Shown here piece by piece: positions 1 to 64,000 of a DNA stretch of 64,000 bases. The first letter of the stretch is position 1; each line of letters begins with the position of its first letter. A program made the translations under genes and the position numbers. The DNA lies in the NCBI GenBank assembly GCA_018396775.1, contig JAGTRF010000010.1, positions 1 to 64,000 of the forward strand. Reading direction: 5' to 3'. The notes under the pieces are model-generated. The model was not told the DNA's origin. It saw nothing but the letters and a program-made list of their open reading frames with translations, and searched no databases. The stretch comes from Candidatus Bathyarchaeota archaeon (GTDB taxonomy: Archaea; Thermoproteota; Bathyarchaeia; 40CM-2-53-6; DTDX01).

Positions 1-2
1 AA

Positions 3-317
3 AAACAATTTACTGATGTTGATTTTAACAAGGCTTTATTAGAGAGTGTTGATGAAAGTTTATCAGTTTTAGGTGAAAGCGTTAAGCAAGCTATTTATTG
101 GCATTTAAAAACGAGATATAAAATTGATAGAGATGAAATTCCTTTAAGGCTTAAAGATTTTGTTGAAGTTTTAAAAACTGTTTTTGGTGAAGGAGCAAAT
201 GTTTTATTCAAGCTTATAGCAAAAAACCTTTGCCTTAAAATGGGGGTAAAATTTAAAGAAAGAGCTGACTGGAACCTTTTAGGGTACATAAACCACATTA
301 AAAACATAAAGCTTTAA
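3..317 (+). CDS. C-terminal part of a small all-alpha domain protein (5' end outside window)
   Basis: The last 104 residues of a protein that starts before the window. Its core, LGESVKQAIYWHLKTRY, nearly matches LGESVRQAIYWHLENKY in the complete 96-residue protein at 48091..48381 on the other strand, and both end with a W-N-x3-Y-I pattern, so they are paralogues. From memory the block recalls the archaeal NitrOD5-type output domain of signalling proteins; that name is a guess. It looks alpha-helical, with no membrane segment. The next gene follows on the same strand after 38 nt. Function unknown; the paralogy is seen directly. Confidence 0.75.
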   Translation, partial: KQFTDVDFNKALLESVDESLSVLGESVKQAIYWHLKTRYKIDRDEIPLRLKDFVEVLKTVFGEGANVLFKLIAKNLCLKMGVKFKERADWNLLGYINHIKNIKL

Positions 318-355
318 CTATTTTAATGCTTTAAGTAGTAAAAGAGGAGTTATGC

Positions 356-604
356 ATGGAAGAAGGAAATTTACCTATTTCTGAAAAATTAAAGGTTTTA
401 AAAAGTTTTACGCTTTATAAAACTGGGAAATGGTGGTCTGCTGTTGCGTTAATAGATTCTTTTGGAAGAAAGCAAATTGCTCTTTATGTTTGGTTAAATA
501 AAGATGGGAAATGGAAGAGAAATCAAAAGTTTATAATTCATAGTAAATTAGAGTGGCTTCAAATTAAAGAAGCTGTAGAAAATTTTGTTTTGCAGCTTAA
601 ATAA
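356..604 (+). CDS. Small conserved-looking hypothetical protein
   Basis: An 82-residue soluble protein with an ATG start and a GAGGAG ribosome-binding site about 8 nt upstream. The middle is rich in aromatic and basic residues (KWWSAVALIDSFGRKQIALY, then KDGKWKRNQKF), which looks like a compact beta-rich domain that could bind nucleic acid or another protein. I do not recognise a family with certainty and see no catalytic motif. It lies 38 nt behind the truncated helical-domain gene, so the two may be co-transcribed. Confidence 0.65.
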   Translation: MEEGNLPISEKLKVLKSFTLYKTGKWWSAVALIDSFGRKQIALYVWLNKDGKWKRNQKFIIHSKLEWLQIKEAVENFVLQLK

Positions 605-610
605 CAGTTT

Positions 611-880
611 TTACTCAAGAACCTTGTATACTTTATCGTTTACTCTAACTTTATCATTCACTTTTATTCCTACAGAAGAGCCTGCTCCAGCTTTCTCTAC
701 AGGTTTCTTCTCAATCTGCATCGATTCAACTTTTTGCGTAAAATCTGTAGTTGCGCCTTTAATCCTTATTAAATCTCCAACCTTTAATTCTCCATTTGTT
801 CTTTCAATAGCTGCAACACCAATTTTCGAGTAATAATTCATTACTCTTCCTATTTCCTCTTCCAATCTTCTCCTCCCCAT
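611..880 (-). CDS. EF-Tu domain-2-like small protein
   Basis: An 89-residue protein built around one translation-factor beta-barrel (EF-Tu domain 2). The pattern is GDLIRIKGATTDFTQKVESM followed by GAGSSVGIKVNDKVRVND and VYKV, matching the barrel strands of elongation factors and of the small stand-alone archaeal 'translation elongation factor-like' proteins. There is no GTPase domain. Homologues often occur near U32-type peptidases, but none is present here. It converges with the preceding + strand gene with a 6-nt gap. Function is unknown beyond the fold. Confidence 0.75.
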   Translation of the reverse strand: MGRRRLEEEIGRVMNYYSKIGVAAIERTNGELKVGDLIRIKGATTDFTQKVESMQIEKKPVEKAGAGSSVGIKVNDKVRVNDKVYKVLE

Positions 881-908
881 TTTTATATGGTTTAATTTTA
901 TCTTTCTT

Positions 909-1319
909 CTATAAAATATTGTTTTCGGTTAAGTTTGGTTTAAAATAGTATCTAACCCAATTAGGCCAAGCGTTGCCTTCAGTTTTTTCAAAATCTATTT
1001 TAAGCGGCATCCCAATTTTCAATTCCTCAAGCTTCACGTTTTTAATTCTTGATAAAAGTTTAACTCCCTCCTCCAGCTCTACAACCCCTAAAATATATGG
1101 GGCTTCATTTTGAAAGCTTGGATGCGGCACATAAACTATAGTATATGAAGCTAGCTTTCCAACTCCTTTAAGCTGCACCCAAGAAAGGTTTTTAGAGTTG
1201 CATTTAAGGCAAAAAGGTTTTGGTACAGAATATAAAGCTTTGCATTCTTCGCATTTAACTCCCATAAGCTTTCCTTGAGCGCAAAAACTATAAAACTGTT
1301 CTACTGAAATATTATTCAA
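909..1319 (-). CDS. DUF35 Zn-ribbon/OB-fold acyl-CoA-associated protein
   Basis: A 136-residue protein of the DUF35 family. The N-terminal rubredoxin-like zinc ribbon has four cysteines (C23, C26, C37, C40), followed by an OB-fold with the typical YTIVYVPHPSF and PYILGVVEL stretches. In archaea this family bridges acetoacetyl-CoA thiolase and HMG-CoA synthase and channels acetoacetyl-CoA into the mevalonate (isoprenoid lipid) pathway. It starts 1 nt after the thiolase stop, which supports a complex. The HMG-CoA synthase gene that often accompanies the pair is not in this window. Confidence 0.9.
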   Translation of the reverse strand: MNNISVEQFYSFCAQGKLMGVKCEECKALYSVPKPFCLKCNSKNLSWVQLKGVGKLASYTIVYVPHPSFQNEAPYILGVVELEEGVKLLSRIKNVKLEELKIGMPLKIDFEKTEGNAWPNWVRYYFKPNLTENNIL

Positions 1320-1320
1320 C

Positions 1321-2490
1321 TTAATCGCCTCTTTTAAGAATGTTTACAGTAGCTGTAGCTCCTGAACCGCCAATATTGCATGTTAACCCTATTTCCGCGT
1401 TATTTACCTGCCTCTTCTCAGCTTCCCCAATTAATTGAAGGTATACTTCATATATTTGCGCTATACCAGTTGCGCCTACAGGGTGGCCTTTAGCCTTTAA
1501 TCCTCCGCTTGTATTTACAGGTATTTCACCGCCTATTTTTGTTTCGCCTTCCTCAATAAATTTTCCTCCAAAACCTTTATTGCAGAACCCTAAATCTTCA
1601 TAAGCTATTATTTCAGCTATTGTAAAACAATCATGAACTTCAGCTATATCCACATCTTTAGGCGTTAAGCCTGATGCTTTAAAAGCTTCTTTAGCAGCTA
1701 GCTTTATTGATTTTAATGTTGTTAAGCTTTCTCTTTCAAATATGTTTAATGAATCTTGAGCTTGAGTTGAAGCTATTATATTAACAGGTGTATCAGTAAA
1801 TTTTTTAGCTAACTCAGGCTTCGTTAAAATAACGCAGCTTGCACCATCAGAAATTAAAGAGCAATCGTAAAGCTTTAAAGGCCAAGAAACAACTTTAGAA
1901 GATAAAACATCTTCTACGCTAATCTTTTTTTGCATATGCGCCTTATGATTAAGCAAAGCGTTTTCATGATTTTTAACAGCTACTAAAGCCATCTGCTCTT
2001 CTGTAGTTCCATATTCATGCATATGCGCTGTAGCCATTAAAGCGAAAAGAGAAGGAAAAGTTGCGCCATTCCATTGCTCAAAAGGAAAATCTGCAGCTGA
2101 AGCTAAAATCTCCATATTGCTTGAAGTAGGTAAATGAGTCATTTTCTCTACGCCTCCAACCATAACTATATCATGCATATTTGACATTATAGCCATTACG
2201 CCAACTCTTAAAGCAACACTTGAAGAAGCGCAAGCGCTTTCAACCCTAAAAGCTGGAATATCATCAAGCCCACTCCAATTTAACATTAATGGACCTATAT
2301 GACCTTGCCGTTCATAAGCTTCACTCATTTGACCAATAAATAAAGCTTCAATATCCTTTCTTGGATTTAAATTCGGGCAGTTATCAAAAGCTTCTTTAGC
2401 AGCTTCAGCAAATATTTCCCTAGCGTATAAACCATCTAATTTACCAAACTTTGATAAGCCAGCTGAAACTATTGAAGCTAAAACCTTCAT
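1321..2490 (-). CDS. Acetyl-CoA C-acetyltransferase (thiolase, SCP-x type)
   Basis: A 389-residue thiolase of the archaeal SCP-x-like group, usual length. The nucleophilic cysteine is C87 in VESACASSS; the other catalytic elements are the HDCF motif (H286), GHPVGATG (H336) and CNIGGSG (C371). It condenses two acetyl-CoA to acetoacetyl-CoA, or runs in reverse for beta-oxidation. The DUF35 partner is encoded directly downstream, which favours a mevalonate-pathway role in archaeal lipid synthesis. It starts with ATG at 2490. No defect seen. Confidence 0.92.
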   Translation of the reverse strand: MKVLASIVSAGLSKFGKLDGLYAREIFAEAAKEAFDNCPNLNPRKDIEALFIGQMSEAYERQGHIGPLMLNWSGLDDIPAFRVESACASSSVALRVGVMAIMSNMHDIVMVGGVEKMTHLPTSSNMEILASAADFPFEQWNGATFPSLFALMATAHMHEYGTTEEQMALVAVKNHENALLNHKAHMQKKISVEDVLSSKVVSWPLKLYDCSLISDGASCVILTKPELAKKFTDTPVNIIASTQAQDSLNIFERESLTTLKSIKLAAKEAFKASGLTPKDVDIAEVHDCFTIAEIIAYEDLGFCNKGFGGKFIEEGETKIGGEIPVNTSGGLKAKGHPVGATGIAQIYEVYLQLIGEAEKRQVNNAEIGLTCNIGGSGATATVNILKRGD

Positions 2491-2593
2491 TTTTCACACC
2501 ATTTAAAATAAAGAGTAGGGTTTTAAATACTATTATAAAGCTTTTTAGTTTTTAAGCATTAAATAATAAAATGAAGTGTTTATAGCTTTAGCT

Positions 2594-2779
2594 TTATATG
2601 AATCTAAATCTCCACCTTGATATTACTCCATGGTAAGGGCAATACCAATGGTCTGATGGCAGCCAAATTAATGGATAACCACAGTATGGACATAAATAGC
2701 TTCGGTAAGGCGGATAAATTACGTAGGCTGGCGGTGGTGGATAACAATAGTAAACTGGTGGTGGATAAACAATTGCCAT
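2594..2779 (-). CDS. Tyr/Pro-rich mini-protein with a zinc ribbon
   Basis: A 61-residue protein. Residues 1-28 are almost entirely tyrosine, proline and hydrophobic residues; the second half is one zinc ribbon, CPYCG then CPYHG 17 residues later (ligands C-x2-C and C-x2-H). A GGAGG ribosome-binding site lies 8 nt before the ATG, which decides for this strand over a 60-codon + strand frame covering the same DNA. No catalytic motif is visible. A role in protein or nucleic-acid contact is possible but unproven. Confidence 0.7.
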   Translation of the reverse strand: MAIVYPPPVYYCYPPPPAYVIYPPYRSYLCPYCGYPLIWLPSDHWYCPYHGVISRWRFRFI

Positions 2780-2850
2780 ATTTTTTCCTCCTACTTTAAA
2801 AAATTAATTTATCATCTTATTTAAAATCTTTTTCGTTTAAATATATGTAG

Positions 2851-3639
2851 TTACCTTAATTTATTTCTTGTTAATATAGTTAAGGGAATTCCTAAAATAA
2901 TGAAGGAAACCATTAATAAAAATGGGTTTATTAAAGTGTTAAACTCTATAGTTAACGTTACCTCAAGCTTTGGAGAATACTCTACGCCGAAAACATAAAA
3001 CCAATTGTTGTATTCAACCCTATACCCTACTGGGTCCCCTTCATTTAAATCTTTAATTAACCATCCGTAGTTTAGGCTTTCGCCTTTATACCAAGCTTCA
3101 ACATCGCTTGTTACTATCCACGTATTCCAAGCTTCTAGAATTTCAAAGTTTACTGAAGCGGTAGCTGGTAAAAAATCTCCTCCAGATTTACTCCAAAGCT
3201 TTGATGGAAAAATTGCGTAATCCCAGTATGTAAAGCTCCATCCAACCCAATCTGTTATAATTCTATGAACTTGAATTGTTCTAGCTAAAGAAAGTTTAGG
3301 AAGCCATTCAACTCCATTCCATACATAAACTCCAATAACATATAAATGAAGCTTAGCTAATTTAACTTTAAAGCCTTTAGGCAAATTTGAAATATCGAAT
3401 TTTAATAATCCTCTTTCATCGCTTGGTTGAGAACAATCAGTTTTAAACCCTGAAGTAACAGTTAAAGGTTGTTCAATGCTTGAATGATTGTTGTTTCTCA
3501 TAATAGAGATGTTGTTTGAGAGGCAAGGTTGAAAAATATAAGTTTTCTCATTAAAAGTTAAAGATGGGGGAATAGCAAAGTAAAAAAGAATCAATAAAAA
3601 AGCAAAAACAGTTAATTGATGCTTCATTTCTTCTACCAA
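2851..3639 (-). CDS. Secreted/anchored DNRLRE-type beta-sandwich protein
   Basis: A 262-residue surface protein. A signal peptide occupies about residues 5-28, the middle resembles a DNRLRE-type module (ERGLLKFDIS, then KLHLYV, then a terminal YSPKLEVTLTIEF strand), and one membrane helix near residues 238-257 ends in RNKLR. The family is found on cell surfaces and is associated with carbohydrate or surface adhesion. The GTG start overlaps the upstream gene by 7 nt; an internal ATG at residue 5 is the alternative start. It is the last gene of a three-gene membrane operon. Confidence 0.7.
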   Translation of the reverse strand: MVEEMKHQLTVFAFLLILFYFAIPPSLTFNEKTYIFQPCLSNNISIMRNNNHSSIEQPLTVTSGFKTDCSQPSDERGLLKFDISNLPKGFKVKLAKLHLYVIGVYVWNGVEWLPKLSLARTIQVHRIITDWVGWSFTYWDYAIFPSKLWSKSGGDFLPATASVNFEILEAWNTWIVTSDVEAWYKGESLNYGWLIKDLNEGDPVGYRVEYNNWFYVFGVEYSPKLEVTLTIEFNTLINPFLLMVSFIILGIPLTILTRNKLR

Positions 3640-3926
3640 AACTTTAATTTATAATAAGCTATTAACGATAAAATAATTCCAATTGAAAGCAGCGTTATCC
3701 CAGAAGTTGTTAAGAAAAGCCAAAGCGGTAAATGAAGAATCTCAGATAAATATTTCATTACACCTAAACAAATGAAAATTAAACCGATTATTATTACAGC
3801 GTATCCTATTATAGTTAAAGCTGCAGCTTTAATTAAACCCCTTAACTTTCTTTTTAAATTGTTAATTAAAATATTTAATATCTGTTTTTTCAAATAGGTT
3901 ATTAATTTTTCTGTCAATGAGCTCAT
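3633..3926 (-). CDS. Small membrane protein with two TM helices
   Basis: A 97-residue protein with a basic amphipathic N-terminus (about residues 1-32) and two membrane helices (about 33-58 and 67-92). The layout resembles holin-superfamily or YqjE-like proteins, but I cannot assign a family. It lies 9 nt after a gene for a membrane-tethered coiled-coil protein and overlaps the next gene, so the three are probably translated together. No enzymatic motif. Confidence 0.65.
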   Translation of the reverse strand: MSSLTEKLITYLKKQILNILINNLKRKLRGLIKAAALTIIGYAVIIIGLIFICLGVMKYLSEILHLPLWLFLTTSGITLLSIGIILSLIAYYKLKFW

Positions 3927-3935
3927 GGTTATCGC

Positions 3936-4160
3936 TTAGCTTTTCTTTCCTTTAGCTATAGCCACGCCTATAGCTAAACCGATTGTAAAGGCTATTCCAA
4001 GAGCTAGAAGCGTGGAATTTTCAAGATAAGCTATTCGCCTCTCCTTAATTAAATTAAAAAGCTTTTTAGCATCTTCTTTCATGTCAAAAAGTTTTTCTTC
4101 AATAATTTTTTTAACTTCTTCAGTTAACTCTTCAAAAAGCTTTTTTTCTTCTCTAGACAA
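3936..4160 (-). CDS. ElaB/YqjD-like coiled coil with Gly-rich C-terminal TM helix
   Basis: A 74-residue protein. Residues 1-48 are charged, heptad-like helix (KLFEELTEEVKKIIEEKL). Residues 50-69 form a glycine-zipper membrane helix (LGIAFTIGLAIGVAIAKG) followed by a lysine-rich tail. This is the architecture of bacterial ElaB/YqjD, which tether ribosomes or other complexes to the membrane; I infer analogy, not proven orthology. First gene of a minus-strand operon with a two-TM protein and a secreted beta-sandwich protein. Confidence 0.65.
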   Translation of the reverse strand: MSREEKKLFEELTEEVKKIIEEKLFDMKEDAKKLFNLIKERRIAYLENSTLLALGIAFTIGLAIGVAIAKGKKS

Positions 4161-4263
4161 TTTTAAACCTCCTAGCTTATAGAATTGTTTTAACTTATAT
4201 TTAAAATCTTCTGAAACATTTTTATTAATGAATTATGTTAAAAAATTGCAAGGTTAATAAGAA

Positions 4264-5412
4264 TTGAAGATTCTCATCCTTCATCATACTTTAAACAGTG
4301 TTGGAGGAGGTGAAAGAGTTTCTTTAGGTATTATAGAGGCTTTAAAAGAGCTTAGGAAAGGGGAAGTTGATTTAGGCACAGTTGAGAAAACTGACTGGCG
4401 AAAAGTAAGAAATGCTTTTGGCGATGTGACGCTTCCAGATAAAGAAATGAATATTTTACCTTTTAAACTTAATTTATTTGGGATTTATCAACGTGCTTTA
4501 ACAGGTGTATATGCTTATAAATATAGGAAAAAATATGATTTAATAATAAATACTCATGGAGATGTTATGCCAGCTTTTTGCGATGTAACTTATATGCACT
4601 TCCCCACATTCACTTTATTAAAGCAACCGGCAACATTTATTAAGCATAAAGATTTTGTTAAATATAGAAAAAATCTTTTTTGGCGAAGTTACTTTATTCC
4701 ATACGAGTTTATTCAAACAAAGCTTGTTCAAAAATATTTAGAGCATAGCCTGATTTTAACTAACAGCCTTTTTAGTCTATCTATAATAAAAAAATGGACT
4801 GGAAAAAACGCTTGTGTAGTTTACCCACCTGTTGAGGTGGAAAAGTTTTATTTTAAAAATGAATATAGAGAAGACATAATTGTTACATGTTCAAGATTTA
4901 CACCTGAGAAAAATTTAGAGTTAATCCCAGAGTTAGCGTCTAAAATCCCTAAAGCTAATTTTTATATTTTCGGGTCAACAAGTAAAACCAGCTGGGAGGT
5001 TATATCAGAAATTAAAAAAACAGCAAGCAAATTTAAAGTTAAAAATGTTTATTTAAAACCTAACGCTTCATTAAATGAAATGTTATCAATCTATCGAAAA
5101 GCTAAAATTTATTTGCATACAATGGTTAATGAGCATTTTGGGTTAAGCATAGTTGAAGCTATGGCTTCAGGCTTAGCGCCGATAGTTCATAAATCAGGCG
5201 GACCATACATGGATATTTTAAACGGTAAACAAGGCATTTATGGGTTTTACTATAAAAATGTTAATGAAGCCGCTAATATTATAAAAGATCTTTTAGCTGA
5301 TGAATCAAAATTAAAAAGAATTCAAGATGAAGCTGTTAAAAGAAGCTTTTTATTTAATAAAACAGCGTTTAAAACGAATTTTATTAAAGCTATTAAGCCG
5401 CTTATTAACTGA
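4264..5412 (+). CDS. GT4-family glycosyltransferase
   Basis: A 382-residue GT-B glycosyltransferase. The N-terminal glycine loop is VGGGER (residues 13-18), the acceptor domain runs to about 190, and the donor-sugar domain has SRFTPEKNLELIPELA and the E-x7-E element EHFGLSIVEAMASG near residues 290-305. It resembles ALG11-type mannosyltransferases and probably acts at the cytoplasmic membrane face in glycan or glycolipid assembly. The start is TTG. The gene is divergent from the membrane operon and alone in its transcript. Confidence 0.85.
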   Translation: MKILILHHTLNSVGGGERVSLGIIEALKELRKGEVDLGTVEKTDWRKVRNAFGDVTLPDKEMNILPFKLNLFGIYQRALTGVYAYKYRKKYDLIINTHGDVMPAFCDVTYMHFPTFTLLKQPATFIKHKDFVKYRKNLFWRSYFIPYEFIQTKLVQKYLEHSLILTNSLFSLSIIKKWTGKNACVVYPPVEVEKFYFKNEYREDIIVTCSRFTPEKNLELIPELASKIPKANFYIFGSTSKTSWEVISEIKKTASKFKVKNVYLKPNASLNEMLSIYRKAKIYLHTMVNEHFGLSIVEAMASGLAPIVHKSGGPYMDILNGKQGIYGFYYKNVNEAANIIKDLLADESKLKRIQDEAVKRSFLFNKTAFKTNFIKAIKPLIN

Positions 5413-5501
5413 AGAAAATTAATGATTTATATACTCCTTCAGAATCATTAATATTTAGTAAAAAAGAGTTTTATTTTATTTATTTAGGTGAAGCCAAAGT
5501 T

Positions 5502-6101
5502 TTGACGTCTAAAGAACCTGAAGAAATTGAATATAAACCTTTTACAACTGGAGAATTGTTAAGTCGAATGAAGGATGCCGCTATGCTTATGGTTGATTTA
5601 TCTTATGCTGCGTTAATGCTTAAAGATAAAGAGTTAGCTAATGAAGTTTTAGAATTAGGTAAAGAAATAGATACGTTAAATTACCACCTTCAAACCACAG
5701 TTATGCTTGCAACTAGAGATGCTGAAGATGCTAAAGCTTCTCAATCAATTTTGAAAATAGCCGCTTTAACAAATAGAATCTCTGATTACGCTGAAAACAT
5801 AGTTGACATGGTTCTTCGAGATGAAGAAGTGCATTCTACGTTTCTTGAAGGGCTTAAAATTATGGATGAGCCTATAGCTTTACTTCAAGTAACTGAAAAC
5901 TCCACTATCTTAAGAAAAAGCCTTAAAGAATTAAAGATTAGAACAAAAATAGGCGTAAGCATTTTAGCTATTAAAAGAGGTTTAGAATGGATTCTCAACC
6001 CAGATAAAAACGAGAGTTTTTATCCAGGAGATATTCTTATAGCGCGTGGAGGAAGCACTGGAATAGAAAAGTTAAGAGAGCTGGTTAACCCGAAAACTTA
6101 A
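5502..6101 (+). CDS. PhoU-like / TrkA-C domain protein (first of a tandem pair)
   Basis: A 199-residue cytoplasmic protein. A helical PhoU-like bundle (about residues 10-115) is followed by a TrkA-C (RCK-C) domain ending in the typical NESFYPGDILIARGG strand. Such proteins regulate potassium or divalent-cation channels by binding nucleotides or ions. A second protein of the same architecture starts 12 nt downstream, suggesting a heterodimeric regulator, but no channel gene is nearby. TTG start with AGGTGA about 10 nt upstream. Confidence 0.8.
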   Translation: MTSKEPEEIEYKPFTTGELLSRMKDAAMLMVDLSYAALMLKDKELANEVLELGKEIDTLNYHLQTTVMLATRDAEDAKASQSILKIAALTNRISDYAENIVDMVLRDEEVHSTFLEGLKIMDEPIALLQVTENSTILRKSLKELKIRTKIGVSILAIKRGLEWILNPDKNESFYPGDILIARGGSTGIEKLRELVNPKT

Positions 6102-6113
6102 AAAGGGATTAAA

Positions 6114-6677
6114 ATGGAGGAGCTTTTAAAAGAAATTAAAGAAGACTTTATTAATCTTATAGGGAAAGCTGAGTTATCCATAGATTTAGCTTACTCAGCT
6201 ATAATCTTCAATAATGTTGAGATAGCGGAAGATGTTTTAGAAGTTTTTGATGATGTTAATGAATTATATTGGAGGCTTCAAAAAAACATGCTTTTACTTG
6301 CAAAAAACCTTATAAAACCTGAAAAGCTAGCGCCTGTGCTTGTAGCAATTCATAATTTAAGAGAAATTTCCAAGTCTTCACTGCTTTTATCAGATTTAGT
6401 TTTAAGAGGTTTGCCTCCACATGAAATTTTAACCTCTATATTTACGTCTTCTAATGAAGCTTTCGTAAGAGTTCAAGTATCTTCAAGCGGAAAACTTGCT
6501 GGAAAAACAATTAAGGAATCTCGAATTCAAGATAACACAGGAATGAGGATTATATGCATAAAAAGAGGGCGGGCTTGGATTCATGGTCCCACAGGAGAAG
6601 ATAAAATTGAGCCTGGAGACATTTTATTTGCTAAAGGACCTATTGAAGGCGAAGAAGCTTTAAAACAGTTAGCTTAA
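6114..6677 (+). CDS. PhoU-like / TrkA-C domain protein (second of a tandem pair)
   Basis: A 187-residue paralogue of its upstream neighbour with the same order of domains: PhoU-like helical bundle (about residues 5-105), then TrkA-C (about 115-187) with GMRIICIKRGRAWIHGP and IEPGDILFAKG. It probably pairs with the neighbour to gate a cation transporter encoded elsewhere. ATG start with GGGATT ahead. Its stop codon overlaps, tail to tail, the 3' end of the cobalamin adenosyltransferase gene on the other strand by 4 nt. Confidence 0.8.
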   Translation: MEELLKEIKEDFINLIGKAELSIDLAYSAIIFNNVEIAEDVLEVFDDVNELYWRLQKNMLLLAKNLIKPEKLAPVLVAIHNLREISKSSLLLSDLVLRGLPPHEILTSIFTSSNEAFVRVQVSSSGKLAGKTIKESRIQDNTGMRIICIKRGRAWIHGPTGEDKIEPGDILFAKGPIEGEEALKQLA

Positions 6678-7180
6678 AAATTTACTCCTTTAACAGCAAC
6701 AATTTTTCTTGGATGCTTTAACTCCACTATTTTATTAACAAAATCAGCTTTTTCAACAAGCTTTTTCGGAGCATACCGTCCAGTTAAAACGATAGTTGTT
6801 TCATTCGACGTTTCATTTAACAGTTTTATAACATCATCAACTTTAATTAAGCCTTTAGCTACCGCTAAGTTCACTTCATCAAGAATTAATAATTTAGGCT
6901 TTTTTCTTAAAGCTTTCCAAGCAAAACTTAATCCTTTCTCAGCAGCTTCAAAATCTTTTCTTCTAAGCTTGTTTAAGTTAAATTTTGGAACACCAAATTG
7001 ATGTATTTCATAATAAGGTTTAAGTTTTCTTCTAATCTTATACTCTCCAACATCCTTTCTAAACTTCAGGAATTGAATAATAATAACTTTATATCCATGC
7101 CCAACAGCTCTAAGCGCTAATCCAAGAGCATTAGTTGTTTTCCCAACTCCAGTACCTGTATAAAGATATATGAAACCCAA
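6674..7180 (-). CDS. cobO: Cob(I)alamin / cob(I)yrinate adenosyltransferase, CobA/CobO family
   Basis: A 168-residue P-loop enzyme that transfers the adenosyl group of ATP to reduced corrinoids, making the coenzyme B12 form. The phosphate loop GTGVGKTT sits at residues 9-16, the family's N-terminal position; a Walker B-like LLILDEVN and the C-terminal VLTGRYAP block complete the signature. It is shorter than bacterial CobA (about 195) but complete. It lies 16 nt behind an uncharacterised gene. The corrinoid methyltransferase locus at 23-30 kb is a plausible user of the same cofactor pool. Confidence 0.88.
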   Translation of the reverse strand: MGFIYLYTGTGVGKTTNALGLALRAVGHGYKVIIIQFLKFRKDVGEYKIRRKLKPYYEIHQFGVPKFNLNKLRRKDFEAAEKGLSFAWKALRKKPKLLILDEVNLAVAKGLIKVDDVIKLLNETSNETTIVLTGRYAPKKLVEKADFVNKIVELKHPRKIVAVKGVNF

Positions 7181-7196
7181 GCTTTTAAAGCCTCTT

Positions 7197-7898
7197 TTAA
7201 GGAAATAAAGATAAATCTTTTATTGAAATTATTTTTGCATAAAAGTATTTAGCATCTATAGTATTTTCTGAAAAACTTAACTCCTCTCCTTTAGGTTTAG
7301 AAACAGAGTATTTTATGAATGGAGCTTTAGGGGCTTCATCCATAACTGTATAGAAAAATACTGGAAGCGCGTCAGCTTCATAATAATGCTCGAATGGAAT
7401 GCATGTTCCTATTATATGTTTTTTACGCCTCATAAAATGCCATAAAGGGAATACAGCACCCTCCTTTATTGAAATAGCTAAAAGAACCCTCATTATAGAA
7501 TTAACGTTTTCAACTTCAGAAAGCATTGGTGGTTGAGGTTTTTCGCATTCCCCTTTTATGCTTTTCTCAAAAGCTTCAGGGACATCTTTAAGATCTAAAA
7601 TAAAAGCGTATTTATATTTCGCATCATCAGTATCGGTTGTGAAAAGCCATTCTTCACCTTTAACTGAATCGCTTTTATAAGCTAAGAAAGGCTTAACCGT
7701 TTTATCAGTTTCAACGTAAGCTAAAATAGGTAAATCGCCAATCCAATACATATACGCTGTAAAAAACGCTAAAACAGTTTTCTTTCCTCTTTTAAAATTC
7801 CATACAATTTGATTTCCATCGCTTAAAGCTAAAGTTAACCTAGCAAAATTTAATTCATCCTTTACTTTAATGGGGATCGGGGGTTTTAATTTATTCAA
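7197..7898 (-). CDS. Uncharacterised protein upstream of cobO
   Basis: A 233-residue protein that I do not recognise. No signal peptide or membrane helix is evident. Two halves look alike: each begins with a beta-rich block ending in a KYxYA-type strand (residues about 90-98 and 212-218) and contains a PVFFYTV/LPILAYVE-like strand, so it may be an internal duplication. Conserved-looking residues include HFMRRKKHIIGTCIPFEHYY. It precedes cobO by 16 nt, so the two are probably an operon and it may act in corrinoid handling; that is inference from position only. Confidence 0.65.
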   Translation of the reverse strand: MNKLKPPIPIKVKDELNFARLTLALSDGNQIVWNFKRGKKTVLAFFTAYMYWIGDLPILAYVETDKTVKPFLAYKSDSVKGEEWLFTTDTDDAKYKYAFILDLKDVPEAFEKSIKGECEKPQPPMLSEVENVNSIMRVLLAISIKEGAVFPLWHFMRRKKHIIGTCIPFEHYYEADALPVFFYTVMDEAPKAPFIKYSVSKPKGEELSFSENTIDAKYFYAKIISIKDLSLFP

Positions 7899-8000
7899 AA
7901 GGCAAAACCTCTTATGTTCGCTTCATATAGGCTTTATATTTATATTTAAATAAACTAACTTCACCTTTATTAAGAGATGTATTAAACTGGCGAGTAATTA

Positions 8001-8759
8001 ATGATTATAAAAATTGGTTGCTGCGGCTTCCCAATCTCAATGAAAAAATACTTTATGAAATTTAAACTTGTTGAAATTCAAAAAACTTTTTATGAGCCTC
8101 CAAAAACTGAAACTTTAATTAAATGGCGAGAGAATGCGCCTGAAAAATTTGAGTTTTCAGTTAAAGCTTGGCAGGTTTTAACTCACACTTACTCAAGCCC
8201 AACTTGGCGAAAAATGAAGGTGACGCTTAAGAATAAGGAGAATTATGGTTTTTTAAAGCCTACTGAAGAAAACTTTAAAGCTTGGGAAAAAACTTTAGAG
8301 GCTTGCAAAGCTTTAAAAGCTAAAATATGCGTTATTCAAACGCCGCCAAGCTTTAACTGCATTCAAGAAAACATTCAAAATATGGAAAGCTTTCTTAACT
8401 CTATTAAACGCGATGAAATTAAAATTGCTTGGGAACCTAGAGGAAATTGGATAAATCATTTAAGTGAGGTTAAAAGGCTTTGCGAGAAGCTAGATTTAAC
8501 TCATATAGTTGACCCTCTTAAACGAGAGCCGGTAGTGGTTAAGGAAGTTCAATATTTTAGGCTTCACGGGCTTCACCCTAAAAAAGAAGTTAATTATAAA
8601 TATCAATATTCAATTGAAGATTTAAGAAAGTTATATTATAAAATTGAAATTTTAAGAAAATCTAAAGTAAAGGAGGTTTATGTTCTTTTTAACAATTTAA
8701 CAATGAATATTGACGCTGAAAAATTTCTAGAAATTTCTTTAAAAGGAGATAACTATTGA
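8001..8759 (+). CDS. DUF72 (YecE-like) TIM-barrel protein
   Basis: A 252-residue DUF72 protein. The family start KIGCCGFP, the VEIQKTFYEPP segment, FEFSVKAWQ, IAWEPRGNW and YFRLHGLH are all present in order, as in the YecE TIM-barrel family. No enzymatic function is established for the family. The 3' end overlaps the start of the flippase gene by 4 nt (TTG inside ATTGAG), so the two are translationally coupled. ATG start. Confidence 0.9.
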   Translation: MIIKIGCCGFPISMKKYFMKFKLVEIQKTFYEPPKTETLIKWRENAPEKFEFSVKAWQVLTHTYSSPTWRKMKVTLKNKENYGFLKPTEENFKAWEKTLEACKALKAKICVIQTPPSFNCIQENIQNMESFLNSIKRDEIKIAWEPRGNWINHLSEVKRLCEKLDLTHIVDPLKREPVVVKEVQYFRLHGLHPKKEVNYKYQYSIEDLRKLYYKIEILRKSKVKEVYVLFNNLTMNIDAEKFLEISLKGDNY

Positions 8760-10243
8760 GTGGAAAAATAAGAATTAAATATTCAGGGTTAATTGTTTTC
8801 TCTTCAAAAATTTTCAGTGTTTTTACAGGTTTAATATTTGTTGCATTAGTTACAAGAAACCTTTCTGTAAATGAGTTTGGCATATGGCAGTATTTAACCT
8901 TAATTTTATCTTATGTCGTTTTTCCATCAGCTTTAATTCCATATTGGGTTACTAGATTTTATGCTAGAGGCTCTCCTGTAGCTAAAGCTAGCATTATAAG
9001 CAATATGATTGTTTCTTTACCGTTTTTTACAATTTTTTTAATTTCAGCTCCCTTAGCTTCAACAATAATAAAAACTAACCTTTCTTTATTTTATTTAATA
9101 AGCATTCAAATTTTTCTAGTTTATTTATCAACTTCTTTAGAAGCTTTAGCTTTAGCTAAGAAACCGCATTTACTCGGTTATGAAACAATCGCCTTTGAAT
9201 CAGCAAAAATTGCTTTAGCTTTAATTTTATTTACAATTCTTAAGCTTGGATTAAAAGGGGCTATAGCAACAATAATTTTAGCTTATTTAACGCAATGTTT
9301 AACGCTTACCTTTTTTTTAAGAAGAGAATTAATTAAAGAAAAAGGTTTTGATTGGAGAATTCTTAGGAAATGGTTTTCTAACATTTGGTTACCTTTATTT
9401 AACGCGTTTCCAACTTTTATTGGAAGTTTAGACTTATTTGTTTTAGCAGCTTTAACTAAATCAGCTTTTTCTCTAGCTTTTTATAAAGTTGCCTCTTCAG
9501 TCGCCACTGTTATTTCATATTCTTCAACCACAACTATAGCGCTTTATCCAAACCTTCTTAAAGGTGGAGAAAAAAAAGATGTTGAAGAAACATTAAAGTT
9601 TTTTTTAATGTTTGCTGTACCAATGAGTTTTGGAGCAATATTTTTAGCTAAACCAATTCTTCATATATTTAAACCTGAATATGAAGCTGCTGCGCTTTTA
9701 TTAATTTTTATGGCTCCTCAATACTTTTTAAAATCTTTAACGCATATTTTTGGAAATGTAATAATTGGAGTTGAAAGAGTAGATGAGAAAGAAGCTTCCC
9801 TTAAGGATATTCTAAAAAGCAGGCTTTTTAAATGGCCTTTGCTCAACTACTTTAGAAATGGAGTTGCAATAATTTTAACTTATATCCTTGTTTTTTTCGC
9901 GTTAAACCATTTTTCAAGTAGCCTTCCTCTTTATGCAGCTTTCAGCTGTCTTTTAGCTAATATAGCGGCTGATATTTTTCTCTTTATTAAAGCTTATTCA
10001 AATGCTGTAAAAGCTGCTTCATTTAATTTCCCGTTAAATAAGCTTTTAAAATGCTGTTCAGCTTCAATAATAATGATTATACCCTTAAAAGTTTTGAATC
10101 CAGTTAAATCTCTTGAAACAATATTTGCGATTGCCGTCGGCTCAATTATTTATTTCCTTTGCTTATTTTTAATAGATTTTGAAAGCAAAACTTTATTTAA
10201 AAAAATTTTCACATATGTAAAAAAGTTTAATTTATGGGAATAA
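8756..10243 (+). CDS. Polysaccharide/lipid-linked oligosaccharide flippase (MOP superfamily)
   Basis: A 495-residue integral membrane protein with about 12-14 predicted helices and the Wzx-like N-terminus (SGLIVFSSKIFSVFTGLIFV, then RNLSVNEFGIWQY). It probably flips lipid-linked glycans across the membrane for surface glycosylation. The start is TTG overlapping the previous stop. It converges with cofE, overlapping by 12 nt. Other glycan genes lie at 4.3, 17.9, 52.9 and 54.7 kb. Confidence 0.85.
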   Translation: MSGKIRIKYSGLIVFSSKIFSVFTGLIFVALVTRNLSVNEFGIWQYLTLILSYVVFPSALIPYWVTRFYARGSPVAKASIISNMIVSLPFFTIFLISAPLASTIIKTNLSLFYLISIQIFLVYLSTSLEALALAKKPHLLGYETIAFESAKIALALILFTILKLGLKGAIATIILAYLTQCLTLTFFLRRELIKEKGFDWRILRKWFSNIWLPLFNAFPTFIGSLDLFVLAALTKSAFSLAFYKVASSVATVISYSSTTTIALYPNLLKGGEKKDVEETLKFFLMFAVPMSFGAIFLAKPILHIFKPEYEAAALLLIFMAPQYFLKSLTHIFGNVIIGVERVDEKEASLKDILKSRLFKWPLLNYFRNGVAIILTYILVFFALNHFSSSLPLYAAFSCLLANIAADIFLFIKAYSNAVKAASFNFPLNKLLKCCSASIIMIIPLKVLNPVKSLETIFAIAVGSIIYFLCLFLIDFESKTLFKKIFTYVKKFNLWE

Positions 10244-10990
10244 ATTATATTTATTTTGTTTTACTAAATCCTTTAAGCTTCCATTGCCTTTAACATATTT
10301 ATAGCCTTTTATTAATGCTACTGGCACTCCATTAGTTTTATTCATAACAAGTTCCGCAGCTGAAGCTAATTCATCAGCCACGCATATTATAGTAACTTTG
10401 AGAGTAAAATTAAACATGTCTTTTCTTCCTCTATAATCTTTTAATGGAATTAAACCTGAAACGCCTATGGCTACATTAACTTGTCCACTTCTCCATGGTC
10501 TTCCAAAAGTGTCAGAAATTATTACAGCTACATCAACGTTAACCAAATTTTTTATTCCTTTTCTAATAGCTTCAGCAGAAGCATCAGGATTTTTAGGAAG
10601 GAGAACAATGAAGTCTTCCCCTTCAACATTAGATTTATCTATTCCTGCATTAGCGCATACGAATCCATGTTTTGTCTCGCAAATAATATGACCTTTAATC
10701 ATCCTCACAATTCTTTTAGACTCTCTTAAAATAACTTCAACCATTCTAGGATCTTTATTTAAAAGCTTAGAAGCTTTTAAAGCAAATTTAGATGGTATAA
10801 TGGTTTTTAAATCAATGATTCTTCCTTCAGCTTTAGAAACTATTTTATGCGCTATAACTATTACGTCTCCATCCTCAATTTTTACTCCATTAACTTTAGC
10901 TGCTTCAACTATTAAGGTTGATAAGTCATCTCCTTCTTTAACAATTCCTATTCCTTTTAAAGGGATAATCTTAATAGAATCTTCATTCAA
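10232..10990 (-). CDS. cofE: Coenzyme F420-0:L-glutamate ligase
   Basis: A 252-residue CofE, which adds gamma-linked glutamates to F420-0 using GTP. Family blocks: IIPLKGIGIVKEGDDL, GDVIVIAHKIVSKAEG, the CETKHGFVCANAGIDKSN stretch, VIISDTFGRPWR and the metal-binding ADELASAAELVMNK. Full length for the family. Its presence implies F420-dependent redox chemistry. It lies 6 nt after the fumarase beta-subunit gene on the same strand, so fumA-fumB-cofE may be one operon. Confidence 0.95.
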   Translation of the reverse strand: MNEDSIKIIPLKGIGIVKEGDDLSTLIVEAAKVNGVKIEDGDVIVIAHKIVSKAEGRIIDLKTIIPSKFALKASKLLNKDPRMVEVILRESKRIVRMIKGHIICETKHGFVCANAGIDKSNVEGEDFIVLLPKNPDASAEAIRKGIKNLVNVDVAVIISDTFGRPWRSGQVNVAIGVSGLIPLKDYRGRKDMFNFTLKVTIICVADELASAAELVMNKTNGVPVALIKGYKYVKGNGSLKDLVKQNKYNLFP

Positions 10991-10996
10991 ACGTCT

Positions 10997-11599
10997 TCAC
11001 TTTAAAATTCTTCTTAAATTTTCATCCACTTTCAATTTAACTTTCTCGTAAAGATTATTTCCTTTAGAGTCAATTGCTACAATTAATGGACCAAAATTTT
11101 CAACTTTAAAAACCCATAAAGCTTCTGGAACACCTAAATCTAACCATTCTACTTTAACAATTTTTTTAATCATTTTTGCAGCTGCAACACCAGCTCCACC
11201 AGTGAAAGCGCAATAAACCCCTATGTGCTCTTTTAAAGCTGAAGCTGTTTCTAAGCCCATTCCCCCTTTCCCAATAATCATTTTAATTTTAAACAATTTT
11301 ATAAGTTGAGGAGTTGAATGATTCATTCGCATGCTTGTTGTTGGCCCAGCTGCAACAACTTTCCATTCACCTCTAACTTTTTTAACTATTGGGCCGCAAT
11401 GATAAATAACAGCTTCATAAAGCTTAACTGGAAGCATTTTATTTTTAAGCTTATAATTGATAGCTCTAGCGCAACCCATATCTCTTATCGTTACGATTTC
11501 TCCTGTTAAGTAAACCTCATCTCCTAAAGAAAGGTTTTTAATAAAATTTGTTGAAAGAGGTGTTTCAGCTTGAATCTTCAAGCTCCTCAACTTCTCCAT
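10997..11599 (-). CDS. Class I fumarate hydratase, beta (C-terminal) subunit
   Basis: A 200-residue subunit of the two-part [4Fe-4S] fumarase/L(+)-tartrate dehydratase family, which interconverts fumarate and malate. Typical blocks are LSLGDEVYLTGEIVTIRDMG, YHCGPIV, AGPTTSMRM and IGKGGMG. The start overlaps the alpha-subunit gene by 35 nt, showing tight coupling. The complex would act in the cytoplasm in a partial citrate cycle. Tartrate dehydratase is the alternative activity and cannot be excluded by sequence. Confidence 0.92.
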   Translation of the reverse strand: MEKLRSLKIQAETPLSTNFIKNLSLGDEVYLTGEIVTIRDMGCARAINYKLKNKMLPVKLYEAVIYHCGPIVKKVRGEWKVVAAGPTTSMRMNHSTPQLIKLFKIKMIIGKGGMGLETASALKEHIGVYCAFTGGAGVAAAKMIKKIVKVEWLDLGVPEALWVFKVENFGPLIVAIDSKGNNLYEKVKLKVDENLRRILK

Positions 11600-12437
11600 T
11601 GCTGTAAATTTTTAAGCTTGCTCTTCTATCAACCCAGCATTGAAAAGAAATTCCAACAGGTAAACTGGCTGTATGACAACTGGCATATTCAATTCCTACA
11701 TCAAAAACTGATATTTCTCCACCTAACCCCATTGGCCCAATCCCTAATTTATTGATTAAATTTAATAAATTTTCCTCTAGCTTAGCTATTTCATTATCTT
11801 CATTTCGTTTTCCAATAGCTCTTAATAAAGCTTTTTTAGATAAAAATTGAGCTAAATCAGCTGTTCCACCTATTCCTACTCCAATTCTTCCAGGAGGGCA
11901 AGCTTTCCCAATTTTTTCAGCTGCAAAATTTAAAATAAATTTTTTAATAACTTCCACATCATCATTTGGATTGAAAATTTTTAAAATGCTTAAATTTTCT
12001 GAGCCAGCACCTTTAGGGGAGACTGTAACTTCCATAAAGTCTCCTTCAACCTGCTCTAAATAAATGAATGGAATAAGTCTTCCAGTGTTATCGCTGGAGT
12101 TTATTCTCGTTAAAGGATGAACTATGCTTGGTCTTAATGGAATTTCTTCTGTAGCCTTTCTCACAGCTTTGAAAACAACTTCTTTAATGTTAAAATCAAT
12201 TTTAAATTTGCTTCCAAATTTAATGAAGAAATTTATCACGCCTGTATCTTGGCAAATAGGCGCCTCCAACTTTTCTGCAAGCTTAACATTTTCAATCATA
12301 ATTTTTAATTGAGCTTTTCCAAGCGGAGAATTTTCTTTTTTATAAGCTTTCTTTAAAGCTTTAAAAACATCTTTAGGAAGAGTTACTTCAGCTTTCTTTA
12401 TTAAATTTATTAAGTGATTTTCAAGTTTTTCCTTCAT
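11565..12437 (-). CDS. Class I fumarate hydratase, alpha (N-terminal) subunit
   Basis: A 290-residue alpha subunit carrying the iron-sulfur cluster. The three cluster cysteines lie in ICQDTG (about residue 62), KACPPGRIGVGIGG (about 185) and ASCHTASLP (about 262). Other family blocks are RPSIVHPLTR and SPKGAGSEN. It pairs with the overlapping beta-subunit gene downstream. The DNA polymerase gene lies 7 nt upstream on the same strand, so this may belong to a long minus-strand transcript. Confidence 0.93.
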   Translation of the reverse strand: MKEKLENHLINLIKKAEVTLPKDVFKALKKAYKKENSPLGKAQLKIMIENVKLAEKLEAPICQDTGVINFFIKFGSKFKIDFNIKEVVFKAVRKATEEIPLRPSIVHPLTRINSSDNTGRLIPFIYLEQVEGDFMEVTVSPKGAGSENLSILKIFNPNDDVEVIKKFILNFAAEKIGKACPPGRIGVGIGGTADLAQFLSKKALLRAIGKRNEDNEIAKLEENLLNLINKLGIGPMGLGGEISVFDVGIEYASCHTASLPVGISFQCWVDRRASLKIYSNGEVEELEDSS

Positions 12438-12444
12438 TTACGCT

Positions 12445-15042
12445 TTACCCTTCAAAAAAAGCTTCAAGCTTAGTATGTCCAATTAACTCGTTTAAATTTG
12501 TTCCTAAAGCATCTAAAACCTGCTCAAATGTAGATTCAATATATTCAACATATTTTCTTGTATCAACTTCATCTATAGAAGCTAAGCTTGTTGGTTTAAC
12601 TCCTAAATCTCCAACAACTTTAACGAAAGATATTAAATCTCCAGGTTTAATTTCTAATCCTTTGCTTTCAAGCAGTTGAGCTGCTTTAACATGCTGCGGT
12701 GTGGTTTTAACGTATCCTTCAGGAGGCTTGCTTATAACTATTTTAAAAGCTAAATCTTCTAAAGAGTATTTATGAGCTTTCAAGTTAAAATAGCAGTCTT
12801 TAACAATTTTTTTAATTTTCTCTTTAGCTTCATTAAATTCATCTTTTGTTTTAACTTGGCTTAGAATTTGAATCATTTCATAAAATGCTCTTTTCAAAAA
12901 CTCTGGTATATGCCTTTTTTTACCAGTTAAACCTTTAATATCAACTGTCCCATCTTTATATACGCCTAAATAATTCTTTTTTCTTAAGCTTAAAGCAATA
13001 TACCTATACCATTTATCAACTTCAAGCTCCATTTTAAGGTTTATTTTTGACCAATTAATTAATTCTTGCAATTGCTCTTCTGTTGGATTACCTAAAAATA
13101 TAGAGTCTGTATCTCCATAAATAACGTTAACACCTAATTCTTTAGCTTTCTCTATAGTTTTAGTTATTATAAATCTTCCTATAGCAGCTGTAGCTTCAGC
13201 TACAGGTGGACAGTAAAGAGAGAAGGTTTCAGCTCCAAATACACCATAACTTGCATTTAAAACAACTTTTAACGCACTTTGAATAACAGTATAAAGGCTT
13301 CTAACTTCTTCATTTAAAGTTTTATCTTTTGATTTCACTTTATACCATTTAACTCTTAAATCTCTAAGGGATCCTATTAATAAGCTTTCTAAAGCTCTTT
13401 TTTTAATGCAAACCCAATGAGGTGTTCCAGGAACCTTATTGCTTTTGCATTCTTCATGAGGGCATAAAATTGTTTCATAACCTAAATTCCAAACTTTAAT
13501 TATTGAAGGATATAATGAAGCGAAATCTAAAACAGCTACATTAAAATGTATTCCTTGAATCGGTTTAACAACTATAGCGCCTTTATATTTTTTTCCTTTT
13601 ATTACAGCTTCTGTAGCTGTCACTCCTTTAATAGATAAAATATCATCTGATCTAGGGATTAAATATTTTCTTTTTCTATGCTCATTATAAATCATGCTTC
13701 TTATCCAATTTGATACTCCCTGTCTAGCAACATCCTCCATAGGCATAACAGCTATTCTAGATAAAGCTGTAATTATCTTCATAACTAACGAGTTATTAAA
13801 GGTTGTTAAATTTAATGTTACCATTGAGTCTGTTAAACAGTAAGCTGCTAATTCAGAATATGTAAGCTCTGAAACAGGTTTTTGAATTTCCATTTTTCCA
13901 AATTGAATTAAAGCTTTACCAACTTCATCTAAAGTATTCTCTCTATATTTTTGGTTAAAAGCATAAACTTGAATTGAACGATTAAAAAAGAACTTATATA
14001 AATCTATATGAATCCCATGAATTACTGAAGCTGACTCTCTGCCTAACTCTATTGGAATAGACTCTTTTGAAAAACCAAGCTTTCTAGCGCGGTTATATAA
14101 ATATTTTAAATCAAAATCATCTCCATTAAAAGTTAATATGAAAGGGTATTTAATCATAGCTTTAAAAAATTCAATTAAAAGATTTCTTTCATCATTAAAG
14201 TAAGTTATTTCAGCTTCAGCTGGTAAAGAAGCTTCTTCCTCTTGAACTCCGCTTCTTTTTAATAAAAAGATTTTTCTCTCTCCGTTTACTCCAGATATGC
14301 TAGCGCATATAATTGGATATTCAGCTTCAGAAGCTGAAGGCATTCTAGTAGCTATAGGGGAGTAAACTTCTATATCGATGGCAGCCCTTAAAAATTCTGG
14401 AACAGGGCATTCAAGAAGCTTTGCCCAATTTAACAATAATTCTAAATCATAATTCTCTTTTAATGCATCTTTTATAGAATTTAAAATATTTGAATCTATA
14501 TTATATTCTATTGGAGTAAGTTTGCTATTCTCCACTTTATATAGCATTCCAGGAATTAGTTGTCTATCATATATATAACATTCAGTATATTTAATATCAG
14601 CTTCCCATGCTTTTAAAATATCTCTTATGGAGCCTGATGGTTTCCCTCCAATTGATAAAGGATCTTTAGCGATAATTTTTGTAACATTAATTTTTTTGTC
14701 TTCAAGAGCATCATGTTTTTCTTCCTCCTCAAATCTTTCAAAACCTTCATGCTTAACTAAAGCTTCATTAAATTGAAGCTCTTGAATAGACTGTTTAGAA
14801 AAACAGTAAGGTTTATGAGAGGAGTCATCATACCAAAAATAAATTTTCTTTTCCTCAGGTTCATAAAGCTTAAGAAAAGCTAAGCGTTTCTCTCCATCAT
14901 AACCTGCTCCAACAAGATAAGCTTTACTTAAATTAACAGCTAGTTCAGGTTTATAAATTGGCTCTTGAAGAACTTCAATTTTAATAGAAGCAGGCTCCGA
15001 TTCTTTAGCTTCTTTAGAAAAATACTTTTCTAGAGTTTCCAT
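12445..15042 (-). CDS. Family B DNA polymerase (replicative, with 3'-5' exonuclease)
   Basis: An 865-residue family B polymerase. Exonuclease motifs: DIEVYSP (D223, E225), FNGDDFDLKY (D309) and YCLTDS (D405). Polymerase motifs: DFASLYPSI (motif A, D506), KVVLNASYG (motif B, about 592-600) and YGDTDS (motif C, 642-647). A cysteine-rich insertion, CPHEEC at 527 with C545 (CPHEECKSNK...WVC), sits in the fingers. All catalytic acids are present, so it should be active in chromosomal replication or repair. It is close to the usual 780-900 residue length. ATG start. Confidence 0.95.
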   Translation of the reverse strand: METLEKYFSKEAKESEPASIKIEVLQEPIYKPELAVNLSKAYLVGAGYDGEKRLAFLKLYEPEEKKIYFWYDDSSHKPYCFSKQSIQELQFNEALVKHEGFERFEEEEKHDALEDKKINVTKIIAKDPLSIGGKPSGSIRDILKAWEADIKYTECYIYDRQLIPGMLYKVENSKLTPIEYNIDSNILNSIKDALKENYDLELLLNWAKLLECPVPEFLRAAIDIEVYSPIATRMPSASEAEYPIICASISGVNGERKIFLLKRSGVQEEEASLPAEAEITYFNDERNLLIEFFKAMIKYPFILTFNGDDFDLKYLYNRARKLGFSKESIPIELGRESASVIHGIHIDLYKFFFNRSIQVYAFNQKYRENTLDEVGKALIQFGKMEIQKPVSELTYSELAAYCLTDSMVTLNLTTFNNSLVMKIITALSRIAVMPMEDVARQGVSNWIRSMIYNEHRKRKYLIPRSDDILSIKGVTATEAVIKGKKYKGAIVVKPIQGIHFNVAVLDFASLYPSIIKVWNLGYETILCPHEECKSNKVPGTPHWVCIKKRALESLLIGSLRDLRVKWYKVKSKDKTLNEEVRSLYTVIQSALKVVLNASYGVFGAETFSLYCPPVAEATAAIGRFIITKTIEKAKELGVNVIYGDTDSIFLGNPTEEQLQELINWSKINLKMELEVDKWYRYIALSLRKKNYLGVYKDGTVDIKGLTGKKRHIPEFLKRAFYEMIQILSQVKTKDEFNEAKEKIKKIVKDCYFNLKAHKYSLEDLAFKIVISKPPEGYVKTTPQHVKAAQLLESKGLEIKPGDLISFVKVVGDLGVKPTSLASIDEVDTRKYVEYIESTFEQVLDALGTNLNELIGHTKLEAFFEG

Positions 15043-15162
15043 AAACTGTTTTTTCTCCCTTAAACTAGGTAAAAATAAGGTTTAATAAAAATTAAGGTTA
15101 TAATGCTTTATTAATTTGCTGATATAAAATGTTTTAGTTGGAGGGGGCGGATTTTTAAAGCT

Positions 15163-16503
15163 TTGCCTCTTTTAGAAGCTTTACCTTTAGCAATAGAAGC
15201 TTTAAGTTGGATGGAGAGTGAAGGTTTAAGCGAGAAAGCAGCTGTAGCTAAAGCATATAAGCAATTAAACATTAAGAAGACTGAAGCTTTAAAGCTAGGT
15301 TACATGATTGTTCTTGAAACAATTAAAAGAAAAAACTTTATAGAAGAAGTTATTTTAAAAAATATGCCTATAGAAGCTTTTTCTAAGTTAAATTTTGGAT
15401 TAAAAAATTTTTTAAGAATTTACGTTTACTGGATGAAATTTAAAAAAGCCTCATTTAAAGAAGCGGTTTCCCTAGCTAATTATGCTAGAGAAATTTTTGG
15501 TTGGAGAAGCTTTAACGAATTAGAGTTAGCGCTTGGAAAAATTTTAATTACAAATCTAAATGAGGTTTTAAGAGGAAGAAGTGAAGAAGAAAAAATTGCT
15601 TTAAAAGCTTTTCATCCAAAATGGTTTGTTAAATACTGCATTAAATTAATGGGGAAGCCTCAAGCATTAAAATTTTTTAAAGCAAATATGAATTTTAAAC
15701 ATGTTTACTTAAGGTTAAATACTTTAAAAGGGAATGAAGAAGAATTAAAAAGAAGGATTGAAAGCGAAGGAGTTGAGCTGGAAGAGTTAAGAGATTTAAC
15801 GCATGTATATCTTTTAAAGAAAACTACGAAGCCTCTTGTAAAGCTTGAAGCCTATTCTAAGGGTTTATTTTATATTCAAGATAAATCCAGCTGCCTAGCG
15901 GTTTTAGCAGCAAACCCTAAACCAGGAAACGTAATCATCGATGCTTGCGCTGCTCCCGGGGGGAAAACAAGCTTTTTAGCTCAATTAATGGAGAATAAAG
16001 GTAAAATCTATTCTTTAGATTATTCTAAAGAAAGAGTTAAAGTTTGGTTAATGGAAATGAATCGAATGAATGTAAAAAACACTGAAATGATTTTATGCGA
16101 TATAACTAAGCCAATACCGTTAAAAATTGAAGCTGACGTTGTGCTTTTAGATCCACCATGCACAGGAACAGGAACATTAATGAAGAACCCATCTATGAAG
16201 TGGCGCATCAATTTATCTTTAATTAAAAAGTTTCAAAACATTCAGTTTAAAATGCTTGAAAACTGCAGTAAGCTTGTAAAAGTTAATGGAAGCTTAATTT
16301 ACTCTACATGCTCTATAACGCTGGAGGAAAATGAGTTTTTAATAGAAAAATTTCTAAAGCTTAACCCTAACTTTAAGCTTACCTTAATAAAACCTTTTAT
16401 TGGTTCTTTAGGGTTTAGAGGACAAAACTTATGTCAAAGATTATATCCGCATATCCATGAAAGCGAAGGATTTTTTATTGCAAAAATAGAGAGAGAATTT
16501 TAA
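15163..16503 (+). CDS. NSUN/RsmB-type RNA cytosine-C5 methyltransferase
   Basis: A 446-residue S-adenosylmethionine-dependent m5C RNA methyltransferase. A NusB-like helical N-terminal region (about residues 1-140) precedes the Rossmann core with DACAAPGGKTS, the DPPCTGTG motif holding one catalytic cysteine and YSTCSITLEENE holding the second. It probably modifies tRNA or rRNA; which one is not decidable here. The start is TTG, with GGAGGGGGCGG upstream. Divergent from the polymerase gene. Confidence 0.9.
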   Translation: MPLLEALPLAIEALSWMESEGLSEKAAVAKAYKQLNIKKTEALKLGYMIVLETIKRKNFIEEVILKNMPIEAFSKLNFGLKNFLRIYVYWMKFKKASFKEAVSLANYAREIFGWRSFNELELALGKILITNLNEVLRGRSEEEKIALKAFHPKWFVKYCIKLMGKPQALKFFKANMNFKHVYLRLNTLKGNEEELKRRIESEGVELEELRDLTHVYLLKKTTKPLVKLEAYSKGLFYIQDKSSCLAVLAANPKPGNVIIDACAAPGGKTSFLAQLMENKGKIYSLDYSKERVKVWLMEMNRMNVKNTEMILCDITKPIPLKIEADVVLLDPPCTGTGTLMKNPSMKWRINLSLIKKFQNIQFKMLENCSKLVKVNGSLIYSTCSITLEENEFLIEKFLKLNPNFKLTLIKPFIGSLGFRGQNLCQRLYPHIHESEGFFIAKIEREF

Positions 16504-16504
16504 T

Positions 16505-17410
16505 TTAATAATGATTTAAAGATTTAGTTAAAGCGCATAAAACTTCAGTAATTATTTTTGCAGCTAAAACAGCTGTTACACCATTATCATAGCTTGGATT
16601 AACCTCAACTAAATCAAAACCAATAATTTTACAATTGCAAAGCTCAGTTAACAATGTTAATAGGAAGCTTGGGTCTAAACCATCGCTTTCAGGATTTCCA
16701 ACGCCAGGAGCAAAAGCAGGATCAAGAACATCTATATCTAAAGTTAAATAAACATTATTAAAGCTTGAAACTTTATCCATTAATATTTTAGCAGCTTTTT
16801 TAACGCCAAGCTTTCTTAAATCAAAAGTTGATAAAAAGAATATTTTATTGTTTTTCGCATAAGATATTTCTTCATTGCATGCAGCTCTAACACCAATTTC
16901 AAAAATTTTCTCCGCACCTATTTCCTCAACAATTCTCTTCATAAAACTTGCATGACAAAACTTTTCGCCTAAATATGATTCTCTTAAATCAAAATGCGCG
17001 TCAAAACTTATAATGCAAGAGTTATGCGGTAAAGCTTTAGCAGAACCATAAGTTATTGTATGCTCTCCACCAATAAGTACAGGCATTTTATTCAATTTTA
17101 AAACTTCATTTACAACTTTGTTAACTCTATTTAATACTTCTAAAGTTTCCCCAGTTAATGTTAAATCTCCGCAATCATAAATTTTTAATTTTTCCCCGTC
17201 AAAATCAACTCTAAAGCTGTAAAGCTCTATATTCATGGAGGCTTCCCTAATAAATAAAGGTGCAAACCTTGATCCAGGCCTATAACTGCTAGTTTTATCA
17301 AATGGAACCCCAATTATAAGGTATTTCGCTTCTTTAAACTCGCTTGTTAAACCAGAGAAATTTAATGAAGGCTGAAGATAAAACATTAAATTTGATAAAT
17401 CTTCCTTCAA
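16505..17410 (-). CDS. Ureohydrolase, agmatinase-like
   Basis: A 301-residue arginase/agmatinase-family enzyme. The two-manganese site is intact: GGEHTITYG, SFDAHFDLRE and TLDIDVLDPAFAPGVG, with FDLVEVNPSYD downstream. Agmatinase makes putrescine and urea from agmatine; in archaea this serves polyamine synthesis. Length and motifs fit agmatinase, but arginase or guanidinobutyrase activity cannot be excluded. ATG start. It converges with the RNA methyltransferase gene with a 1-nt gap. Confidence 0.88.
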   Translation of the reverse strand: MKEDLSNLMFYLQPSLNFSGLTSEFKEAKYLIIGVPFDKTSSYRPGSRFAPLFIREASMNIELYSFRVDFDGEKLKIYDCGDLTLTGETLEVLNRVNKVVNEVLKLNKMPVLIGGEHTITYGSAKALPHNSCIISFDAHFDLRESYLGEKFCHASFMKRIVEEIGAEKIFEIGVRAACNEEISYAKNNKIFFLSTFDLRKLGVKKAAKILMDKVSSFNNVYLTLDIDVLDPAFAPGVGNPESDGLDPSFLLTLLTELCNCKIIGFDLVEVNPSYDNGVTAVLAAKIITEVLCALTKSLNHY

Positions 17411-17562
17411 TTCTATTTTAACACCTTCTCTAAATATTTTAACGCTTACATTTTTCTTAAGATTAAAGAAGATAAAGCTTATGAATTAGAAACGGTTTAA
17501 TTAAAGGGAAAAGCTTAAAGGTCGGTGGCTTTAAACTCTTCGAGAAAAAGAGGCGTATTATA

Positions 17563-17925
17563 TTGAAGAAGGAATTAAAGATTACTTCAAGTTTATTTTC
17601 AGGAATTTTTTATATAGCTGCTGGAGTTTACGGGTTAGCTTTAACTGCTATTCTAGCTTCAAGCTTAATTCCGCTTTACTTAATGCATTGCTTAGCTTTA
17701 ATAGCAGGTTTCCAAATTTTGAAGAAAAAGAAGTGGCCTGCAATTTTAGCTTTGCTTTTATCCCCGTTAATGGTTACCTCCTCAATTTCAACGTTATACT
17801 ATTCTTTAGAGTTGGCAAGCTTAAGCCTAACTACAGTTGCTTTTTGTTTAACTTTAATCATTTACACAGCATTCACGATAATTTCTTTCTTTTTAATTGC
17901 AGCTTCATGGAAAGAGTTTAAATGA
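17563..17925 (+). CDS. Four-helix small membrane protein
   Basis: A 120-residue integral membrane protein with about four hydrophobic helices (near residues 8-30, 38-50, 57-78 and 88-115) and no catalytic motif. I do not recognise the family. It starts with TTG and ends 8 nt before the dolichol-phosphate-sugar synthase gene. It could be a membrane partner of that enzyme, as small DPM2/GtrA-like proteins are for other GT2 enzymes; that is inference from spacing and topology. Confidence 0.65.
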   Translation: MKKELKITSSLFSGIFYIAAGVYGLALTAILASSLIPLYLMHCLALIAGFQILKKKKWPAILALLLSPLMVTSSISTLYYSLELASLSLTTVAFCLTLIIYTAFTIISFFLIAASWKEFK

Positions 17926-17933
17926 AGTAAAAA

Positions 17934-18638
17934 ATGATCTCCATAGTTTTACCAACAAAAAATGAAGCTAAAATTGGAGATTTAATAAGCCTAATAAGAA
18001 GAGAGCTTGATAAAATAAACGTTTCATACGAAGTTTTGGTTATTGATAAATCAAGCGATGATACCCCTAAAAAAGCAGAGCTTGCTGGAGCAAAAGTTTT
18101 TAAGCAAAAAAGCGATGGTTTAGGAGAAGCGATTAAAGAAGGTTTAATGCTTTCTAAAGGCGATGTAATATTAGTTATGGATGCGGACTTTAGTCATAAC
18201 CCAATTTACATGCATGAATTTCTAGAAAAAATAAGAGAATTTGATATTGTTGTTGGTTCACGTAAAATCCCGGGGGGAAAAACTATAGGTTGGAGCTTTA
18301 AAAGAAAATTAATCTCTGGTGCAGCTAACTTTTTAGCAAGGTATTTAGCTGGAGTTAAAATTTCAGATGCGACATCAGGATATAGAGCCTATAGAAAAGA
18401 AGTTTTTAATAAAGTGGATTTAAACAAGTTAAGCTCTAAAGGGTTTGAGTTTCAAATTGAAGTTTTATGGGAAGCTTTAAGAAAAGGCTTTAAAATAGGC
18501 GTTGTTCCAATTGTTTTTCAAGATAGAAGCTTTGGAAAATCTAAACTCTCTAAAAAAGATGTTTTAAGATTCTTTAAGCTATGCTTAAAATTATGGTTGA
18601 AAAGAATTGAAAAATCATTAAAAGAGAGAAAAATTTAA
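17934..18638 (+). CDS. Polyprenol-phosphate (dolichol-phosphate) sugar synthase, GT2 / DPM1-like
   Basis: A 234-residue GT-A glycosyltransferase of the dolichol-phosphate mannose synthase type. Motifs are VLPTKNE at the start, VIDKSSDDTP, the metal-binding DAD within VMDADFSHNP, IVVGSRKIPGG and SDATSGYRAYRKE. It lacks C-terminal membrane helices, like soluble DPM1. It transfers a sugar from a nucleotide donor to dolichol phosphate, supplying lipid-linked sugars for protein glycosylation. A four-helix membrane protein is encoded just upstream. Confidence 0.88.
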   Translation: MISIVLPTKNEAKIGDLISLIRRELDKINVSYEVLVIDKSSDDTPKKAELAGAKVFKQKSDGLGEAIKEGLMLSKGDVILVMDADFSHNPIYMHEFLEKIREFDIVVGSRKIPGGKTIGWSFKRKLISGAANFLARYLAGVKISDATSGYRAYRKEVFNKVDLNKLSSKGFEFQIEVLWEALRKGFKIGVVPIVFQDRSFGKSKLSKKDVLRFFKLCLKLWLKRIEKSLKERKI

Positions 18639-18762
18639 ATCGGAAAGCTTATGGCAATATTAAAGTTTTAAGCCTTAATTTTTGCTTAAACAATTAAAAT
18701 TAACTTTATTTTTCTCGATTAAACTCTTCAGTAATAATAAATAAGAATTGGGGGCTTTAACG

Positions 18763-20163
18763 ATGATCTTAGATTTAGCTGAAAAAGCAGTAAGTTACGC
18801 TTTAAACTTCGGAGCTAAATATGCAGATGCTAGAGTTGAAAAAGTTAAAGTTACATCAATTAGGTATGCTCAAGGAAGGTTTGAAGCAGCTTCTTCCGGG
18901 TTGAGTTTCGGTATTGGTGTAAGGGCTTTAGTTAACGGTGCTTGGGGCTTCGCTTCTTCATCATTAACTGAAGAGGACGAAAGTTACATAAGGAATATTT
19001 CTAAGCTTGCTGTTGACGCTGGAAAAGCTGCAGCTTATCAATCTAAAAAAGAGGCAAGCATAGCTTTATTTAAACCTATTAAAGATGAAGAAAAAGCTTT
19101 TGTTAAAAAAGATTTAGCTTTAATAGATATTGAAGAAAAAATGAATGTTGCAGCTACACTTGGTGAAGCAGCTAAAAAAGTTAATGAAAAAATTGCAAGC
19201 TCTTCAGCTCTATATTTAGATGAATGCGGTGGAAAATCTATTGTTACAAGCGATGGAGTTAAAGTATTAAAAGAAGTGAGCAGAATTTATTTTAGCGTTA
19301 AAGCTATAGCAAAGGCTGGAGAGAAATTAACTTCAATTCATGAATCTGAAGGCTTTATTTCCGGATTTGAAGTTTTTAATAAAATAGATTTAAGAAAATA
19401 TGCGGTTAAAGCTGCTGAAAGAGCGTTAAATATGCTTAAAGCTAAACCTGCAGTTAAAGGAAGATTTAAAGCAGTTTTAGATCCAAAAATCGCTGGAACA
19501 TTTATTCATGAAGCTGTTGGTCATGCTTGTGAAGCAGATTACGTTATAAATAATCAATCAATTTTGAGCGGTAGATTAGGCGAGCAAATAGCTTCAGAGC
19601 AAGTTACAGTTTTTGATGATTCAACTTTAAATGGAGGATGGGGAAGCGCAAAATATGATGATGAAGGAATCCCCACAGAAAGAAGGGTTTTAATAGAAAA
19701 TGGATTTTTAAAAGGTTATATTTTAAACAGAGAGTGTGCAAAAAAACTTGAAATGCAAGGAAATGGAGGCGCTAGAGCATCTTCATACAGTTATAAACCT
19801 ATAGTTAGAATGAGTAATACTTATCTTGCCCCAAAAAATTTCTCTTTTGAAGAGTTAATGGAAGCTGTTAAAGATGGAGTTTATGTTAAAGGCTCTAGAG
19901 GCGGGCAAGTTGATCCAGCGAAAGGGGTATTTCAATTTTCAGCTGAAGAAGCTTTCTTAATTTCTAAAGGAGAAGTTGATAAGCCATTGCTTGATGTTTC
20001 TTTATCAGGGTCAATCTTAGAAACACTTAAAAAAATATTTGCTATAGGAAAAGATGTTAAGCATCATCCTGGATTCTGCGGTAAAGATTCTCAATTTATT
20101 CCAGCTGGGGATGGGAGCCCCCACATAGCAGTTCAAGAGGTTATTGTTGGAGGGAGAGATTGA
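18763..20163 (+). CDS. tldD: TldD-family zinc metalloprotease
   Basis: A 466-residue TldD. The zinc-binding HExxxH motif is present as HEAVGHACEAD (about residue 237), with GNGGARASSYSYKP and a terminal H-x-GFCGKDSQ...GDGSPH block. With its partner TldE it forms a protease that degrades unstructured peptides or matures small peptides. I place the start at ATG 18763, 8 nt after a GGGGG ribosome-binding site; a TTG five codons upstream is the alternative. The partner gene follows with a 1-nt gap. Confidence 0.93.
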   Translation: MILDLAEKAVSYALNFGAKYADARVEKVKVTSIRYAQGRFEAASSGLSFGIGVRALVNGAWGFASSSLTEEDESYIRNISKLAVDAGKAAAYQSKKEASIALFKPIKDEEKAFVKKDLALIDIEEKMNVAATLGEAAKKVNEKIASSSALYLDECGGKSIVTSDGVKVLKEVSRIYFSVKAIAKAGEKLTSIHESEGFISGFEVFNKIDLRKYAVKAAERALNMLKAKPAVKGRFKAVLDPKIAGTFIHEAVGHACEADYVINNQSILSGRLGEQIASEQVTVFDDSTLNGGWGSAKYDDEGIPTERRVLIENGFLKGYILNRECAKKLEMQGNGGARASSYSYKPIVRMSNTYLAPKNFSFEELMEAVKDGVYVKGSRGGQVDPAKGVFQFSAEEAFLISKGEVDKPLLDVSLSGSILETLKKIFAIGKDVKHHPGFCGKDSQFIPAGDGSPHIAVQEVIVGGRD

Positions 20164-20164
20164 A

Positions 20165-21544
20165 ATGCATGAGTTTTTAGATTATGCATTAAAATGCGCT
20201 AGTAAAGAGAATGTATTTCAAATTGAAGCTTTAGCTACTAAAAGCGAAGCTTTAATAATGGCTATTGAAAAAAGCGAGGTTAAAACTATAGAGTGTAAAA
20301 GCGATAAAGGCTTAGGTGTTAGGGTTATAACTAAGAAGCTTGGAAAACAATATGTTGGTTCAGCTTTCACTTTAAATTTAAGCAAAGATTCTATAAGGGA
20401 AGCTGTAAAAAATGCTGTTCATTCCTCTAAATTTAGAAGAATAGATTTTTCAAATGCAAGCTTCCCAAACTTAAAAGCTGCTCAATCAATTAAAGACATA
20501 TATGATTCTAGAATTTTAAATATAGATTTAGAGCAGTTAGCGAAAATCGGTCAATTAACAATAGAGTCAGCTGCTATAGATGATAAAATTAACTCAATTA
20601 ATGGACGTTTAATGTTGATTACTTATTGGGTTTATTTAGCTAATTCTCTTGGTCTTCAAGCAGGTTACCCAGCAACAATCTATAATGTTTCAATCGAGGT
20701 TGTTGCTCAAAACTTAAATGGATTTGCTTCAGGTGAAGAAGATTATGTGAATAGAATTTTTAATGAAGAAAAAACTTATCAAACAGCTAGAGTAGCTTCT
20801 TTAACAGCTCTTTCTCAATTAAACCCTAAACAAATAAATACTGGAGTTATGGATGTTATATTAGCGCCTGAAGCAATTTCAGAGTTATTTACACATGTTT
20901 TATGCCAGGAAGTTAGAGCTGATATTGTTCAAAAAAATCAATCACCTTTAAAGGGAAAGCTTAATCAAGAAGTTTCATCAAACTTGCTTACGATAATTGA
21001 TGATGGAAAAGTTGAGGGGGCTGTTGGTTCAAAACCATATGATGATGAGGGAGTCCCTACAGAGTCAAAAACAATAATTGATAAAGGTGTTTTAAAATCT
21101 TATTTATATGATTCTTTCTCAGCTATTAGAGAAGGAAAAAATAGCACGGGAAACGCTTTAAGGCCTTCATCTGAACTCATTCAAAAACATGTTGTTGAAC
21201 CCCAACCAGCCTCAACAAATTTAATTATTAAACCTGGAGTTGAAGGGTTTGATTCATTAATAAAAGATGTTAAAGAAGGAGTTTACATTAAAAATGTTAT
21301 AGGCGCGCACACCTCTAACGCAGTAACCGGAGAATTCTCTATAGCTGCTTCCACAGCATATAAAATTGAGGATGGAGAAGTTAAATTTCCAGTGAAAAAC
21401 ATTATGCTTGGAGGAAATATTTTAGAAATCTTAAAGAAAATCGATGGAATTGGAAAAATTCAAAAGCAATGCCAAAGCTTTTCTATAGACACCTCAATTA
21501 TAACTCCTTGCATTAAAATTAAGGAAGTAGCAATAAGTGGTTAG
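20165..21544 (+). CDS. tldE: TldE/PmbA-family partner subunit
   Basis: A 459-residue TldE/PmbA homologue. It has the same fold as TldD (GAVGSKPYDDEGVPTES, GNALRPSS) but no HExxxH, as expected of the non-catalytic partner of the TldD/TldE protease. The ATG at 20165 has a GGAGGG ribosome-binding site 8 nt upstream inside the tldD end; a TTG at 20144 would overlap tldD. The 1-nt gap between the genes supports equal expression of the two subunits. Confidence 0.92.
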   Translation: MHEFLDYALKCASKENVFQIEALATKSEALIMAIEKSEVKTIECKSDKGLGVRVITKKLGKQYVGSAFTLNLSKDSIREAVKNAVHSSKFRRIDFSNASFPNLKAAQSIKDIYDSRILNIDLEQLAKIGQLTIESAAIDDKINSINGRLMLITYWVYLANSLGLQAGYPATIYNVSIEVVAQNLNGFASGEEDYVNRIFNEEKTYQTARVASLTALSQLNPKQINTGVMDVILAPEAISELFTHVLCQEVRADIVQKNQSPLKGKLNQEVSSNLLTIIDDGKVEGAVGSKPYDDEGVPTESKTIIDKGVLKSYLYDSFSAIREGKNSTGNALRPSSELIQKHVVEPQPASTNLIIKPGVEGFDSLIKDVKEGVYIKNVIGAHTSNAVTGEFSIAASTAYKIEDGEVKFPVKNIMLGGNILEILKKIDGIGKIQKQCQSFSIDTSIITPCIKIKEVAISG

Positions 21545-21638
21545 AATTTACCTTAATATAATTAACGCGATTTAAGGTTAAGCATTGTAAAATTAAGGTA
21601 AACTTTTTTATTTTTTATTGAAAAGGTTTTAAATTGTT

Positions 21639-21971
21639 TTATATTGTTGATTTAGCTTCAAGCTTCTTAATTTTGTCTTTCGCTTCCACAAGTTGTTTTT
21701 CAACTTCAGTTAATTTAGCTTTAAGTTCATTAACTTCTTTTTCATGTTCAATTTTCGGTATTGAATCAGTTAATTTAGCTTTAAGCTCTGAAATTTCAGC
21801 TTCTAATTTAGATTTAACCGATTCAGCCTCATTCAATTTAACTTGAAGGTTTTTAATTCTAGTTTTCAAGCCCTTAATTAAAGGCGGCTCAACTTTTTTC
21901 TTTTCTTTTTTAGAAGGCTTAACCTTTTTAGAAGCTTTTTTCACAACTTTAATCAAATTTTTTAACCTCAA
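21639..21971 (-). CDS. Coiled-coil hypothetical protein
   Basis: A 110-residue, lysine/glutamate-rich protein with no family I recognise. After a very basic N-terminus (about residues 1-30, many KK pairs) it is heptad-repeat coiled coil, containing a near-duplicate EISELKAKLTDS / EVNELKAKLTEV at about 59 and 80. The start is an uncertain TTG. A 70-codon + strand frame over the same DNA is low-complexity Ser/Leu/Phe and is taken as its shadow. It may be a structural or DNA-associated protein; nothing in the sequence decides. Confidence 0.55.
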   Translation of the reverse strand: MRLKNLIKVVKKASKKVKPSKKEKKKVEPPLIKGLKTRIKNLQVKLNEAESVKSKLEAEISELKAKLTDSIPKIEHEKEVNELKAKLTEVEKQLVEAKDKIKKLEAKSTI

Positions 21972-22115
21972 AATTAAAAGTCATTACATGTTGCTATTTT
22001 TAATTTTAGTAAATCATATGTTTAAATATTTTTCTATCTTCTTTTTTAAATAATCTATTTTAGTGAAGTAACATAGTTTTATTAGGGAGTTTTAAATTCT
22101 TTAGGTGAATTTAAA

Positions 22116-23015
22116 ATGTTTCAGCTTAAAGTTGAACAGAAAGTTTTTGAAGTTGGAAAAGTTAAAATAGGCGGCATACCTGGAGAAAGACCAACAGTTC
22201 TTATAGGATCAATTTTTTATGCTAGAGAAAAAATTGTAAGCAATTATGAAAGAGGAGAATTTGATAAGGAAAAAGCTGAAGCTTATATTAAAATTCAAGA
22301 GGAATACTCTGATAAAACTGGAAACCCCCACATGGTGGATGTGGGAGGCTCAACTAACGAAGCTATAGTAAAATTTTTAGATTTCGCCTCTAAAGTCACT
22401 GATGCCCCAATTCTAATTGGAGGAGCCTCTCCAAATGTAAGAATAGCAGGCTTAAACTATGCAAAAGAGGTTGGAATAAAAAACCCTATAATTTATAATT
22501 CAATTCTTCCAGAACATAAAAAAGAAGAATTAGAAAAAATTAAAGAGCATAGCGTTAAAACAGTTGTTTTGCTTGGTTTTAACCCAAAAGACTTCACTTC
22601 AACTGGGAAAGCGAAAACAATAAAAAATCTTTTATCAATAGTTCAAAAAGCTGGAGTAACTCAACCAATGATAGATACAGCCGTTATTGATATTCCAAGT
22701 TTAGGATTAGCTTCTAAAGCTTTATTTGAGTTAAAAAACGAGTTAGGTTTACCGGTTGGTTGCGGACCTCATAATGCTATTGGAACTTGGTTAGGATTAA
22801 AAACTAAAATGGGCGCTCAAGCTAGATATCCTTGCGTAGCTTCAGCTAATGCTTTACCTGTAGTTTTTGGAGCCGACTTCATTCTTTATGGGCCAATAGA
22901 ATACGCTAATTATATTTTTCCAGCTATAGCCTTAATAGATGCAGCTTTAGCTCAATTAATAATTGAATTAAGAAAACCTATAAATAGAAGTCATCCATTA
23001 TTCAAAATAGCCTAA
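22116..23015 (+). CDS. mtrH: Tetrahydromethanopterin S-methyltransferase subunit H (MtrH-like methyltransferase)
   Basis: A 299-residue MtrH. Family blocks: QKVFEVGKVKIGGIPGERPT, GNPHMVDVGGSTNEAI, PILIGGASPNVRIAGL, VGCGPHNAIGTW and ANALPVVFGADFILYG. MtrH moves a methyl group between a corrinoid protein and tetrahydromethanopterin (or tetrahydrofolate). The other Mtr subunits are absent here, so it probably works with the soluble corrinoid proteins encoded opposite, feeding methyl groups into the methyl branch of the Wood-Ljungdahl pathway. It converges with the MttB locus 93 nt away. Spacing and AGGTGA upstream support the ATG start. Confidence 0.93.
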   Translation: MFQLKVEQKVFEVGKVKIGGIPGERPTVLIGSIFYAREKIVSNYERGEFDKEKAEAYIKIQEEYSDKTGNPHMVDVGGSTNEAIVKFLDFASKVTDAPILIGGASPNVRIAGLNYAKEVGIKNPIIYNSILPEHKKEELEKIKEHSVKTVVLLGFNPKDFTSTGKAKTIKNLLSIVQKAGVTQPMIDTAVIDIPSLGLASKALFELKNELGLPVGCGPHNAIGTWLGLKTKMGAQARYPCVASANALPVVFGADFILYGPIEYANYIFPAIALIDAALAQLIIELRKPINRSHPLFKIA

Positions 23016-23108
23016 AGCTCTTAGAAATGAGATTATAACAAGCTGAAATTTTTATCAAATATTGAATTAAAATTAAATAATAAGGAGTAAAAGTGTTAAA
23101 AAAACTTT

Positions 23109-24560
23109 TTAACGAGTTTTAACAAGTTCTTTCTCAGCTTTTTTAACTATCTCTGAAAGCTTCTCTTTAACATCTTTCGGCAATGGCTCTGGTTGATATT
23201 CTTTAAGAATCTTTTTAACTCTTTCTTTAGCTATAACGCTTATATCTTTTCTTCCAGCTTTAACCCATGCAACTTCGGACGCTCTATCGAAAAGCCATGG
23301 AATATAAATTTCATCTTTCACATGAGCTAAAGTATGCTTATGAGATAAAAAGTGACCTCCAGGACCAACTTCATGAATTACATCAACAGCTAAAGATTCA
23401 TCATCAACTGAAACTCCCTTAACTATTCTATAAACCATTCCCGCTATTTCATTGCATATAACCGCCATTTCCATTGAGCCTACGCTTCCACCAGCTAAAT
23501 AACCGCAATCATGAATTAAATTTATTCCAGATAAACCTGCTATTAAACCATTCATCATTACTTCAGCTCCAGCTTGAGCATCAGGCGCTTTAGAGTCTGA
23601 GCACCCTCCAAAACCATAACATGGTAAATTATAGTAATGCGCCATTGAAGCGTTAATAGCGTCTGTTCCAAGAGCGAATTCTGGAGCTCCATAAGCGCAT
23701 CTGCTTGTAATCGGATCCATAGTTGCTCCCCAACCAGCATAAATTACTGGAACACCTGGGTTAACTAATTGAGCTAAAGTTATAGCAGCTAAGTTTTCGC
23801 ATGTTCCTATTAAAGCGCATCCAACAACAGTTACGGGAGCAGTGGAACCGGTCATTGGTATAGGTCCCAAAACTATTGGAACTTTAGCTTTAGCTAAAAC
23901 AATAATGTTTTCATTTGGAATCGTAAATTGAAGAGGCGATGCTGTCTCACAATAAACTCCCAGAATAGGTTTCTTCCTTAATTCTTCCATTCCACCAGCA
24001 ATAACTGAAGCCATTTCTAAAACCCTTTTTGCAGCATCCTCACCTGGGGTAGAGTAAACTATAGGCTTTGAAGTATTATTAAATAACGCATCAAATTCGT
24101 GAATATATTCAACTTCATATGGTACATCAAAAGCTCCTGATATACCCATTATAAATTTTAAATTTGGTAAAGCATCTCCAAGCTTGGTGGATTCTTCAAC
24201 ATCTCTTTTTCCGGGCCTTCTAAATTCTCCAGTTTCCACATCTCTTATATAGGGCGTTGGTGTTCCACCTAAACCAAAGTATATTCTTCCATCTTCAAGA
24301 AGAATGCTGTTTTTAGGATTTCTTCCATAAAGGATAACTGTTTTAGGAGCTTTTTTTAAGGCTTCCTCCACTAAATACTGGGGAATTTTAATTTTTTTCC
24401 CCTCAATTTCAGCTCCAGCATCCTTAAATATTTTAGTTATTTTTTCAGATTCTGAAAGCATTCCAGTTTTCTCTAAAACTTCTAAAGCAGCTATATGCAT
24501 GCTTCTAGCTTCTTCATTTGAAAGAATATTCCATAAGCCTTTAAATCCTCTTTGAATCAA
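23109..24560 (-). CDS. MttB-family corrinoid methyltransferase without pyrrolysine (copy 1)
   Basis: A 483-residue trimethylamine methyltransferase (MttB) superfamily protein. The frame is uninterrupted, with no in-frame TAG, so it belongs to the non-pyrrolysine MtgB-like group, whose known members demethylate glycine betaine, carnitine or proline betaine. Landmarks: IYFGLGGTPTPYIRDVETGE, GFGGCSDSKAPDAQAG, INLIHDCGYLAGG and EVGPGGHFLSHKHTL. It lies 19 nt behind its corrinoid protein gene, and a second such pair follows upstream. The substrate cannot be read from sequence. Confidence 0.9.
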   Translation of the reverse strand: MIQRGFKGLWNILSNEEARSMHIAALEVLEKTGMLSESEKITKIFKDAGAEIEGKKIKIPQYLVEEALKKAPKTVILYGRNPKNSILLEDGRIYFGLGGTPTPYIRDVETGEFRRPGKRDVEESTKLGDALPNLKFIMGISGAFDVPYEVEYIHEFDALFNNTSKPIVYSTPGEDAAKRVLEMASVIAGGMEELRKKPILGVYCETASPLQFTIPNENIIVLAKAKVPIVLGPIPMTGSTAPVTVVGCALIGTCENLAAITLAQLVNPGVPVIYAGWGATMDPITSRCAYGAPEFALGTDAINASMAHYYNLPCYGFGGCSDSKAPDAQAGAEVMMNGLIAGLSGINLIHDCGYLAGGSVGSMEMAVICNEIAGMVYRIVKGVSVDDESLAVDVIHEVGPGGHFLSHKHTLAHVKDEIYIPWLFDRASEVAWVKAGRKDISVIAKERVKKILKEYQPEPLPKDVKEKLSEIVKKAEKELVKTR

Positions 24561-24579
24561 TTTATTTCCCCCTTCTTTT

Positions 24580-25239
24580 TTAATCTTTAGCGCCTATTAA
24601 GCGTTTAGCGGTTTTAACGGCTTCTATAGCGTTTTCAGCGTAGCCGTCTCCGCCTATTTCCTCCACCCATTCAGCTGTGCATGGTGCGCCGCCGAATATT
24701 GTTTTAACTTTATTTCTTATTCCTATAGCTTTTAAGGCTTCTATTATTTCTTTTTGAACTGGAAGCGTTGTACTTAATAATGCGCTTGCGCCTACAATGT
24801 TAGCGCCTACTTCTTTAGCTTTTTTAGCGAATTCTTCAGCTGGAACATCTTTACCTAAATCTATTACTTCAAATCCAGCTGCGAAAAGCATAGCCGCCAC
24901 AATATTCTTGCCTATATCATGAATATCGCCTTGAACAGTGCCTATAACAATTTTACCTAAACTTTTTCTTTCTCCAGCCTTCTTTTTAATTTCAGGTTCA
25001 AGCAATTCTTTTACAGCCTTTTGAGCAGGCTCAGCAGCCGCTACTAAATGCATTAAAAAAAGTTCTCCACGCTCATATTTATCGCCTACAATCTTTAAGC
25101 CTTTAGCAATACCTTTCTCAATAATTTCTGAAGCGTCAACGCCTAAGCTTAAAGCTTTTTTCACAGCGTTAAAAACTTTCTCCTCCTCGAAGCTTTGAAT
25201 AGCTTCACTAATCTCCTCAAAAATACCCTCAACCATCAC
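24580..25239 (-). CDS. Corrinoid protein, MttC/MtgC type (copy 1)
   Basis: A 219-residue methyl carrier. An N-terminal helical cap (about residues 1-90) is followed by a B12-binding Rossmann domain with the cobalt-ligand motif GDIHDIGKN (His near residue 106) and the lower-loop blocks SALLSTTL and GGAP. It receives a methyl group from the MttB-like enzyme encoded 19 nt downstream and passes it on, probably to MtrH. About 70% similar by eye to the second copy at 26793..27455. Confidence 0.94.
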   Translation of the reverse strand: MMVEGIFEEISEAIQSFEEEKVFNAVKKALSLGVDASEIIEKGIAKGLKIVGDKYERGELFLMHLVAAAEPAQKAVKELLEPEIKKKAGERKSLGKIVIGTVQGDIHDIGKNIVAAMLFAAGFEVIDLGKDVPAEEFAKKAKEVGANIVGASALLSTTLPVQKEIIEALKAIGIRNKVKTIFGGAPCTAEWVEEIGGDGYAENAIEAVKTAKRLIGAKD

Positions 25240-25352
25240 TAAATCACCTTATTAAAACCTAAATCTATTCAAAACTATTTATAAAGCTTTTCCCCTTTTT
25301 CAAAAAAGATTTTTAGCTATTTAACTCGGTATTTAAGTTTTCTCATCTAACC

Positions 25353-26771
25353 TTAATAATCGCTTTCTTCTCTTATGACATTGGTTAATTTTTGTTTTAT
25401 TTCTTCAGGTAACGGCTCAGATTCATGTTCTTTAAGAATTTTTTGAAGTTTTTCTCTAGCTCTAGTTAACATATCTTTTGCGTTCTCAGCCTTCCAAAAC
25501 TCATATCTTCTTCTATCGATGAGGCTTGGCATCCAATGCTCTTCTAAAAGAAATTTTAAGGTATGCTTATGAGAGAGATAATGCCCTCCTGGACCTACAG
25601 CATTTATAACATCTAAAGCTATAGTTTTTTCATTAACTTTCATACCTTTTATAATTCTATTCAGCATGGAGAAAAACTCATCTATAATAATTACCATTTC
25701 AAGGCTACCCGTCATTGCTCCTTCAATATACCCAACATCATGTATTAAATTTGTTCTAGAAAGCATAGCTGAAAATAATGATATTACAGCTTCAGCGATA
25801 GCCTGTCCATCAGGTAGCTTAGAATCTGAGCATCCACCTGTTCCGAAAAATGGAAGCTCATAATAATGAGCTAATTGAGATGATGCAGCGTTTATGACGC
25901 TAAATTCTGGAGCCCCATAACTCATAACAGCAGTTCTCATATCCATTATTGTGGAAACTTCTCCAATTATCGTTGGTGCCCCTTTCTTAATTAATTGAGC
26001 TATAATTAAACCTGTTAAACTTTCAACAAAAGATTGAATTAGTGTTCCAGCTAAGGTAACTGGCCCTGTGGCTCCTGCTTGAGTACATGGAGCGGATAAT
26101 ACAGGTATCCCTAGCTTAACAGTTTCAATAAGAATGTTCATAGCTTTATTACTATATTCTAATGGTGATGTGGGTTCAGTATATATAAAGAGTAAAGGTT
26201 CCTTTTTTAATTTATCTATTCCTCCTTTTATTATCGCGGCCATTTCAATTATTTTTCTAGCTCCTTGAGGAGAATAAGCGATTGCCATAACAGGTTTAAC
26301 TGTATTCATAAAAACAGCTTCTAATTCATGCAACTCCTGAACCTCTGGTGGGCAATCTAATGCGAGACAAAACTGCGCAGCTATATGAATGTTAGGTAAG
26401 GCATCAACTATCTTAGCTGCTTTAGCTATATATTCTTTTTTACCTTGAACTCTTTGGAAGGTTTCAGGATCTATAACTTTTGGAGTTGTACTTGCTAAAA
26501 CTGTATAAAAGTTGTCTTTTTCAAGTTTTAATTGTTGTTTTGAATTTCTATCATAAAGATGAACATATTTAGGCGCATTCTTTATGCACTCCTCAACAAG
26601 ATAAGATGGAATTTTAACATGAAAAGTTTTTTCATCAACTTCCGCTCCAGCACCCCTCATTATTTCAATTGCTTTTTTGCTATAGATTTTAACACCAGTT
26701 TCTTCAAAAGTTTGTAATATTCCTAAATGAAGTGTTTCAATTTCATTTTTTGATAATATAGTTAACTTCAA
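25353..26771 (-). CDS. MttB-family corrinoid methyltransferase without pyrrolysine (copy 2)
   Basis: A 472-residue second member of the MttB superfamily, also without an in-frame stop. It shares the landmarks of copy 1 (FGTGGCSDSKLPDGQA, RTNLIHDVGYIEGA, NAVGPGGHYLSHKHTL) but differs widely in the N-terminal half (VLASTTPKVIDPETFQ in place of the FGLGGTPTP loop), which suggests a different methylated substrate. It lies 21 nt behind its own corrinoid-protein gene, so the locus is two enzyme/carrier cassettes in tandem. Confidence 0.9.
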   Translation of the reverse strand: MKLTILSKNEIETLHLGILQTFEETGVKIYSKKAIEIMRGAGAEVDEKTFHVKIPSYLVEECIKNAPKYVHLYDRNSKQQLKLEKDNFYTVLASTTPKVIDPETFQRVQGKKEYIAKAAKIVDALPNIHIAAQFCLALDCPPEVQELHELEAVFMNTVKPVMAIAYSPQGARKIIEMAAIIKGGIDKLKKEPLLFIYTEPTSPLEYSNKAMNILIETVKLGIPVLSAPCTQAGATGPVTLAGTLIQSFVESLTGLIIAQLIKKGAPTIIGEVSTIMDMRTAVMSYGAPEFSVINAASSQLAHYYELPFFGTGGCSDSKLPDGQAIAEAVISLFSAMLSRTNLIHDVGYIEGAMTGSLEMVIIIDEFFSMLNRIIKGMKVNEKTIALDVINAVGPGGHYLSHKHTLKFLLEEHWMPSLIDRRRYEFWKAENAKDMLTRAREKLQKILKEHESEPLPEEIKQKLTNVIREESDY

Positions 26772-26792
26772 CTATAGTTTTCCCTTAAAATT

Positions 26793-27455
26793 TTAATTTT
26801 TTGCTTCAACAAGCTGCTTAGCAACTTTAACAGCTTGAATAGCGTCGCCAGCATAACCGTCTGCACCTATTTCTTCAGTCCATTCAGCTGTAACAGGTGC
26901 GCCTCCAATAATAACTTTAACCTTATCTCTTAAATTATTTTCCTTAAGAGCTTCAACTACTGCTTTTTGCACAGGCATAGTTGTGCTCATTAATGCTGAC
27001 ATTGCAAGAAGGTGAGGGGCACATTCTCTAACAGAATTAATAAACTTTTCAATTGGAACGCCTTTTCCTAAATCTATTACATCAAAACCAGCTGAAAAAA
27101 GCATTGAAGCTACAATATTTTTACCTATATCATGGATGTCTCCAGCTACTGTACCTATAACAACTCGTCCAACCATTTTTCTTTCAGCTCTAGTTTTTTT
27201 AAGCAATGGTTCTAACTGCTCTGAAATAACCTTTTTTGCTGTCTCTCCAGCCATTACTAAATGTACAAGAAAAAGTTCACCTTTTTCAAATTTACTTCCA
27301 ACTTCTCCTAAAGCAACTGTTAGCGCATTAATAACTTCTAATGGATCATAACCTTCATTTAGATTTCTCTTTACAGCTTCAGTTAATTTTTCAGGTTCAA
27401 AACTCATTAACGCCTCTTTTATCACTTCATCAAGCTTAGGCATAGAAATTCCCAA
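26793..27455 (-). CDS. Corrinoid protein, MttC/MtgC type (copy 2)
   Basis: A 220-residue B12-binding methyl carrier with the same build as copy 1: helical cap, GDIHDIGKN cobalt-ligand motif near residue 108, then SALMSTTM and GGAPVTAEW. It probably serves the methyltransferase encoded 21 nt downstream. The start at ATG 27455 is one choice; an ATG four codons in (MPKLDEV) is the alternative. It is the first cassette gene after a 281-nt gap from the RACo gene. Confidence 0.94.
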   Translation of the reverse strand: MGISMPKLDEVIKEALMSFEPEKLTEAVKRNLNEGYDPLEVINALTVALGEVGSKFEKGELFLVHLVMAGETAKKVISEQLEPLLKKTRAERKMVGRVVIGTVAGDIHDIGKNIVASMLFSAGFDVIDLGKGVPIEKFINSVRECAPHLLAMSALMSTTMPVQKAVVEALKENNLRDKVKVIIGGAPVTAEWTEEIGADGYAGDAIQAVKVAKQLVEAKN

Positions 27456-27736
27456 TAAATAAATTTAAAATATTAAGAGTTTATAAATTTTTATCATTTT
27501 TAACTTTACAATTTTTATTTCTATGCTTTTTAAATTTCTAAACTCATTTTCTCTATTGGTCTAATCTGGAATTCTGAAGAAATAAAAATAGAAAGGTTAA
27601 GATAAGTAAAAAAGAATTTTTAAAAGGTAGGAGAGATAAAAATATACGAAATTAAATGGAGATGCAAATTTATCCATAAGTTTTTATGGGAAATTAGAGT
27701 TAGTTTAAGCAGCTTTTAAGATTTTCAAAAAATATT

Positions 27737-29641
27737 TTAATTTAAGATTTTTTTAACTGTTGGGAATAAATTAATGTTTTTATGTGGAAATCTTAAAGCT
27801 GAAGCGAATTCATGCATAAAGTTTGGGTCAGCAGCTAATTCTATATAGCTTATTTCATTAACAAGTTTATTTGCTTCCTCCCTAATTCTTCTTGAGGTTA
27901 AAGCTATTCTTGCTCCTGAGCCTGCTGTATTTCCTGCGAAAATTATTTTATTTAATGCTATATCAGGGATCATGCCGATTATTTTTGCGCTTTCAGGATT
28001 TAAATAAAGCCCAAAAGCTCCTGCAATAAAAACTTTTGATAATTCTTCAGGTTTAACATTAAATTTATTCATTAAAATTGAGAGCCCAGTATAAATGGCA
28101 GCTTTAGCTAATTGAATTTCAAATATATCTTTTTGAGTTATAGTTATATCTTTGTTAACGGTTGTTTCTTCTTTCCAAGCTATTACATACTCAATTGTAT
28201 TGTTGTTTCTTTTAATTCTTGGATGTTTAATTTCGGTTTTTATTTTTCCATTAAAATCTATGATTTTAGCTTTAAGCATTTCAGCTATAGCATCTACTAT
28301 TCCTGAACCGCATATTCCTCTCGGTTTTTCATCATCAACAGTTTTATAGGTTGGGTTTAAATCTTTAGGGTTTATCCAAACTTTTTCTATAGCGCCTGTT
28401 GCAGCTCTCATTCCATGCGTTATATGAGCGCCTTCAAAAGCTGGACCTGAAGCTGTAGAACAGCAAATTAAATTTATGCCATCGCTTAAAATTATTTCTG
28501 TATTTGTTCCTACATCAATTAATAAAGCTTTTTCTTTAAGCTTGTAAATTTCAGTAGCTAAAATATCTGCTACCGCATCAGCTCCAACAAAACCTGCTAT
28601 TAATGGAAGAGAATAAACTTCAGCTTCCGGATGAATATTCACGCCTACTTCTTTACTTTTAACATAAATAGATTTTTTTAAAGCTGGTGTATAAGGGGAT
28701 AAACCTAAAAATTTAGGGTTAATATTAAAGAATAAATGATGCATAGCTGTATTTCCAACAATAACTAATTCATAAATTGAGTTTAGATTAATGCCTGCTT
28801 TATCGCAAGCTTCTTTTATAAGCTTGTTAACTCCATCAACTATAGCTTTATGCAAAGCTTCTAAATTTAAATCGGTTTTTAAAGCGTATGAAATTCTAGA
28901 AATAACGTCTTCTCCATAAGGTATTTGAGGGTTCATCATTGAAACTGTAGCAATGATTTTATTATTAGTTAAATCCATTAAGTAACCTGCAACTTTAGTT
29001 GTTCCAATATCAACAGCAAAACCATACAATTCTTTTTCTTTATTTCCAGGTTCCACATCAATTATTTCTTCATCAGCTTTAATGGTTAAAGTAACTTTAA
29101 ACTCGCTGTTTCGAAGAGCTGCAGGCAACTGCTTTAAAGCTTGATAGCTTATATGCTTTATGTTTAAACCATATTTAACGTTTAAAGCGTTAATTATTCT
29201 TTCGAAATCTGGTTTAAAATCGTTTAATGTTGGAGGCGTTAACTTAATGAAGTATTTTTTTATATAAGGGTTTAACTCTATTTTAGCTTCTATACCTGAA
29301 ACAGCTAATTTCTGCCTTCCAATTTGGCTTTCAAAAGGGACTTCAACAATGATTTTTCCAGCGGAAGCTATAATAGCTTGACAGGCTAACCTATATCCTT
29401 CATCAACTTCTTCTTTAGAAAGAAGTTTTTCTTCAGAAGTTGATATTAAAGATAAAAAGTTTGTGCCTTCTCTAATTATTACTCGGCATTTACCGCATGA
29501 GCCTCTTCCACCGCATAAAGCTTCCACGCCTACAGCTTTAGCTGCTGAATATAAAGATTCTCCAATAGAAATGTTAAATCTTCTGCCTGAAGGCTGAAAA
29601 GTTACTTCAGCTTTTTTCAAGCTTAAAAAGCCTCTCTGCAA
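27737..29641 (-). CDS. Reductive activator of corrinoid proteins (RACo/RamA-like ATPase)
   Basis: A 634-residue activator. The N-terminal [2Fe-2S] ferredoxin domain has C43, C49, C52 (LCGGRGSCGKC) and C87 (RLACQ). Then come a linker and a large ASKHA-type ATPase domain with YGFAVDIGTTKVAGYLMDL, VIVGNTAMHHLFF, ALLIDVGTNTEI and FIAGAFGLYLNPESA. It uses ATP to drive reduction of corrinoid proteins that have drifted to the inactive Co(II) state. Its place upstream of two corrinoid-protein genes fits that role. Length is normal for the family. Confidence 0.93.
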   Translation of the reverse strand: MQRGFLSLKKAEVTFQPSGRRFNISIGESLYSAAKAVGVEALCGGRGSCGKCRVIIREGTNFLSLISTSEEKLLSKEEVDEGYRLACQAIIASAGKIIVEVPFESQIGRQKLAVSGIEAKIELNPYIKKYFIKLTPPTLNDFKPDFERIINALNVKYGLNIKHISYQALKQLPAALRNSEFKVTLTIKADEEIIDVEPGNKEKELYGFAVDIGTTKVAGYLMDLTNNKIIATVSMMNPQIPYGEDVISRISYALKTDLNLEALHKAIVDGVNKLIKEACDKAGINLNSIYELVIVGNTAMHHLFFNINPKFLGLSPYTPALKKSIYVKSKEVGVNIHPEAEVYSLPLIAGFVGADAVADILATEIYKLKEKALLIDVGTNTEIILSDGINLICCSTASGPAFEGAHITHGMRAATGAIEKVWINPKDLNPTYKTVDDEKPRGICGSGIVDAIAEMLKAKIIDFNGKIKTEIKHPRIKRNNNTIEYVIAWKEETTVNKDITITQKDIFEIQLAKAAIYTGLSILMNKFNVKPEELSKVFIAGAFGLYLNPESAKIIGMIPDIALNKIIFAGNTAGSGARIALTSRRIREEANKLVNEISYIELAADPNFMHEFASALRFPHKNINLFPTVKKILN

Positions 29642-29727
29642 TTTAAATTTTTAAAAAAGGTTTTTATTTTTGAAGCATACAATATATAATGTAATAAATT
29701 TAAATTTGCTGGCGGTGAAGCTTAAAA

Positions 29728-30057
29728 TTGAATCAAGCGGATATTAATGATTTTCAAAAGCTGGATTTAAGAGTTGGAACTATAACTTTAGTGGAGAGGG
29801 TTGAAGGAACAAAAAAACTATATAAAATTCTTGTGGATTTAGGGGAGCTTGGCGTAAAACAAACAATTTCAGGTTTAGTTGGTTATTATTCTCCTGAAGA
29901 GCTTAAAGGGAAGAAAGTGGTTTTTCTAGCTAATTTAAAACCAGCTAAAATTGCTGGAATAATCTCTGAAGGGATGGTTTTAGCAGCTGTAGCAGGAAAC
30001 GCTGTTTCTTTATTATCAATTGATAAGGATGTTCCAAATGGTTCTAAAATATCTTAA
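29728..30057 (+). CDS. tRNA-binding OB-fold protein (Trbp111 / MetRS C-terminal type)
   Basis: A 109-residue single tRNA-binding domain, as in Trbp111 and the MetG C-terminal dimerisation domain. The pattern is KLDLRVGTITLVERVEGTKK, KQTISGLVGYYSPEELKGK, VFLANLKPAKIAGIISEGM. It binds the outside corner of tRNA and may help methionyl-tRNA synthetase. No synthetase domain is attached. TTG start. It is divergent from the RACo gene and precedes the TFE-beta-like gene by 21 nt. Confidence 0.88.
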   Translation: MNQADINDFQKLDLRVGTITLVERVEGTKKLYKILVDLGELGVKQTISGLVGYYSPEELKGKKVVFLANLKPAKIAGIISEGMVLAAVAGNAVSLLSIDKDVPNGSKIS

Positions 30058-30078
30058 AAGCTTAAATAGGGAGTAAAA

Positions 30079-30432
30079 ATGCCTAGAAAAAATCAAAGCG
30101 AGCAGGAAATATTAAAAGTGTTAAAAAATTCTCAAGAAAAAGGGGTTTTGCAAACAGATTTATGGAAAGAAGCTAACGTAAATAGTAAAGATGGTTCAAG
30201 AGCTATTTTAAAACTTGAAAAGAGGGGTTTAATCGAGAGAAGAAAGGAGCTTTATGAAGGAAAATGGACTTATAGAATAACGGTTAAGCATAAGCTTGTT
30301 AAAGTAGATTCTATAACTGATGTGCCATGTGCTTTCTGCGATCTTCAAGATAAATGCGAGTTAGAAGCTGAATCTTCACCGCTTAAATGCATAAAATTAA
30401 CTCGATGGTTAATGGAGGCTTTAAAAAAGTAA
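30079..30432 (+). CDS. Winged-helix Fe-S protein, TFE-beta/RPC34-like
   Basis: A 117-residue protein. Residues 1-70 are a winged-helix domain (EQEILKVLKNSQEKGVLQTD, then RAILKLEKRGLIERRKE). Residues 84-117 hold four cysteines, C-x2-C-x5-C-x10-C (PCAFCDLQDKC, SPLKCIKLTRWL). That combination, ending in an SPxxCxxLxxWL element, matches the archaeal TFE-beta subunit, the homologue of RPC34/RPC39, where the cysteines bind a [4Fe-4S] cluster. TFE helps RNA polymerase open promoters. A different HTH Fe-S regulator remains possible. The rRNA methyltransferase gene follows 19 nt later. Confidence 0.7.
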   Translation: MPRKNQSEQEILKVLKNSQEKGVLQTDLWKEANVNSKDGSRAILKLEKRGLIERRKELYEGKWTYRITVKHKLVKVDSITDVPCAFCDLQDKCELEAESSPLKCIKLTRWLMEALKK

Positions 30433-30451
30433 GAATGAGATTAGCAAAGTA

Positions 30452-31069
30452 ATGGTTAAAAAAAGCAAGTTATGGCTTGAAAAAAGGCATAAAGATCAAT
30501 TTCATAAATTAGCTTCTAAGTTAGGTTATAGAAGTAGGGCAGCCTTCAAGCTTTTGCAAATAGCTGAAAAACATCCCTTATTAAAAAAGGGGGATAAAGT
30601 TTTAGATTTAGGAGCGGCGCCTGGAGGTTGGATTCAAGCAGCTGAAAAAATAATTGGAGATAAAGGGTTTATTTATGCAATAGATGTGAAGCCAATTCAA
30701 CCCTTAAACTTAAATAATGTTAAAACTGAAGTTTTAGATTTAACATCTGAGCACGTTGCCTCCAAAATTTTCGATTTAACTAAAGGTAAAGTTGATGTTG
30801 TGCTTTCAGATGCTTCACCTAAATTCTCTGGAGTATTAGAGTTAGATGCTTACCGGCAATATTATTTAGCTAAAAAATCTCTTGAAATAGCTGAGAAAAC
30901 TCTTAAAAAAGGTGGAAACTTTCTTGTTAAAATGCTTCAAAGCAAAGAGTTGAAAGCATTCAAAGAAGAATTAAAAATAAAGTTTGAAAAAGTGAAGTTG
31001 ATTAAGCCTTTAGCAAGCAGAAAAGAAAGCTCAGAAATTTATGTTTTATGCTTAAACTTTACTGGATAA
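30452..31069 (+). CDS. rlmE: RlmE/FtsJ-type RNA 2'-O-ribose methyltransferase
   Basis: A 205-residue FtsJ-family enzyme that methylates the ribose of a uridine in 23S rRNA (or tRNA in some archaea). The K-D-K-E catalytic tetrad is present: SRAAFKL (K), VVLSDASPKFSG (D), FLVKMLQSKE (K) and SSEIYVLC (E). The S-adenosylmethionine loop is DLGAAPGGWIQ. Full length. Its 3' end overlaps the trm1 gene tail to tail by 18 nt. Confidence 0.93.
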   Translation: MVKKSKLWLEKRHKDQFHKLASKLGYRSRAAFKLLQIAEKHPLLKKGDKVLDLGAAPGGWIQAAEKIIGDKGFIYAIDVKPIQPLNLNNVKTEVLDLTSEHVASKIFDLTKGKVDVVLSDASPKFSGVLELDAYRQYYLAKKSLEIAEKTLKKGGNFLVKMLQSKELKAFKEELKIKFEKVKLIKPLASRKESSEIYVLCLNFTG

Positions 31070-32233
31070 GTTTTTCAAAACATTTTTCAACTCGTTTATG
31101 TTAGCGTTTGTTTTTAACCCTGAACCTTTAAAATGTGTTTTAAACGCTGAAAAACCTTTTTCTCTTAATTTTAAAATAATATCTTCAATTTTTACCGAAG
31201 GAATATTCAATTTATCGCATATTTTATCTATCGCATAATATGTTGGTGAAGCTTCAGTTTCGTCAATTAATTTAACTAGAAGCTCTTCTTCTCTTCGCTT
31301 TAATTTAAAATTTTTCTCGCTAAGCTTAACAAGCATTTTTTCGCAAAAGCTTTTATCAATTATTTCTTTAACCCACAATGGTCCTGCGTAACTTAATTTT
31401 CCCATGCATAAATCGCATTTAACCGGGAGATTAAAGAAGCTTTGAATTAAAATTCTATTCATGCAGTTAAAGCAATGAGCTATTACGCCAAGTTTTTTTA
31501 TAGATTCACTAGCTAAAGACGCTCCATAACCACATAAAGCATAAACCCTTACATAATGGTTAGCAGCATAACTGAAAACTGGTTTAATGATAATATCATG
31601 TTTAGCAGCTGTAAAAACTAAGCAACCGATTAAAAGTCTAACAGCTATTTCATGGCAGTATTCAGTTCTTAAAGGGAAGCCGCCGTATTTTCTAAATGCA
31701 GCGTAAGGGTGAACGCCGCATAAAGGAGCCATATCTGTTGCTGTTAAAGCGATTAAACCATTATTTCTTAAGGCTCTTAAAGCTGAATCTAAAAAAGGTG
31801 CGGGTGAACCAAAAGGGTCTAAATCTATAAAATTAAATCTACTTCTTGGTTTTGCATGCAAAGATAAAAGCATATTCGCATCCATATTAAAAGCTTCGCA
31901 AACATCTTCAACCTTATTCTCTTTTATATTTTTAACTATGATTTTATAAGCTGAAGGGTTAACATCGTTTAATACAATTTTCTTTTTTATATTTTTAATT
32001 TCAACAGCTAATCTTATTCCTTTAATTCCTGAAGCAGCCATAGCATCGCAAGCCAAAAACTCTTTGCAATTAATTAAATCAATATAGGATTGAGCTGCGA
32101 CAACAGTTAAATCTCTATTCAACTCCATTATCGGATTATAGAATACTAAGGGTTTATTGGTTAAGCTTGGTTTCGGAATTAAAATTTTAACTTTACCTTC
32201 CGTAACCTGTTTTAAACTAAGCGTTTTACTCAA
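31052..32233 (-). CDS. trm1: tRNA (guanine-26) N2,N2-dimethyltransferase
   Basis: A 393-residue Trm1. It uses S-adenosylmethionine to make N2,N2-dimethylguanosine at tRNA position 26. Signatures: VFYNPIMELNRDLTVVA, DAMAASGIKGIRLA, FNFIDLDPFGSPAPFLDSA and TATDMAPLCGVHP, then the C-terminal zinc ligands HCFNCM and CDLC. Normal archaeal length. ATG start. Divergent from the THEP1 NTPase gene. Confidence 0.94.
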   Translation of the reverse strand: MSKTLSLKQVTEGKVKILIPKPSLTNKPLVFYNPIMELNRDLTVVAAQSYIDLINCKEFLACDAMAASGIKGIRLAVEIKNIKKKIVLNDVNPSAYKIIVKNIKENKVEDVCEAFNMDANMLLSLHAKPRSRFNFIDLDPFGSPAPFLDSALRALRNNGLIALTATDMAPLCGVHPYAAFRKYGGFPLRTEYCHEIAVRLLIGCLVFTAAKHDIIIKPVFSYAANHYVRVYALCGYGASLASESIKKLGVIAHCFNCMNRILIQSFFNLPVKCDLCMGKLSYAGPLWVKEIIDKSFCEKMLVKLSEKNFKLKRREEELLVKLIDETEASPTYYAIDKICDKLNIPSVKIEDIILKLREKGFSAFKTHFKGSGLKTNANINELKNVLKNLSSKV

Positions 32234-32297
32234 ATTTTCTCCTCCAAAACATTAATTTCAATTAAAGCTTATTAAATATAAAAAAGGGGAGAGGGAT

Positions 32298-32840
32298 TTG
32301 AGTAAGAAAATATTTTTAACAGGAAAACCAGGTGTTGGTAAAACAAGTATTATGATTTATTTAATAGAGGAATTGAAGCGGATGGGGTTTAAGGTTGGAG
32401 GATTTGTTAGCAGCGAGGTTAGAGTTAAAGGAGAACGGGTTGGTTTTAAAATTAAAGATTTATCTTCAAGCAAGGAGGGGTGGCTTGCTCATGTAAACCA
32501 AGCTTTTGGACCAAAACTTGGAAAATATAAAGTTAACTTGAAAGATTTAATTGAGGTGGGAGTTAATTCGATTAATGAAGCTGAAGTTAACCAAGATATA
32601 GATTTAATAGCGATAGATGAGTTGGGACCAATGGAGTTTTTTAGTTTTGAATTTAAGAAAGCTGTTGAAAAAGTTGTTGAAAGCGAAAAACCTTTAATTG
32701 CAACAATTCATTATAAGCTTAAGAATGAGTTTCTAAAGAAAGTTAAAAACTGTAAAGTTTTTGAAGTAACCTTAGAAAATAGAGAAAGATTACCTAAAGA
32801 AGTTTTAAAGGAAGTTTTAACAGTTTTAAAGAATCCTTAA
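32298..32840 (+). CDS. THEP1-family nucleoside-triphosphatase
   Basis: A 180-residue small P-loop NTPase of the THEP1/NTPCR family. Walker A is GKPGVGKTS (residues 8-16) and Walker B is LIAIDELGPMEFFS. The family hydrolyses ATP and other NTPs in vitro; the cellular role is unknown. The start is TTG with GGGGAGAGG about 8 nt upstream. The gene precedes RNase HII by 5 nt and probably shares its transcript. Confidence 0.92.
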   Translation: MSKKIFLTGKPGVGKTSIMIYLIEELKRMGFKVGGFVSSEVRVKGERVGFKIKDLSSSKEGWLAHVNQAFGPKLGKYKVNLKDLIEVGVNSINEAEVNQDIDLIAIDELGPMEFFSFEFKKAVEKVVESEKPLIATIHYKLKNEFLKKVKNCKVFEVTLENRERLPKEVLKEVLTVLKNP

Positions 32841-32845
32841 ATTTT

Positions 32846-34141
32846 ATGGTGAGAAAATTGATTATTGCTGGTTTAGATGATGCTGGAAGAGGCCCAGTTA
32901 TAGGGCCATTAGTGATCGCGGGTGTAGCGGTTAAAAAGGAGGAAGTTTCAAAACTTGTTTTAATAAACGTTAAAGACTCAAAAACGCTTTCTCCAGAAGC
33001 CAGAGAGAAATTAAGCATTGTTATAAAGCAAATCGCTGATAAATACAGCCTTATCGAGTTTTCACCAAAAGAAATAGATGAAGTTGTTTTTAAAGCTAAA
33101 AAACTTGAGAAATTGAATTTTTTAGAAGCTAAAGGGATGGCTCAAGTTATTACTAAATTAAAGCCTGATTTAGCTTATGTTGACGCTTCAGATGTGAATC
33201 CAGATAGATTTGCTAAACAAATTTTAAAGATTTTACCGTTTCAAGTAAAAATTGTTTCAGAGCATTACGCTGATAGAAAGTATCCTATAGTCTCAGCTGC
33301 AAGCATTTTAGCTAAAGTTCATAGAGATAATCGTATAAAAGAGTTAAAGGAAAAATATGGAGACTTCGGTTCTCTACCTTACTCTGAAGAAATTTTAATA
33401 GGTAAAGAGAATGGGGAAGTCGATTTAATAAGCATTGGAGAACTTGTTGAAAATAAGCTTAAAATAAATAACGATGAAAAAATTTACGCTTTCTCAATTA
33501 ACCATAAAGACTTGAAAATTAAATTGTTTCAAATAACAGATTTCATTAAGCATCCTCCACAAAAAATATTTAAGCTAACTTTAAGCGATAATCGAGAAGT
33601 TAAAGTTTCACCTAACCATAGCTTTTTTAAGCTGAATGGGTTTAAGCTTAAAAAAGCTAAAGCCTTAGATTTAAAACCTGGAGATTACATAGCTGCAGCT
33701 TCTAAAATAAGCTTAGCGGATATAACTAAAAAATATGAAGCAACATTTGGTAAAAAATTGCTTGAAAACCAAAAGTGGGTTAACTTATTTTATAATAAAA
33801 ACAAAAAACAAAAACGATTTTTAATTCAATGGCGTAAAAGCGTAAATTATTTATTTAGAACGGATATTCAATTAGTTAAGGTTTTTAAAATTGAGGATAC
33901 TAAACGTTTTGAACCAGTTTATGATGTTGAAGTTAAGCCTAAAGGAAGGTTTATAGAGAATTTTTTAGGAGGCTTAAGCGGGGTAATTCTTCACAACTCA
34001 GGTTACCCATCAGATTCTAAAACAATAAATTTCCTTAAAAAATGGTATAAGGAATATGGAGATTTCCCATCTATAACTAGAAAATCTTGGAAAACAATTA
34101 AAAAAATTGAAGAAGAATTCTCTCAAAAAAAGCTTATATAG
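32846..34141 (+). CDS. rnhB: Ribonuclease HII precursor containing an intein
   Basis: A 431-residue precursor. Residues 1-175 and 385-431 together make a 222-residue RNase HII, the normal archaeal size; the 209 residues between are an intein. Host blocks are GLDDAGRGPVIGPLV (D11, D12), YVDASDVNPDRF, HYADRKYPIVSAASILAKVH and, after splicing, YGDFG joined to SGYPSD. The usual DEAGRG appears as DDAGRG, a conservative change at a metal ligand. RNase HII cuts RNA at RNA-DNA junctions during replication and repair. The insertion interrupts a conserved motif, so splicing is probably needed for full activity. Confidence 0.93.
   Translation: MVRKLIIAGLDDAGRGPVIGPLVIAGVAVKKEEVSKLVLINVKDSKTLSPEAREKLSIVIKQIADKYSLIEFSPKEIDEVVFKAKKLEKLNFLEAKGMAQVITKLKPDLAYVDASDVNPDRFAKQILKILPFQVKIVSEHYADRKYPIVSAASILAKVHRDNRIKELKEKYGDFGSLPYSEEILIGKENGEVDLISIGELVENKLKINNDEKIYAFSINHKDLKIKLFQITDFIKHPPQKIFKLTLSDNREVKVSPNHSFFKLNGFKLKKAKALDLKPGDYIAAASKISLADITKKYEATFGKKLLENQKWVNLFYNKNKKQKRFLIQWRKSVNYLFRTDIQLVKVFKIEDTKRFEPVYDVEVKPKGRFIENFLGGLSGVILHNSGYPSDSKTINFLKKWYKEYGDFPSITRKSWKTIKKIEEEFSQKKLI
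33371..33997 (+). mobile_element. Mini-intein inserted in RNase HII
   Basis: The intein covers precursor residues S176 to N384. It begins with Ser (SLPYSEEILIG, block A), has a block B with the expected histidine (REVKVSPNHSFF), block F (PVYDVEVKPKGRFIENFL) and ends with block G (VILHN), followed by Ser as first C-extein residue. All splicing residues are thus present. At 209 residues with no LAGLIDADG motif it lacks a homing endonuclease, so it is a mini-intein that can splice but not spread by itself. Removing it rebuilds GDFGSGYPSD exactly. Confidence 0.93.
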
Positions 34142-34829
34142 CTTTAGCAACAATAAATGCATGATCTTTCTCATATGGTTCAAGCCTTATTGATTGAATA
34201 ATTTTAAATCCTTTAACCTTTAAGGATTCTATTTCTTTTTTAAAGATTTCTGAAGGGTCTTTAGTTACATTAATGCTTCTAGCTTTTAAAGCTATCATAA
34301 TGAAGCCATCCTTTTTTAAATAATATTCAGCATTATCTAAAAGAATTTTAGTTTGATCTGGTTGAGCAACATCACAATAAATAACATCAACTTTCGGTAT
34401 TGAAATAGGATATTTATTTGGAAATCTAGCATCAGCAAATATAGGAATCAAATTTCTTCGATAAACACAAACATTATTAACTAATTCTCTCATAGCTCTT
34501 GCAGCAAATTCAACACAATAAGCTTTACCACCCTTATCTATAATATCGCTTACATGACTTACAGTTGTTCCTGAGCCTGCGCCTAAATAAAGCAGTGTTA
34601 CGCTAGGTTTAATAGGCATAATAGATAAGCCTTTTAAAATTGCTGCAGCAAGCTTGCTTCTATAAGGATCCCAAACCCTATATTCTACACCTTTAACTTT
34701 AATTAATTTTTCTCCATAAACAGATTTCTCTAAAGCTAAATTTTTTGTAGCTAAATTTTCTTTTCCCCCTTCAAAAATTAAAATGTAAACTCCTGGAAAT
34801 TTAACTTGAATTTTAACTTCGTTTAACAT
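34134..34829 (-). CDS. flpA: Fibrillarin-like rRNA/tRNA 2'-O-methyltransferase
   Basis: A 231-residue archaeal fibrillarin, the catalytic subunit of box C/D RNA-guided ribose methylation. The S-adenosylmethionine site is LYLGAGSGTTVSHVSDI, with VEFAARAMREL, DVIYCDVAQPDQ and FIMIALKARSI following in the usual order. It starts inside the end of the nop5 gene (17-nt overlap), the classic archaeal nop5-flpA arrangement, and converges with the RNase HII gene with an 8-nt overlap. Confidence 0.96.
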   Translation of the reverse strand: MLNEVKIQVKFPGVYILIFEGGKENLATKNLALEKSVYGEKLIKVKGVEYRVWDPYRSKLAAAILKGLSIMPIKPSVTLLYLGAGSGTTVSHVSDIIDKGGKAYCVEFAARAMRELVNNVCVYRRNLIPIFADARFPNKYPISIPKVDVIYCDVAQPDQTKILLDNAEYYLKKDGFIMIALKARSINVTKDPSEIFKKEIESLKVKGFKIIQSIRLEPYEKDHAFIVAKAI

Positions 34830-35976
34830 GAGGCTTCCTCATAGGTTTCTTATATTTCTCTTTAATTTCTTTAATTCTTTCCTCAAGCTCATTCTTTAAT
34901 TCTTCAATTTTAACTTCCCCTTCAAAAGCGTCTAATCTAGCTGCTATAGCTATTTTTCCAGCTAAAGCTCTAGCTATTTTCCCTCTTTGCCATCTTGGAG
35001 ATTGATGAAGAAGTATATGCTGAAATATAATGCCATGTTTTGGAGGTTTAGAGCCTGTTTTTAAAGCTCTAAAAAGAGCTTTTTCAGCTCCTAAAACTTG
35101 AATTGTACTCGCAGGCATTTTAGCTAAATTCTCTAATCCTCCAGCTAAAGAAATTAACTTAGCTGAAAGCGTTGAGCCAATTAAACCTGTTAAATTTGGA
35201 GCAACTTCATTCATAAGGCGAGATAAATAATGTTCCATTTGTTTTCTTAAATTAAATAAACTTAATACATGAGAGCAAAAGTTTTTTAAAACATCAATAT
35301 CTTCAATTTCAGCTCCAATAGAGTTTGCAGCTGCTTGAGAAATTTGCTCAGCTTTATCAATTGATAAACCAGCTTTTAAAAGATTATTTAAGGTAAAATT
35401 AGGTTTACCTCCAAAATCTATTATAAGCTTAATGTAAACTTCATGAGATTCAATTAAATTATTTAATTCAGGAAAAATTAACCCATGCCATTCTCTTATT
35501 CTTCCAGAGAATAAGTTTAAAGTTTTATCAATATCCTCTAAAGCTCTTGAAATTTGAATAGCATAAAGATCTTTTTTAGCTGAAGCTGCTTTAAGCTTTT
35601 CTCTTGCTATTTGCACAGCTACTTCTCTAATAAAATTTTCAGCTTCATCCTTGCTTTTTAAAATTTTCAGCTTTAAAATTTCAGATGTTAAATTTCGCTT
35701 AAACTCCTCAGCCACCACGCATGGTTTTTGAATTTCAACTTTAAATTCAGGCTTTAAAGCTTTAGCTAAAGCTTCATTATCTAAAATAAGCTTTTCAAAT
35801 TTTTCATTTAAAAACTTAAAAAATAAAGCAATCGATTCAGGAAGTTTCCCTTCATTGATTTCAATTAAAGATTTGCTTGCTTCTAAAGGAGATTTAAATA
35901 AAAATTTATCTAAAATCTCGCCTTTCTCGTTTAATGCGAAAAACCCAATTGAGCAATCCACAATATAAACATTCAT
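34813..35976 (-). CDS. nop5: Nop5/Nop56-58 box C/D RNP scaffold protein
   Basis: A 387-residue scaffold that joins fibrillarin and L7Ae on C/D guide RNAs. The N-terminal fibrillarin-binding domain (about residues 1-115), the coiled coil (about 125-240) and the Nop domain are seen; the last holds the family signature GSTLSAKLISLAGGLENLAK, IQVLGAEKALFRAL and KHGIIFQHILLHQSPRWQRG. The C-terminus is lysine-rich. Coupled to flpA by overlap. ATG start. Confidence 0.96.
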   Translation of the reverse strand: MNVYIVDCSIGFFALNEKGEILDKFLFKSPLEASKSLIEINEGKLPESIALFFKFLNEKFEKLILDNEALAKALKPEFKVEIQKPCVVAEEFKRNLTSEILKLKILKSKDEAENFIREVAVQIAREKLKAASAKKDLYAIQISRALEDIDKTLNLFSGRIREWHGLIFPELNNLIESHEVYIKLIIDFGGKPNFTLNNLLKAGLSIDKAEQISQAAANSIGAEIEDIDVLKNFCSHVLSLFNLRKQMEHYLSRLMNEVAPNLTGLIGSTLSAKLISLAGGLENLAKMPASTIQVLGAEKALFRALKTGSKPPKHGIIFQHILLHQSPRWQRGKIARALAGKIAIAARLDAFEGEVKIEELKNELEERIKEIKEKYKKPMRKPHVKRS

Positions 35977-36075
35977 TTTTAACCTATTCCCTTTTTAAGC
36001 TTTAAGCATTAAAACAATTAATTATTAAGCTTCCCTTTAAATTATATTTTTCTACTTAAAATGGAAGCGTTTAAA

Positions 36076-36993
36076 ATGAAAACAAATATTTCAATTGAAA
36101 TAGCTGAGGTAAAATTTAAATCGCCGTTAATTCTCGCTTCAGGAGTTTCAGGATACTCAAAATATTCTTTTAAAAGAGCTGAAGAAGCTGGTGCAGGAGG
36201 AGTTGTAACTAAATCTTCAAGCTTAAAGCCTAGAAGTGGATATTCAGGTCCAACAATCGTTGAGCTTCCATACGGGTTAATAAACGCTATGGGTTTACCG
36301 AATCCAAGCATAAAAAAGGTTTCAGAAGAAATTTATGCAGCTAAAAATTTAGGCGTTAAAATCCCTTTAATAGCAAGCATTTACGGCTTTAATTTAAAAG
36401 ATTACGTTAAAGCTGCTGAAATTGCAGGTGAATATGCGGATGCTATAGAATTAAATTTTTCATGCCCAACAGTTAAGGAGGTAAGCATGGAAATAGGTCA
36501 GAACCCTCTTAAAGTTAAAAATATTGTTAAAGCTGTGAAAAAGAAGGTTGAAAAACCTGTTTTCGCTAAGCTTTCACCTAACGTATCAAACATTATAAAA
36601 ATTGGAGAAGCTGCTGAAAAAGGTGGAGCAGATGCTGTTACAGCTATAAACACTGTTAAAGCTATGGCGTTAAATATAGATTTAATGAAGCCTATTTTAT
36701 CAGTTAAAATAGGAGGTTTATCAGGGCCATGCATTAAACCTATAACTTTAAGATGCGTTTATGAGCTTTATGAAAAAATTAACATTCCAATTATTGGTTG
36801 CGGAGGAGTTTTAAGCTGGCAAGATGCTATAGAAATGGTTTTAGCTGGAGCTTCAGCTATTCAAATTGGAACTGGAATTAAATATAAAGGGCTTGAGATT
36901 TTTAAGGAATTAAATTTAGGAATTAAACGTTATTTAACCTTGAAAGGTTTTAAAAGCTTGGAGGAAGCTAAAGGTTTAGCGCATAAAAATTGA
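36076..36993 (+). CDS. pyrD: Dihydroorotate dehydrogenase, class 1
   Basis: A 305-residue FMN enzyme of pyrimidine synthesis oxidising dihydroorotate to orotate. Typical blocks: SPLILASGVSGYS, GLPNPSI, ELNFSCPTV (active-site loop with Cys), KLSPNVSNI and GCGGVLSWQDAIEMVLAGAS. I choose the second ATG (36076) because a TATA-like TTTAAATTATA at 36036-36046 would place transcription start near 36068, downstream of the first ATG (36061), and because family members start just there. Single gene between two divergent or unrelated units; no pyrK-like partner seen. Confidence 0.9.
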   Translation: MKTNISIEIAEVKFKSPLILASGVSGYSKYSFKRAEEAGAGGVVTKSSSLKPRSGYSGPTIVELPYGLINAMGLPNPSIKKVSEEIYAAKNLGVKIPLIASIYGFNLKDYVKAAEIAGEYADAIELNFSCPTVKEVSMEIGQNPLKVKNIVKAVKKKVEKPVFAKLSPNVSNIIKIGEAAEKGGADAVTAINTVKAMALNIDLMKPILSVKIGGLSGPCIKPITLRCVYELYEKINIPIIGCGGVLSWQDAIEMVLAGASAIQIGTGIKYKGLEIFKELNLGIKRYLTLKGFKSLEEAKGLAHKN

Positions 36994-37056
36994 AGCCTTA
37001 AAGTTTTTATATTAATTAATCTTTTAAAGCTTGAAAAAGAAGAGGGAAACGAAAAG

Positions 37057-37182
37057 TTGAAGCGAATTTTAGCTTCTTGGATATTAACTTTAGGCTTAAC
37101 TCTTTTAACTTTAGCATTTTACTTAAACCAAATCGAGATTATAAACGAGCTTCTTAAATCTTGGACACCTTTAACTCCATGA
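37057..37182 (+). CDS. 41-residue single-pass membrane mini-protein
   Basis: A short frame from a TTG with GAGGGAAA about 8 nt upstream, encoding 41 residues. Residues 4-22 form one membrane helix (ILASWILTLGLTLLTLAFY), followed by a short polar tail NQIEIINELL. It ends 11 nt before the NapH-like gene, as a small subunit or anchor would. No family is recognised. The spacing, ribosome-binding site and clean hydrophobic segment support it being real, but its shortness keeps this uncertain. Confidence 0.5.
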   Translation: MKRILASWILTLGLTLLTLAFYLNQIEIINELLKSWTPLTP

Positions 37183-37193
37183 AGAAGAGGTAG

Positions 37194-38102
37194 TTGAATT
37201 TGAAGCTTAAAATCTGGCCTTTTAGAAGAATAGCTCAAATATTTTTCTTTTTTGTTTTTAACGCTTTAATCTTTAATCGAATAATTTTTTATTGGAATAT
37301 TAAACCTTCAACACTTCATCTACCTGTTTTAGTTAGCATAAACTCACCTTTAAGCGCTTTTTGCGGGGTTTTTGATGTTATTCAAGCTTCAGCAAGCCAA
37401 GGCATTTTTCCATTATTATCGATAGCGATTATTCTTGTTTTAGGTGTTTTAATAGGTAGAGCTTTATGCAGTTGGGGTTGCCCTATAGGATTTATTCAAG
37501 AGTTAATTTTTGAAATTAAAGGAGAAAGGGTCACTCAAATCTCATTTAAAACTCATAATCAAGCTGTAAAATTGAAGTTTATAATTTTAGCTTTAACAAT
37601 TTTAGTTTCTGCAACAGTATGTTTATCTGTTCATTTTAATATTTGGGTTTCTTATAGAGAAGCTTTAGGGGATTTCGCTAAAGGCCCATTCTTTATTTTT
37701 TCTCCAGATGGAATTTTATTTGGCACCTTACCATACTTAATTTCTTCAGCAATTTTCAATAAAGGATTCAGCAATTTAGAAATCTTTCAAATTTATTTGT
37801 TAGCTTTTAAAATGTTTATTTTAGGGTTGTTTTTCGCTGGAGCTTATAAAATTTCTTTATTTTGGTGCAGATACATATGCCCTCTAGGAGCTTTAATGAG
37901 CATATTTGGAAAAGTCAGTTTTTTAAGCTTAAATAGAAGCTTAACTAAATGTGAAAAATGCCCTGAATGCGTTAAAGCTTGCCCTATGCAAATTAAAATT
38001 TTAGATTACCCATGGGGAAAATTTAACCATCAAGAATGCATTTTATGCTTTAGATGCGTTGATGCATGCAAGCATAAAGCTTTAACGCCTAAATTTCCAT
38101 AA
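37194..38102 (+). CDS. NapH/YccM-like polytopic membrane ferredoxin
   Basis: A 302-residue membrane iron-sulfur protein with about five helices. Two cytoplasmic CxxxCP-type motifs are present, CSWGCPIGF (about residue 92) and CRYICPLGA (about 224). At the C-terminus are two ferredoxin-type cluster motifs, CEKCPECVKACP and CILCFRCVDACKH. This is the NapH/NosR/YccM layout, which passes electrons between quinol or ferredoxin and a partner across the membrane. The thioredoxin reductase gene follows after 18 nt, suggesting an electron path linked to thiols. TTG start; a second TTG two codons later is equally possible. Confidence 0.88.
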   Translation: MNLKLKIWPFRRIAQIFFFFVFNALIFNRIIFYWNIKPSTLHLPVLVSINSPLSAFCGVFDVIQASASQGIFPLLSIAIILVLGVLIGRALCSWGCPIGFIQELIFEIKGERVTQISFKTHNQAVKLKFIILALTILVSATVCLSVHFNIWVSYREALGDFAKGPFFIFSPDGILFGTLPYLISSAIFNKGFSNLEIFQIYLLAFKMFILGLFFAGAYKISLFWCRYICPLGALMSIFGKVSFLSLNRSLTKCEKCPECVKACPMQIKILDYPWGKFNHQECILCFRCVDACKHKALTPKFP

Positions 38103-38120
38103 ATTTTTTACGAGTTAAAA

Positions 38121-39023
38121 ATGAATGAATATGATATAATCATAGTTGGCGGTGGACCGGCAGGTTTAACAGCTGGAATTTACGCTAAAAGAGCTAAGCT
38201 AAATGCTTTGCTTATAGAGAAAACTGTTATTGGAGGACAAATGCTTCTAGCTGATATTATTGAAAACTATCCTGGTTTACTAGAAGTTAAAGGTTTTGAG
38301 TTAGCTCAAAAAATGGAGGAGCAGGCTAGAAAATTTGGAGTTGAAATAAAATTTAATGAAGTTAAACAAGTTAAAAGCGCAGAGAAGAAAGTTTTCTTAG
38401 AAGAAGAAGCTTTAACAGCTAAGGCTTTAATTATAGCTTCTGGAGCTGAACCTGCAAAGCTTAATGTTAAAGGTGAAGACAAGCTTATTGGAAAAGGCGT
38501 TTCATATTGCGCAACTTGCGATGGAGCATTCTTCTCTGGAAAAGAGGTGGCGGTTGTTGGTGGAGGCGATGCGGCGCTTACAGAAGCTTTATACTTAAGC
38601 AAAATAGCAAGCAAAGTTTATTTAATTCATAGAAGAAGCCAATTTAGAGCAGCGAAAATAAACCAAGAAAAAGTTTTATTAAACCCTAAAATAACAGTTT
38701 TATGGGATACAATTATTCAAGAAGTAATCGGTGAAGCTAAAGTTGAAGCCATTCTCATTAAAAACGTTAAAACCGGGAGGGGGGAGAGTAAACCTATAGA
38801 TGGAGTATTTATAGCGGCTGGAAGAAGACCTAACACAAGCTTCATCAACGTTGAAAAAGATGAGTTAGGGTATATTAAAGTTAATGAAGAGATGGAGACA
38901 AGCGTTAAAGGAGTTTTCGCAGCTGGAGATTGCACATCTAGAAAATGGAGGCAAATAAGCACAGCGGTTGGAGAAGGTGCTAAAGCAGCGATTTCAGCTG
39001 AAAAATATATTGAAAAACTTTAA
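38121..39023 (+). CDS. trxB: Thioredoxin reductase (FAD, CATC active site)
   Basis: A 300-residue low-molecular-weight thioredoxin reductase. FAD-binding GGGPAGLTAGIYAKRA near the start, redox-active cysteines in YCATCDG (about residues 131-137), a second nucleotide loop VVGGGDAALTEA and the terminal FAD motif VFAAGDCTSRKWRQISTAVG. The NADPH-binding HRRSxFRA segment (HRRSQFRAAK) is conserved. It reduces thioredoxin or a related protein. It follows the NapH-like membrane ferredoxin; no thioredoxin gene is beside it. Confidence 0.94.
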   Translation: MNEYDIIIVGGGPAGLTAGIYAKRAKLNALLIEKTVIGGQMLLADIIENYPGLLEVKGFELAQKMEEQARKFGVEIKFNEVKQVKSAEKKVFLEEEALTAKALIIASGAEPAKLNVKGEDKLIGKGVSYCATCDGAFFSGKEVAVVGGGDAALTEALYLSKIASKVYLIHRRSQFRAAKINQEKVLLNPKITVLWDTIIQEVIGEAKVEAILIKNVKTGRGESKPIDGVFIAAGRRPNTSFINVEKDELGYIKVNEEMETSVKGVFAAGDCTSRKWRQISTAVGEGAKAAISAEKYIEKL

Positions 39024-39051
39024 TAAGGCTTTTTATGCTTTAAAATATTAA

Positions 39052-39138
39052 GCCGGGGTGGCCGAATGGTTCAGGCGGCGGGCTGCAGAACTAGCTTTAG
39101 AAACCCGCAGAATGTGGGTTCAATTCCCACCCCCGGCT
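39052..39138 (+). tRNA. tRNA-Cys (GCA) with a 14-nt intron
   Basis: A full cloverleaf. Acceptor strands are GCCGGGG and CCCCGGC; D stem GCC/GGC; anticodon stem GCGGG (39078-39082) and CCCGC (39104-39108); T arm GTGGG-TTCAATT-CCCAC. The discriminator base is T, as needed by cysteinyl-tRNA synthetase. The anticodon GCA is at 39085-39087. The loop carries 14 extra bases, read as an intron between positions 37 and 38. Mature length is 73 nt before CCA, which is not encoded. Confidence 0.93.
39089..39102 (+). other. Intron in tRNA-Cys (canonical 37/38 site)
   Basis: Fourteen bases, AACTAGCTTTAGAA, lie between G37 and A38 of the anticodon loop. The central CTA-GCTT-TAG can pair, leaving short A-rich bulges beside the anticodon stem, which suits a relaxed bulge-helix-bulge for the archaeal splicing endonuclease. 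Removing it restores the seven-base loop CTGCAGA. The exact cut could shift by one base because A residues flank both ends. Confidence 0.85.
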
Positions 39139-39181
39139 TTAAAACAAAGCTTTATAAAACCTTTAAAGAGGAAAATAAAAA

Positions 39182-39604
39182 GTGATTAAGTTTAAACCTA
39201 AAGAGTTTGAATTCTCAATTTACAAGCTTGATTTTAATGATGATCTTTTAAATGCTGTAAAGAAAGCGGCTGAAAAAGTTGATTCAGGGCTCTTCTGGGT
39301 TATAGGAGCAGTTTCAAAAGCTAAATTCAGCTTTTACAATCAAGAAAACAAAGTTTACCGTGAAATCTCAATAAATAAACCTTTAGAAATAACTTCATGT
39401 ATAGGAAATGTTACTCAATTAAACGGGGAGAAAATAATTCATGCTCATGTAACTTTCTCTGACAGCTTTGGAAACGTTTTCGGTGGTCATTTAACGGAAG
39501 GAACAAAAATATTTTCTGCAGAAATGTTTTTAATAGAATTTAAAAATTTTAAGCTTTATAGAAAATTCGATGAAGTTACAGGCTTGAATCTTTTTTCACC
39601 TTAA
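39182..39604 (+). CDS. PPC/DUF296-domain protein
   Basis: A 140-residue protein of the PPC (DUF296) family. Recognisable parts are the IYKLDFNDDLLNAVKKAAEK start, VIGAVSKAKFSFYNQENKVY, LEITSCIGNVTQL and the conserved HAHVTFSDSFGNVFGGHLTEG. Archaeal members form trimers and some bind DNA as AT-hook-linked domains do in plants; here there is no AT hook. GTG start 43 nt downstream of tRNA-Cys. Function in archaea is not established. Confidence 0.88.
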   Translation: MIKFKPKEFEFSIYKLDFNDDLLNAVKKAAEKVDSGLFWVIGAVSKAKFSFYNQENKVYREISINKPLEITSCIGNVTQLNGEKIIHAHVTFSDSFGNVFGGHLTEGTKIFSAEMFLIEFKNFKLYRKFDEVTGLNLFSP

Positions 39605-39650
39605 AAAAATATACCATAACTTCTTTAAGCATTTTAAAAAAATAATTAGA

Positions 39651-39808
39651 TGCTTAAGCTGATCTAAGCCTAAACACCGAGTTTAGGCGAACCCCCTATT
39701 TGCCTCCTCTACATTGCAACTACGTTTTTAGGCGTAGCTTAATGTAGATTCGGACGATCGGTTCGCTCGCCTAAGTTTCAGCATTTAAGCATGCTTTCAG
39801 CTTAAGCA
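39651..39808. other. 158-nt folded inverted-repeat element (candidate structured RNA or MITE)
   Basis: This stretch lies in a 285-nt gap. A perfect 12-bp stem closes it: TGCTTAAGCTGA at 39651-39662 pairs with 39797-39808. Inside are an 8-bp hairpin (39668-39675 with 39681-39688, loop ACCGA), a two-part hairpin (39708-39715 with 39741-39748 and 39720-39724 with 39733-39737), a 5-bp hairpin (39780-39784 with 39791-39795), and a long-range pairing of GCGAACC (39687-39693) with GGTTCGC (39760-39766). The first hairpin and the long-range pairing compete for the same bases. AGA flanks both ends. Local G+C is higher than in neighbouring gaps. Strand is undecided. Confidence 0.55.
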
Positions 39809-39889
39809 AGATTTACATAGAGGTGTCGTTTACTTATAAAGTTTTCTATCAATAATATTAATGCGTTAACTCTAATTTAGGCGATAAAA

Positions 39890-40564
39890 TTGAGAAATGA
39901 TAATAAATTCACTCAAGATTTAAGCTTATTCATCAAGAAAGTGGGTAAAGATTTAGATAAAAAAAGCTTTAAAAAATTAATTCATATTCAAAGAAAGTTA
40001 ACAACCCTCCATAGTAAAGGCTTAGTTAAAATTAATCATTCAATAATGGAGGTTTTATGCGTTAAATTTCTTATAACCGAAGGGTATGAAGTTGAAGTTG
40101 AAAAACCTTTAGAAGGAAGCTTAAACTGCGACATTTATAGCGTTAAGGGAGACGGTGTTTTAATAGTGGAGGTGGAAACAGGTTTTATTCCTCCAGACCA
40201 CGCGTTGGATCCTTCAATTTATAGCGCAGCTAGAATAGCAAGCAAAATAGCTAGATACAGTATTTTCGCTGATAAATTCGCTTTAGGAACTCCACCATAC
40301 CATTTACTTAATATCCCAAAAATATTTGTTAAACCACCTAGAGATAGAAGCTTAAATGAAATTAATGAAATTAAAGCTTTATGCGATATTTATTATAGAA
40401 ACCCCCCAATAAGCTTAGAGGAATTAAAGAACGCGCGTTTACATACAATTTACGTTATTGATGTTGACGGGGGAATCGTAAGAGAGGTTGATCCAGATGC
40501 TTACTGGGATACTGTTCAAAGTTGGAATTATAAATTAAAAATAAACAATTTTAAAAGGGATTAA
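39890..40564 (+). CDS. Uncharacterised protein, possible PD-(D/E)XK nuclease fold
   Basis: A 224-residue protein I do not recognise. The segment LCVKFLITEGYEVEVEKPL followed by CDIYSVKGDGVLIVEVETG (about residues 53-98) has the order E...D-x10-E-x-E on alternating strands. That recalls the PD-(D/E)XK restriction-endonuclease core, with E in place of K. No membrane helix or signal peptide. TTG start with a TATA-like CTTATAAA about 55 nt upstream. It stands alone between the folded element and hypC. The nuclease idea is inference. Confidence 0.65.
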   Translation: MRNDNKFTQDLSLFIKKVGKDLDKKSFKKLIHIQRKLTTLHSKGLVKINHSIMEVLCVKFLITEGYEVEVEKPLEGSLNCDIYSVKGDGVLIVEVETGFIPPDHALDPSIYSAARIASKIARYSIFADKFALGTPPYHLLNIPKIFVKPPRDRSLNEINEIKALCDIYYRNPPISLEELKNARLHTIYVIDVDGGIVREVDPDAYWDTVQSWNYKLKINNFKRD

Positions 40565-40629
40565 AAAAGGTTTTTGAAAAATTTATTAAAGAGTACAGTT
40601 TTATATTTTTTAACGGAGTTAAAAAAACC

Positions 40630-40848
40630 ATGTGCCTAGCTATTCCAGCTAAAATAATAAGCATTTCAGGCGTAACAGCTAAAGTTGATTTTGGAGGAAA
40701 CACTATTAAAGAGGTTGATGTTTCTTTAGTTGACGCTAAAATTGGAGATTATGTTTTAGTTCATGCAGGTTATGCAATTCAAGTTTTAAATAAAAAAGAT
40801 GCTGAAGAAACTTTAAAGTTATGGAATGAAATTTTAAGCGAAATTTAA
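40630..40848 (+). CDS. hypC: Hydrogenase maturation chaperone HypC
   Basis: A 72-residue HypC with the obligatory N-terminal MCLAIP, whose cysteine contacts the iron during assembly of the Fe(CN)2CO group of [NiFe] hydrogenase. The OB-fold strands AKVDFGGNTIKEVDVSLV and GDYVLVHAGYAIQ follow. ATG start. hypD follows after 25 nt; the two proteins form the scaffold complex. No hydrogenase structural gene is in this window. Confidence 0.96.
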   Translation: MCLAIPAKIISISGVTAKVDFGGNTIKEVDVSLVDAKIGDYVLVHAGYAIQVLNKKDAEETLKLWNEILSEI

Positions 40849-40873
40849 TAACTTTAATGGATTAGAACGCTTT

Positions 40874-41968
40874 ATGGATAATCAATTTAGAAGCTTAAAT
40901 TTAGCTAAAAAAGCTTTAAAACGTATAAAATATTTAACTCCAAGCCATGAGGTTAAATTTTGTCATGTATGTGGCACTCATGAATGGGTAATCACGCATT
41001 ATGGAATCAGATCGCTTCTCCCAAATAAGATTGATGTCATAGCCGGTCCAGGATGCCCAGTATGCATTGTTCCAGCTAAAGAAATTGATGAAGCTGTATG
41101 GCTTGCGTTAAATAAAGCTACAGTTTTAACTTTTGGTGATATTATTAGGGTTCCAGGCTCTAAAATTTCTCTTGCTCAAGCTAAAGCTTTAGGAGGAAAA
41201 GTTAAAATTGTTTATAGCGTTAAAGATGCTGTTGAAATAGCTAAGCAAAAACCAAACGAAGAATTTGTTTTTTTCGCTATTGGGTTTGAAACAACTGCGC
41301 CTTCAACAGCTTTAGAAGCTGCAAGAAACCCCCCTAAAAACTTAAGTTTTTTAATTTCTCATAGGCTTATTCCACCAGTTATGGAGCTTCTTCTTGGAAT
41401 AGGTGATTTACACATAGACGGCTTCATAGCTCCAGGCCACGTCTCAACAATAATTGGTTTAAAACCATATGAAGTTTTCCCTAAAGTTTATAAAATGCCA
41501 ACCGTTATAGCTGGATTTGAACCTTTAGATGTTTTATTTGCTTTAATAATTCTTTTAAAGCAGATTTCTCATGGAGAAGCAAAATTAGAAAATGAATATT
41601 CTAGATCAGTTAAATGGAATGGAAATTTAAAAGCTCAAAAGTTAATTAATGAAGTTTTCAACGTAACAGATGGATTTTGGAGAGGATTAGGGAAAGTTCC
41701 CGCATCTGCTTTAAAATTAAAAGAAAAATATTCAAGCTTAGATGCTAAATTAAAATATGAAATTAAGCTTAATTCACCTTCAAAAGATTTACTTCCAGGA
41801 TGCAGCTGCCATTTAGTTATAATCGGTAAAATAAAACCTACTGAATGCCCATTATTCATGAAAGCGTGCACTCCCCAAACACCAAAAGGCTCCTGCATGG
41901 TTTCTATGGAGGGGACATGCGCAATCTGGGCTAAACACGGTGCATCAACAAAAAAAGTTGAAAATTAA
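40874..41968 (+). CDS. hypD: Hydrogenase maturation protein HypD
   Basis: A 364-residue HypD. Conserved motifs: FCHVCGTHEW, GPGCPVCIVP, GFETTAPSTA, the PGHVSTIIG segment and the C-terminal cysteine cluster (LLPGCSCHLV, then CTPQTPKGSC, then GTCAIW) that binds a [4Fe-4S] cluster. With HypC it assembles the cyanide- and CO-bearing iron of [NiFe] hydrogenase. Full length. HypA/B/E/F are not nearby. Confidence 0.96.
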   Translation: MDNQFRSLNLAKKALKRIKYLTPSHEVKFCHVCGTHEWVITHYGIRSLLPNKIDVIAGPGCPVCIVPAKEIDEAVWLALNKATVLTFGDIIRVPGSKISLAQAKALGGKVKIVYSVKDAVEIAKQKPNEEFVFFAIGFETTAPSTALEAARNPPKNLSFLISHRLIPPVMELLLGIGDLHIDGFIAPGHVSTIIGLKPYEVFPKVYKMPTVIAGFEPLDVLFALIILLKQISHGEAKLENEYSRSVKWNGNLKAQKLINEVFNVTDGFWRGLGKVPASALKLKEKYSSLDAKLKYEIKLNSPSKDLLPGCSCHLVIIGKIKPTECPLFMKACTPQTPKGSCMVSMEGTCAIWAKHGASTKKVEN

Positions 41969-42128
41969 CATTGTTAAACACTCATTTAATTTAAAGGATG
42001 TTAATTCAACTCCAAAACATGAAAGACAATTTGTAAGCATTTTTAATAGTATTAAGCTAAAAATTTAAGCTTAAATCATAAATTTTTATTTAAGAATGCT
42101 TTTTAAACAAAAAATCGAGGAGAAAAAC

Positions 42129-43346
42129 ATGAAGAAAGAATTAATTATTGCTTTAATTCTCTTCTCTTTAATTTTTCACGCTTACCTTCCACAAAGTTAT
42201 CAATCACCTCAGCTTAATAAAGCAGCCTTAAATAAAGTTAACTTGTTACGCTATATCGAGGCGGAAAATGGAATTAAAGCAATAGATATTTCCAGCGATG
42301 GTGTTTATTTAGCTATTGGTGGTCAAGGATTTATTCGCTTTTATTCAATAAATGGTGATGAATGGACTTACAAATTTAATGAAATGGTGGATTCTTTATC
42401 AATTTCTTCAAGCGGTGAATTTTTAGCTGTTGGAACAGAAGAAGCTATGATTTACCTATTTCATAAATCATTTAACAAGCCTATTTTAAGATATAATGCT
42501 GAAGGCCCTGTTTTATCCATATCTTTTTCTACTGATGAGAAATATTTTTACGCTGGAACATTTGGAGGCACGTTTTATCTATTTGAAGTTTCTACGCTAA
42601 ATCTTATATGGAAGTTTAAAGCTGAAGGGAACGTGGCAATTTTAACTGTTAGCACCTCATTTAATGGAAACCGTGCAGCAGCAGGAGTCTCAGATAACTC
42701 TATAATAATTTTTTCTAAAGCTTCTTCAACTCCTTTATGGAAGGGGAAAGTTGAAGGATATATACGCTCTATAGCAATGTCAAGTGATGGAAACTTAGTG
42801 GTTGCTGGAGGAAGCGATTCATCAATCTATTTTATTAATTTAGGATGTGAAACTTCAATTAAAAAATTTAAGGTAAATAGTAGCATTAGATCTGTTGCTG
42901 TTTCAAGCAGTGGCAATCAAGCTGTTGCAGGAAGCGAAGATGGGACCATCTACTTTTTTAAAAAAAATAGCGATAGACCTTTTTGGATTTTTAATGCTGA
43001 AGAAGTCGTCTCTTCTGTTGCTATTTCAAATGATGGAAAATACATATCTGCTGGAAGCTTTAACAAAAAACTTTACTTCTTTTCAAGCGATGTAAATTCA
43101 CCTTTATTCATTTATTCCGTTAAGCATCCCATTTCTCATATAGCTACCTCTAATAATGGCAGTGAAATAGCCTTAAGCGCTGGAAGAATTGCTTACTTGC
43201 TTAAAGTAGAATTAACGAAAACCAAAGAAGCCAAGCTTACCCCAATATATCTTTGGGTTATTATAGAAGGTTTTCTTTTAGTTATTTCATCAATAATTCA
43301 AATTAAAGAATTTGATTTAAAAACCTTAAAGCCTAAAAAATCATAG
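42129..43346 (+). CDS. Membrane-anchored beta-propeller (WD40/PQQ-like) protein
   Basis: A 405-residue protein. A signal peptide (residues 1-21, KKELIIALILFSLIFHAYL) leads into about seven propeller blades, each with a variant of the phrase V-A-x-S-S-x-G-x-x-A-A-G-S-x-D-x-x-I-Y-F. One membrane helix sits near residues 372-390 with a basic tail. It should be displayed outside the cell; ligand unknown. I start at ATG 42129 because GAGGAG lies 7 nt upstream and a signal peptide begins there; an ATG 11 codons earlier lacks both. Confidence 0.75.
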   Translation: MKKELIIALILFSLIFHAYLPQSYQSPQLNKAALNKVNLLRYIEAENGIKAIDISSDGVYLAIGGQGFIRFYSINGDEWTYKFNEMVDSLSISSSGEFLAVGTEEAMIYLFHKSFNKPILRYNAEGPVLSISFSTDEKYFYAGTFGGTFYLFEVSTLNLIWKFKAEGNVAILTVSTSFNGNRAAAGVSDNSIIIFSKASSTPLWKGKVEGYIRSIAMSSDGNLVVAGGSDSSIYFINLGCETSIKKFKVNSSIRSVAVSSSGNQAVAGSEDGTIYFFKKNSDRPFWIFNAEEVVSSVAISNDGKYISAGSFNKKLYFFSSDVNSPLFIYSVKHPISHIATSNNGSEIALSAGRIAYLLKVELTKTKEAKLTPIYLWVIIEGFLLVISSIIQIKEFDLKTLKPKKS

Positions 43347-43468
43347 AAAATGCTTTCAAATCATCCTTTTATAAGTTTATGCTAACGAGTTACATTGTAC
43401 GTAAAGTTGAGATTACAGAGAACATTTAGATAGCCGCTTAAAATGCTACAATATAAAATTTTATTGTC

Positions 43469-43555
43469 TATAACTCATGGATAATAAAAACATATAATTA
43501 TAAGCTTATTTGCAAACTTACCATTATTTATAACTTTAAGCTCACATTTATAACT
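43469..43555. repeat. Three TATAACT motifs at 20-bp multiples upstream of sua5
   Basis: TATAACT occurs at 43469-43475, 43529-43535 and 43549-43555; the last two are part of a longer ATTTATAACT repeat whose copies start exactly 20 bp apart, two helical turns. They lie in the 353-nt gap between the propeller gene and sua5. They could be an operator or overlapping TATA boxes, or chance in AT-rich DNA. The rest of this gap shows no gene except a possible 13-codon frame. Confidence 0.3.
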
Positions 43556-43586
43556 ATCAAAAAACCAGGTTTAGGAGGAGTTCACT

Positions 43587-43628
43587 ATGCTTAATAAGTT
43601 TTTCAACTTATTTCACCTCATAAGCTGA
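43587..43628 (+). other. 13-codon mini-frame with strong ribosome-binding site and internal hairpin
   Basis: ATG at 43587 follows AGGAGGAG by about 7 nt and is read for 13 codons (MLNKFFNLFHLIS). Inside it is a perfect 8-bp hairpin, AATAAGTT (43593-43600) with AACTTATT (43605-43612) around a TTTC loop. It precedes sua5 by 71 nt. It could be a leader peptide with a regulatory hairpin, or the decayed start of a lost gene. Nothing else in this gap looks coding. Confidence 0.3.
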
Positions 43629-43699
43629 AGAGGCAAGTAAAAGAATTTAAGTTAATAAGCTGCAAAGCAATCATTTTATTATAAACTTGATTCTGGTGT

Positions 43700-44785
43700 T
43701 TGAATTTAAGAAGGTTGATTGATACGACGAAAATAATAAAAGTAAATCCAATATATCCAGAAGAAAGTTTAATTAAAGAGGCTGCAGATATAATTTCTAA
43801 AGGAGGGCTTGTAGCTTTTCCTACAGAGACAGTTTATGGTTTAGGTGGAGATGCTTTTAATAGGGATGCTGTCATCAAGATATTCAAAGCAAAAAGAAGG
43901 CCTATTGATAATCCCCTTATAGTTCATATAGCTAGCGTTAAGCAGCTTGAAGAGCTTACGGAAGACTTGCCGCAGGAGGCTTTGCTAATCGCTCAGAAAT
44001 TATGGCCAGGCCCTATAACAATTCTTGTTAAAAAATCGAATAAAGTGCTTGAAGAGGTTTCCGCCTCGTTGCCTACAGTTGCTATAAGATTTCCAGCGCA
44101 TCCTATAGCCATTAAACTTATTGAGTTTTGCGGTAAACCAATAGCTGCTCCAAGCGCTAATTTAACTGGAAAACCTTCACCAACAACAGCAAAGCATGTA
44201 ATAGATGATCTTATGGGAACTATTGATATGATAATCGATGGTGATGAAACGCTTTTCGGAGTGGAGTCGACAATTATAAATCTAACCTCAAAACCACCAA
44301 CTCTACTTAGACCTGGGCCTATAACACCTAGAGATTTAGAAGGGGTGCTAGGAGCGAGGGTTGAAATACCACCATCTGCGAGGGGTATTGTTGAAGCTGA
44401 ACTAGCATTAGCTCCTGGAATGAAGTATAAGCATTACGCTCCAAAAGCTAGAATGATTGTAGTTGAAACGGGAAATTATCAAAACTTAACTCGAATTGTC
44501 TCTAAAATACGCTCTCTAGCTTTAGATAATAGGAAAGCTAAAGTTGGTATATTATGCTGCAAAGAAACTTTTGAGTTTTATCGCCATGTACCTGCTGTTA
44601 AAGTAAGCTTAGGTAGTAGAAGTAATCCTTATGAAGTAGCTAAGAATTTATTTGCTTCACTAAGAAGGTTTGATGATGAAGACGTGGAGATTATATTTGC
44701 AGAAGGGTATGAAGAAAAAGGATTAGGCTTAACCATAATGAATAGGCTTAGAAAAGCTTCTGGGTTTAACATAGTTAAGGTATAG
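43700..44785 (+). CDS. Threonylcarbamoyl-AMP synthase, Sua5 type
   Basis: A 361-residue Sua5, which makes threonylcarbamoyl-AMP for the universal t6A37 modification of ANN-decoding tRNAs. The YrdC/TsaC domain fills residues 15-220 (AFPTETVYGLGGDAF, KAKRRPIDNPLIVH, TVAIRFPAHP, APSANLTGKPSPT, GVESTIINL, LRPGPIT), and the Sua5 domain follows with PGMKYKHYAPKA. TTG start. Codon use is slightly richer in G+C (gag, agg, cct) than in neighbours, perhaps a sign of transfer. Confidence 0.92.
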   Translation: MNLRRLIDTTKIIKVNPIYPEESLIKEAADIISKGGLVAFPTETVYGLGGDAFNRDAVIKIFKAKRRPIDNPLIVHIASVKQLEELTEDLPQEALLIAQKLWPGPITILVKKSNKVLEEVSASLPTVAIRFPAHPIAIKLIEFCGKPIAAPSANLTGKPSPTTAKHVIDDLMGTIDMIIDGDETLFGVESTIINLTSKPPTLLRPGPITPRDLEGVLGARVEIPPSARGIVEAELALAPGMKYKHYAPKARMIVVETGNYQNLTRIVSKIRSLALDNRKAKVGILCCKETFEFYRHVPAVKVSLGSRSNPYEVAKNLFASLRRFDDEDVEIIFAEGYEEKGLGLTIMNRLRKASGFNIVKV

Positions 44786-44831
44786 AAGTGATTCACTTTT
44801 CCAAGTAAGCTTTTATGGCTTAGTATTTGCA

Positions 44832-45385
44832 CTAAATTTTTACTTCTATTGGAATTAATGTATTAATATTGTTTAAAATAAAATCTACTTCAGCTTTTGC
44901 TGTTGTTCTCTAAAAGTTTATGAAAAAAGCTTCGTTAACAATTTGAGAAAGCTCATTAAAAAATAAAATTTTCAGCTTGCCAGCGTCGTCTCTCATTTCA
45001 AGTTTATTAAAATTATTTATCGCATAATTCCTTAATTCATAATCGAAAAAGTAAACTTTTGGATTTTTTCTTAATTCAGTAACAAGGTTTTTACGAAATG
45101 GTCTCAGAAGCTTTATCATATAAGTTTGCTGCAAAACATCTAGGAAATAATTAATTTCTTTGAAATAACTTTGACAGAGTGTTGCTAAATTTTCATAAGA
45201 AATTAAGCTACCGATTAAAAAACTTAAAGTTTATGTTAGCTTTCTGAATTTTATTGTATCCGTTATTTGGAGAAAGAAGACTATATTTTTCCAAGTAAGT
45301 ATTAAAAATATTCTTTAAAACAATTCTTTTTTCCTTTTCATTCTTAGCCTTTATTACTTCAGGGTAACCTCCAAAAATTAAAAAT
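44832..45385 (-). pseudogene. Decayed ATPase of the AAA/DUF4143 family
   Basis: Only C-terminal (DUF4143) pieces of an archaeal AAA ATPase remain, in more than one frame. One frame reads FGGYPEVIKAKNEKEKRIVL (from about 45375) and stops; another then reads ISYENLATLCQSYFKEINYF, LDVLQQTYMIKLLRPF, KNPKVYFFDYELRN and KLEMRDDAGKL. An in-frame TAG at 44907-44909 stands where family members have the W of a WRTKxGAEVDF motif, and TTAKAEVDFILNN with IPIEVK continues beyond it to 44832. So there is a frameshift and a nonsense codon. The N-terminal P-loop domain is lost. Confidence 0.8.
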
Positions 45386-45516
45386 CAAAAATATTTAAAT
45401 AAATCAAAATTAAGCCTTTTTCCAAAAAATGATAAGGAAGATGGAGGGTTATTCTGCAAAAAGGGTGAGTATGGCGCCGCCGGGAGGACTCGAACCCCCG
45501 ACCAACGGGTTAACAG

Positions 45517-45534
45517 CTTCAGCCCCTATGAGGG
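45517..45534 (-). other. 18-nt intron 5' of the tRNA-Asn anticodon (31/32 site)
   Basis: On the minus strand CCCTCATAGGGGCTGAAG separates the anticodon-stem strand GCGGA from the loop CTGTTAA. It begins with a hairpin, CCCT-CAT-AGGG. The position, before the anticodon, is one of the non-canonical intron sites known in Thermoproteota-type archaea. Because both junctions carry C, the cut may be one base later (32/33). Confidence 0.75.
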
Positions 45535-45556
45535 TCCGCTGCTCTACCACTGAGCT

Positions 45557-45578
45557 TTCGTCTACTCTAGTTGAGTAA
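45557..45578 (-). other. 22-nt intron between tRNA-Asn positions 8 and 9
   Basis: On the minus strand the acceptor stem and T8 are followed by 22 extra bases before A9 and the D stem. They contain a perfect hairpin, TACTC-AACTA-GAGTA, as expected for the central helix of a bulge-helix-bulge splice motif. Without it the sequence reads GCCGCCGTAGCTC, the standard archaeal tRNA-Asn start. The boundaries may shift slightly because T and A are repeated at the junctions. Confidence 0.75.
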
Positions 45579-45742
45579 ACGGCGGCTCTCTCGGCGGCGT
45601 ATAAATTTAGAAAAATACAAATTAAATTAAAAACTTTTTGTTTAACTTCTGCTTAAGTAAAATAGAAAACGTTAAATAAACCCTTCTATTAAGGAAAGAT
45701 TATAAGCAAGCTTCATTTTTTAAATAATAGTTTTAATTGACG

Positions 45743-45817
45743 GGGCCCGTAGCTCAGCTTGGATAGAGCGCTGGCCCTCTAAGCCGGAGGTCCGGGGTTC
45801 GAATCCCCGCGGGCCCG
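45743..45817 (+). tRNA. tRNA-Arg (TCT) with unusual C33
   Basis: An intronless cloverleaf: acceptor GGGCCCG/CGGGCCC, D arm GCTC-AGCTTGGATA-GAGC, anticodon stem CTGGC/GCCGG, T arm CGGGG-TTCGAAT-CCCCG, discriminator G. The loop is CCTCTAA, so the anticodon is TCT (45778-45780), reading AGA and AGG. Position 33, almost always T, is C here. A TATA-like TTTTTAAATAATA lies at 45716-45728. CCA is not encoded. Confidence 0.93.
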
Positions 45818-46009
45818 CTAAAACTTTAAGCTTGTATTTTATTAATTGTTTTTATGAATCTGCTTGACAAAATTAACGATTTATTTTAACTGTTTATGAA
45901 AAGCTGAAAAAGTGAAGAAAGAATCTCTAAACAAACAATAAGCTTAAAACTTAAAATAAATTAATTATTTAGAGTTTCGAGGCATATTTAATTAAGGTTG
46001 CTTAACTCT

Positions 46010-46561
46010 TCACCACCACTTCTTCTTTAACGGCATAGCTATAACTTCCCTTACTTCAAGCTTCCTTGTTTTATTTCTACTGAAGATTTCCTTGCTTGTT
46101 GTTGATCTTGCGACTATAGCTGTATCGCTTCCCTTTCCACTACCCGCAACTCCTATCACATCTATGTATGGCTCTATCAACTTCTTATCTGTAGCTATTA
46201 AGATAACTTCCACAGCTACTTTAAATCCTTGACCAAGAGTGTAGAAAGTATTTCTAATCACATCTTTATAACGAATCCCTCCTTTATGAAAGGGTAAATG
46301 CGTTTTATCTACAGCAATTCCTCCAAGTTTAATAATATTCTCTTTAAATTCTGGTCTCATTTTTTCATGCGATATCACCACAACCTTAACCTTACCTTTA
46401 AGGGTTTCAGCGAATTTTAAACCAGTTCTCCCAGAGGTGCTTGCAACAACCACGGTTTTAACATCCCCCTCTTCCACTCTTTTGGTAACAGCTTTTATCA
46501 CCTCATCTGTATTTTCAGGCCCCGGTTCAGTAAAATACACAGAAATTTTCTCAATCTTCAT
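46010..46561 (-). CDS. Stand-alone pyruvate-kinase C-terminal-domain-like protein
   Basis: A 183-residue protein matching the pyruvate kinase alpha/beta (C-terminal) domain: VVVASTSGRTGLKFAETL near residue 38 is the typical phosphate/effector-binding loop, followed by VVVISHEKMRPEFKENI. The catalytic barrel of pyruvate kinase is absent, so it is not the enzyme. Archaeal proteins of this type are common and uncharacterised; a role as a nucleotide or phosphate sensor is inference. ATG start. Terminal residues LKKKWW are basic. Confidence 0.78.
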   Translation of the reverse strand: MKIEKISVYFTEPGPENTDEVIKAVTKRVEEGDVKTVVVASTSGRTGLKFAETLKGKVKVVVISHEKMRPEFKENIIKLGGIAVDKTHLPFHKGGIRYKDVIRNTFYTLGQGFKVAVEVILIATDKKLIEPYIDVIGVAGSGKGSDTAIVARSTTSKEIFSRNKTRKLEVREVIAMPLKKKWW

Positions 46562-46758
46562 ATATATTCACCATTACTAAGATTTACTTATTTATATTTA
46601 AATGTTATAACTTACGTCTTTCAACCTTATCTCCCCACTCAGATACAATGAATCCTTCTCTAAAGGTTTCTTTTATAGTTGATGCTTCATTTTTAGCTTA
46701 AATTTTAAATCTTCAATTATAGAATTAATATTTTGGATTAAGAAGAGGGTTTATTTTA

Positions 46759-46974
46759 ATGTATAGGATTGTGCTTATGAATAAAACTGTTGTTGAATGT
46801 GAAAGGTTTGAAACTGTGGGTAAGGGTGCTGGTTTAGTTATGTATCCCTACCTCGATTTATTTATTAAAGCGAAGAAAGCAAAAATTGAAAATAAAAACT
46901 TTGAAGAAATCATCATTCCAATAACCAGCATAATATACATATATGAAACTGAAGGAAAAAGAATTACTTTCTAA
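46759..46974 (+). CDS. Small hypothetical protein
   Basis: A 71-residue soluble protein beginning MYRIVLMNKTVVECERFE with an AGAGGG ribosome-binding site about 10 nt upstream. It looks like a small beta barrel (alternating hydrophobic strands; central GAGLVMYPYLDLFIKAKKAK, ending in IIIPITSIIYIYE). No family recognised and no neighbours on the same strand close by. The composition matches coding DNA here, so it is probably real. Confidence 0.6.
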   Translation: MYRIVLMNKTVVECERFETVGKGAGLVMYPYLDLFIKAKKAKIENKNFEEIIIPITSIIYIYETEGKRITF

Positions 46975-47163
46975 AAAGCTTTATTAAAGTGCCTATTTTA
47001 CTTGAGAATTTCTAATGGATTTTAGGCTATTAAAAGGATTCACAATTTTATTTAATTATGTATCGGTTGACTCTCTAAAATAAAATTTTAAGCTTGGAAG
47101 CATCTGTATTTTTCATGTTTTAAATCATAAATTAATAAAGGAGAAGCTTCTCATTGATAAAAT

Positions 47164-47907
47164 ATGAATGAGATTATTGTATTTGGGTTCTTAGCTAGTT
47201 TAATGGCTGGTTTAGCTACAAGTTTAGGGGCATTCCCAACGTTCTTAATGAAGGAGATTTCCCATAAAGTTTTAGATTCAATGCTTGGTTTTGCAGCTGG
47301 AGTTATGTCTGCAGCTGCCGTATTCAGTTTGCTTATTCCATCAATTGAATTGGGAAGCATATGGATAACGGTAATAGGATTTTTGGTTGGAAGCATGTTT
47401 ACGCATTTTTTAGATGTTTATGTGCCGCATGAACATATTTTTAAAGGTCATGAAGGGCCCAGCTCATCTTTATCAAAAACAAGCCTTATGATTCTTGCTA
47501 TAGCAATTCATAATTTTCCTGAAGGATTAGCTGTAGGAGTAAGCTTTGGTGAAAAAGATATTTTAGCTGGAATTGTTATGGCTATGGCTATAGGTCTTCA
47601 AAATATTCCTGAAGGAGCGGCAGTAGCATTTCCATTAATTAGAGAAGGTTTTACTCGAAGAAAAGCAATATGGTATACCACCCTTACAGGATTAATTGAG
47701 CCGGTGGGGGGTTTAATAGGGGTTACTATAGCTTCTGCAGCTTCGCAAATGCTTCCAATCATACTATCTTTTGCTGCAGGAGCAATGATTTTTATAGTAA
47801 GCCATGAAATAATTCCAGAGACCCATAGAAAAGGTCATGAAATAGAAGGCACATTTGGATTCATTTTAGGATTTGCAATTATGATGATTCTCGATTCATT
47901 AATCTAA
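47164..47907 (+). CDS. ZIP-family metal transporter
   Basis: A 247-residue ZIP transporter with about eight membrane helices. The metal-path motifs are HNFPEGLAVG (helix 4) and QNIPEGAAVAFPL (helix 5), and a late SHEIIPETHRKGHE segment is histidine-rich. It resembles ZupT/ZIP proteins that import zinc, iron or other divalent metals. The start is ATG. A palindrome GAGAAGCTTCTC overlaps its ribosome-binding area (47141-47152) and might be a regulatory site or an mRNA hairpin. Confidence 0.9.
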   Translation: MNEIIVFGFLASLMAGLATSLGAFPTFLMKEISHKVLDSMLGFAAGVMSAAAVFSLLIPSIELGSIWITVIGFLVGSMFTHFLDVYVPHEHIFKGHEGPSSSLSKTSLMILAIAIHNFPEGLAVGVSFGEKDILAGIVMAMAIGLQNIPEGAAVAFPLIREGFTRRKAIWYTTLTGLIEPVGGLIGVTIASAASQMLPIILSFAAGAMIFIVSHEIIPETHRKGHEIEGTFGFILGFAIMMILDSLI

Positions 47908-48090
47908 CATTATATTACATTACACAGCATAATCTAGTTGAGTGTTGTTATTTTTTCATGAAACATCTAAAAAAATACGTTTTCACCTAAAGAAGACTAG
48001 TTTAAAAGGTTATTAATATAAAAAATGAGCTTAAGCTTAAAATGGCATAACAATTTAATAATTTTACTTGTATTCCCCTCTAATATAGGA

Positions 48091-48381
48091 TTACGTTAAA
48101 GTTATTTTCTTCTTGGCACATTCTATGTAATCTTTAAAGTTCCATTTAGGTTCTTCTTCAAGCTTCAATCCAAGCTTTTCATAAAGCCTTTTAACCACAA
48201 TTTTTAAGAGAACTCTAGCTCCAACACCAAGCATACCTTTTAAAGCCTCATCAAACTCATTAAGCTTGTTTATAATTTCATCTTTTTTCAAGTTATATTT
48301 ATTTTCTAAATGCCAATAAATAGCTTGACGAACCGATTCGCCTAAAGCCAATAAAGCCTCATCAATAATCTCCAATAACAT
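48091..48381 (-). CDS. Small helical domain protein, paralogue of the truncated gene at 3..317
   Basis: A 96-residue all-alpha protein with the shared block LGESVRQAIYWHLENKYNLK and a C-terminal WNFKDYIECAKKK. It is the complete version of the truncated protein at the window start. From memory it resembles NitrOD5-type output domains. It lies 73 nt downstream of a KaiC-like ATPase on the same strand, so it may be the output partner of that ATPase. No catalytic residues are evident. Confidence 0.72.
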   Translation of the reverse strand: MLLEIIDEALLALGESVRQAIYWHLENKYNLKKDEIINKLNEFDEALKGMLGVGARVLLKIVVKRLYEKLGLKLEEEPKWNFKDYIECAKKKITLT

Positions 48382-48454
48382 CTTGTTAAATTCATTTTTT
48401 GTCCTCGTTTAATTCTCCTCCTGAACCATTGAAATTAAATTGTTTCATTTTCCT

Positions 48455-49885
48455 CTAAACTATAGGTGTAAGCTTAGGCAATGGATAATCTTTAGACATA
48501 TCCATTTCAACTGCATAAAACCCAGTTCTAGGCTTAACACCATAAAACAATAAGCAACCATGCTCTCTAATTAAGCATAAATATATATCAGTTATATGGC
48601 TAATCCTGGAAATTAACTCTTTAGAGATACCCTTAGCTAAAATTAAAAGCATCGATTTGCTTTCTCTAATAAGGGTGGTAACTATGTTTAAGATTTTCTC
48701 GCATCCCCTCTCACCATATAATGTAACTAAAGTATCGGCGCCAATAATACCCATACTCGGTTTGCCAACCCTTTTCTCAACCTCTTTAACAATCTCGATT
48801 GTTTTTGTCAAATCCTTTTTTAAATCTTCTCCCTCAATAAAGAGTAGGTTTGGCGCTTTAAGGCCTATATCTACAATTTTAGGCTCAATAATTACAGCTA
48901 ACTCCTCAAACTCTTTAATGCTTAAGCCATAATTTAACACTCTAGATTTAACAAGGTCATAGTTAACTCCGCTTGAAGGAATCATAAAATTCCCCATTCC
49001 TTGAACCAGAAAGTTTACGGTTAATGGAACCATAATTAAATGATACCCAAGTATTGGAATTTTTTCACTCACTTTAAGAAGAATTGAGGATCCTTGAGGT
49101 ATTCCTCCGCCAAGCACTTCATCTAAATCCTTTACGCCAGTTGAATAAAAGCCAAGCTTACTTGGAATAGGCTTAAATCGGTTAGGTTTTTCAATAGGTT
49201 TAGGGATGAATGGTAGAAAAGCCTTAAAGCCTTTTTCAAGTGTAAAAACAAGTTTATGCTCGAATATTTTAGTTCCCCTAAGCTTTAAAATTTCTAAAGT
49301 CCTAAGAAACCGTTTATCTAATTCATTTACGCTAAGCTTTAATGCACCATCAGCCACAAACTCTTCAATCCCCCAGCCCATTTCAACTTTCCCCATAGGT
49401 TTTTCCTCAACCATAATAGTTGTGCAACCCATTCCACGAATTATCCTACCTAAAACAGTTTGAATAAATATTCTAACCTCTGTAGGATCTTTAAAGGCTT
49501 GAAGTATAGCTGAAAAACTATCTATAACAAGCCTTTCAGCTTTTAAAGCTTTAACTTCATCAAGAATGCTTTCTAAAACTGTAGTCACTCCATCCCCTTT
49601 CATAACTGTAAGATCCAAAATTTTAATTTTGCCTTCAGCTTCAAGCTTTTCGAAATCAACGCCTAAATGCCTAGATAAATTTTTTATAAGTGTTTCTCGG
49701 CTTTCAGCAAAACTCGCATATAAACCCCGCTCTTCACTCTGAGCGCCTTCCAATAAAAACTGTGCTGAAAATACTGTTTTCCCAGTTCCCAGTTCACCAA
49801 ATAAAATAATTAAGCTGCCTTTAGGAAAACCCCCTTCAATAACATTATCTAATTCTTCCACTCCAGTTTTAACTCTGGTAACCAA
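48455..49885 (-). CDS. KaiC-like RecA-superfamily ATPase with degenerate second domain
   Basis: A 476-residue protein of two tandem KaiC/RecA domains. The first is intact: Walker A GELGTGKT (residues 30-37), Walker B RLVIDSFSAIL (about 116-126) and the MGCTTIMVEE segment. The second starts near residue 248 (STGVKDLDEVLGGGIPQGSS) but its phosphate loop is replaced by LLKVSEKIPILG with no GKT/S, so it cannot bind ATP in the usual way. Archaeal KaiC-like proteins act in signalling, for example with histidine kinases. ATG start. Confidence 0.87.
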   Translation of the reverse strand: MVTRVKTGVEELDNVIEGGFPKGSLIILFGELGTGKTVFSAQFLLEGAQSEERGLYASFAESRETLIKNLSRHLGVDFEKLEAEGKIKILDLTVMKGDGVTTVLESILDEVKALKAERLVIDSFSAILQAFKDPTEVRIFIQTVLGRIIRGMGCTTIMVEEKPMGKVEMGWGIEEFVADGALKLSVNELDKRFLRTLEILKLRGTKIFEHKLVFTLEKGFKAFLPFIPKPIEKPNRFKPIPSKLGFYSTGVKDLDEVLGGGIPQGSSILLKVSEKIPILGYHLIMVPLTVNFLVQGMGNFMIPSSGVNYDLVKSRVLNYGLSIKEFEELAVIIEPKIVDIGLKAPNLLFIEGEDLKKDLTKTIEIVKEVEKRVGKPSMGIIGADTLVTLYGERGCEKILNIVTTLIRESKSMLLILAKGISKELISRISHITDIYLCLIREHGCLLFYGVKPRTGFYAVEMDMSKDYPLPKLTPIV

Positions 49886-50051
49886 GCTAGATCCCTTTAA
49901 AATTCACCTTAATAATTGATTTATTTTTAGGTTATAAAAACTTTTTCATTAATTTAAACGTAGCTGGAGAAGATGAGGTTACTGAGGTTAGGAAGGCTAA
50001 AAGATTTCGGATTAAAAGTGGGGAAGCTTGAAGATGAATATTTTGTAAAAT

Positions 50052-50600
50052 TTAATTCTTTCTTCCTAATTTACCAAAAATTTTGATCGCTTCATTTAAG
50101 TAGTAGCTTACTTCTGGAATAAATTTTTCAGTTATTAAAAAGAAGATAGCAACTGAAATTATGCTTAATAATGTTCCTAATGGTCCATGGGCTTGAGACC
50201 AAGGTAAAATTCCTTTATATAAAAGCCAAACTTCAATAACTATTCTAAGAACGTTAGCTAAATAAATAGTGAAGAAAACAAGTGTAACAGATTTAATCTT
50301 GTTTTTAAATGAAACTTTAGGTAAAGGAATTATTAAACCTGAGAAAACAGCTATAACTTGAGCACCTGTGCACTCTTTAACTATTTCAATCTGGTTTACA
50401 AAAGCTCTATTATTTAACACGAAAAAATTAGATTTTATTCCAATCGCGTTTAAAACTCCAGTTGAATGCTCTGCAATAGCAGCTTTAAGAAAACTATAAT
50501 CAGGCAGAAAATATATAGTAAATGAAATAATGGTAAATGCTAAAACATAAAAAAGAATCTTTAAAACAGTCTTTACTGCTTGCATTTTACGTGAATCCAC
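50052..50600 (-). CDS. Archaeosortase/exosortase-family transpeptidase
   Basis: A 182-residue membrane protein with about five helices. The three active-site residues of exosortases/archaeosortases are in place: C77 in KECTGAQ, R119 in ANVLRIV and H138 in SQAHGP. These enzymes cut surface proteins at a short C-terminal signal and join them to lipid. A candidate substrate with a C-terminal IPGY-helix-basic tail is encoded at 51388. GTG or ATG starts near 50600 are possible; ATG 50585 (residue 6) is an alternative. Confidence 0.85.
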   Translation of the reverse strand: MDSRKMQAVKTVLKILFYVLAFTIISFTIYFLPDYSFLKAAIAEHSTGVLNAIGIKSNFFVLNNRAFVNQIEIVKECTGAQVIAVFSGLIIPLPKVSFKNKIKSVTLVFFTIYLANVLRIVIEVWLLYKGILPWSQAHGPLGTLLSIISVAIFFLITEKFIPEVSYYLNEAIKIFGKLGRKN

Positions 50601-50810
50601 AATTTTTCACATAAACTTTTATAGAAAACTTCGCCTTTAAAACTTATTTTCATAATCTTTTTAATAACTTTTTAAAGGTGTAAAATAAATTTAAAATTAA
50701 AGTTTGTTTTATTAGTGAAGTCTATATGGATTAAAAGACCCGCGATATGATTTGGTTTCTTGAATTTATACAAAAAAAGAAAAAACAAAAGATTAAAAAC
50801 TCTTAAAAAC

Positions 50811-51260
50811 TTATTTAGGTACACTAATATTGGTTACTTCAGCTTTTTGATATTCAATAACCTTTTTCGGATCAATTTTTAAAAGTTTATTGGCGCTTCC
50901 CCCTCCGCCTACAATAAAATCGTTTTCAAGAACCTTTGAATCCACTATAGTTCTAACCTTTATTCCAACCGGTGGAACTCCACCAACATCGTAACCTATT
51001 ATCTCTTTAACTTCTCTAGGCTTTGCAAGTCTAACTAAACCAACAAGATTTGTAAGCTTATTTAAATCTACCTTTGATTCCCCATCAACTATAACTAATA
51101 AAGGCTCCTTCTCTGAAATATAAAGTAAAGATTTTATTATTTGTTTTGGAGTTAACCCTGTTGCGTTAACTGCTTGCTCCACAGTTTTAACGTTTTTCCC
51201 AACATTTATTATTTCTCCATTTAACTTTTTAATTAATTCTTCAAGTTTGCTCTCCAGCAT
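50811..51260 (-). CDS. YbaK/ProX-family aminoacyl-tRNA deacylase
   Basis: A 149-residue YbaK/ProX domain protein, which hydrolyses mischarged aminoacyl-tRNA such as Cys- or Ala-tRNA(Pro). Conserved parts: VKTVEQAVNATGLTPKQIIK, SLLYISEKEPLLVIVDG, the KVDLNKL segment, YDVGGVPPVGIK and FIVGGGGSANKLLKIDP. Full length, single domain. ATG start. It stands alone, divergent from the beta-propeller gene. Confidence 0.92.
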   Translation of the reverse strand: MLESKLEELIKKLNGEIINVGKNVKTVEQAVNATGLTPKQIIKSLLYISEKEPLLVIVDGESKVDLNKLTNLVGLVRLAKPREVKEIIGYDVGGVPPVGIKVRTIVDSKVLENDFIVGGGGSANKLLKIDPKKVIEYQKAEVTNISVPK

Positions 51261-51387
51261 TTTATACGCCTCTTAAAACAAGATTATGAAGAGTTTAATT
51301 ATAAAATTATTTATATTTTAAAGAGAAAAATAAACAAATTGCTTTATAACCATCTTATTTACTTAGCTTTAATTAAAGGTTGAGGAA

Positions 51388-52866
51388 ATGGCTTTAAAAA
51401 ATCTTTTATTAAAAATTAAAATTGCACAATTAATTTTCGTTTCATTAACTATAATTTTGCTTTTAACAAATGTTTTTTTAACACCTGTTAAAGCAGCCGC
51501 TTTAACAGAATGGAATGTTCCTGGAGTTGCGCCTCTTCCATTTGATTTAACTGTAGACGAATCAAATAATATCTGGTTTACTGAACATAATAATGAAAGA
51601 ATAGGTAAATTTACGCTTGATGGAAGCTTTACTGAATTTAAGCTTCCTGTTGGAAGTAGGCCTTGGGGAATAGCTTGGAGTAAAGATGATGGAAAAATCT
51701 GGTTTACAGATGAATTTTCAAATGTTATAAGTCGACTTTCCAGCGATGGAAGATTAGAAATGTTTATGCTTCCGTTTGAATATAACGCTGGCCCAAGAGG
51801 AATAGCTGTTCAAAATAAAACTTTCATATGGTTTACTATGTATGCTAAAGGTTCAATAGGATTATTATATGAAGATGAAGATGGATATAAGGTTAAAGAG
51901 TGGAAGCTGGCTTCTAGAGCTGGAAAACTTCCAGGTCCAATTGCTATAATTTACTCTGAAGAATCTGGCGCTTGGTATTTAGATTATGAAAGAGACGTGA
52001 TAGGCAACATTCCTTCGCCTTCAAGCAATTTAACTTTAGAGTGGTGGCTTCAATTAAATAGCCGCCCATGGGATTTATCAATAGATTCTTTTAGTCGAAT
52101 ATGGTTTACTGAATCTGGAAGAAACAGAATAGCTGTCTTAAATTATCCATTAAATGAAATTGTAGAGTTTGAGGTGCCTACTGTAGGAAGTGAACCATAT
52201 GGAATAACTGTAGATGCTTCAAATAAAATTTGGTTTACTGAACGTTCAGCTAATAAAATCGGTTTATTTACGCCTGGAGTAAACTCTTTTATAGAATTTG
52301 AACGAGCAGGCGATGGAAATCCCATGTTCATCATCGCTAGTAAAGATGGGTTAGAGCCTATTTGGTATACGGTAGCTTGGAATAAAATTGGTAAAATTGA
52401 AAGAAAATCTGGTTTAACAACAAGTTTTGTAACATCAATTTCAACAGTTTCTCCATCATCCATAACTACCATAGCCTCTACAATAATGAATACTTCAAGC
52501 TTATCATTTTCATCTAGCGATAGAACTGTTGATCGAACTGAAACATATACAACTTCAACTTCATATATTAAAACTGAAACATCAAGCATTTTATTTACTT
52601 CAACAACATTAACTTTAACTTCAACATTGATTCAAGCAGCCTCAACTTTAACAACTGAAACTTTAACTTTATACGATACAAAAACAATTTACATAGATAC
52701 AACTACAGAAGTCTTAACTAAAACACTTACTACAACTTTAGAGACTACTGAAGCTCCAGCTATCCCAGGGTATGCAAATAAAGAGATATTAATCGGCATT
52801 TTAATAGGAGTTTTAACAATTTTAGCTTTAAAACCTAAATTTAAAACTCATCTTCAAAAACTTTAA
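51388..52866 (+). CDS. Vgb-like beta-propeller with Thr/Ser stalk and sorting-type C-terminus
   Basis: A 492-residue surface protein. After a signal peptide (about residues 12-36) comes a virginiamycin-B-lyase-like propeller, with repeats of the form NxIWFTE and NRIGKF (residues about 40-345). A Ser/Thr-rich, probably glycosylated stalk (about 345-455) follows, and it ends AIPGY, then a membrane helix, then KPKFKTHLQKL. That tripartite end resembles PGF/PEF-CTERM sorting signals cut by archaeosortases, one of which is encoded 0.8 kb away. Lyase activity is not implied. ATG start. Confidence 0.82.
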   Translation: MALKNLLLKIKIAQLIFVSLTIILLLTNVFLTPVKAAALTEWNVPGVAPLPFDLTVDESNNIWFTEHNNERIGKFTLDGSFTEFKLPVGSRPWGIAWSKDDGKIWFTDEFSNVISRLSSDGRLEMFMLPFEYNAGPRGIAVQNKTFIWFTMYAKGSIGLLYEDEDGYKVKEWKLASRAGKLPGPIAIIYSEESGAWYLDYERDVIGNIPSPSSNLTLEWWLQLNSRPWDLSIDSFSRIWFTESGRNRIAVLNYPLNEIVEFEVPTVGSEPYGITVDASNKIWFTERSANKIGLFTPGVNSFIEFERAGDGNPMFIIASKDGLEPIWYTVAWNKIGKIERKSGLTTSFVTSISTVSPSSITTIASTIMNTSSLSFSSSDRTVDRTETYTTSTSYIKTETSSILFTSTTLTLTSTLIQAASTLTTETLTLYDTKTIYIDTTTEVLTKTLTTTLETTEAPAIPGYANKEILIGILIGVLTILALKPKFKTHLQKL

Positions 52867-52879
52867 TGGAGCAGAAATT

Positions 52880-54640
52880 ATGCATGGTAAAAGTTTTCAT
52901 TTAATTTTCATGTTTTTAGGATTAAATTTGTTTTTTGGCAGTTTTATAATTTTAAACGAGATACGCTTCGAGTTTTACCGGTTTTATACACCTATGCTTA
53001 TGAACCCTGTTTTAGCTTCTTCAAAAATAGATTTCGCTGCTTGGTTAATTTTTTCAATAATAATTTTAATAGTTTTTTTATTTACTTTAAATAAGCTTAA
53101 TAAAGCTTTAATTAAAAACGCTTATTTAACATTAATTTTTTTATTAACAGCTTCGCTATTTATCTTTTTGTTTAAATTAAACTTAGTCTTCTTAATTTTA
53201 GTTTTCTGGTTAACTTTTTTTTCATTAATCTATTTAATTAATTTAAAGTTTAAAGCATCTAAGCTTAAGCTTTTATCTTTAATTGCTTCCCCACCGCTTT
53301 TTTTAATCGCGTTAATAGCGTTTCTTTCAAGCTTATTTTTTCTCTTTTATTATTTAAAAAGCTTTTATATTTTGCCAATTGAGTTTGAAAGAAAAATAAT
53401 AAATTTAAACATTCAAATTTTTTATGTTTTATACGCTTTAACTGAATTTTTAATTTTAACTTTAACATTTATATGGTTTTGGTGTCCATTAACAAGCTTA
53501 ATTAAATTAAATATCGAATTTAATTTAATTAAACGGTTTACCCATGCACCTTTGATAGCTTCATTAATTTTAAGCTCTGTTTTAGTTGGTTTACCTTACT
53601 TAACTAGAGTTGGATTTATAGGGGTTGATGCGCAATGGTATTTTAAAGCTTTAAATCAAATAAAAAACTTTAAAAGTCTTTCTTTAATGTTTACACATGA
53701 GCCTAGAAGCTTTTATTTATCAATCTTATGGTTTATATCTATTTTAACCGCTTCAAAAGAAACAGCTGTTAAATTTGGACCAATATTTTTATCAATTATT
53801 CATATAATCGCTGTTTTCGCATTTATTTACGCGGTTACAAAAGATAATTTTTTAAGCGGTTTATCAAGCTTTTTAGCAGCCTTCTCTTTTCAAGCAACAG
53901 TTGGAATGTATGCAGGTATATATGCGAATTGGTTTTCTTTATCAACAGCAGTTTTAAGCTTAGCTTTCTTGATTAAAGCTTTTAAAGAAAAATTTAAGTT
54001 TATAATTCCATCAATTGTTTTCTCAATTATTTCAATGCTTTCTCATCCTTGGACTGGCATAATAATCTTTTCAATATTAATTGTTTACGGTTTAATTAAT
54101 TTAGGTTATTCAGCTATAAAAAAGTTTAAGGAAAGGTTAAAGGAAGTTTTATGCGTTTTAAGCTTAATTGCTGTAAACATAGCTTTAATTGCAATTGCTT
54201 TTATAAAATCTTCAGGGTTAAGTATAAGCCTTCAAGCAGGAAGCCAAATTTTACAGTCAATAAAGCTTTCAAACGCTTTTACATTTCTTGAAAACTTTAG
54301 GTTTTCATTAAAATTTTATGTAGGAGGCTTTTTTATAGCTCCTATAATTTACCTTATTGGTTTAACAGCTGCACCTATCATATTTAAAGAGAAGATTTTG
54401 CTTAAGCTTTTTGCATCTTGGTTTATTGTAACGTTTTTTCTTCTTGTTTTTTCAGATTTATGGCTTAAATGGCGAATTTTATATTTAATGCCTTTTCAAA
54501 TTTTAAGTTGTTTAGGCTATATTTACCTTATGAAAATATTTAATAAAGCTTTATTGCTTAAAATAACTTTAACAACCGCTTTATTCCTTCAGTTATTTAA
54601 TTATACGCTTCAATGCATGCTTTTTATCCCGGAATATTAA
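52880..54640 (+). CDS. Polytopic membrane protein, GT-C glycosyltransferase-like
   Basis: A 586-residue protein with about 12-14 membrane helices. After helix-rich residues 1-215, an extracytoplasmic loop holds GVDAQWYFKALNQI and HEPRSFY, like the first loop of GT-C enzymes (PMT/AglB/ArnT types) where an aspartate binds the lipid-linked sugar. Then come GMYAGIYANWFSLS and SMLSHPWTGI. It lies 13 nt after the propeller gene, so it may glycosylate that protein. The exact family is uncertain. Confidence 0.72.
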   Translation: MHGKSFHLIFMFLGLNLFFGSFIILNEIRFEFYRFYTPMLMNPVLASSKIDFAAWLIFSIIILIVFLFTLNKLNKALIKNAYLTLIFLLTASLFIFLFKLNLVFLILVFWLTFFSLIYLINLKFKASKLKLLSLIASPPLFLIALIAFLSSLFFLFYYLKSFYILPIEFERKIINLNIQIFYVLYALTEFLILTLTFIWFWCPLTSLIKLNIEFNLIKRFTHAPLIASLILSSVLVGLPYLTRVGFIGVDAQWYFKALNQIKNFKSLSLMFTHEPRSFYLSILWFISILTASKETAVKFGPIFLSIIHIIAVFAFIYAVTKDNFLSGLSSFLAAFSFQATVGMYAGIYANWFSLSTAVLSLAFLIKAFKEKFKFIIPSIVFSIISMLSHPWTGIIIFSILIVYGLINLGYSAIKKFKERLKEVLCVLSLIAVNIALIAIAFIKSSGLSISLQAGSQILQSIKLSNAFTFLENFRFSLKFYVGGFFIAPIIYLIGLTAAPIIFKEKILLKLFASWFIVTFFLLVFSDLWLKWRILYLMPFQILSCLGYIYLMKIFNKALLLKITLTTALFLQLFNYTLQCMLFIPEY

Positions 54641-54655
54641 CAAAAATAAAACTTT

Positions 54656-55618
54656 TTAGCTTGAAATAATTGATTCAACCGCCTTTCTAAACGAGTTTAT
54701 TGATTCTTCTCTTTTAATTTTTGGTTCAAGGTTTACTCTTGTTTTAATTAATAATTCTTCATATTCTTCCTTGCTTAAATCTAATATTTCAATCGTTTTC
54801 TCTATGAATTCATTTAAAGAGTGAGCTATTAATTCTTTAGGCAAAAGCTCTTTTATTCCAGTTTTATTTGATACTATTGGTATTGTCCCAAGCATTACTG
54901 CTTCAGCTATGCTTACGCCAAAAGGCTCATAAACAGCTGGGTGAAGATATACTTTCGCAGATGAAACCTCATTTATAAGAGCTTCCTCATATATAAATCC
55001 TAAAGGTTTTATCGCATCAGTTTCTTTTAAAGCAACTTCATAAGGTTTACCTATAACTATTATTTTAAAATCTTTCTTTTCCTTTTTAATTTCTTCAGCT
55101 ATTTTTGGAAGAAGATGAACGCCTTTAAACTTCCATAAACCACCTACGAAAACAGCTTTATTTTTATTTTTCTCTCTAACTCTTTTATAATTAAAAAATT
55201 CTTCTTTAACAAATGGGTGAACGACAAAATGTTTTTTTAAACGGCATACTTGCAATAAATCGTTCAGCATCATTCTTGAATTAGCTATAGTAACATCTGA
55301 AAGCTCTGTTGCATCTTTTAAAAATAAGTTTCCTTTAATCATTTTATATGGAGTTATATCTGTGGCTAAGTAAACCATTAAAGCGCCTTTAGTTATCTTT
55401 AATAAAGCAGCTTCAATTAAAGGAGACCCACCTTCAGCAATCACAAGGTTAGGAGGTTTAAGCAATAAAAAAATGCTTCGCGCGATAAACTTAGAACCTT
55501 TAATTCGCCCTATACATTTATTAATTCTAAAATGAATAAATTTGCTGCCTATCGCTTTAGCCCATTCAGCGTGAACATAATGCGGTCCTTGATATATGAA
55601 ATAACTTAATTTATTCAT
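54656..55618 (-). CDS. GT4-family glycosyltransferase
   Basis: A 320-residue GT-B glycosyltransferase, slightly short. The donor-sugar half is clear: KAVFVGGLWKFKGVHLLPKI, FKIIVIGKP, KVYLHPAVYEPFGVSIAEAV (E-x7-E motif near residue 240) and GTIPIVSNKTGIKELL. The N-terminal acceptor half is reduced. It probably adds a sugar to a lipid-linked glycan at the inner membrane face. It converges with the GT-C-like gene with a 15-nt gap. ATG start. Confidence 0.85.
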   Translation of the reverse strand: MNKLSYFIYQGPHYVHAEWAKAIGSKFIHFRINKCIGRIKGSKFIARSIFLLLKPPNLVIAEGGSPLIEAALLKITKGALMVYLATDITPYKMIKGNLFLKDATELSDVTIANSRMMLNDLLQVCRLKKHFVVHPFVKEEFFNYKRVREKNKNKAVFVGGLWKFKGVHLLPKIAEEIKKEKKDFKIIVIGKPYEVALKETDAIKPLGFIYEEALINEVSSAKVYLHPAVYEPFGVSIAEAVMLGTIPIVSNKTGIKELLPKELIAHSLNEFIEKTIEILDLSKEEYEELLIKTRVNLEPKIKREESINSFRKAVESIISS

Positions 55619-55785
55619 TAACGTTAACCCGCTTAAAACTACTCATAAATCATTAATAAAACTTTTTTATAAACCAATTATAGATGCATATGAATAATAA
55701 TTATACATATGTTTTAAGAAATAAGCATAAATACTCGTTTATTTTCTTCATTAAATGCTTTGAATTTCTATTCCTTCGCTTTCTA

Positions 55786-56109
55786 TTATTTTTCTCCATT
55801 TTGAATTTTTTGCAGCATTATAATCTTTTTTGGATATAATGTGAAGTTCAACTCTAGGAACTTAATGCTTTTCATCAATGTTTTATAAACTTCATTTTCA
55901 CTACTTTTTCTTTCATCAAATATAATGAGCAAATCTACGTCGCTGGCGATTGTGTAATTTCCTTTTGCATAAGAACCAAATAACACAACTTTTTCTAAAC
56001 CAAGCTTATCAAAATATAATTTTAAAGTTTTTCTTACTTTTTTAATAACTTCTTCTTTACTGAATGTTGGAAAGAATACTTTTACAGAAGTTGAGAATTT
56101 TCTCTGCAT
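55786..56109 (-). CDS. MNT minimal nucleotidyltransferase (antitoxin-like)
   Basis: A 107-residue nucleotidyltransferase domain. The active-site pattern is GSYAKGNYTIASDVDLLI: G45-S46 with D57 and D59. In HEPN/MNT systems this protein neutralises the HEPN RNase by adding AMP groups. Its start overlaps the end of the HEPN gene by 53 nt. The 3' end runs to a TAG-like stop in AT-rich DNA with no further genes until the glycosyltransferase. Confidence 0.88.
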   Translation of the reverse strand: MQRKFSTSVKVFFPTFSKEEVIKKVRKTLKLYFDKLGLEKVVLFGSYAKGNYTIASDVDLLIIFDERKSSENEVYKTLMKSIKFLELNFTLYPKKIIMLQKIQNGEK

Positions 56110-56407
56110 TTTTTATCATCCTTTCAGCTTCATTCTTTGTATATCTTCTTCTAGGAGATAAAGAAGGGTGAGCATTAGGGTATCTTGCAGAAATATAAGC
56201 TTTATCAAGCTCTAAAGCGCATTCAAGCAATTCCTCGCTAACTTTCCTCTTTAAATTTAAAAGCAAATCATATACTGAGTGCCCCCATACTTCTGCACCT
56301 AATTTCTGAAAAACTGCTTTTACCGCTTTTTCAGCAGATTGCTGCGCTGAAAAACAAGCCCAATCATAAAATCCTGACTTAATCATTTTTAGCATGCTCA
56401 AGATCAC
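56057..56407 (-). CDS. HEPN-domain RNase (toxin-like)
   Basis: A 116-residue HEPN-domain protein. The helical bundle has the typical DWACFSAQQSAEKAVKAVF and the RNase motif R-x4-H as R75-YPNA-H80, followed by RRRYTKNEAERMIKNAEKIL. It forms a two-gene toxin/antitoxin unit with the overlapping MNT gene. Both members look intact, so the system may be active. ATG start; two further ATGs at residues 5 and 8 are alternatives. Confidence 0.9.
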   Translation of the reverse strand: MILSMLKMIKSGFYDWACFSAQQSAEKAVKAVFQKLGAEVWGHSVYDLLLNLKRKVSEELLECALELDKAYISARYPNAHPSLSPRRRYTKNEAERMIKNAEKILNFCKSILSNIQ

Positions 56408-56607
56408 CTTCAGCTTGATCTATCCAATCCTTACTTCTTTCAACCATTTTCTCTCGTTAAGTAATTCACTTTAAAACTATTTAAACCTCATTTTATTCTG
56501 AAAAACAACGCTTGTAATAAGCTTGTTTTAATAACCTTTTTAATACAATCATTTACTTTAAAGTAAATACTTCCCTTTATAAAAGCCTGTTAAAGCTATA
56601 GGAGAAG

Positions 56608-57033
56608 TTAAAATTTCTCAAATTCCTTAATTTTTTCAGCATAAAATCTTTCAAGAATGCTTCTATCGATAACTAAGCCTTCAAAGTTAAATTTAACAAC
56701 CTGCCCATTTGGCGAGTAAACTCTGATAGGTTTTGTTTTATTCGTTATGCATTCTTGAGGAAAGCAGCTATAAAATTCTTCTATAAGCGTATAGCATGAC
56801 AGCAAGGCTTCCCCTTCGATGGAATAAATTCTCCGCATACGATTAAAATACCCTTCCGCTTTTTCTTTCAAGAATAAGAATGGCCAATCCATGCTTTGCA
56901 AGAGATTTAACAGCTCATAAACCTGGTAACCCCCTCCAACGATGCAAGCTTCATACGTTTCCTTCAACAAAAATGCTTCTAAGAAGCTTTTAAGTAAACC
57001 ATTCCCATATATGCTCGCAATATGGATCTCCAC
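56608..57033 (-). CDS. Uncharacterised protein coupled to the ArsR-V4R regulator
   Basis: A 141-residue soluble protein that I do not recognise. It has a glycine-rich turn CIVGGGYQVYELLN near residue 30 and later CYTLIEEFYSCFPQEC with three cysteines (about 79-95). It overlaps the 3' end of the regulator gene by 44 nt if it starts at the ATG at 57033. That overlap suggests translational coupling, and so a linked role, but nothing in the sequence names it. Confidence 0.55.
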   Translation of the reverse strand: MEIHIASIYGNGLLKSFLEAFLLKETYEACIVGGGYQVYELLNLLQSMDWPFLFLKEKAEGYFNRMRRIYSIEGEALLSCYTLIEEFYSCFPQECITNKTKPIRVYSPNGQVVKFNFEGLVIDRSILERFYAEKIKEFEKF

Positions 57034-57700
57034 GAGCTAAGCACTTTGACTTTATGAATCTAGCTTTACCATTAAGCCCACAGCTTACACCTTTATTAAA
57101 ACCTTCATGAAGAATATCGCATACAATCTCTGGTTTATCTACAGCTAATTCAAAAAATATACAGTTGTGAAGTCTATAAACAATTTTTGTTTTACTAGCT
57201 TCAATAACTTCAGGTTCTGAACCGGCTTCTCTCAAATATTTCTCCGCGAAAAATTCTTTAAAAGCTTCAGCTGTCCATTCTTTAACATCATATTTAGCTT
57301 CAATTTTCCTCATAGCGTTTAACCCCATTTCAAACCCAACTTTTTTAAAAAACTCTATAGCTTTTTTTTCACCTAATAAAAGGTTTGCAACTTTAATAAT
57401 GAAGTTTGAAAGCGTTAAATACTGTCGTTTTGGGAAGCTAAGCGGAGAGATTTCTCTTGAAACCTCATATTTCATGCTTGGTCTACCAGCTTTCCCTACT
57501 CTATATTCTTTTTGAATTATTAACCCAGCCTCCTCTAAGATGCGTAGGTGATGGCGTACAGTTATTGGTTGAAGTTTAACCTCTTCAGCTATTTCCTCTA
57601 CGCTCATAGGACGTTTGTAAAGCAATTGAAGTATTTCAACTCTAGCTCTATTGGCTAAAGCTTTATAAGTTTGAGGCTCAATTACAGCTTTCTCTTCCAT
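56990..57700 (-). CDS. ArsR-type winged-helix regulator with V4R domain
   Basis: A 236-residue regulator. Residues 1-75 are an ArsR-like winged helix (RVEILQLLYKRPMSVEEIAE, VRHHLRILEEAGLIIQKE). The C-terminal third is a 4-vinyl-reductase (V4R) sensor: ILHEGFNKGVSCGLNGK, FIKSKCLARGDPYCEHIW with the family's paired cysteines. V4R domains bind small hydrophobic ligands or metals. It is divergent from the trp operon across a shared 278-nt region, so it could control trp, itself or both; that is inference. Confidence 0.85.
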   Translation of the reverse strand: MEEKAVIEPQTYKALANRARVEILQLLYKRPMSVEEIAEEVKLQPITVRHHLRILEEAGLIIQKEYRVGKAGRPSMKYEVSREISPLSFPKRQYLTLSNFIIKVANLLLGEKKAIEFFKKVGFEMGLNAMRKIEAKYDVKEWTAEAFKEFFAEKYLREAGSEPEVIEASKTKIVYRLHNCIFFELAVDKPEIVCDILHEGFNKGVSCGLNGKARFIKSKCLARGDPYCEHIWEWFT

Positions 57701-57921
57701 TTAAATATCCCTTTTTAACTAAAATAACTAGGTTTTTCTTATAAATATTAAGTAAATAAAGGTTCTAAAATGCTTGTTGATGCTTTAAAAGATAAGGTTA
57801 TTGGTGTAGGTTTGTTTGAAATTTAGGTTAAAAATGAAGCTTATGAATATAGCACTTGATTTAACGGTGAAAATAAGAAGATTTAAAATACACCATTAAT
57901 TTAAATGAATATTTTTATACT

Positions 57922-57938
57922 AGAAAGATTTAAATATA
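57922..57938 (+). promoter_or_regulatory. Probable trp operon promoter (BRE/TATA)
   Basis: A purine-rich BRE-like AGAAAGA (57922-57928) followed by TTTAAATATA (57929-57938). Transcription should start about 26 bp after the centre, near 57960, giving a leader of about 20 nt before the ATG at 57979 with its AAGGAGG site. Nothing else promoter-like is as well placed before trpE. The remaining part of the 57701-58069 gap shows no gene except the 10-codon frame described separately. Confidence 0.5.
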
Positions 57939-57978
57939 ACATTAATGAACATAAATTTACTTTTAAGGAGGCGTTAAA

Positions 57979-58069
57979 ATGAGGGATCGCGTTTGGGCAT
58001 TCCTCCATTAATAAACAACTTTCAATAATTTTAAAGGAGATTCCATTTACAGATCCTGCTAAACTCTTT
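57979..58069 (+). other. trpE 5' region: 10-codon frame plus out-of-frame conserved TrpE N-terminus
   Basis: ATG 57979 follows AAGGAGG (57965-57971) by 7 nt and reads MRDRVWAFLH then TAA. In the next (+1) frame, which is the trpE frame, an open stretch from 57983 to 58069 encodes INKQLSIILKEIPFTDP then AKLF, leading without a stop into trpE. DPxxLF about 13 residues before LLES is a conserved TrpE feature, so this is coding sequence. It has no ATG, GTG or TTG. Either a one-base insertion broke the start, or a +1 shift at the only Trp codon (57994-57996) is used, or initiation is unusual. Confidence 0.65.
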
Positions 58070-59371
58070 TTGAAGGTTTATCAAACTTGCGATTACGCAT
58101 TTCTTTTAGAATCTATTGAAGGCCCAGAAAAACTAGCTAGATACTCTTTTCTAGGTTTTAATCCTTCAACAATTATTAAAATTAAAAATGGTAAAGCAGT
58201 AATTCAAAATAAAGAGGAAAAACTTACATTAAACGTTAAAAAACCCTTAAGCTTGATTAAAGCATTAACTAAAAAAACTTATCTTCAAAACTCTATTTTC
58301 AGGTTTATTGGTGGGTTTGTAGGGTACATTTCTTATGATGTTGTTCGCTACTGGGAAAAGCTTCCAGAAAACTCTATAGATGACTTAAATTTCCCAGATT
58401 TAGAAGGGGGATTATTCAATGATGGTGTAATATTTGATCATTATGAAAAAAAAGCTTTTTACTATTGTATAAATCAGGAAAACAATTTAAAATTAATTAA
58501 AAATGCAGGAAAACTCTCCTTTAAAAAAGAGAAGGTAAAGCTTAGTGATTTTAAATTAAACTTTACAAAAAACGAGTATAATGAAGCTGTTAAAAAAGCT
58601 AAAAAATATATTAGCTTAGGTGATGTTTTCCAAGTTGTTTTATCGAAAAGATATGAATTTAATTTTAAGGGGAACCTAGCTAATTTTTATTTAAACCTTA
58701 AAAAAACGAATCCTTCACCATACATGTTTTTCTTAAAGATGGGGAAACACCAAATTGTTGGTTCAAGCCCTGAAATGCTTGTTAGAGTTGAAAATAATGC
58801 GATAGAAACTTTTCCAATAGCTGGAACAAGACCTAGAGGAAAAAATGTTAAGAAAGATGAGGCTTTAACTAAAGAGCTTTTATCAAATTCAAAGGAAAAA
58901 GCTGAGCATGTGATGCTTGTTGATTTGGCTAGAAATGATGTTGGAAAAGTTTCTGAGTTTGGAAGTGTTAAAGTTCAAGAGTTTATGGTCGTCCACAAGT
59001 ATACTCATGTGCAACATATAGTTTCAAAAGTTGTTAGTAAACTAAAAGATGGATTAAGCTGTTATGATGTTTTAAAAGCTGTTTTCCCAGCTGGAACAGT
59101 TTCTGGAGCGCCAAAAATTAGGGCTATGGAAATTATTGATGAATTAGAACCGAATAGGAGGGGGCCTTACGCTGGCGCTTTAGGGTATTTCTCATATAAT
59201 AGAAATATGGATTTCGCTATAACTATTAGAACATTAGTAGCAAATGAAGATAAAGGTTATATTCAATCTGGAAGCGGCATAGTAGCCGATTCTTCTCCAA
59301 CCAGAGAGTGGCTTGAAACAGAGCATAAAGCTAAAGCTTTAATAAAAGCTTTAAAAGCTTCATCAAGGTGA
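58070..59371 (+). CDS. trpE: Anthranilate synthase component I
   Basis: A 433-residue TrpE as counted from the first in-frame TTG, though conserved residues continue upstream (see 57979..58069), so this start is probably not the real one. It makes anthranilate from chorismate. Signatures: [91 protein letters not shown] and [10 protein letters not shown]. First gene of trpEGDCFBA; trpG follows after 9 nt. Confidence 0.95.
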
Positions 59372-59380
59372 AGCGTAAAA

Positions 59381-59962
59381 ATGAAGGTTTTAATCATAGA
59401 TAATTATGATTCATTTGTTTATAACCTTTATCAATATGTTGGAGAGCTTGGAGGTAAACCTATAGTTTTAAGAAATAATAACGCTTCATTAAATAAAGTT
59501 AAGAAAATTAATCCAGATAAAATTGTTATTTCACCTGGGCCTGGAACACCTGAAAATAAAAGATATTTTGGTTTTTGCTCTGAAATTTTAAGGAAGATAA
59601 GCTTTAAAATTCCTACTTTAGGGGTTTGTTTAGGTCATCAAGGAATTATAGTTGTTTTCGGTGGGAAAATTGTTCAAGCTAAAAAATTAATGCATGGAAA
59701 AACAAGTTTAATCACTCATGATGGGGAGGGAGTTTTTAAAGGTGTGAAAAATCCTTTTTCAGCAACAAGATATCATTCGCTTGTTGGAAGTAAAAGTTTT
59801 CTTCCAAAATGTTTAACTATAACAGCCGAGTCAATAGATGATAAAGAAATCATGGGCGTAAGACATAAAGAGTATCCAATTGAAGGCATTCAATTTCATC
59901 CAGAATCCATTTTAACTTTTGAAGGAAAGGTTTTAATCAAAAATTTTTTGGATAGCGAATAA
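59381..59962 (+). CDS. trpG: Anthranilate synthase component II (glutamine amidotransferase)
   Basis: A 193-residue class I glutamine amidotransferase that supplies ammonia to TrpE. The catalytic Cys-His-Glu triad is present: GVCLGHQGI (C about residue 80) and IQFHPESIL (H, E). DNYDSFVYNL at the start and ISPGPGTPEN are standard. No phosphoribosyltransferase fusion. ATG start; trpD starts 2 nt after its stop. Confidence 0.96.
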   Translation: MKVLIIDNYDSFVYNLYQYVGELGGKPIVLRNNNASLNKVKKINPDKIVISPGPGTPENKRYFGFCSEILRKISFKIPTLGVCLGHQGIIVVFGGKIVQAKKLMHGKTSLITHDGEGVFKGVKNPFSATRYHSLVGSKSFLPKCLTITAESIDDKEIMGVRHKEYPIEGIQFHPESILTFEGKVLIKNFLDSE

Positions 59963-59964
59963 AG

Positions 59965-61023
59965 ATGAAGGAATTTATAAAAAAAGTTGTTGAAGGATTT
60001 GATTTATCTATTGAAGAAGCTGAATCCGCTATGGAGAAAATTATGTCTGGAGAAGCATCCCAATCTCAAATTGGAGCTTTTTTAACAGCTTTAAGAATGA
60101 AGGGTGAAACTGTAGATGAAATAGTTGCATTTACTAAGGTTATGAAGAAGTTTTGTCATAAAATTAATCCAAAAGTTAATGGAAGATTAATTGATACCTG
60201 CGGGACTGGTGGAGATAAAATAAAAACATTTAATATAAGCACAACTGCAGCCTTTATCATAGCTGGAGCAGGCGTTCCAGTAGCTAAACATGGAAATAGA
60301 GCTGTAACAAGTAAAAGTGGAAGCGCAGATGTTTTAGAAGAGCTTGGAGTAAAATTAGATTTAACCCCAGTTGAAGTGGAAAAACTAATTGAAAATGAAG
60401 GTATAGGATTCATGTTTGCTCCAATCTTTCATGAAGCTATGAAAAATGTTGCTCAAGCTAGAAAAGAAATAGCTATAAGAACAGTATTTAACATTTTAGG
60501 GCCATTAACTAACCCTGCTGGAGCAAAAGCTCAGCTTTTAGGAGTTTACGATAAATCATTAGTTAAGGCTTTAGCTTATGCTTTAAAAAAGCTTAGTTGC
60601 TGTGAAGCTATAGTAGCTCATGGGTTAGATGGGCTTGATGAAATATCCACAACAGGAGAAACATTTGTAGCTTGGTTAAACGATGGAGAAGTAAAATTAA
60701 TGAGCTTTTCACCAAAAAAGCTTGGAGTTAAAAAAGCTAAAGCTGAAGATATAGCTGGTTTAGATTCTAAAGGAAATGCTGAAATTACATTTAAAATATT
60801 AAATGGGTTTTACCCTAAAAACGATTCGAGAATGGAGATAACACTTGTTAACGCTGCAGCTGGATTAATTTTAGGCGGAAAAGCAGATTGCTTTAGTTAT
60901 GGATTAGAATTAGCCAGAGAAGCTATAGAAAATGGATGCGCATACAAAAAATTAAAAAATTTAGTGAAGGCTAGCGGTGGAGATTTATCTAAACTTGAGG
61001 AGCTTGAATTAAAATATGCCTAG
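59965..61023 (+). CDS. trpD: Anthranilate phosphoribosyltransferase
   Basis: A 352-residue TrpD, which joins anthranilate to phosphoribosyl pyrophosphate. Motifs: DTCGTGGDKIKTFNISTTAA (the PRPP loop), KHGNRAVTSKSGSADVLEEL, FAPIFHEAMKNVA, RTVFNILGPLTNPAG and the metal-binding GLDEIS. Full length. Its stop overlaps the trpC start by 8 nt. Confidence 0.96.
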   Translation: MKEFIKKVVEGFDLSIEEAESAMEKIMSGEASQSQIGAFLTALRMKGETVDEIVAFTKVMKKFCHKINPKVNGRLIDTCGTGGDKIKTFNISTTAAFIIAGAGVPVAKHGNRAVTSKSGSADVLEELGVKLDLTPVEVEKLIENEGIGFMFAPIFHEAMKNVAQARKEIAIRTVFNILGPLTNPAGAKAQLLGVYDKSLVKALAYALKKLSCCEAIVAHGLDGLDEISTTGETFVAWLNDGEVKLMSFSPKKLGVKKAKAEDIAGLDSKGNAEITFKILNGFYPKNDSRMEITLVNAAAGLILGGKADCFSYGLELAREAIENGCAYKKLKNLVKASGGDLSKLEELELKYA

Positions 61024-61798
61024 CTTTCTAGAAGTTTTAGCTAAAGAAGCTGAAGAAAGAACAGCTTCAAGCTATTATAAAAGCTTTAAATTTAATGCTT
61101 CACATGCATATCTAAGCCTTAAAAAAGCAATTTTAAAATGCAAAAATACAGCTATCATAGCTGAGATTAAAAAATGTTCCCCTTCAATAGGTGATTTAGT
61201 AAAAACAATTGATGTAGGAAAAGTTGCTTTAGAAATGGAGGCTGGAGGCGCTGTTGGAATATCTGTTTTAACTGAACCTAAAAGGTTTAAGGGAAGCTTA
61301 AAAGATTTAATTAAAGCTCGAAGCCAAGTTAAAATACCGATTTTAATGAAGGATATTATAGTAAGCTTTATTCAAATAGAAGCAGCATATAAAGCTGGTG
61401 CTAACGCTATTTTATTAATTAAATCTTTATTTGATAAAGGATTTTGCAAAATCAATCTTGAGGAGGCAATTGATTACGCGCATAATTTAAATTTAGAAGT
61501 TTTATTAGAAACCCATAGTGAATACGAATTTGATTCAGCAATAAAAACTAAAGCTGATTTAATAGGAATAAACAATAGAAGCTTAGAAACTTTAAATGTT
61601 GACCTTAATGTTTCAAAAAGAATATTGAATAGAAAAATCGATTTCAACAATAAAACAATTGTAATTGAAAGCGGAATAAAATCATTAAATGATATTCAAA
61701 ACCTTAAAAAATATGGTGCCCATGCTTTCTTAATAGGCTCATCTATAATTTCATCAAGCAATATAAAGGAGAAAGTTAAGGAGTATTCTAGCGCATGA
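61016..61798 (+). CDS. trpC: Indole-3-glycerol-phosphate synthase
   Basis: A 260-residue TIM-barrel enzyme converting carboxyphenylamino-deoxyribulose phosphate to indole-glycerol phosphate. Motifs: IAEIKKCSPSIGDL (catalytic Lys, Glu), SVLTEPKRFKGSL, ILMKDIIVSFIQI, ILLIKSLF, LETHSEYE, GINNRSLET and ESGI. It overlaps trpD by 8 nt and trpF by 4 nt. Monofunctional; no trpF fusion. ATG start. Confidence 0.95.
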   Translation: MPSFLEVLAKEAEERTASSYYKSFKFNASHAYLSLKKAILKCKNTAIIAEIKKCSPSIGDLVKTIDVGKVALEMEAGGAVGISVLTEPKRFKGSLKDLIKARSQVKIPILMKDIIVSFIQIEAAYKAGANAILLIKSLFDKGFCKINLEEAIDYAHNLNLEVLLETHSEYEFDSAIKTKADLIGINNRSLETLNVDLNVSKRILNRKIDFNNKTIVIESGIKSLNDIQNLKKYGAHAFLIGSSIISSSNIKEKVKEYSSA

Positions 61799-62427
61799 AA
61801 GTTAAAATATGCGGTATTACTAGAGAAGAAGATTTAACTTCAGCTGTTAAAGCTGGGGTTGATGCTTTAGGATTTATAGTAAACATTCCTTTTTCCCAAA
61901 GAAATCTTTCTCTAGAGAAAGCTAAAAAACTTATTAAAAAGGCCCCTATATTTATAGATACAGTTGCGGTAATTAAACCTAAAACCATTAAAGAGTTAAT
62001 TAAAATTGCTAAAAATTTAAAGCCTAAATGCCTTCAAATCTATGGAAATGCTATACCGCTTAAAGAGTTAAAAAAGCTTGAGTTACCAATTATAAAGCCT
62101 ATTAAAGCTGATGAAAAAACAATTTTTAAGGAAATTAAAGAAGCTTATGGTTTTAACGCTGTTTTAATAGATTCTTTTTCTTTAAATAAGCTTGGTGGTA
62201 CAGGTGAGCCTCATAATTGGAGTTTAAGCAGAAAAGTTAGAGATAAAATTTACCCTAAACCTTTAATTTTAGCTGGAGGCTTAACGCTTAATAATGTTCA
62301 AAAAGCAATTAAAATTGTTAAGCCTTACGCTGTTGATGTGTCAACTGGCGTTGAAGTTAAACCTGGAATAAAAAGCTATAAAAAAATGGTTGAGTTTGTT
62401 AAGAAAGCTAAGGAGTTGAAAATATGA
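61795..62427 (+). CDS. trpF: Phosphoribosylanthranilate isomerase
   Basis: A 210-residue TIM-barrel isomerase. [13 protein letters not shown] holds the catalytic cysteine; the family SPRN/SxRxL loop appears as [11 protein letters not shown], and the later [31 protein letters not shown] and [14 protein letters not shown] blocks bind phosphate. It overlaps both neighbours by 4 nt (ATGA junctions), so translation is coupled. Confidence 0.95.
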
Positions 62428-63623
62428 ATTTAACTGAATACCCTATAAAGGGTAAATATAAGGAATATGGTGGGCAATTTGTTCCAGAAACTTTAATGCC
62501 TGCTTTAAAAGAGCTTGAAGAAGCTTATGAAAAATTAATAGTTAATGCTGAATTTCAATCTAAATTAAATCTTTTATTAATGGATTATGCTGGTAGACCG
62601 ACACCGCTTTATTACGCTGAAAACTTAACTAAAAAAATTGGAGGCGCTAAAATCTATCTTAAAAGAGAGGATTTAACGCATGGTGGAGCCCATAAAATAA
62701 ATAATACGCTTGGGCAAGCTCTTTTAGCTAAAGAAATGGGTAAAAATAGAGTTATAGCTGAAACTGGTGCTGGACAACATGGAGTTGCTACAGCTATGGC
62801 ATGCGCTGTTTTAGGGCTTAAAGCTGAAATATATATGGGTGCTGAAGATGTTGAAAGACAAAAGCTTAATGTTTTTAGAATGAATCTTTTAGGGGCTAAA
62901 GTGCATCAAGTAAACTCAGGCTCCAAAACTTTAAAGGACGCTATTAATGAGGCTTTAAGAGATTGGGTTACAAACCTTCATTCAACTTATTATCTTATAG
63001 GGTCTGTTGTTGGACCGCATCCTTACCCGAAGATTGTAAGAAATTTTCAAAGCGTGATAGGGAATGAATTAAAAAAACAAGTTTTAGAAAAAGAGGGAGG
63101 GCTGCCAGACGCTTTAGTAGCTTGTGTTGGTGGAGGAAGCAATGCTATAGGAACCTTTTACCCATTTTTAAATGATGAAAAAGTAAAGCTTTATGGCGTA
63201 GAGGCTGCTGGTTTAGGGTTAAAGTCTGGGAAACACGCAGCTTCTTTATGCGCTGGCTCAAAAGGTGTATTTCATGGAATGTTAACTTATCTTCTTCAAG
63301 ATGAAAATGGTCAAATTCAAACTACGCATAGCATTTCAGCTGGTTTAGATTATCCTGGAGTTGGACCAGAGCATGCGTTTCTTAAGGATATTAAAAGAGT
63401 TAAATATGTTGCTGTAACCGATAAAGAGGCTGTAAAAGCTTTTCTTAAATTATCTAAGCTTGAAGGAATAATTCCAGCGCTTGAATCTTCTCATGCATTA
63501 GCTTACGCGATGAAGTTAGCATCTAAAATGGAAAAGGATGAAGTAATAGTTGTTACTTTATCAGGTAGAGGCGATAAAGATGTTGAATCTATAGCGAAAT
63601 ATCTTAGAGTTGAATCATTATGA
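62424..63623 (+). CDS. trpB: Tryptophan synthase beta chain (TrpB1 type)
   Basis: A 399-residue PLP enzyme that condenses indole with serine. Motifs: [32 protein letters not shown] (K binds PLP), [22 protein letters not shown] (phosphate loop), [18 protein letters not shown] and SGRGDKD. The length and the alpha-contact region mark it as TrpB1, the form that pairs with TrpA. Joined to trpA by an ATGA overlap. Confidence 0.97.
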
Positions 63624-64000
63624 TTAAAGAGAAATTCATTAGATTAAAAGAAAAGAGAGAGGGAGCTTTAATCGCTTATATAACTGGTGGAGATCCAAGC
63701 TTAAAATTAACTCCATTAATAGCTGACGCTTTAATAAATGGTGGTGTTGACATTCTTGAAGTTGGAATTCCTTTTTCAGATCCGATAGCTGACGGATCAA
63801 CAATTCAATTAGCGGTAGCTAGAGCTTTAAATGCAGGTGCAACCCCAAAAAATGTTTTTGAATTAATAAAAAAGATTAAAAAGAAGCATGATGATACACC
63901 CATAGCCATATTAACTTATTATAATATAATTTATAAAATGGGGTTAAAAACCTTTTTTAAGCTTGCTAATTTAAGCGGGGTAGATGGAGTAATAACAGCT
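63620..64000 (+). CDS. trpA: Tryptophan synthase alpha chain (3' end outside window)
   Basis: The first 127 residues of TrpA, cut by the window edge. It cleaves indole-glycerol phosphate to indole, which passes to TrpB. Visible motifs: [30 protein letters not shown] (catalytic Glu in LEVG and Asp in PIADG) and [12 protein letters not shown]. It starts at the ATG overlapping the trpB stop. Last recognisable gene of trpEGDCFBA. Confidence 0.96.

Follow-up and report, generated by a model that had tools for sequence, protein, structure and literature searches.

The RNase HII gene and its insertion

Within the window, by which we mean the whole 64,000-nucleotide stretch of Candidatus Bathyarchaeota DNA analysed here, an uninterrupted reading frame at 32846..34141 (+) encodes an RNase HII precursor of 431 aa with a computed mass of 49.5 kDa. 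The RNase HII profile TIGR00729 matches at E=1.5e-57 and PF01351 also matches, but profile and alignment coverage falls on residues 7–176 and 384–430, the gap being the intein; the alignment to the solved RNase HII 1uax likewise splits at residue 176/384 and restarts at SGYPSD. The host protein carries the DED(D) carboxylates, GRG motif and substrate-reading tyrosine of an RNase HII, and its closest named relatives come from Candidatus Bathyarchaeota assemblies. The features of the gene are as follows.

32846..33370 (+), N-extein, RNase HII residues 1–175, with active-site D11/D12 and the GRG motif (PF01351/TIGR00729; alignment to solved RNase HII)
33371..33997 (+), mini-intein of 209 aa, residues 176–384, Ser1...His-Asn, without homing endonuclease (PF14890, TIGR01445; AlphaFold m03f0a37dc1bf and Foldseek)
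33371..33409 (+), block A (N1) SLPYSEEILIGKE, nucleophile Ser176 (alignments A6 and A7; Ser1 in 6/6 RNase HII inteins)
33551..33553 (+), motif NX histidine His236, in Lys-His (A6; motif described in PMC10189870; aligned to the TFIIB and PI-PkoII inteins)
33608..33619 (+), block B (N3) S-P-N-H, with Ser255 in place of Thr and His258 retained (alignments)
33710..33862 (+), 51-residue linker of lowest conservation (about 50% identity), the position of LAGLIDADG and HTH in DPANN homologues (alignments)
33911..33997 (+), blocks F and G (C2, C1) EPVYDVEV...ENFLGGLSGVILHN, with Asp360, His383 and Asn384 (alignments; residues 341–384 82% identical to the congener)
33998..34138 (+), C-extein, RNase HII residues 385–431, with Ser+1 and Tyr387 (alignment to solved RNase HII; Tyr role from PMC3025331)

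An earlier sequence-only reading had proposed a 209-residue intein at residues 176–384, beginning with Ser, ending in His-Asn and followed by Ser at +1, and our profile searches and the split alignment to 1uax bear this out, with Ser176, His383-Asn384 and Ser385 at the expected places. PF14890 (Intein_splicing) matches the insert at E=9.6e-22, with 77.9 bits vs a cutoff of 35.8, and TIGR01445 (intein_Nterm) at E=4e-11, above its cutoff; TIGR01443 (intein_Cterm) reaches 12 bits, under its cutoff of 15.6. In the AlphaFold model of the intein, built from a 16-row alignment (pLDDT 80, pTM 0.77), the best Foldseek matches are solved inteins, led by the Mvu TFIIB mini-intein at E=5.5e-11. A model of the entire precursor from 12 sequences gave the RNase H fold with confidence, and its intein part, with a pLDDT of about 40, is uninformative as to geometry. 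Joining residues 1–175 to 385–431 restores YGDFGSGYPSD, as that reading had foreseen, and yields a product of 222 aa and 25.2 kDa (computed), for which YGDFGSGYPSDSK is the tryptic peptide expected across the spliced junction; removal of the insert leaves an RNase HII that aligns continuously with intein-free relatives.

No LAGLIDADG domain was found in the precursor (Pfam, E<=1), in agreement with the proposed lack of a homing endonuclease, though such domains were found in three further inteins that this genome encodes. The insert is a class 1 intein of the Ser1/Ser+1 type and is endonuclease-free: it combines a Hint profile match, Ser1, His-Asn, Ser+1 and an in-frame removal that restores the host, and is not an endonuclease-bearing (maxi-)intein. 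The TxxH motif of block B keeps its His and has Ser for Thr, as it does in the congener and in the RNase HII intein at L089.

The location in a functional motif was also read correctly, since the insertion point lies two residues ahead of Tyr387. The equivalent residue of Thermotoga maritima RNase HII, Y163, touches the ribonucleotide 2'-OH and distorts the backbone, and the Y163F substitution seriously reduces activity (PMC3025331). Because the intein splits the loop just before this 2'-OH-reading tyrosine, the unspliced precursor is probably inactive. Conservation at the insertion site ranks second among 222 windows along the protein, a rank that is biased, since the sequences were chosen by a motif at that place.

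The window genome (1.33 Mb, 98.5% complete) contains one RNase HII, and a profile search of it for RNase HI (PF00075) found none, so that RNase HII is, provisionally, the sole RNase H detected there.

Several minor features of the gene and its surroundings deserve mention. The second catalytic carboxylate of the DED(D/E) motif has been given as an absolutely conserved Glu (PMC3025331); in the window gene it is Asp (32876–32881, D11-D12), and Asp stands there in 45 of the 55 motif matches among the loci examined, mostly from Bathyarchaeia (GxDDAGRG). The neighbours at 30452–35976 are a THEP1-type NTPase, Trm1, an FtsJ-type methyltransferase, fibrillarin and Nop5, and the order Nop5-fibrillarin-RNase HII-NTPase is also kept in the congener genome G001.

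Cysteine-free chemistry and motif NX

The entire precursor contains no cysteine, and the window intein is therefore of the Ser1/Ser+1 type. A histidine that follows Lys or Arg, termed motif NX, has been reported as specific to Ser1/Ser+1 inteins and was critical in three tested inteins (PMC10189870). Alignment A6 places Lys235-His236 of the window intein at this motif, and the congener also has Lys-His. Among the other inteins of A6, the Ser1 relatives L078, L085 and L088 have Lys-His or Arg-His at the same place, and the histidine is absent from L081, L083, L003 and L079, all of which either begin with Cys or have no Ser at the N-terminus; Arg-His also occupies the aligned position in the TFIIB and PI-PkoII inteins, two Ser1 inteins of known structure. 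The co-variation of the NX histidine with Ser1 thus constitutes an independent prediction that the window intein passes, as judged from the alignments. In 6/6 RNase HII inteins, Ser1, the block-B His, the block-F Asp, His-Asn and Ser+1 are all retained. Of the two findings that the sequence-only reading had named as grounds for rejecting it, variable terminal residues in relatives and the lack of a Hint-domain match, neither was seen.

Known inteins place these features in context. The Mvu and Mja TFIIB inteins (PDB 5o9i, 5o9j) are the nearest solved structures (sequence E=1e-11, fold E=6e-11) and their NX-type His aligns, but they interrupt another host protein, and in the fold alignment about 22% of residues are identical. 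PolB16 OarG and other inteins without cysteine resemble the window intein in Ser1, Ser+1 and a Lys/Arg-His NX motif; the PolB16 intein, however, is split and its N3 His is dispensable (PMC10189870), whereas in the window intein, a single uninterrupted chain, that residue is retained. Archaeal MCM (CDC21), PolD, RadA, KaiC-like, IF2 and RNR inteins (L003, L078–L088, L004, L005) are, like the window intein, class 1 Hint domains, some with Ser1, but they occupy different hosts and sites, lie outside the RNase HII tree group and, where scanned, keep LAGLIDADG.

Distribution and descent

Collection scans queried with the intein gave no named relatives, and tblastn gave no match in phages or plasmids. 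Among 60 relatives searched by protein, the separately assembled congener G001 (locus L007) alone carries an equivalent insert, and a DNA search for the junction pattern HN-[S/C/T]-GYP-[S/T]-D, for which the reversed pattern gave zero matches as a control, found it in the window genome and G001 only when 257 genomes from the class and 398 from the phylum were scanned. An Asgard match (G746) proved a false positive, HNRGYPTD in a short unrelated frame.

The window and G001 inteins are 67% identical, compared with 81% for the N-extein, and DNA identity along the gene does not rise within the intein. The intein pN/pS is 0.35 (95% interval 0.26–0.47) vs 0.29 for the exteins; within the intein, identity amounts to 50% across the linker region and to 82% across the C-terminal splice region. 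Because the intein is no more similar to that of the congener than the exteins are, it has been inherited vertically in the genus rather than recently transferred, and the pattern of substitution indicates selection for splicing.

Three further inteins were identified in the window genome, all with LAGLIDADG_3 (Pfam), so that among those found the RNase HII intein alone is endonuclease-free.

C6:10305-11921, MCM intein (L003)
C6:24501-25319, class II RNR (NrdJ) intein (L004)
C9:67121-68308, anaerobic RNR (NrdD) intein (L005)

As a separate observation, DNA polymerase-like genes in Bathyarchaeia G008 and G032 (L080, L082) each contain two or more inteins, and G003 and G030 lack the first of these.

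Junction pattern searches also found RNase HII inteins at the identical residue in DPANN archaea: in 3/156 Aenigmatarchaeota genomes, the phylum assignment being read from the presence of G582 (the genome of L070), and in 1/279 genomes of the phylum of ARS1178, a group of small genomes that is probably Nanoarchaeota. We found no published name for these inteins (L093–L096). They share with the window intein the site G|SGYPSD, Ser1, the NX His, His-Asn and Ser+1, together with 42–48% identity in the splice regions, but are 475–487 aa long and contain LAGLIDADG_3 and HTH_3, the endonuclease aligning to the 51-residue linker of the 209-aa window intein. The five RNase HII inteins placed in a 14-intein tree form a cluster (81/86), the Bathyarchaeia pair beside three DPANN inteins, apart from the nine inteins of other hosts; support for this grouping is moderate.

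The history of the Aenigmatarchaeota copies differs from the vertical descent in Bathyarchaeia. The splice domains of L094 and L095 are 99.4% identical at the amino acid level vs 77% for the exteins, and beyond the nearest flanks of the intein their DNA identity drops to 63–72%. Between G1207 and G1212, DNA identity is 98–100% in each 60-nt step of the intein, 95–98% for about 180–200 nt upstream and 87–95% for about 100 nt downstream, 63–75% in the rest of the gene and about 40% in neighbours. Near-identical inteins flanked on both sides by a co-conversion tract are the trace expected from recent homing in Aenigmatarchaeota. Phages gave only distant, endonuclease-type matches to a DPANN intein.

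Between Bathyarchaeia and DPANN, the inteins are 42–48% identical and the exteins 41–46%, and since the two have diverged to a similar degree, any transfer, in either direction, would be old. Ca. Bathyarchaeota have been listed among the top gene donors to Ca. Aenigmarchaeota (PMC8407114), a finding that renders exchange between these groups plausible.

Two further observations concern the DPANN genome G803. Its RNase HII gene (L093, about 7750–7810, -) has 30 nt with an in-frame TAA between GADEAGR and GPVIGP, at the GRG motif, which could reflect disruption of the gene, misassembly or a very short intron. Immediately downstream, the SMC gene (L093:603-5666, -) has an intein with LAGLIDADG domains too.

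Probable splicing, endonuclease loss and retention

Our data are best explained by a model, which we regard as very probable from the sequence comparisons, where the insert is a cis-splicing, cysteine-free class 1 mini-intein, formerly a homing element, that lost its endonuclease and has been kept vertically in the genus. Ser176 would attack the Gly175 carbonyl in an N-O acyl shift aided by His258 and His236, the N-extein would pass to Ser385, and Asn384 would cyclise with the help of His383. Ligation of the exteins across the Gly175–Ser385 junction would then produce the 222-residue RNase HII, restoring the genome's sole detected RNase H, and free a 24.3 kDa intein.

The wider family would home into the RNase HII site by means of a LAGLIDADG-HTH endonuclease, retained in Aenigmatarchaeota and another DPANN phylum and presumably lost in the Bathyarchaeia genus before its two known species split. 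We favour loss over an element that never had an endonuclease because the same-site homologues carry one; the linker itself offers no significant remnant, its best local match being W-x-x-LF-x-N (P about 0.1–0.2). Inteins target conserved sites and persist there because exact removal is rare, and no regulatory reason is required (PMC2814812). As the site is conserved and the gene probably indispensable, we infer that retention of splicing competence needs no regulatory benefit, exact deletion from such a motif being rare.

The sequence-only reading had described the intein as fixed. This holds for the genus, in which both members carry the intein under vertical inheritance and purifying selection, but not for the allele, whose same-site copies in DPANN bear endonucleases and show a clear signature of recent homing. 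The RNase HII site is therefore a recurrent target of a mobile intein allele, of which the window copy is an endonuclease-less, genus-fixed form.

The same reading had suggested that splicing could act as a switch, and for this our analysis provides no support. It is unlikely that the intein has been domesticated, with conditional splicing at the 2'-OH-reading loop gating the cell's sole RNase H in response to an environmental or partner signal; ribonucleotide removal and primer processing would in that case be turned on post-translationally. That conditional splicing, responding to heat, pH, metal, DNA or a partner, times RNase HII activity and explains why the intein was kept is a proposal to which we give little credence. 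The intein does sit in a key functional loop, it persists under purifying selection without an endonuclease, and conditional splicing is reported for some inteins, for example mycobacterial DnaB (PMC6195587). However, the cysteine-free precursor excludes thiol (redox) control, the preference of inteins for conserved sites has causes other than regulation (PMC2814812), purifying selection is expected of any intein obliged to splice, and the arrangement is restricted to one genus.

Loss of splicing, with an RNase HII that tolerates an inserted domain, would fit the replacement of the block-B Thr by Ser and the weak C-terminal profile score, and we consider it very unlikely. Both species keep every catalytic residue, dN/dS lies well under 1, the splice regions are better conserved than the linker, the block-B Ser recurs in another RNase HII intein (L089), and an insertion only two residues ahead of Tyr387 would disturb substrate binding. 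It is scarcely credible that the insert is a bacterial-intein-like (BIL) or Hedgehog-type cleavage domain: the Hint fold is common to both and BIL structures are also among the Foldseek matches, but the insert lies in a housekeeping enzyme, at its conserved G-x-GYP motif, and not in a variable region as a BIL does, it keeps Asn and Ser+1, exact removal restores the host, and archaeal splicing inteins give the closest structural matches. An assembly or binning artefact, conceivable for two draft and probably metagenomic assemblies, is equally hard to credit, with an open ORF throughout and the insert recurring in two genomes, between which the protein is 73% identical and gene order is conserved.

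A spliced mini-intein descended from a homing element thus remains our preferred reading. The sequence-only reading had remarked that RNase HII was an unfamiliar intein host, and we too found no earlier report or description of it as one among openly licensed PMC papers. As a kind, the element is a standard class 1 intein, and host protein and allele are undescribed as far as that literature goes; our results add RNase HII to the intein host proteins. At one site, both phases of the homing cycle can be seen, in DPANN copies that moved recently with their endonuclease and in an inherited Bathyarchaeia copy without it, so that how an endonuclease is lost, how an intein persists and how it passes between DPANN and other archaea become testable questions at a single gene. 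A naturally cysteine-free mini-intein is also a possible tool for protein ligation.

Elsewhere in the window, odd tRNA predictions occur at 39051–39139 and 45472–45565. One has an unreadable anticodon and is confirmed as a tRNA by Rfam; the other is a 94-base tRNA-Met prediction that Rfam did not confirm, and either may be intron-bearing.
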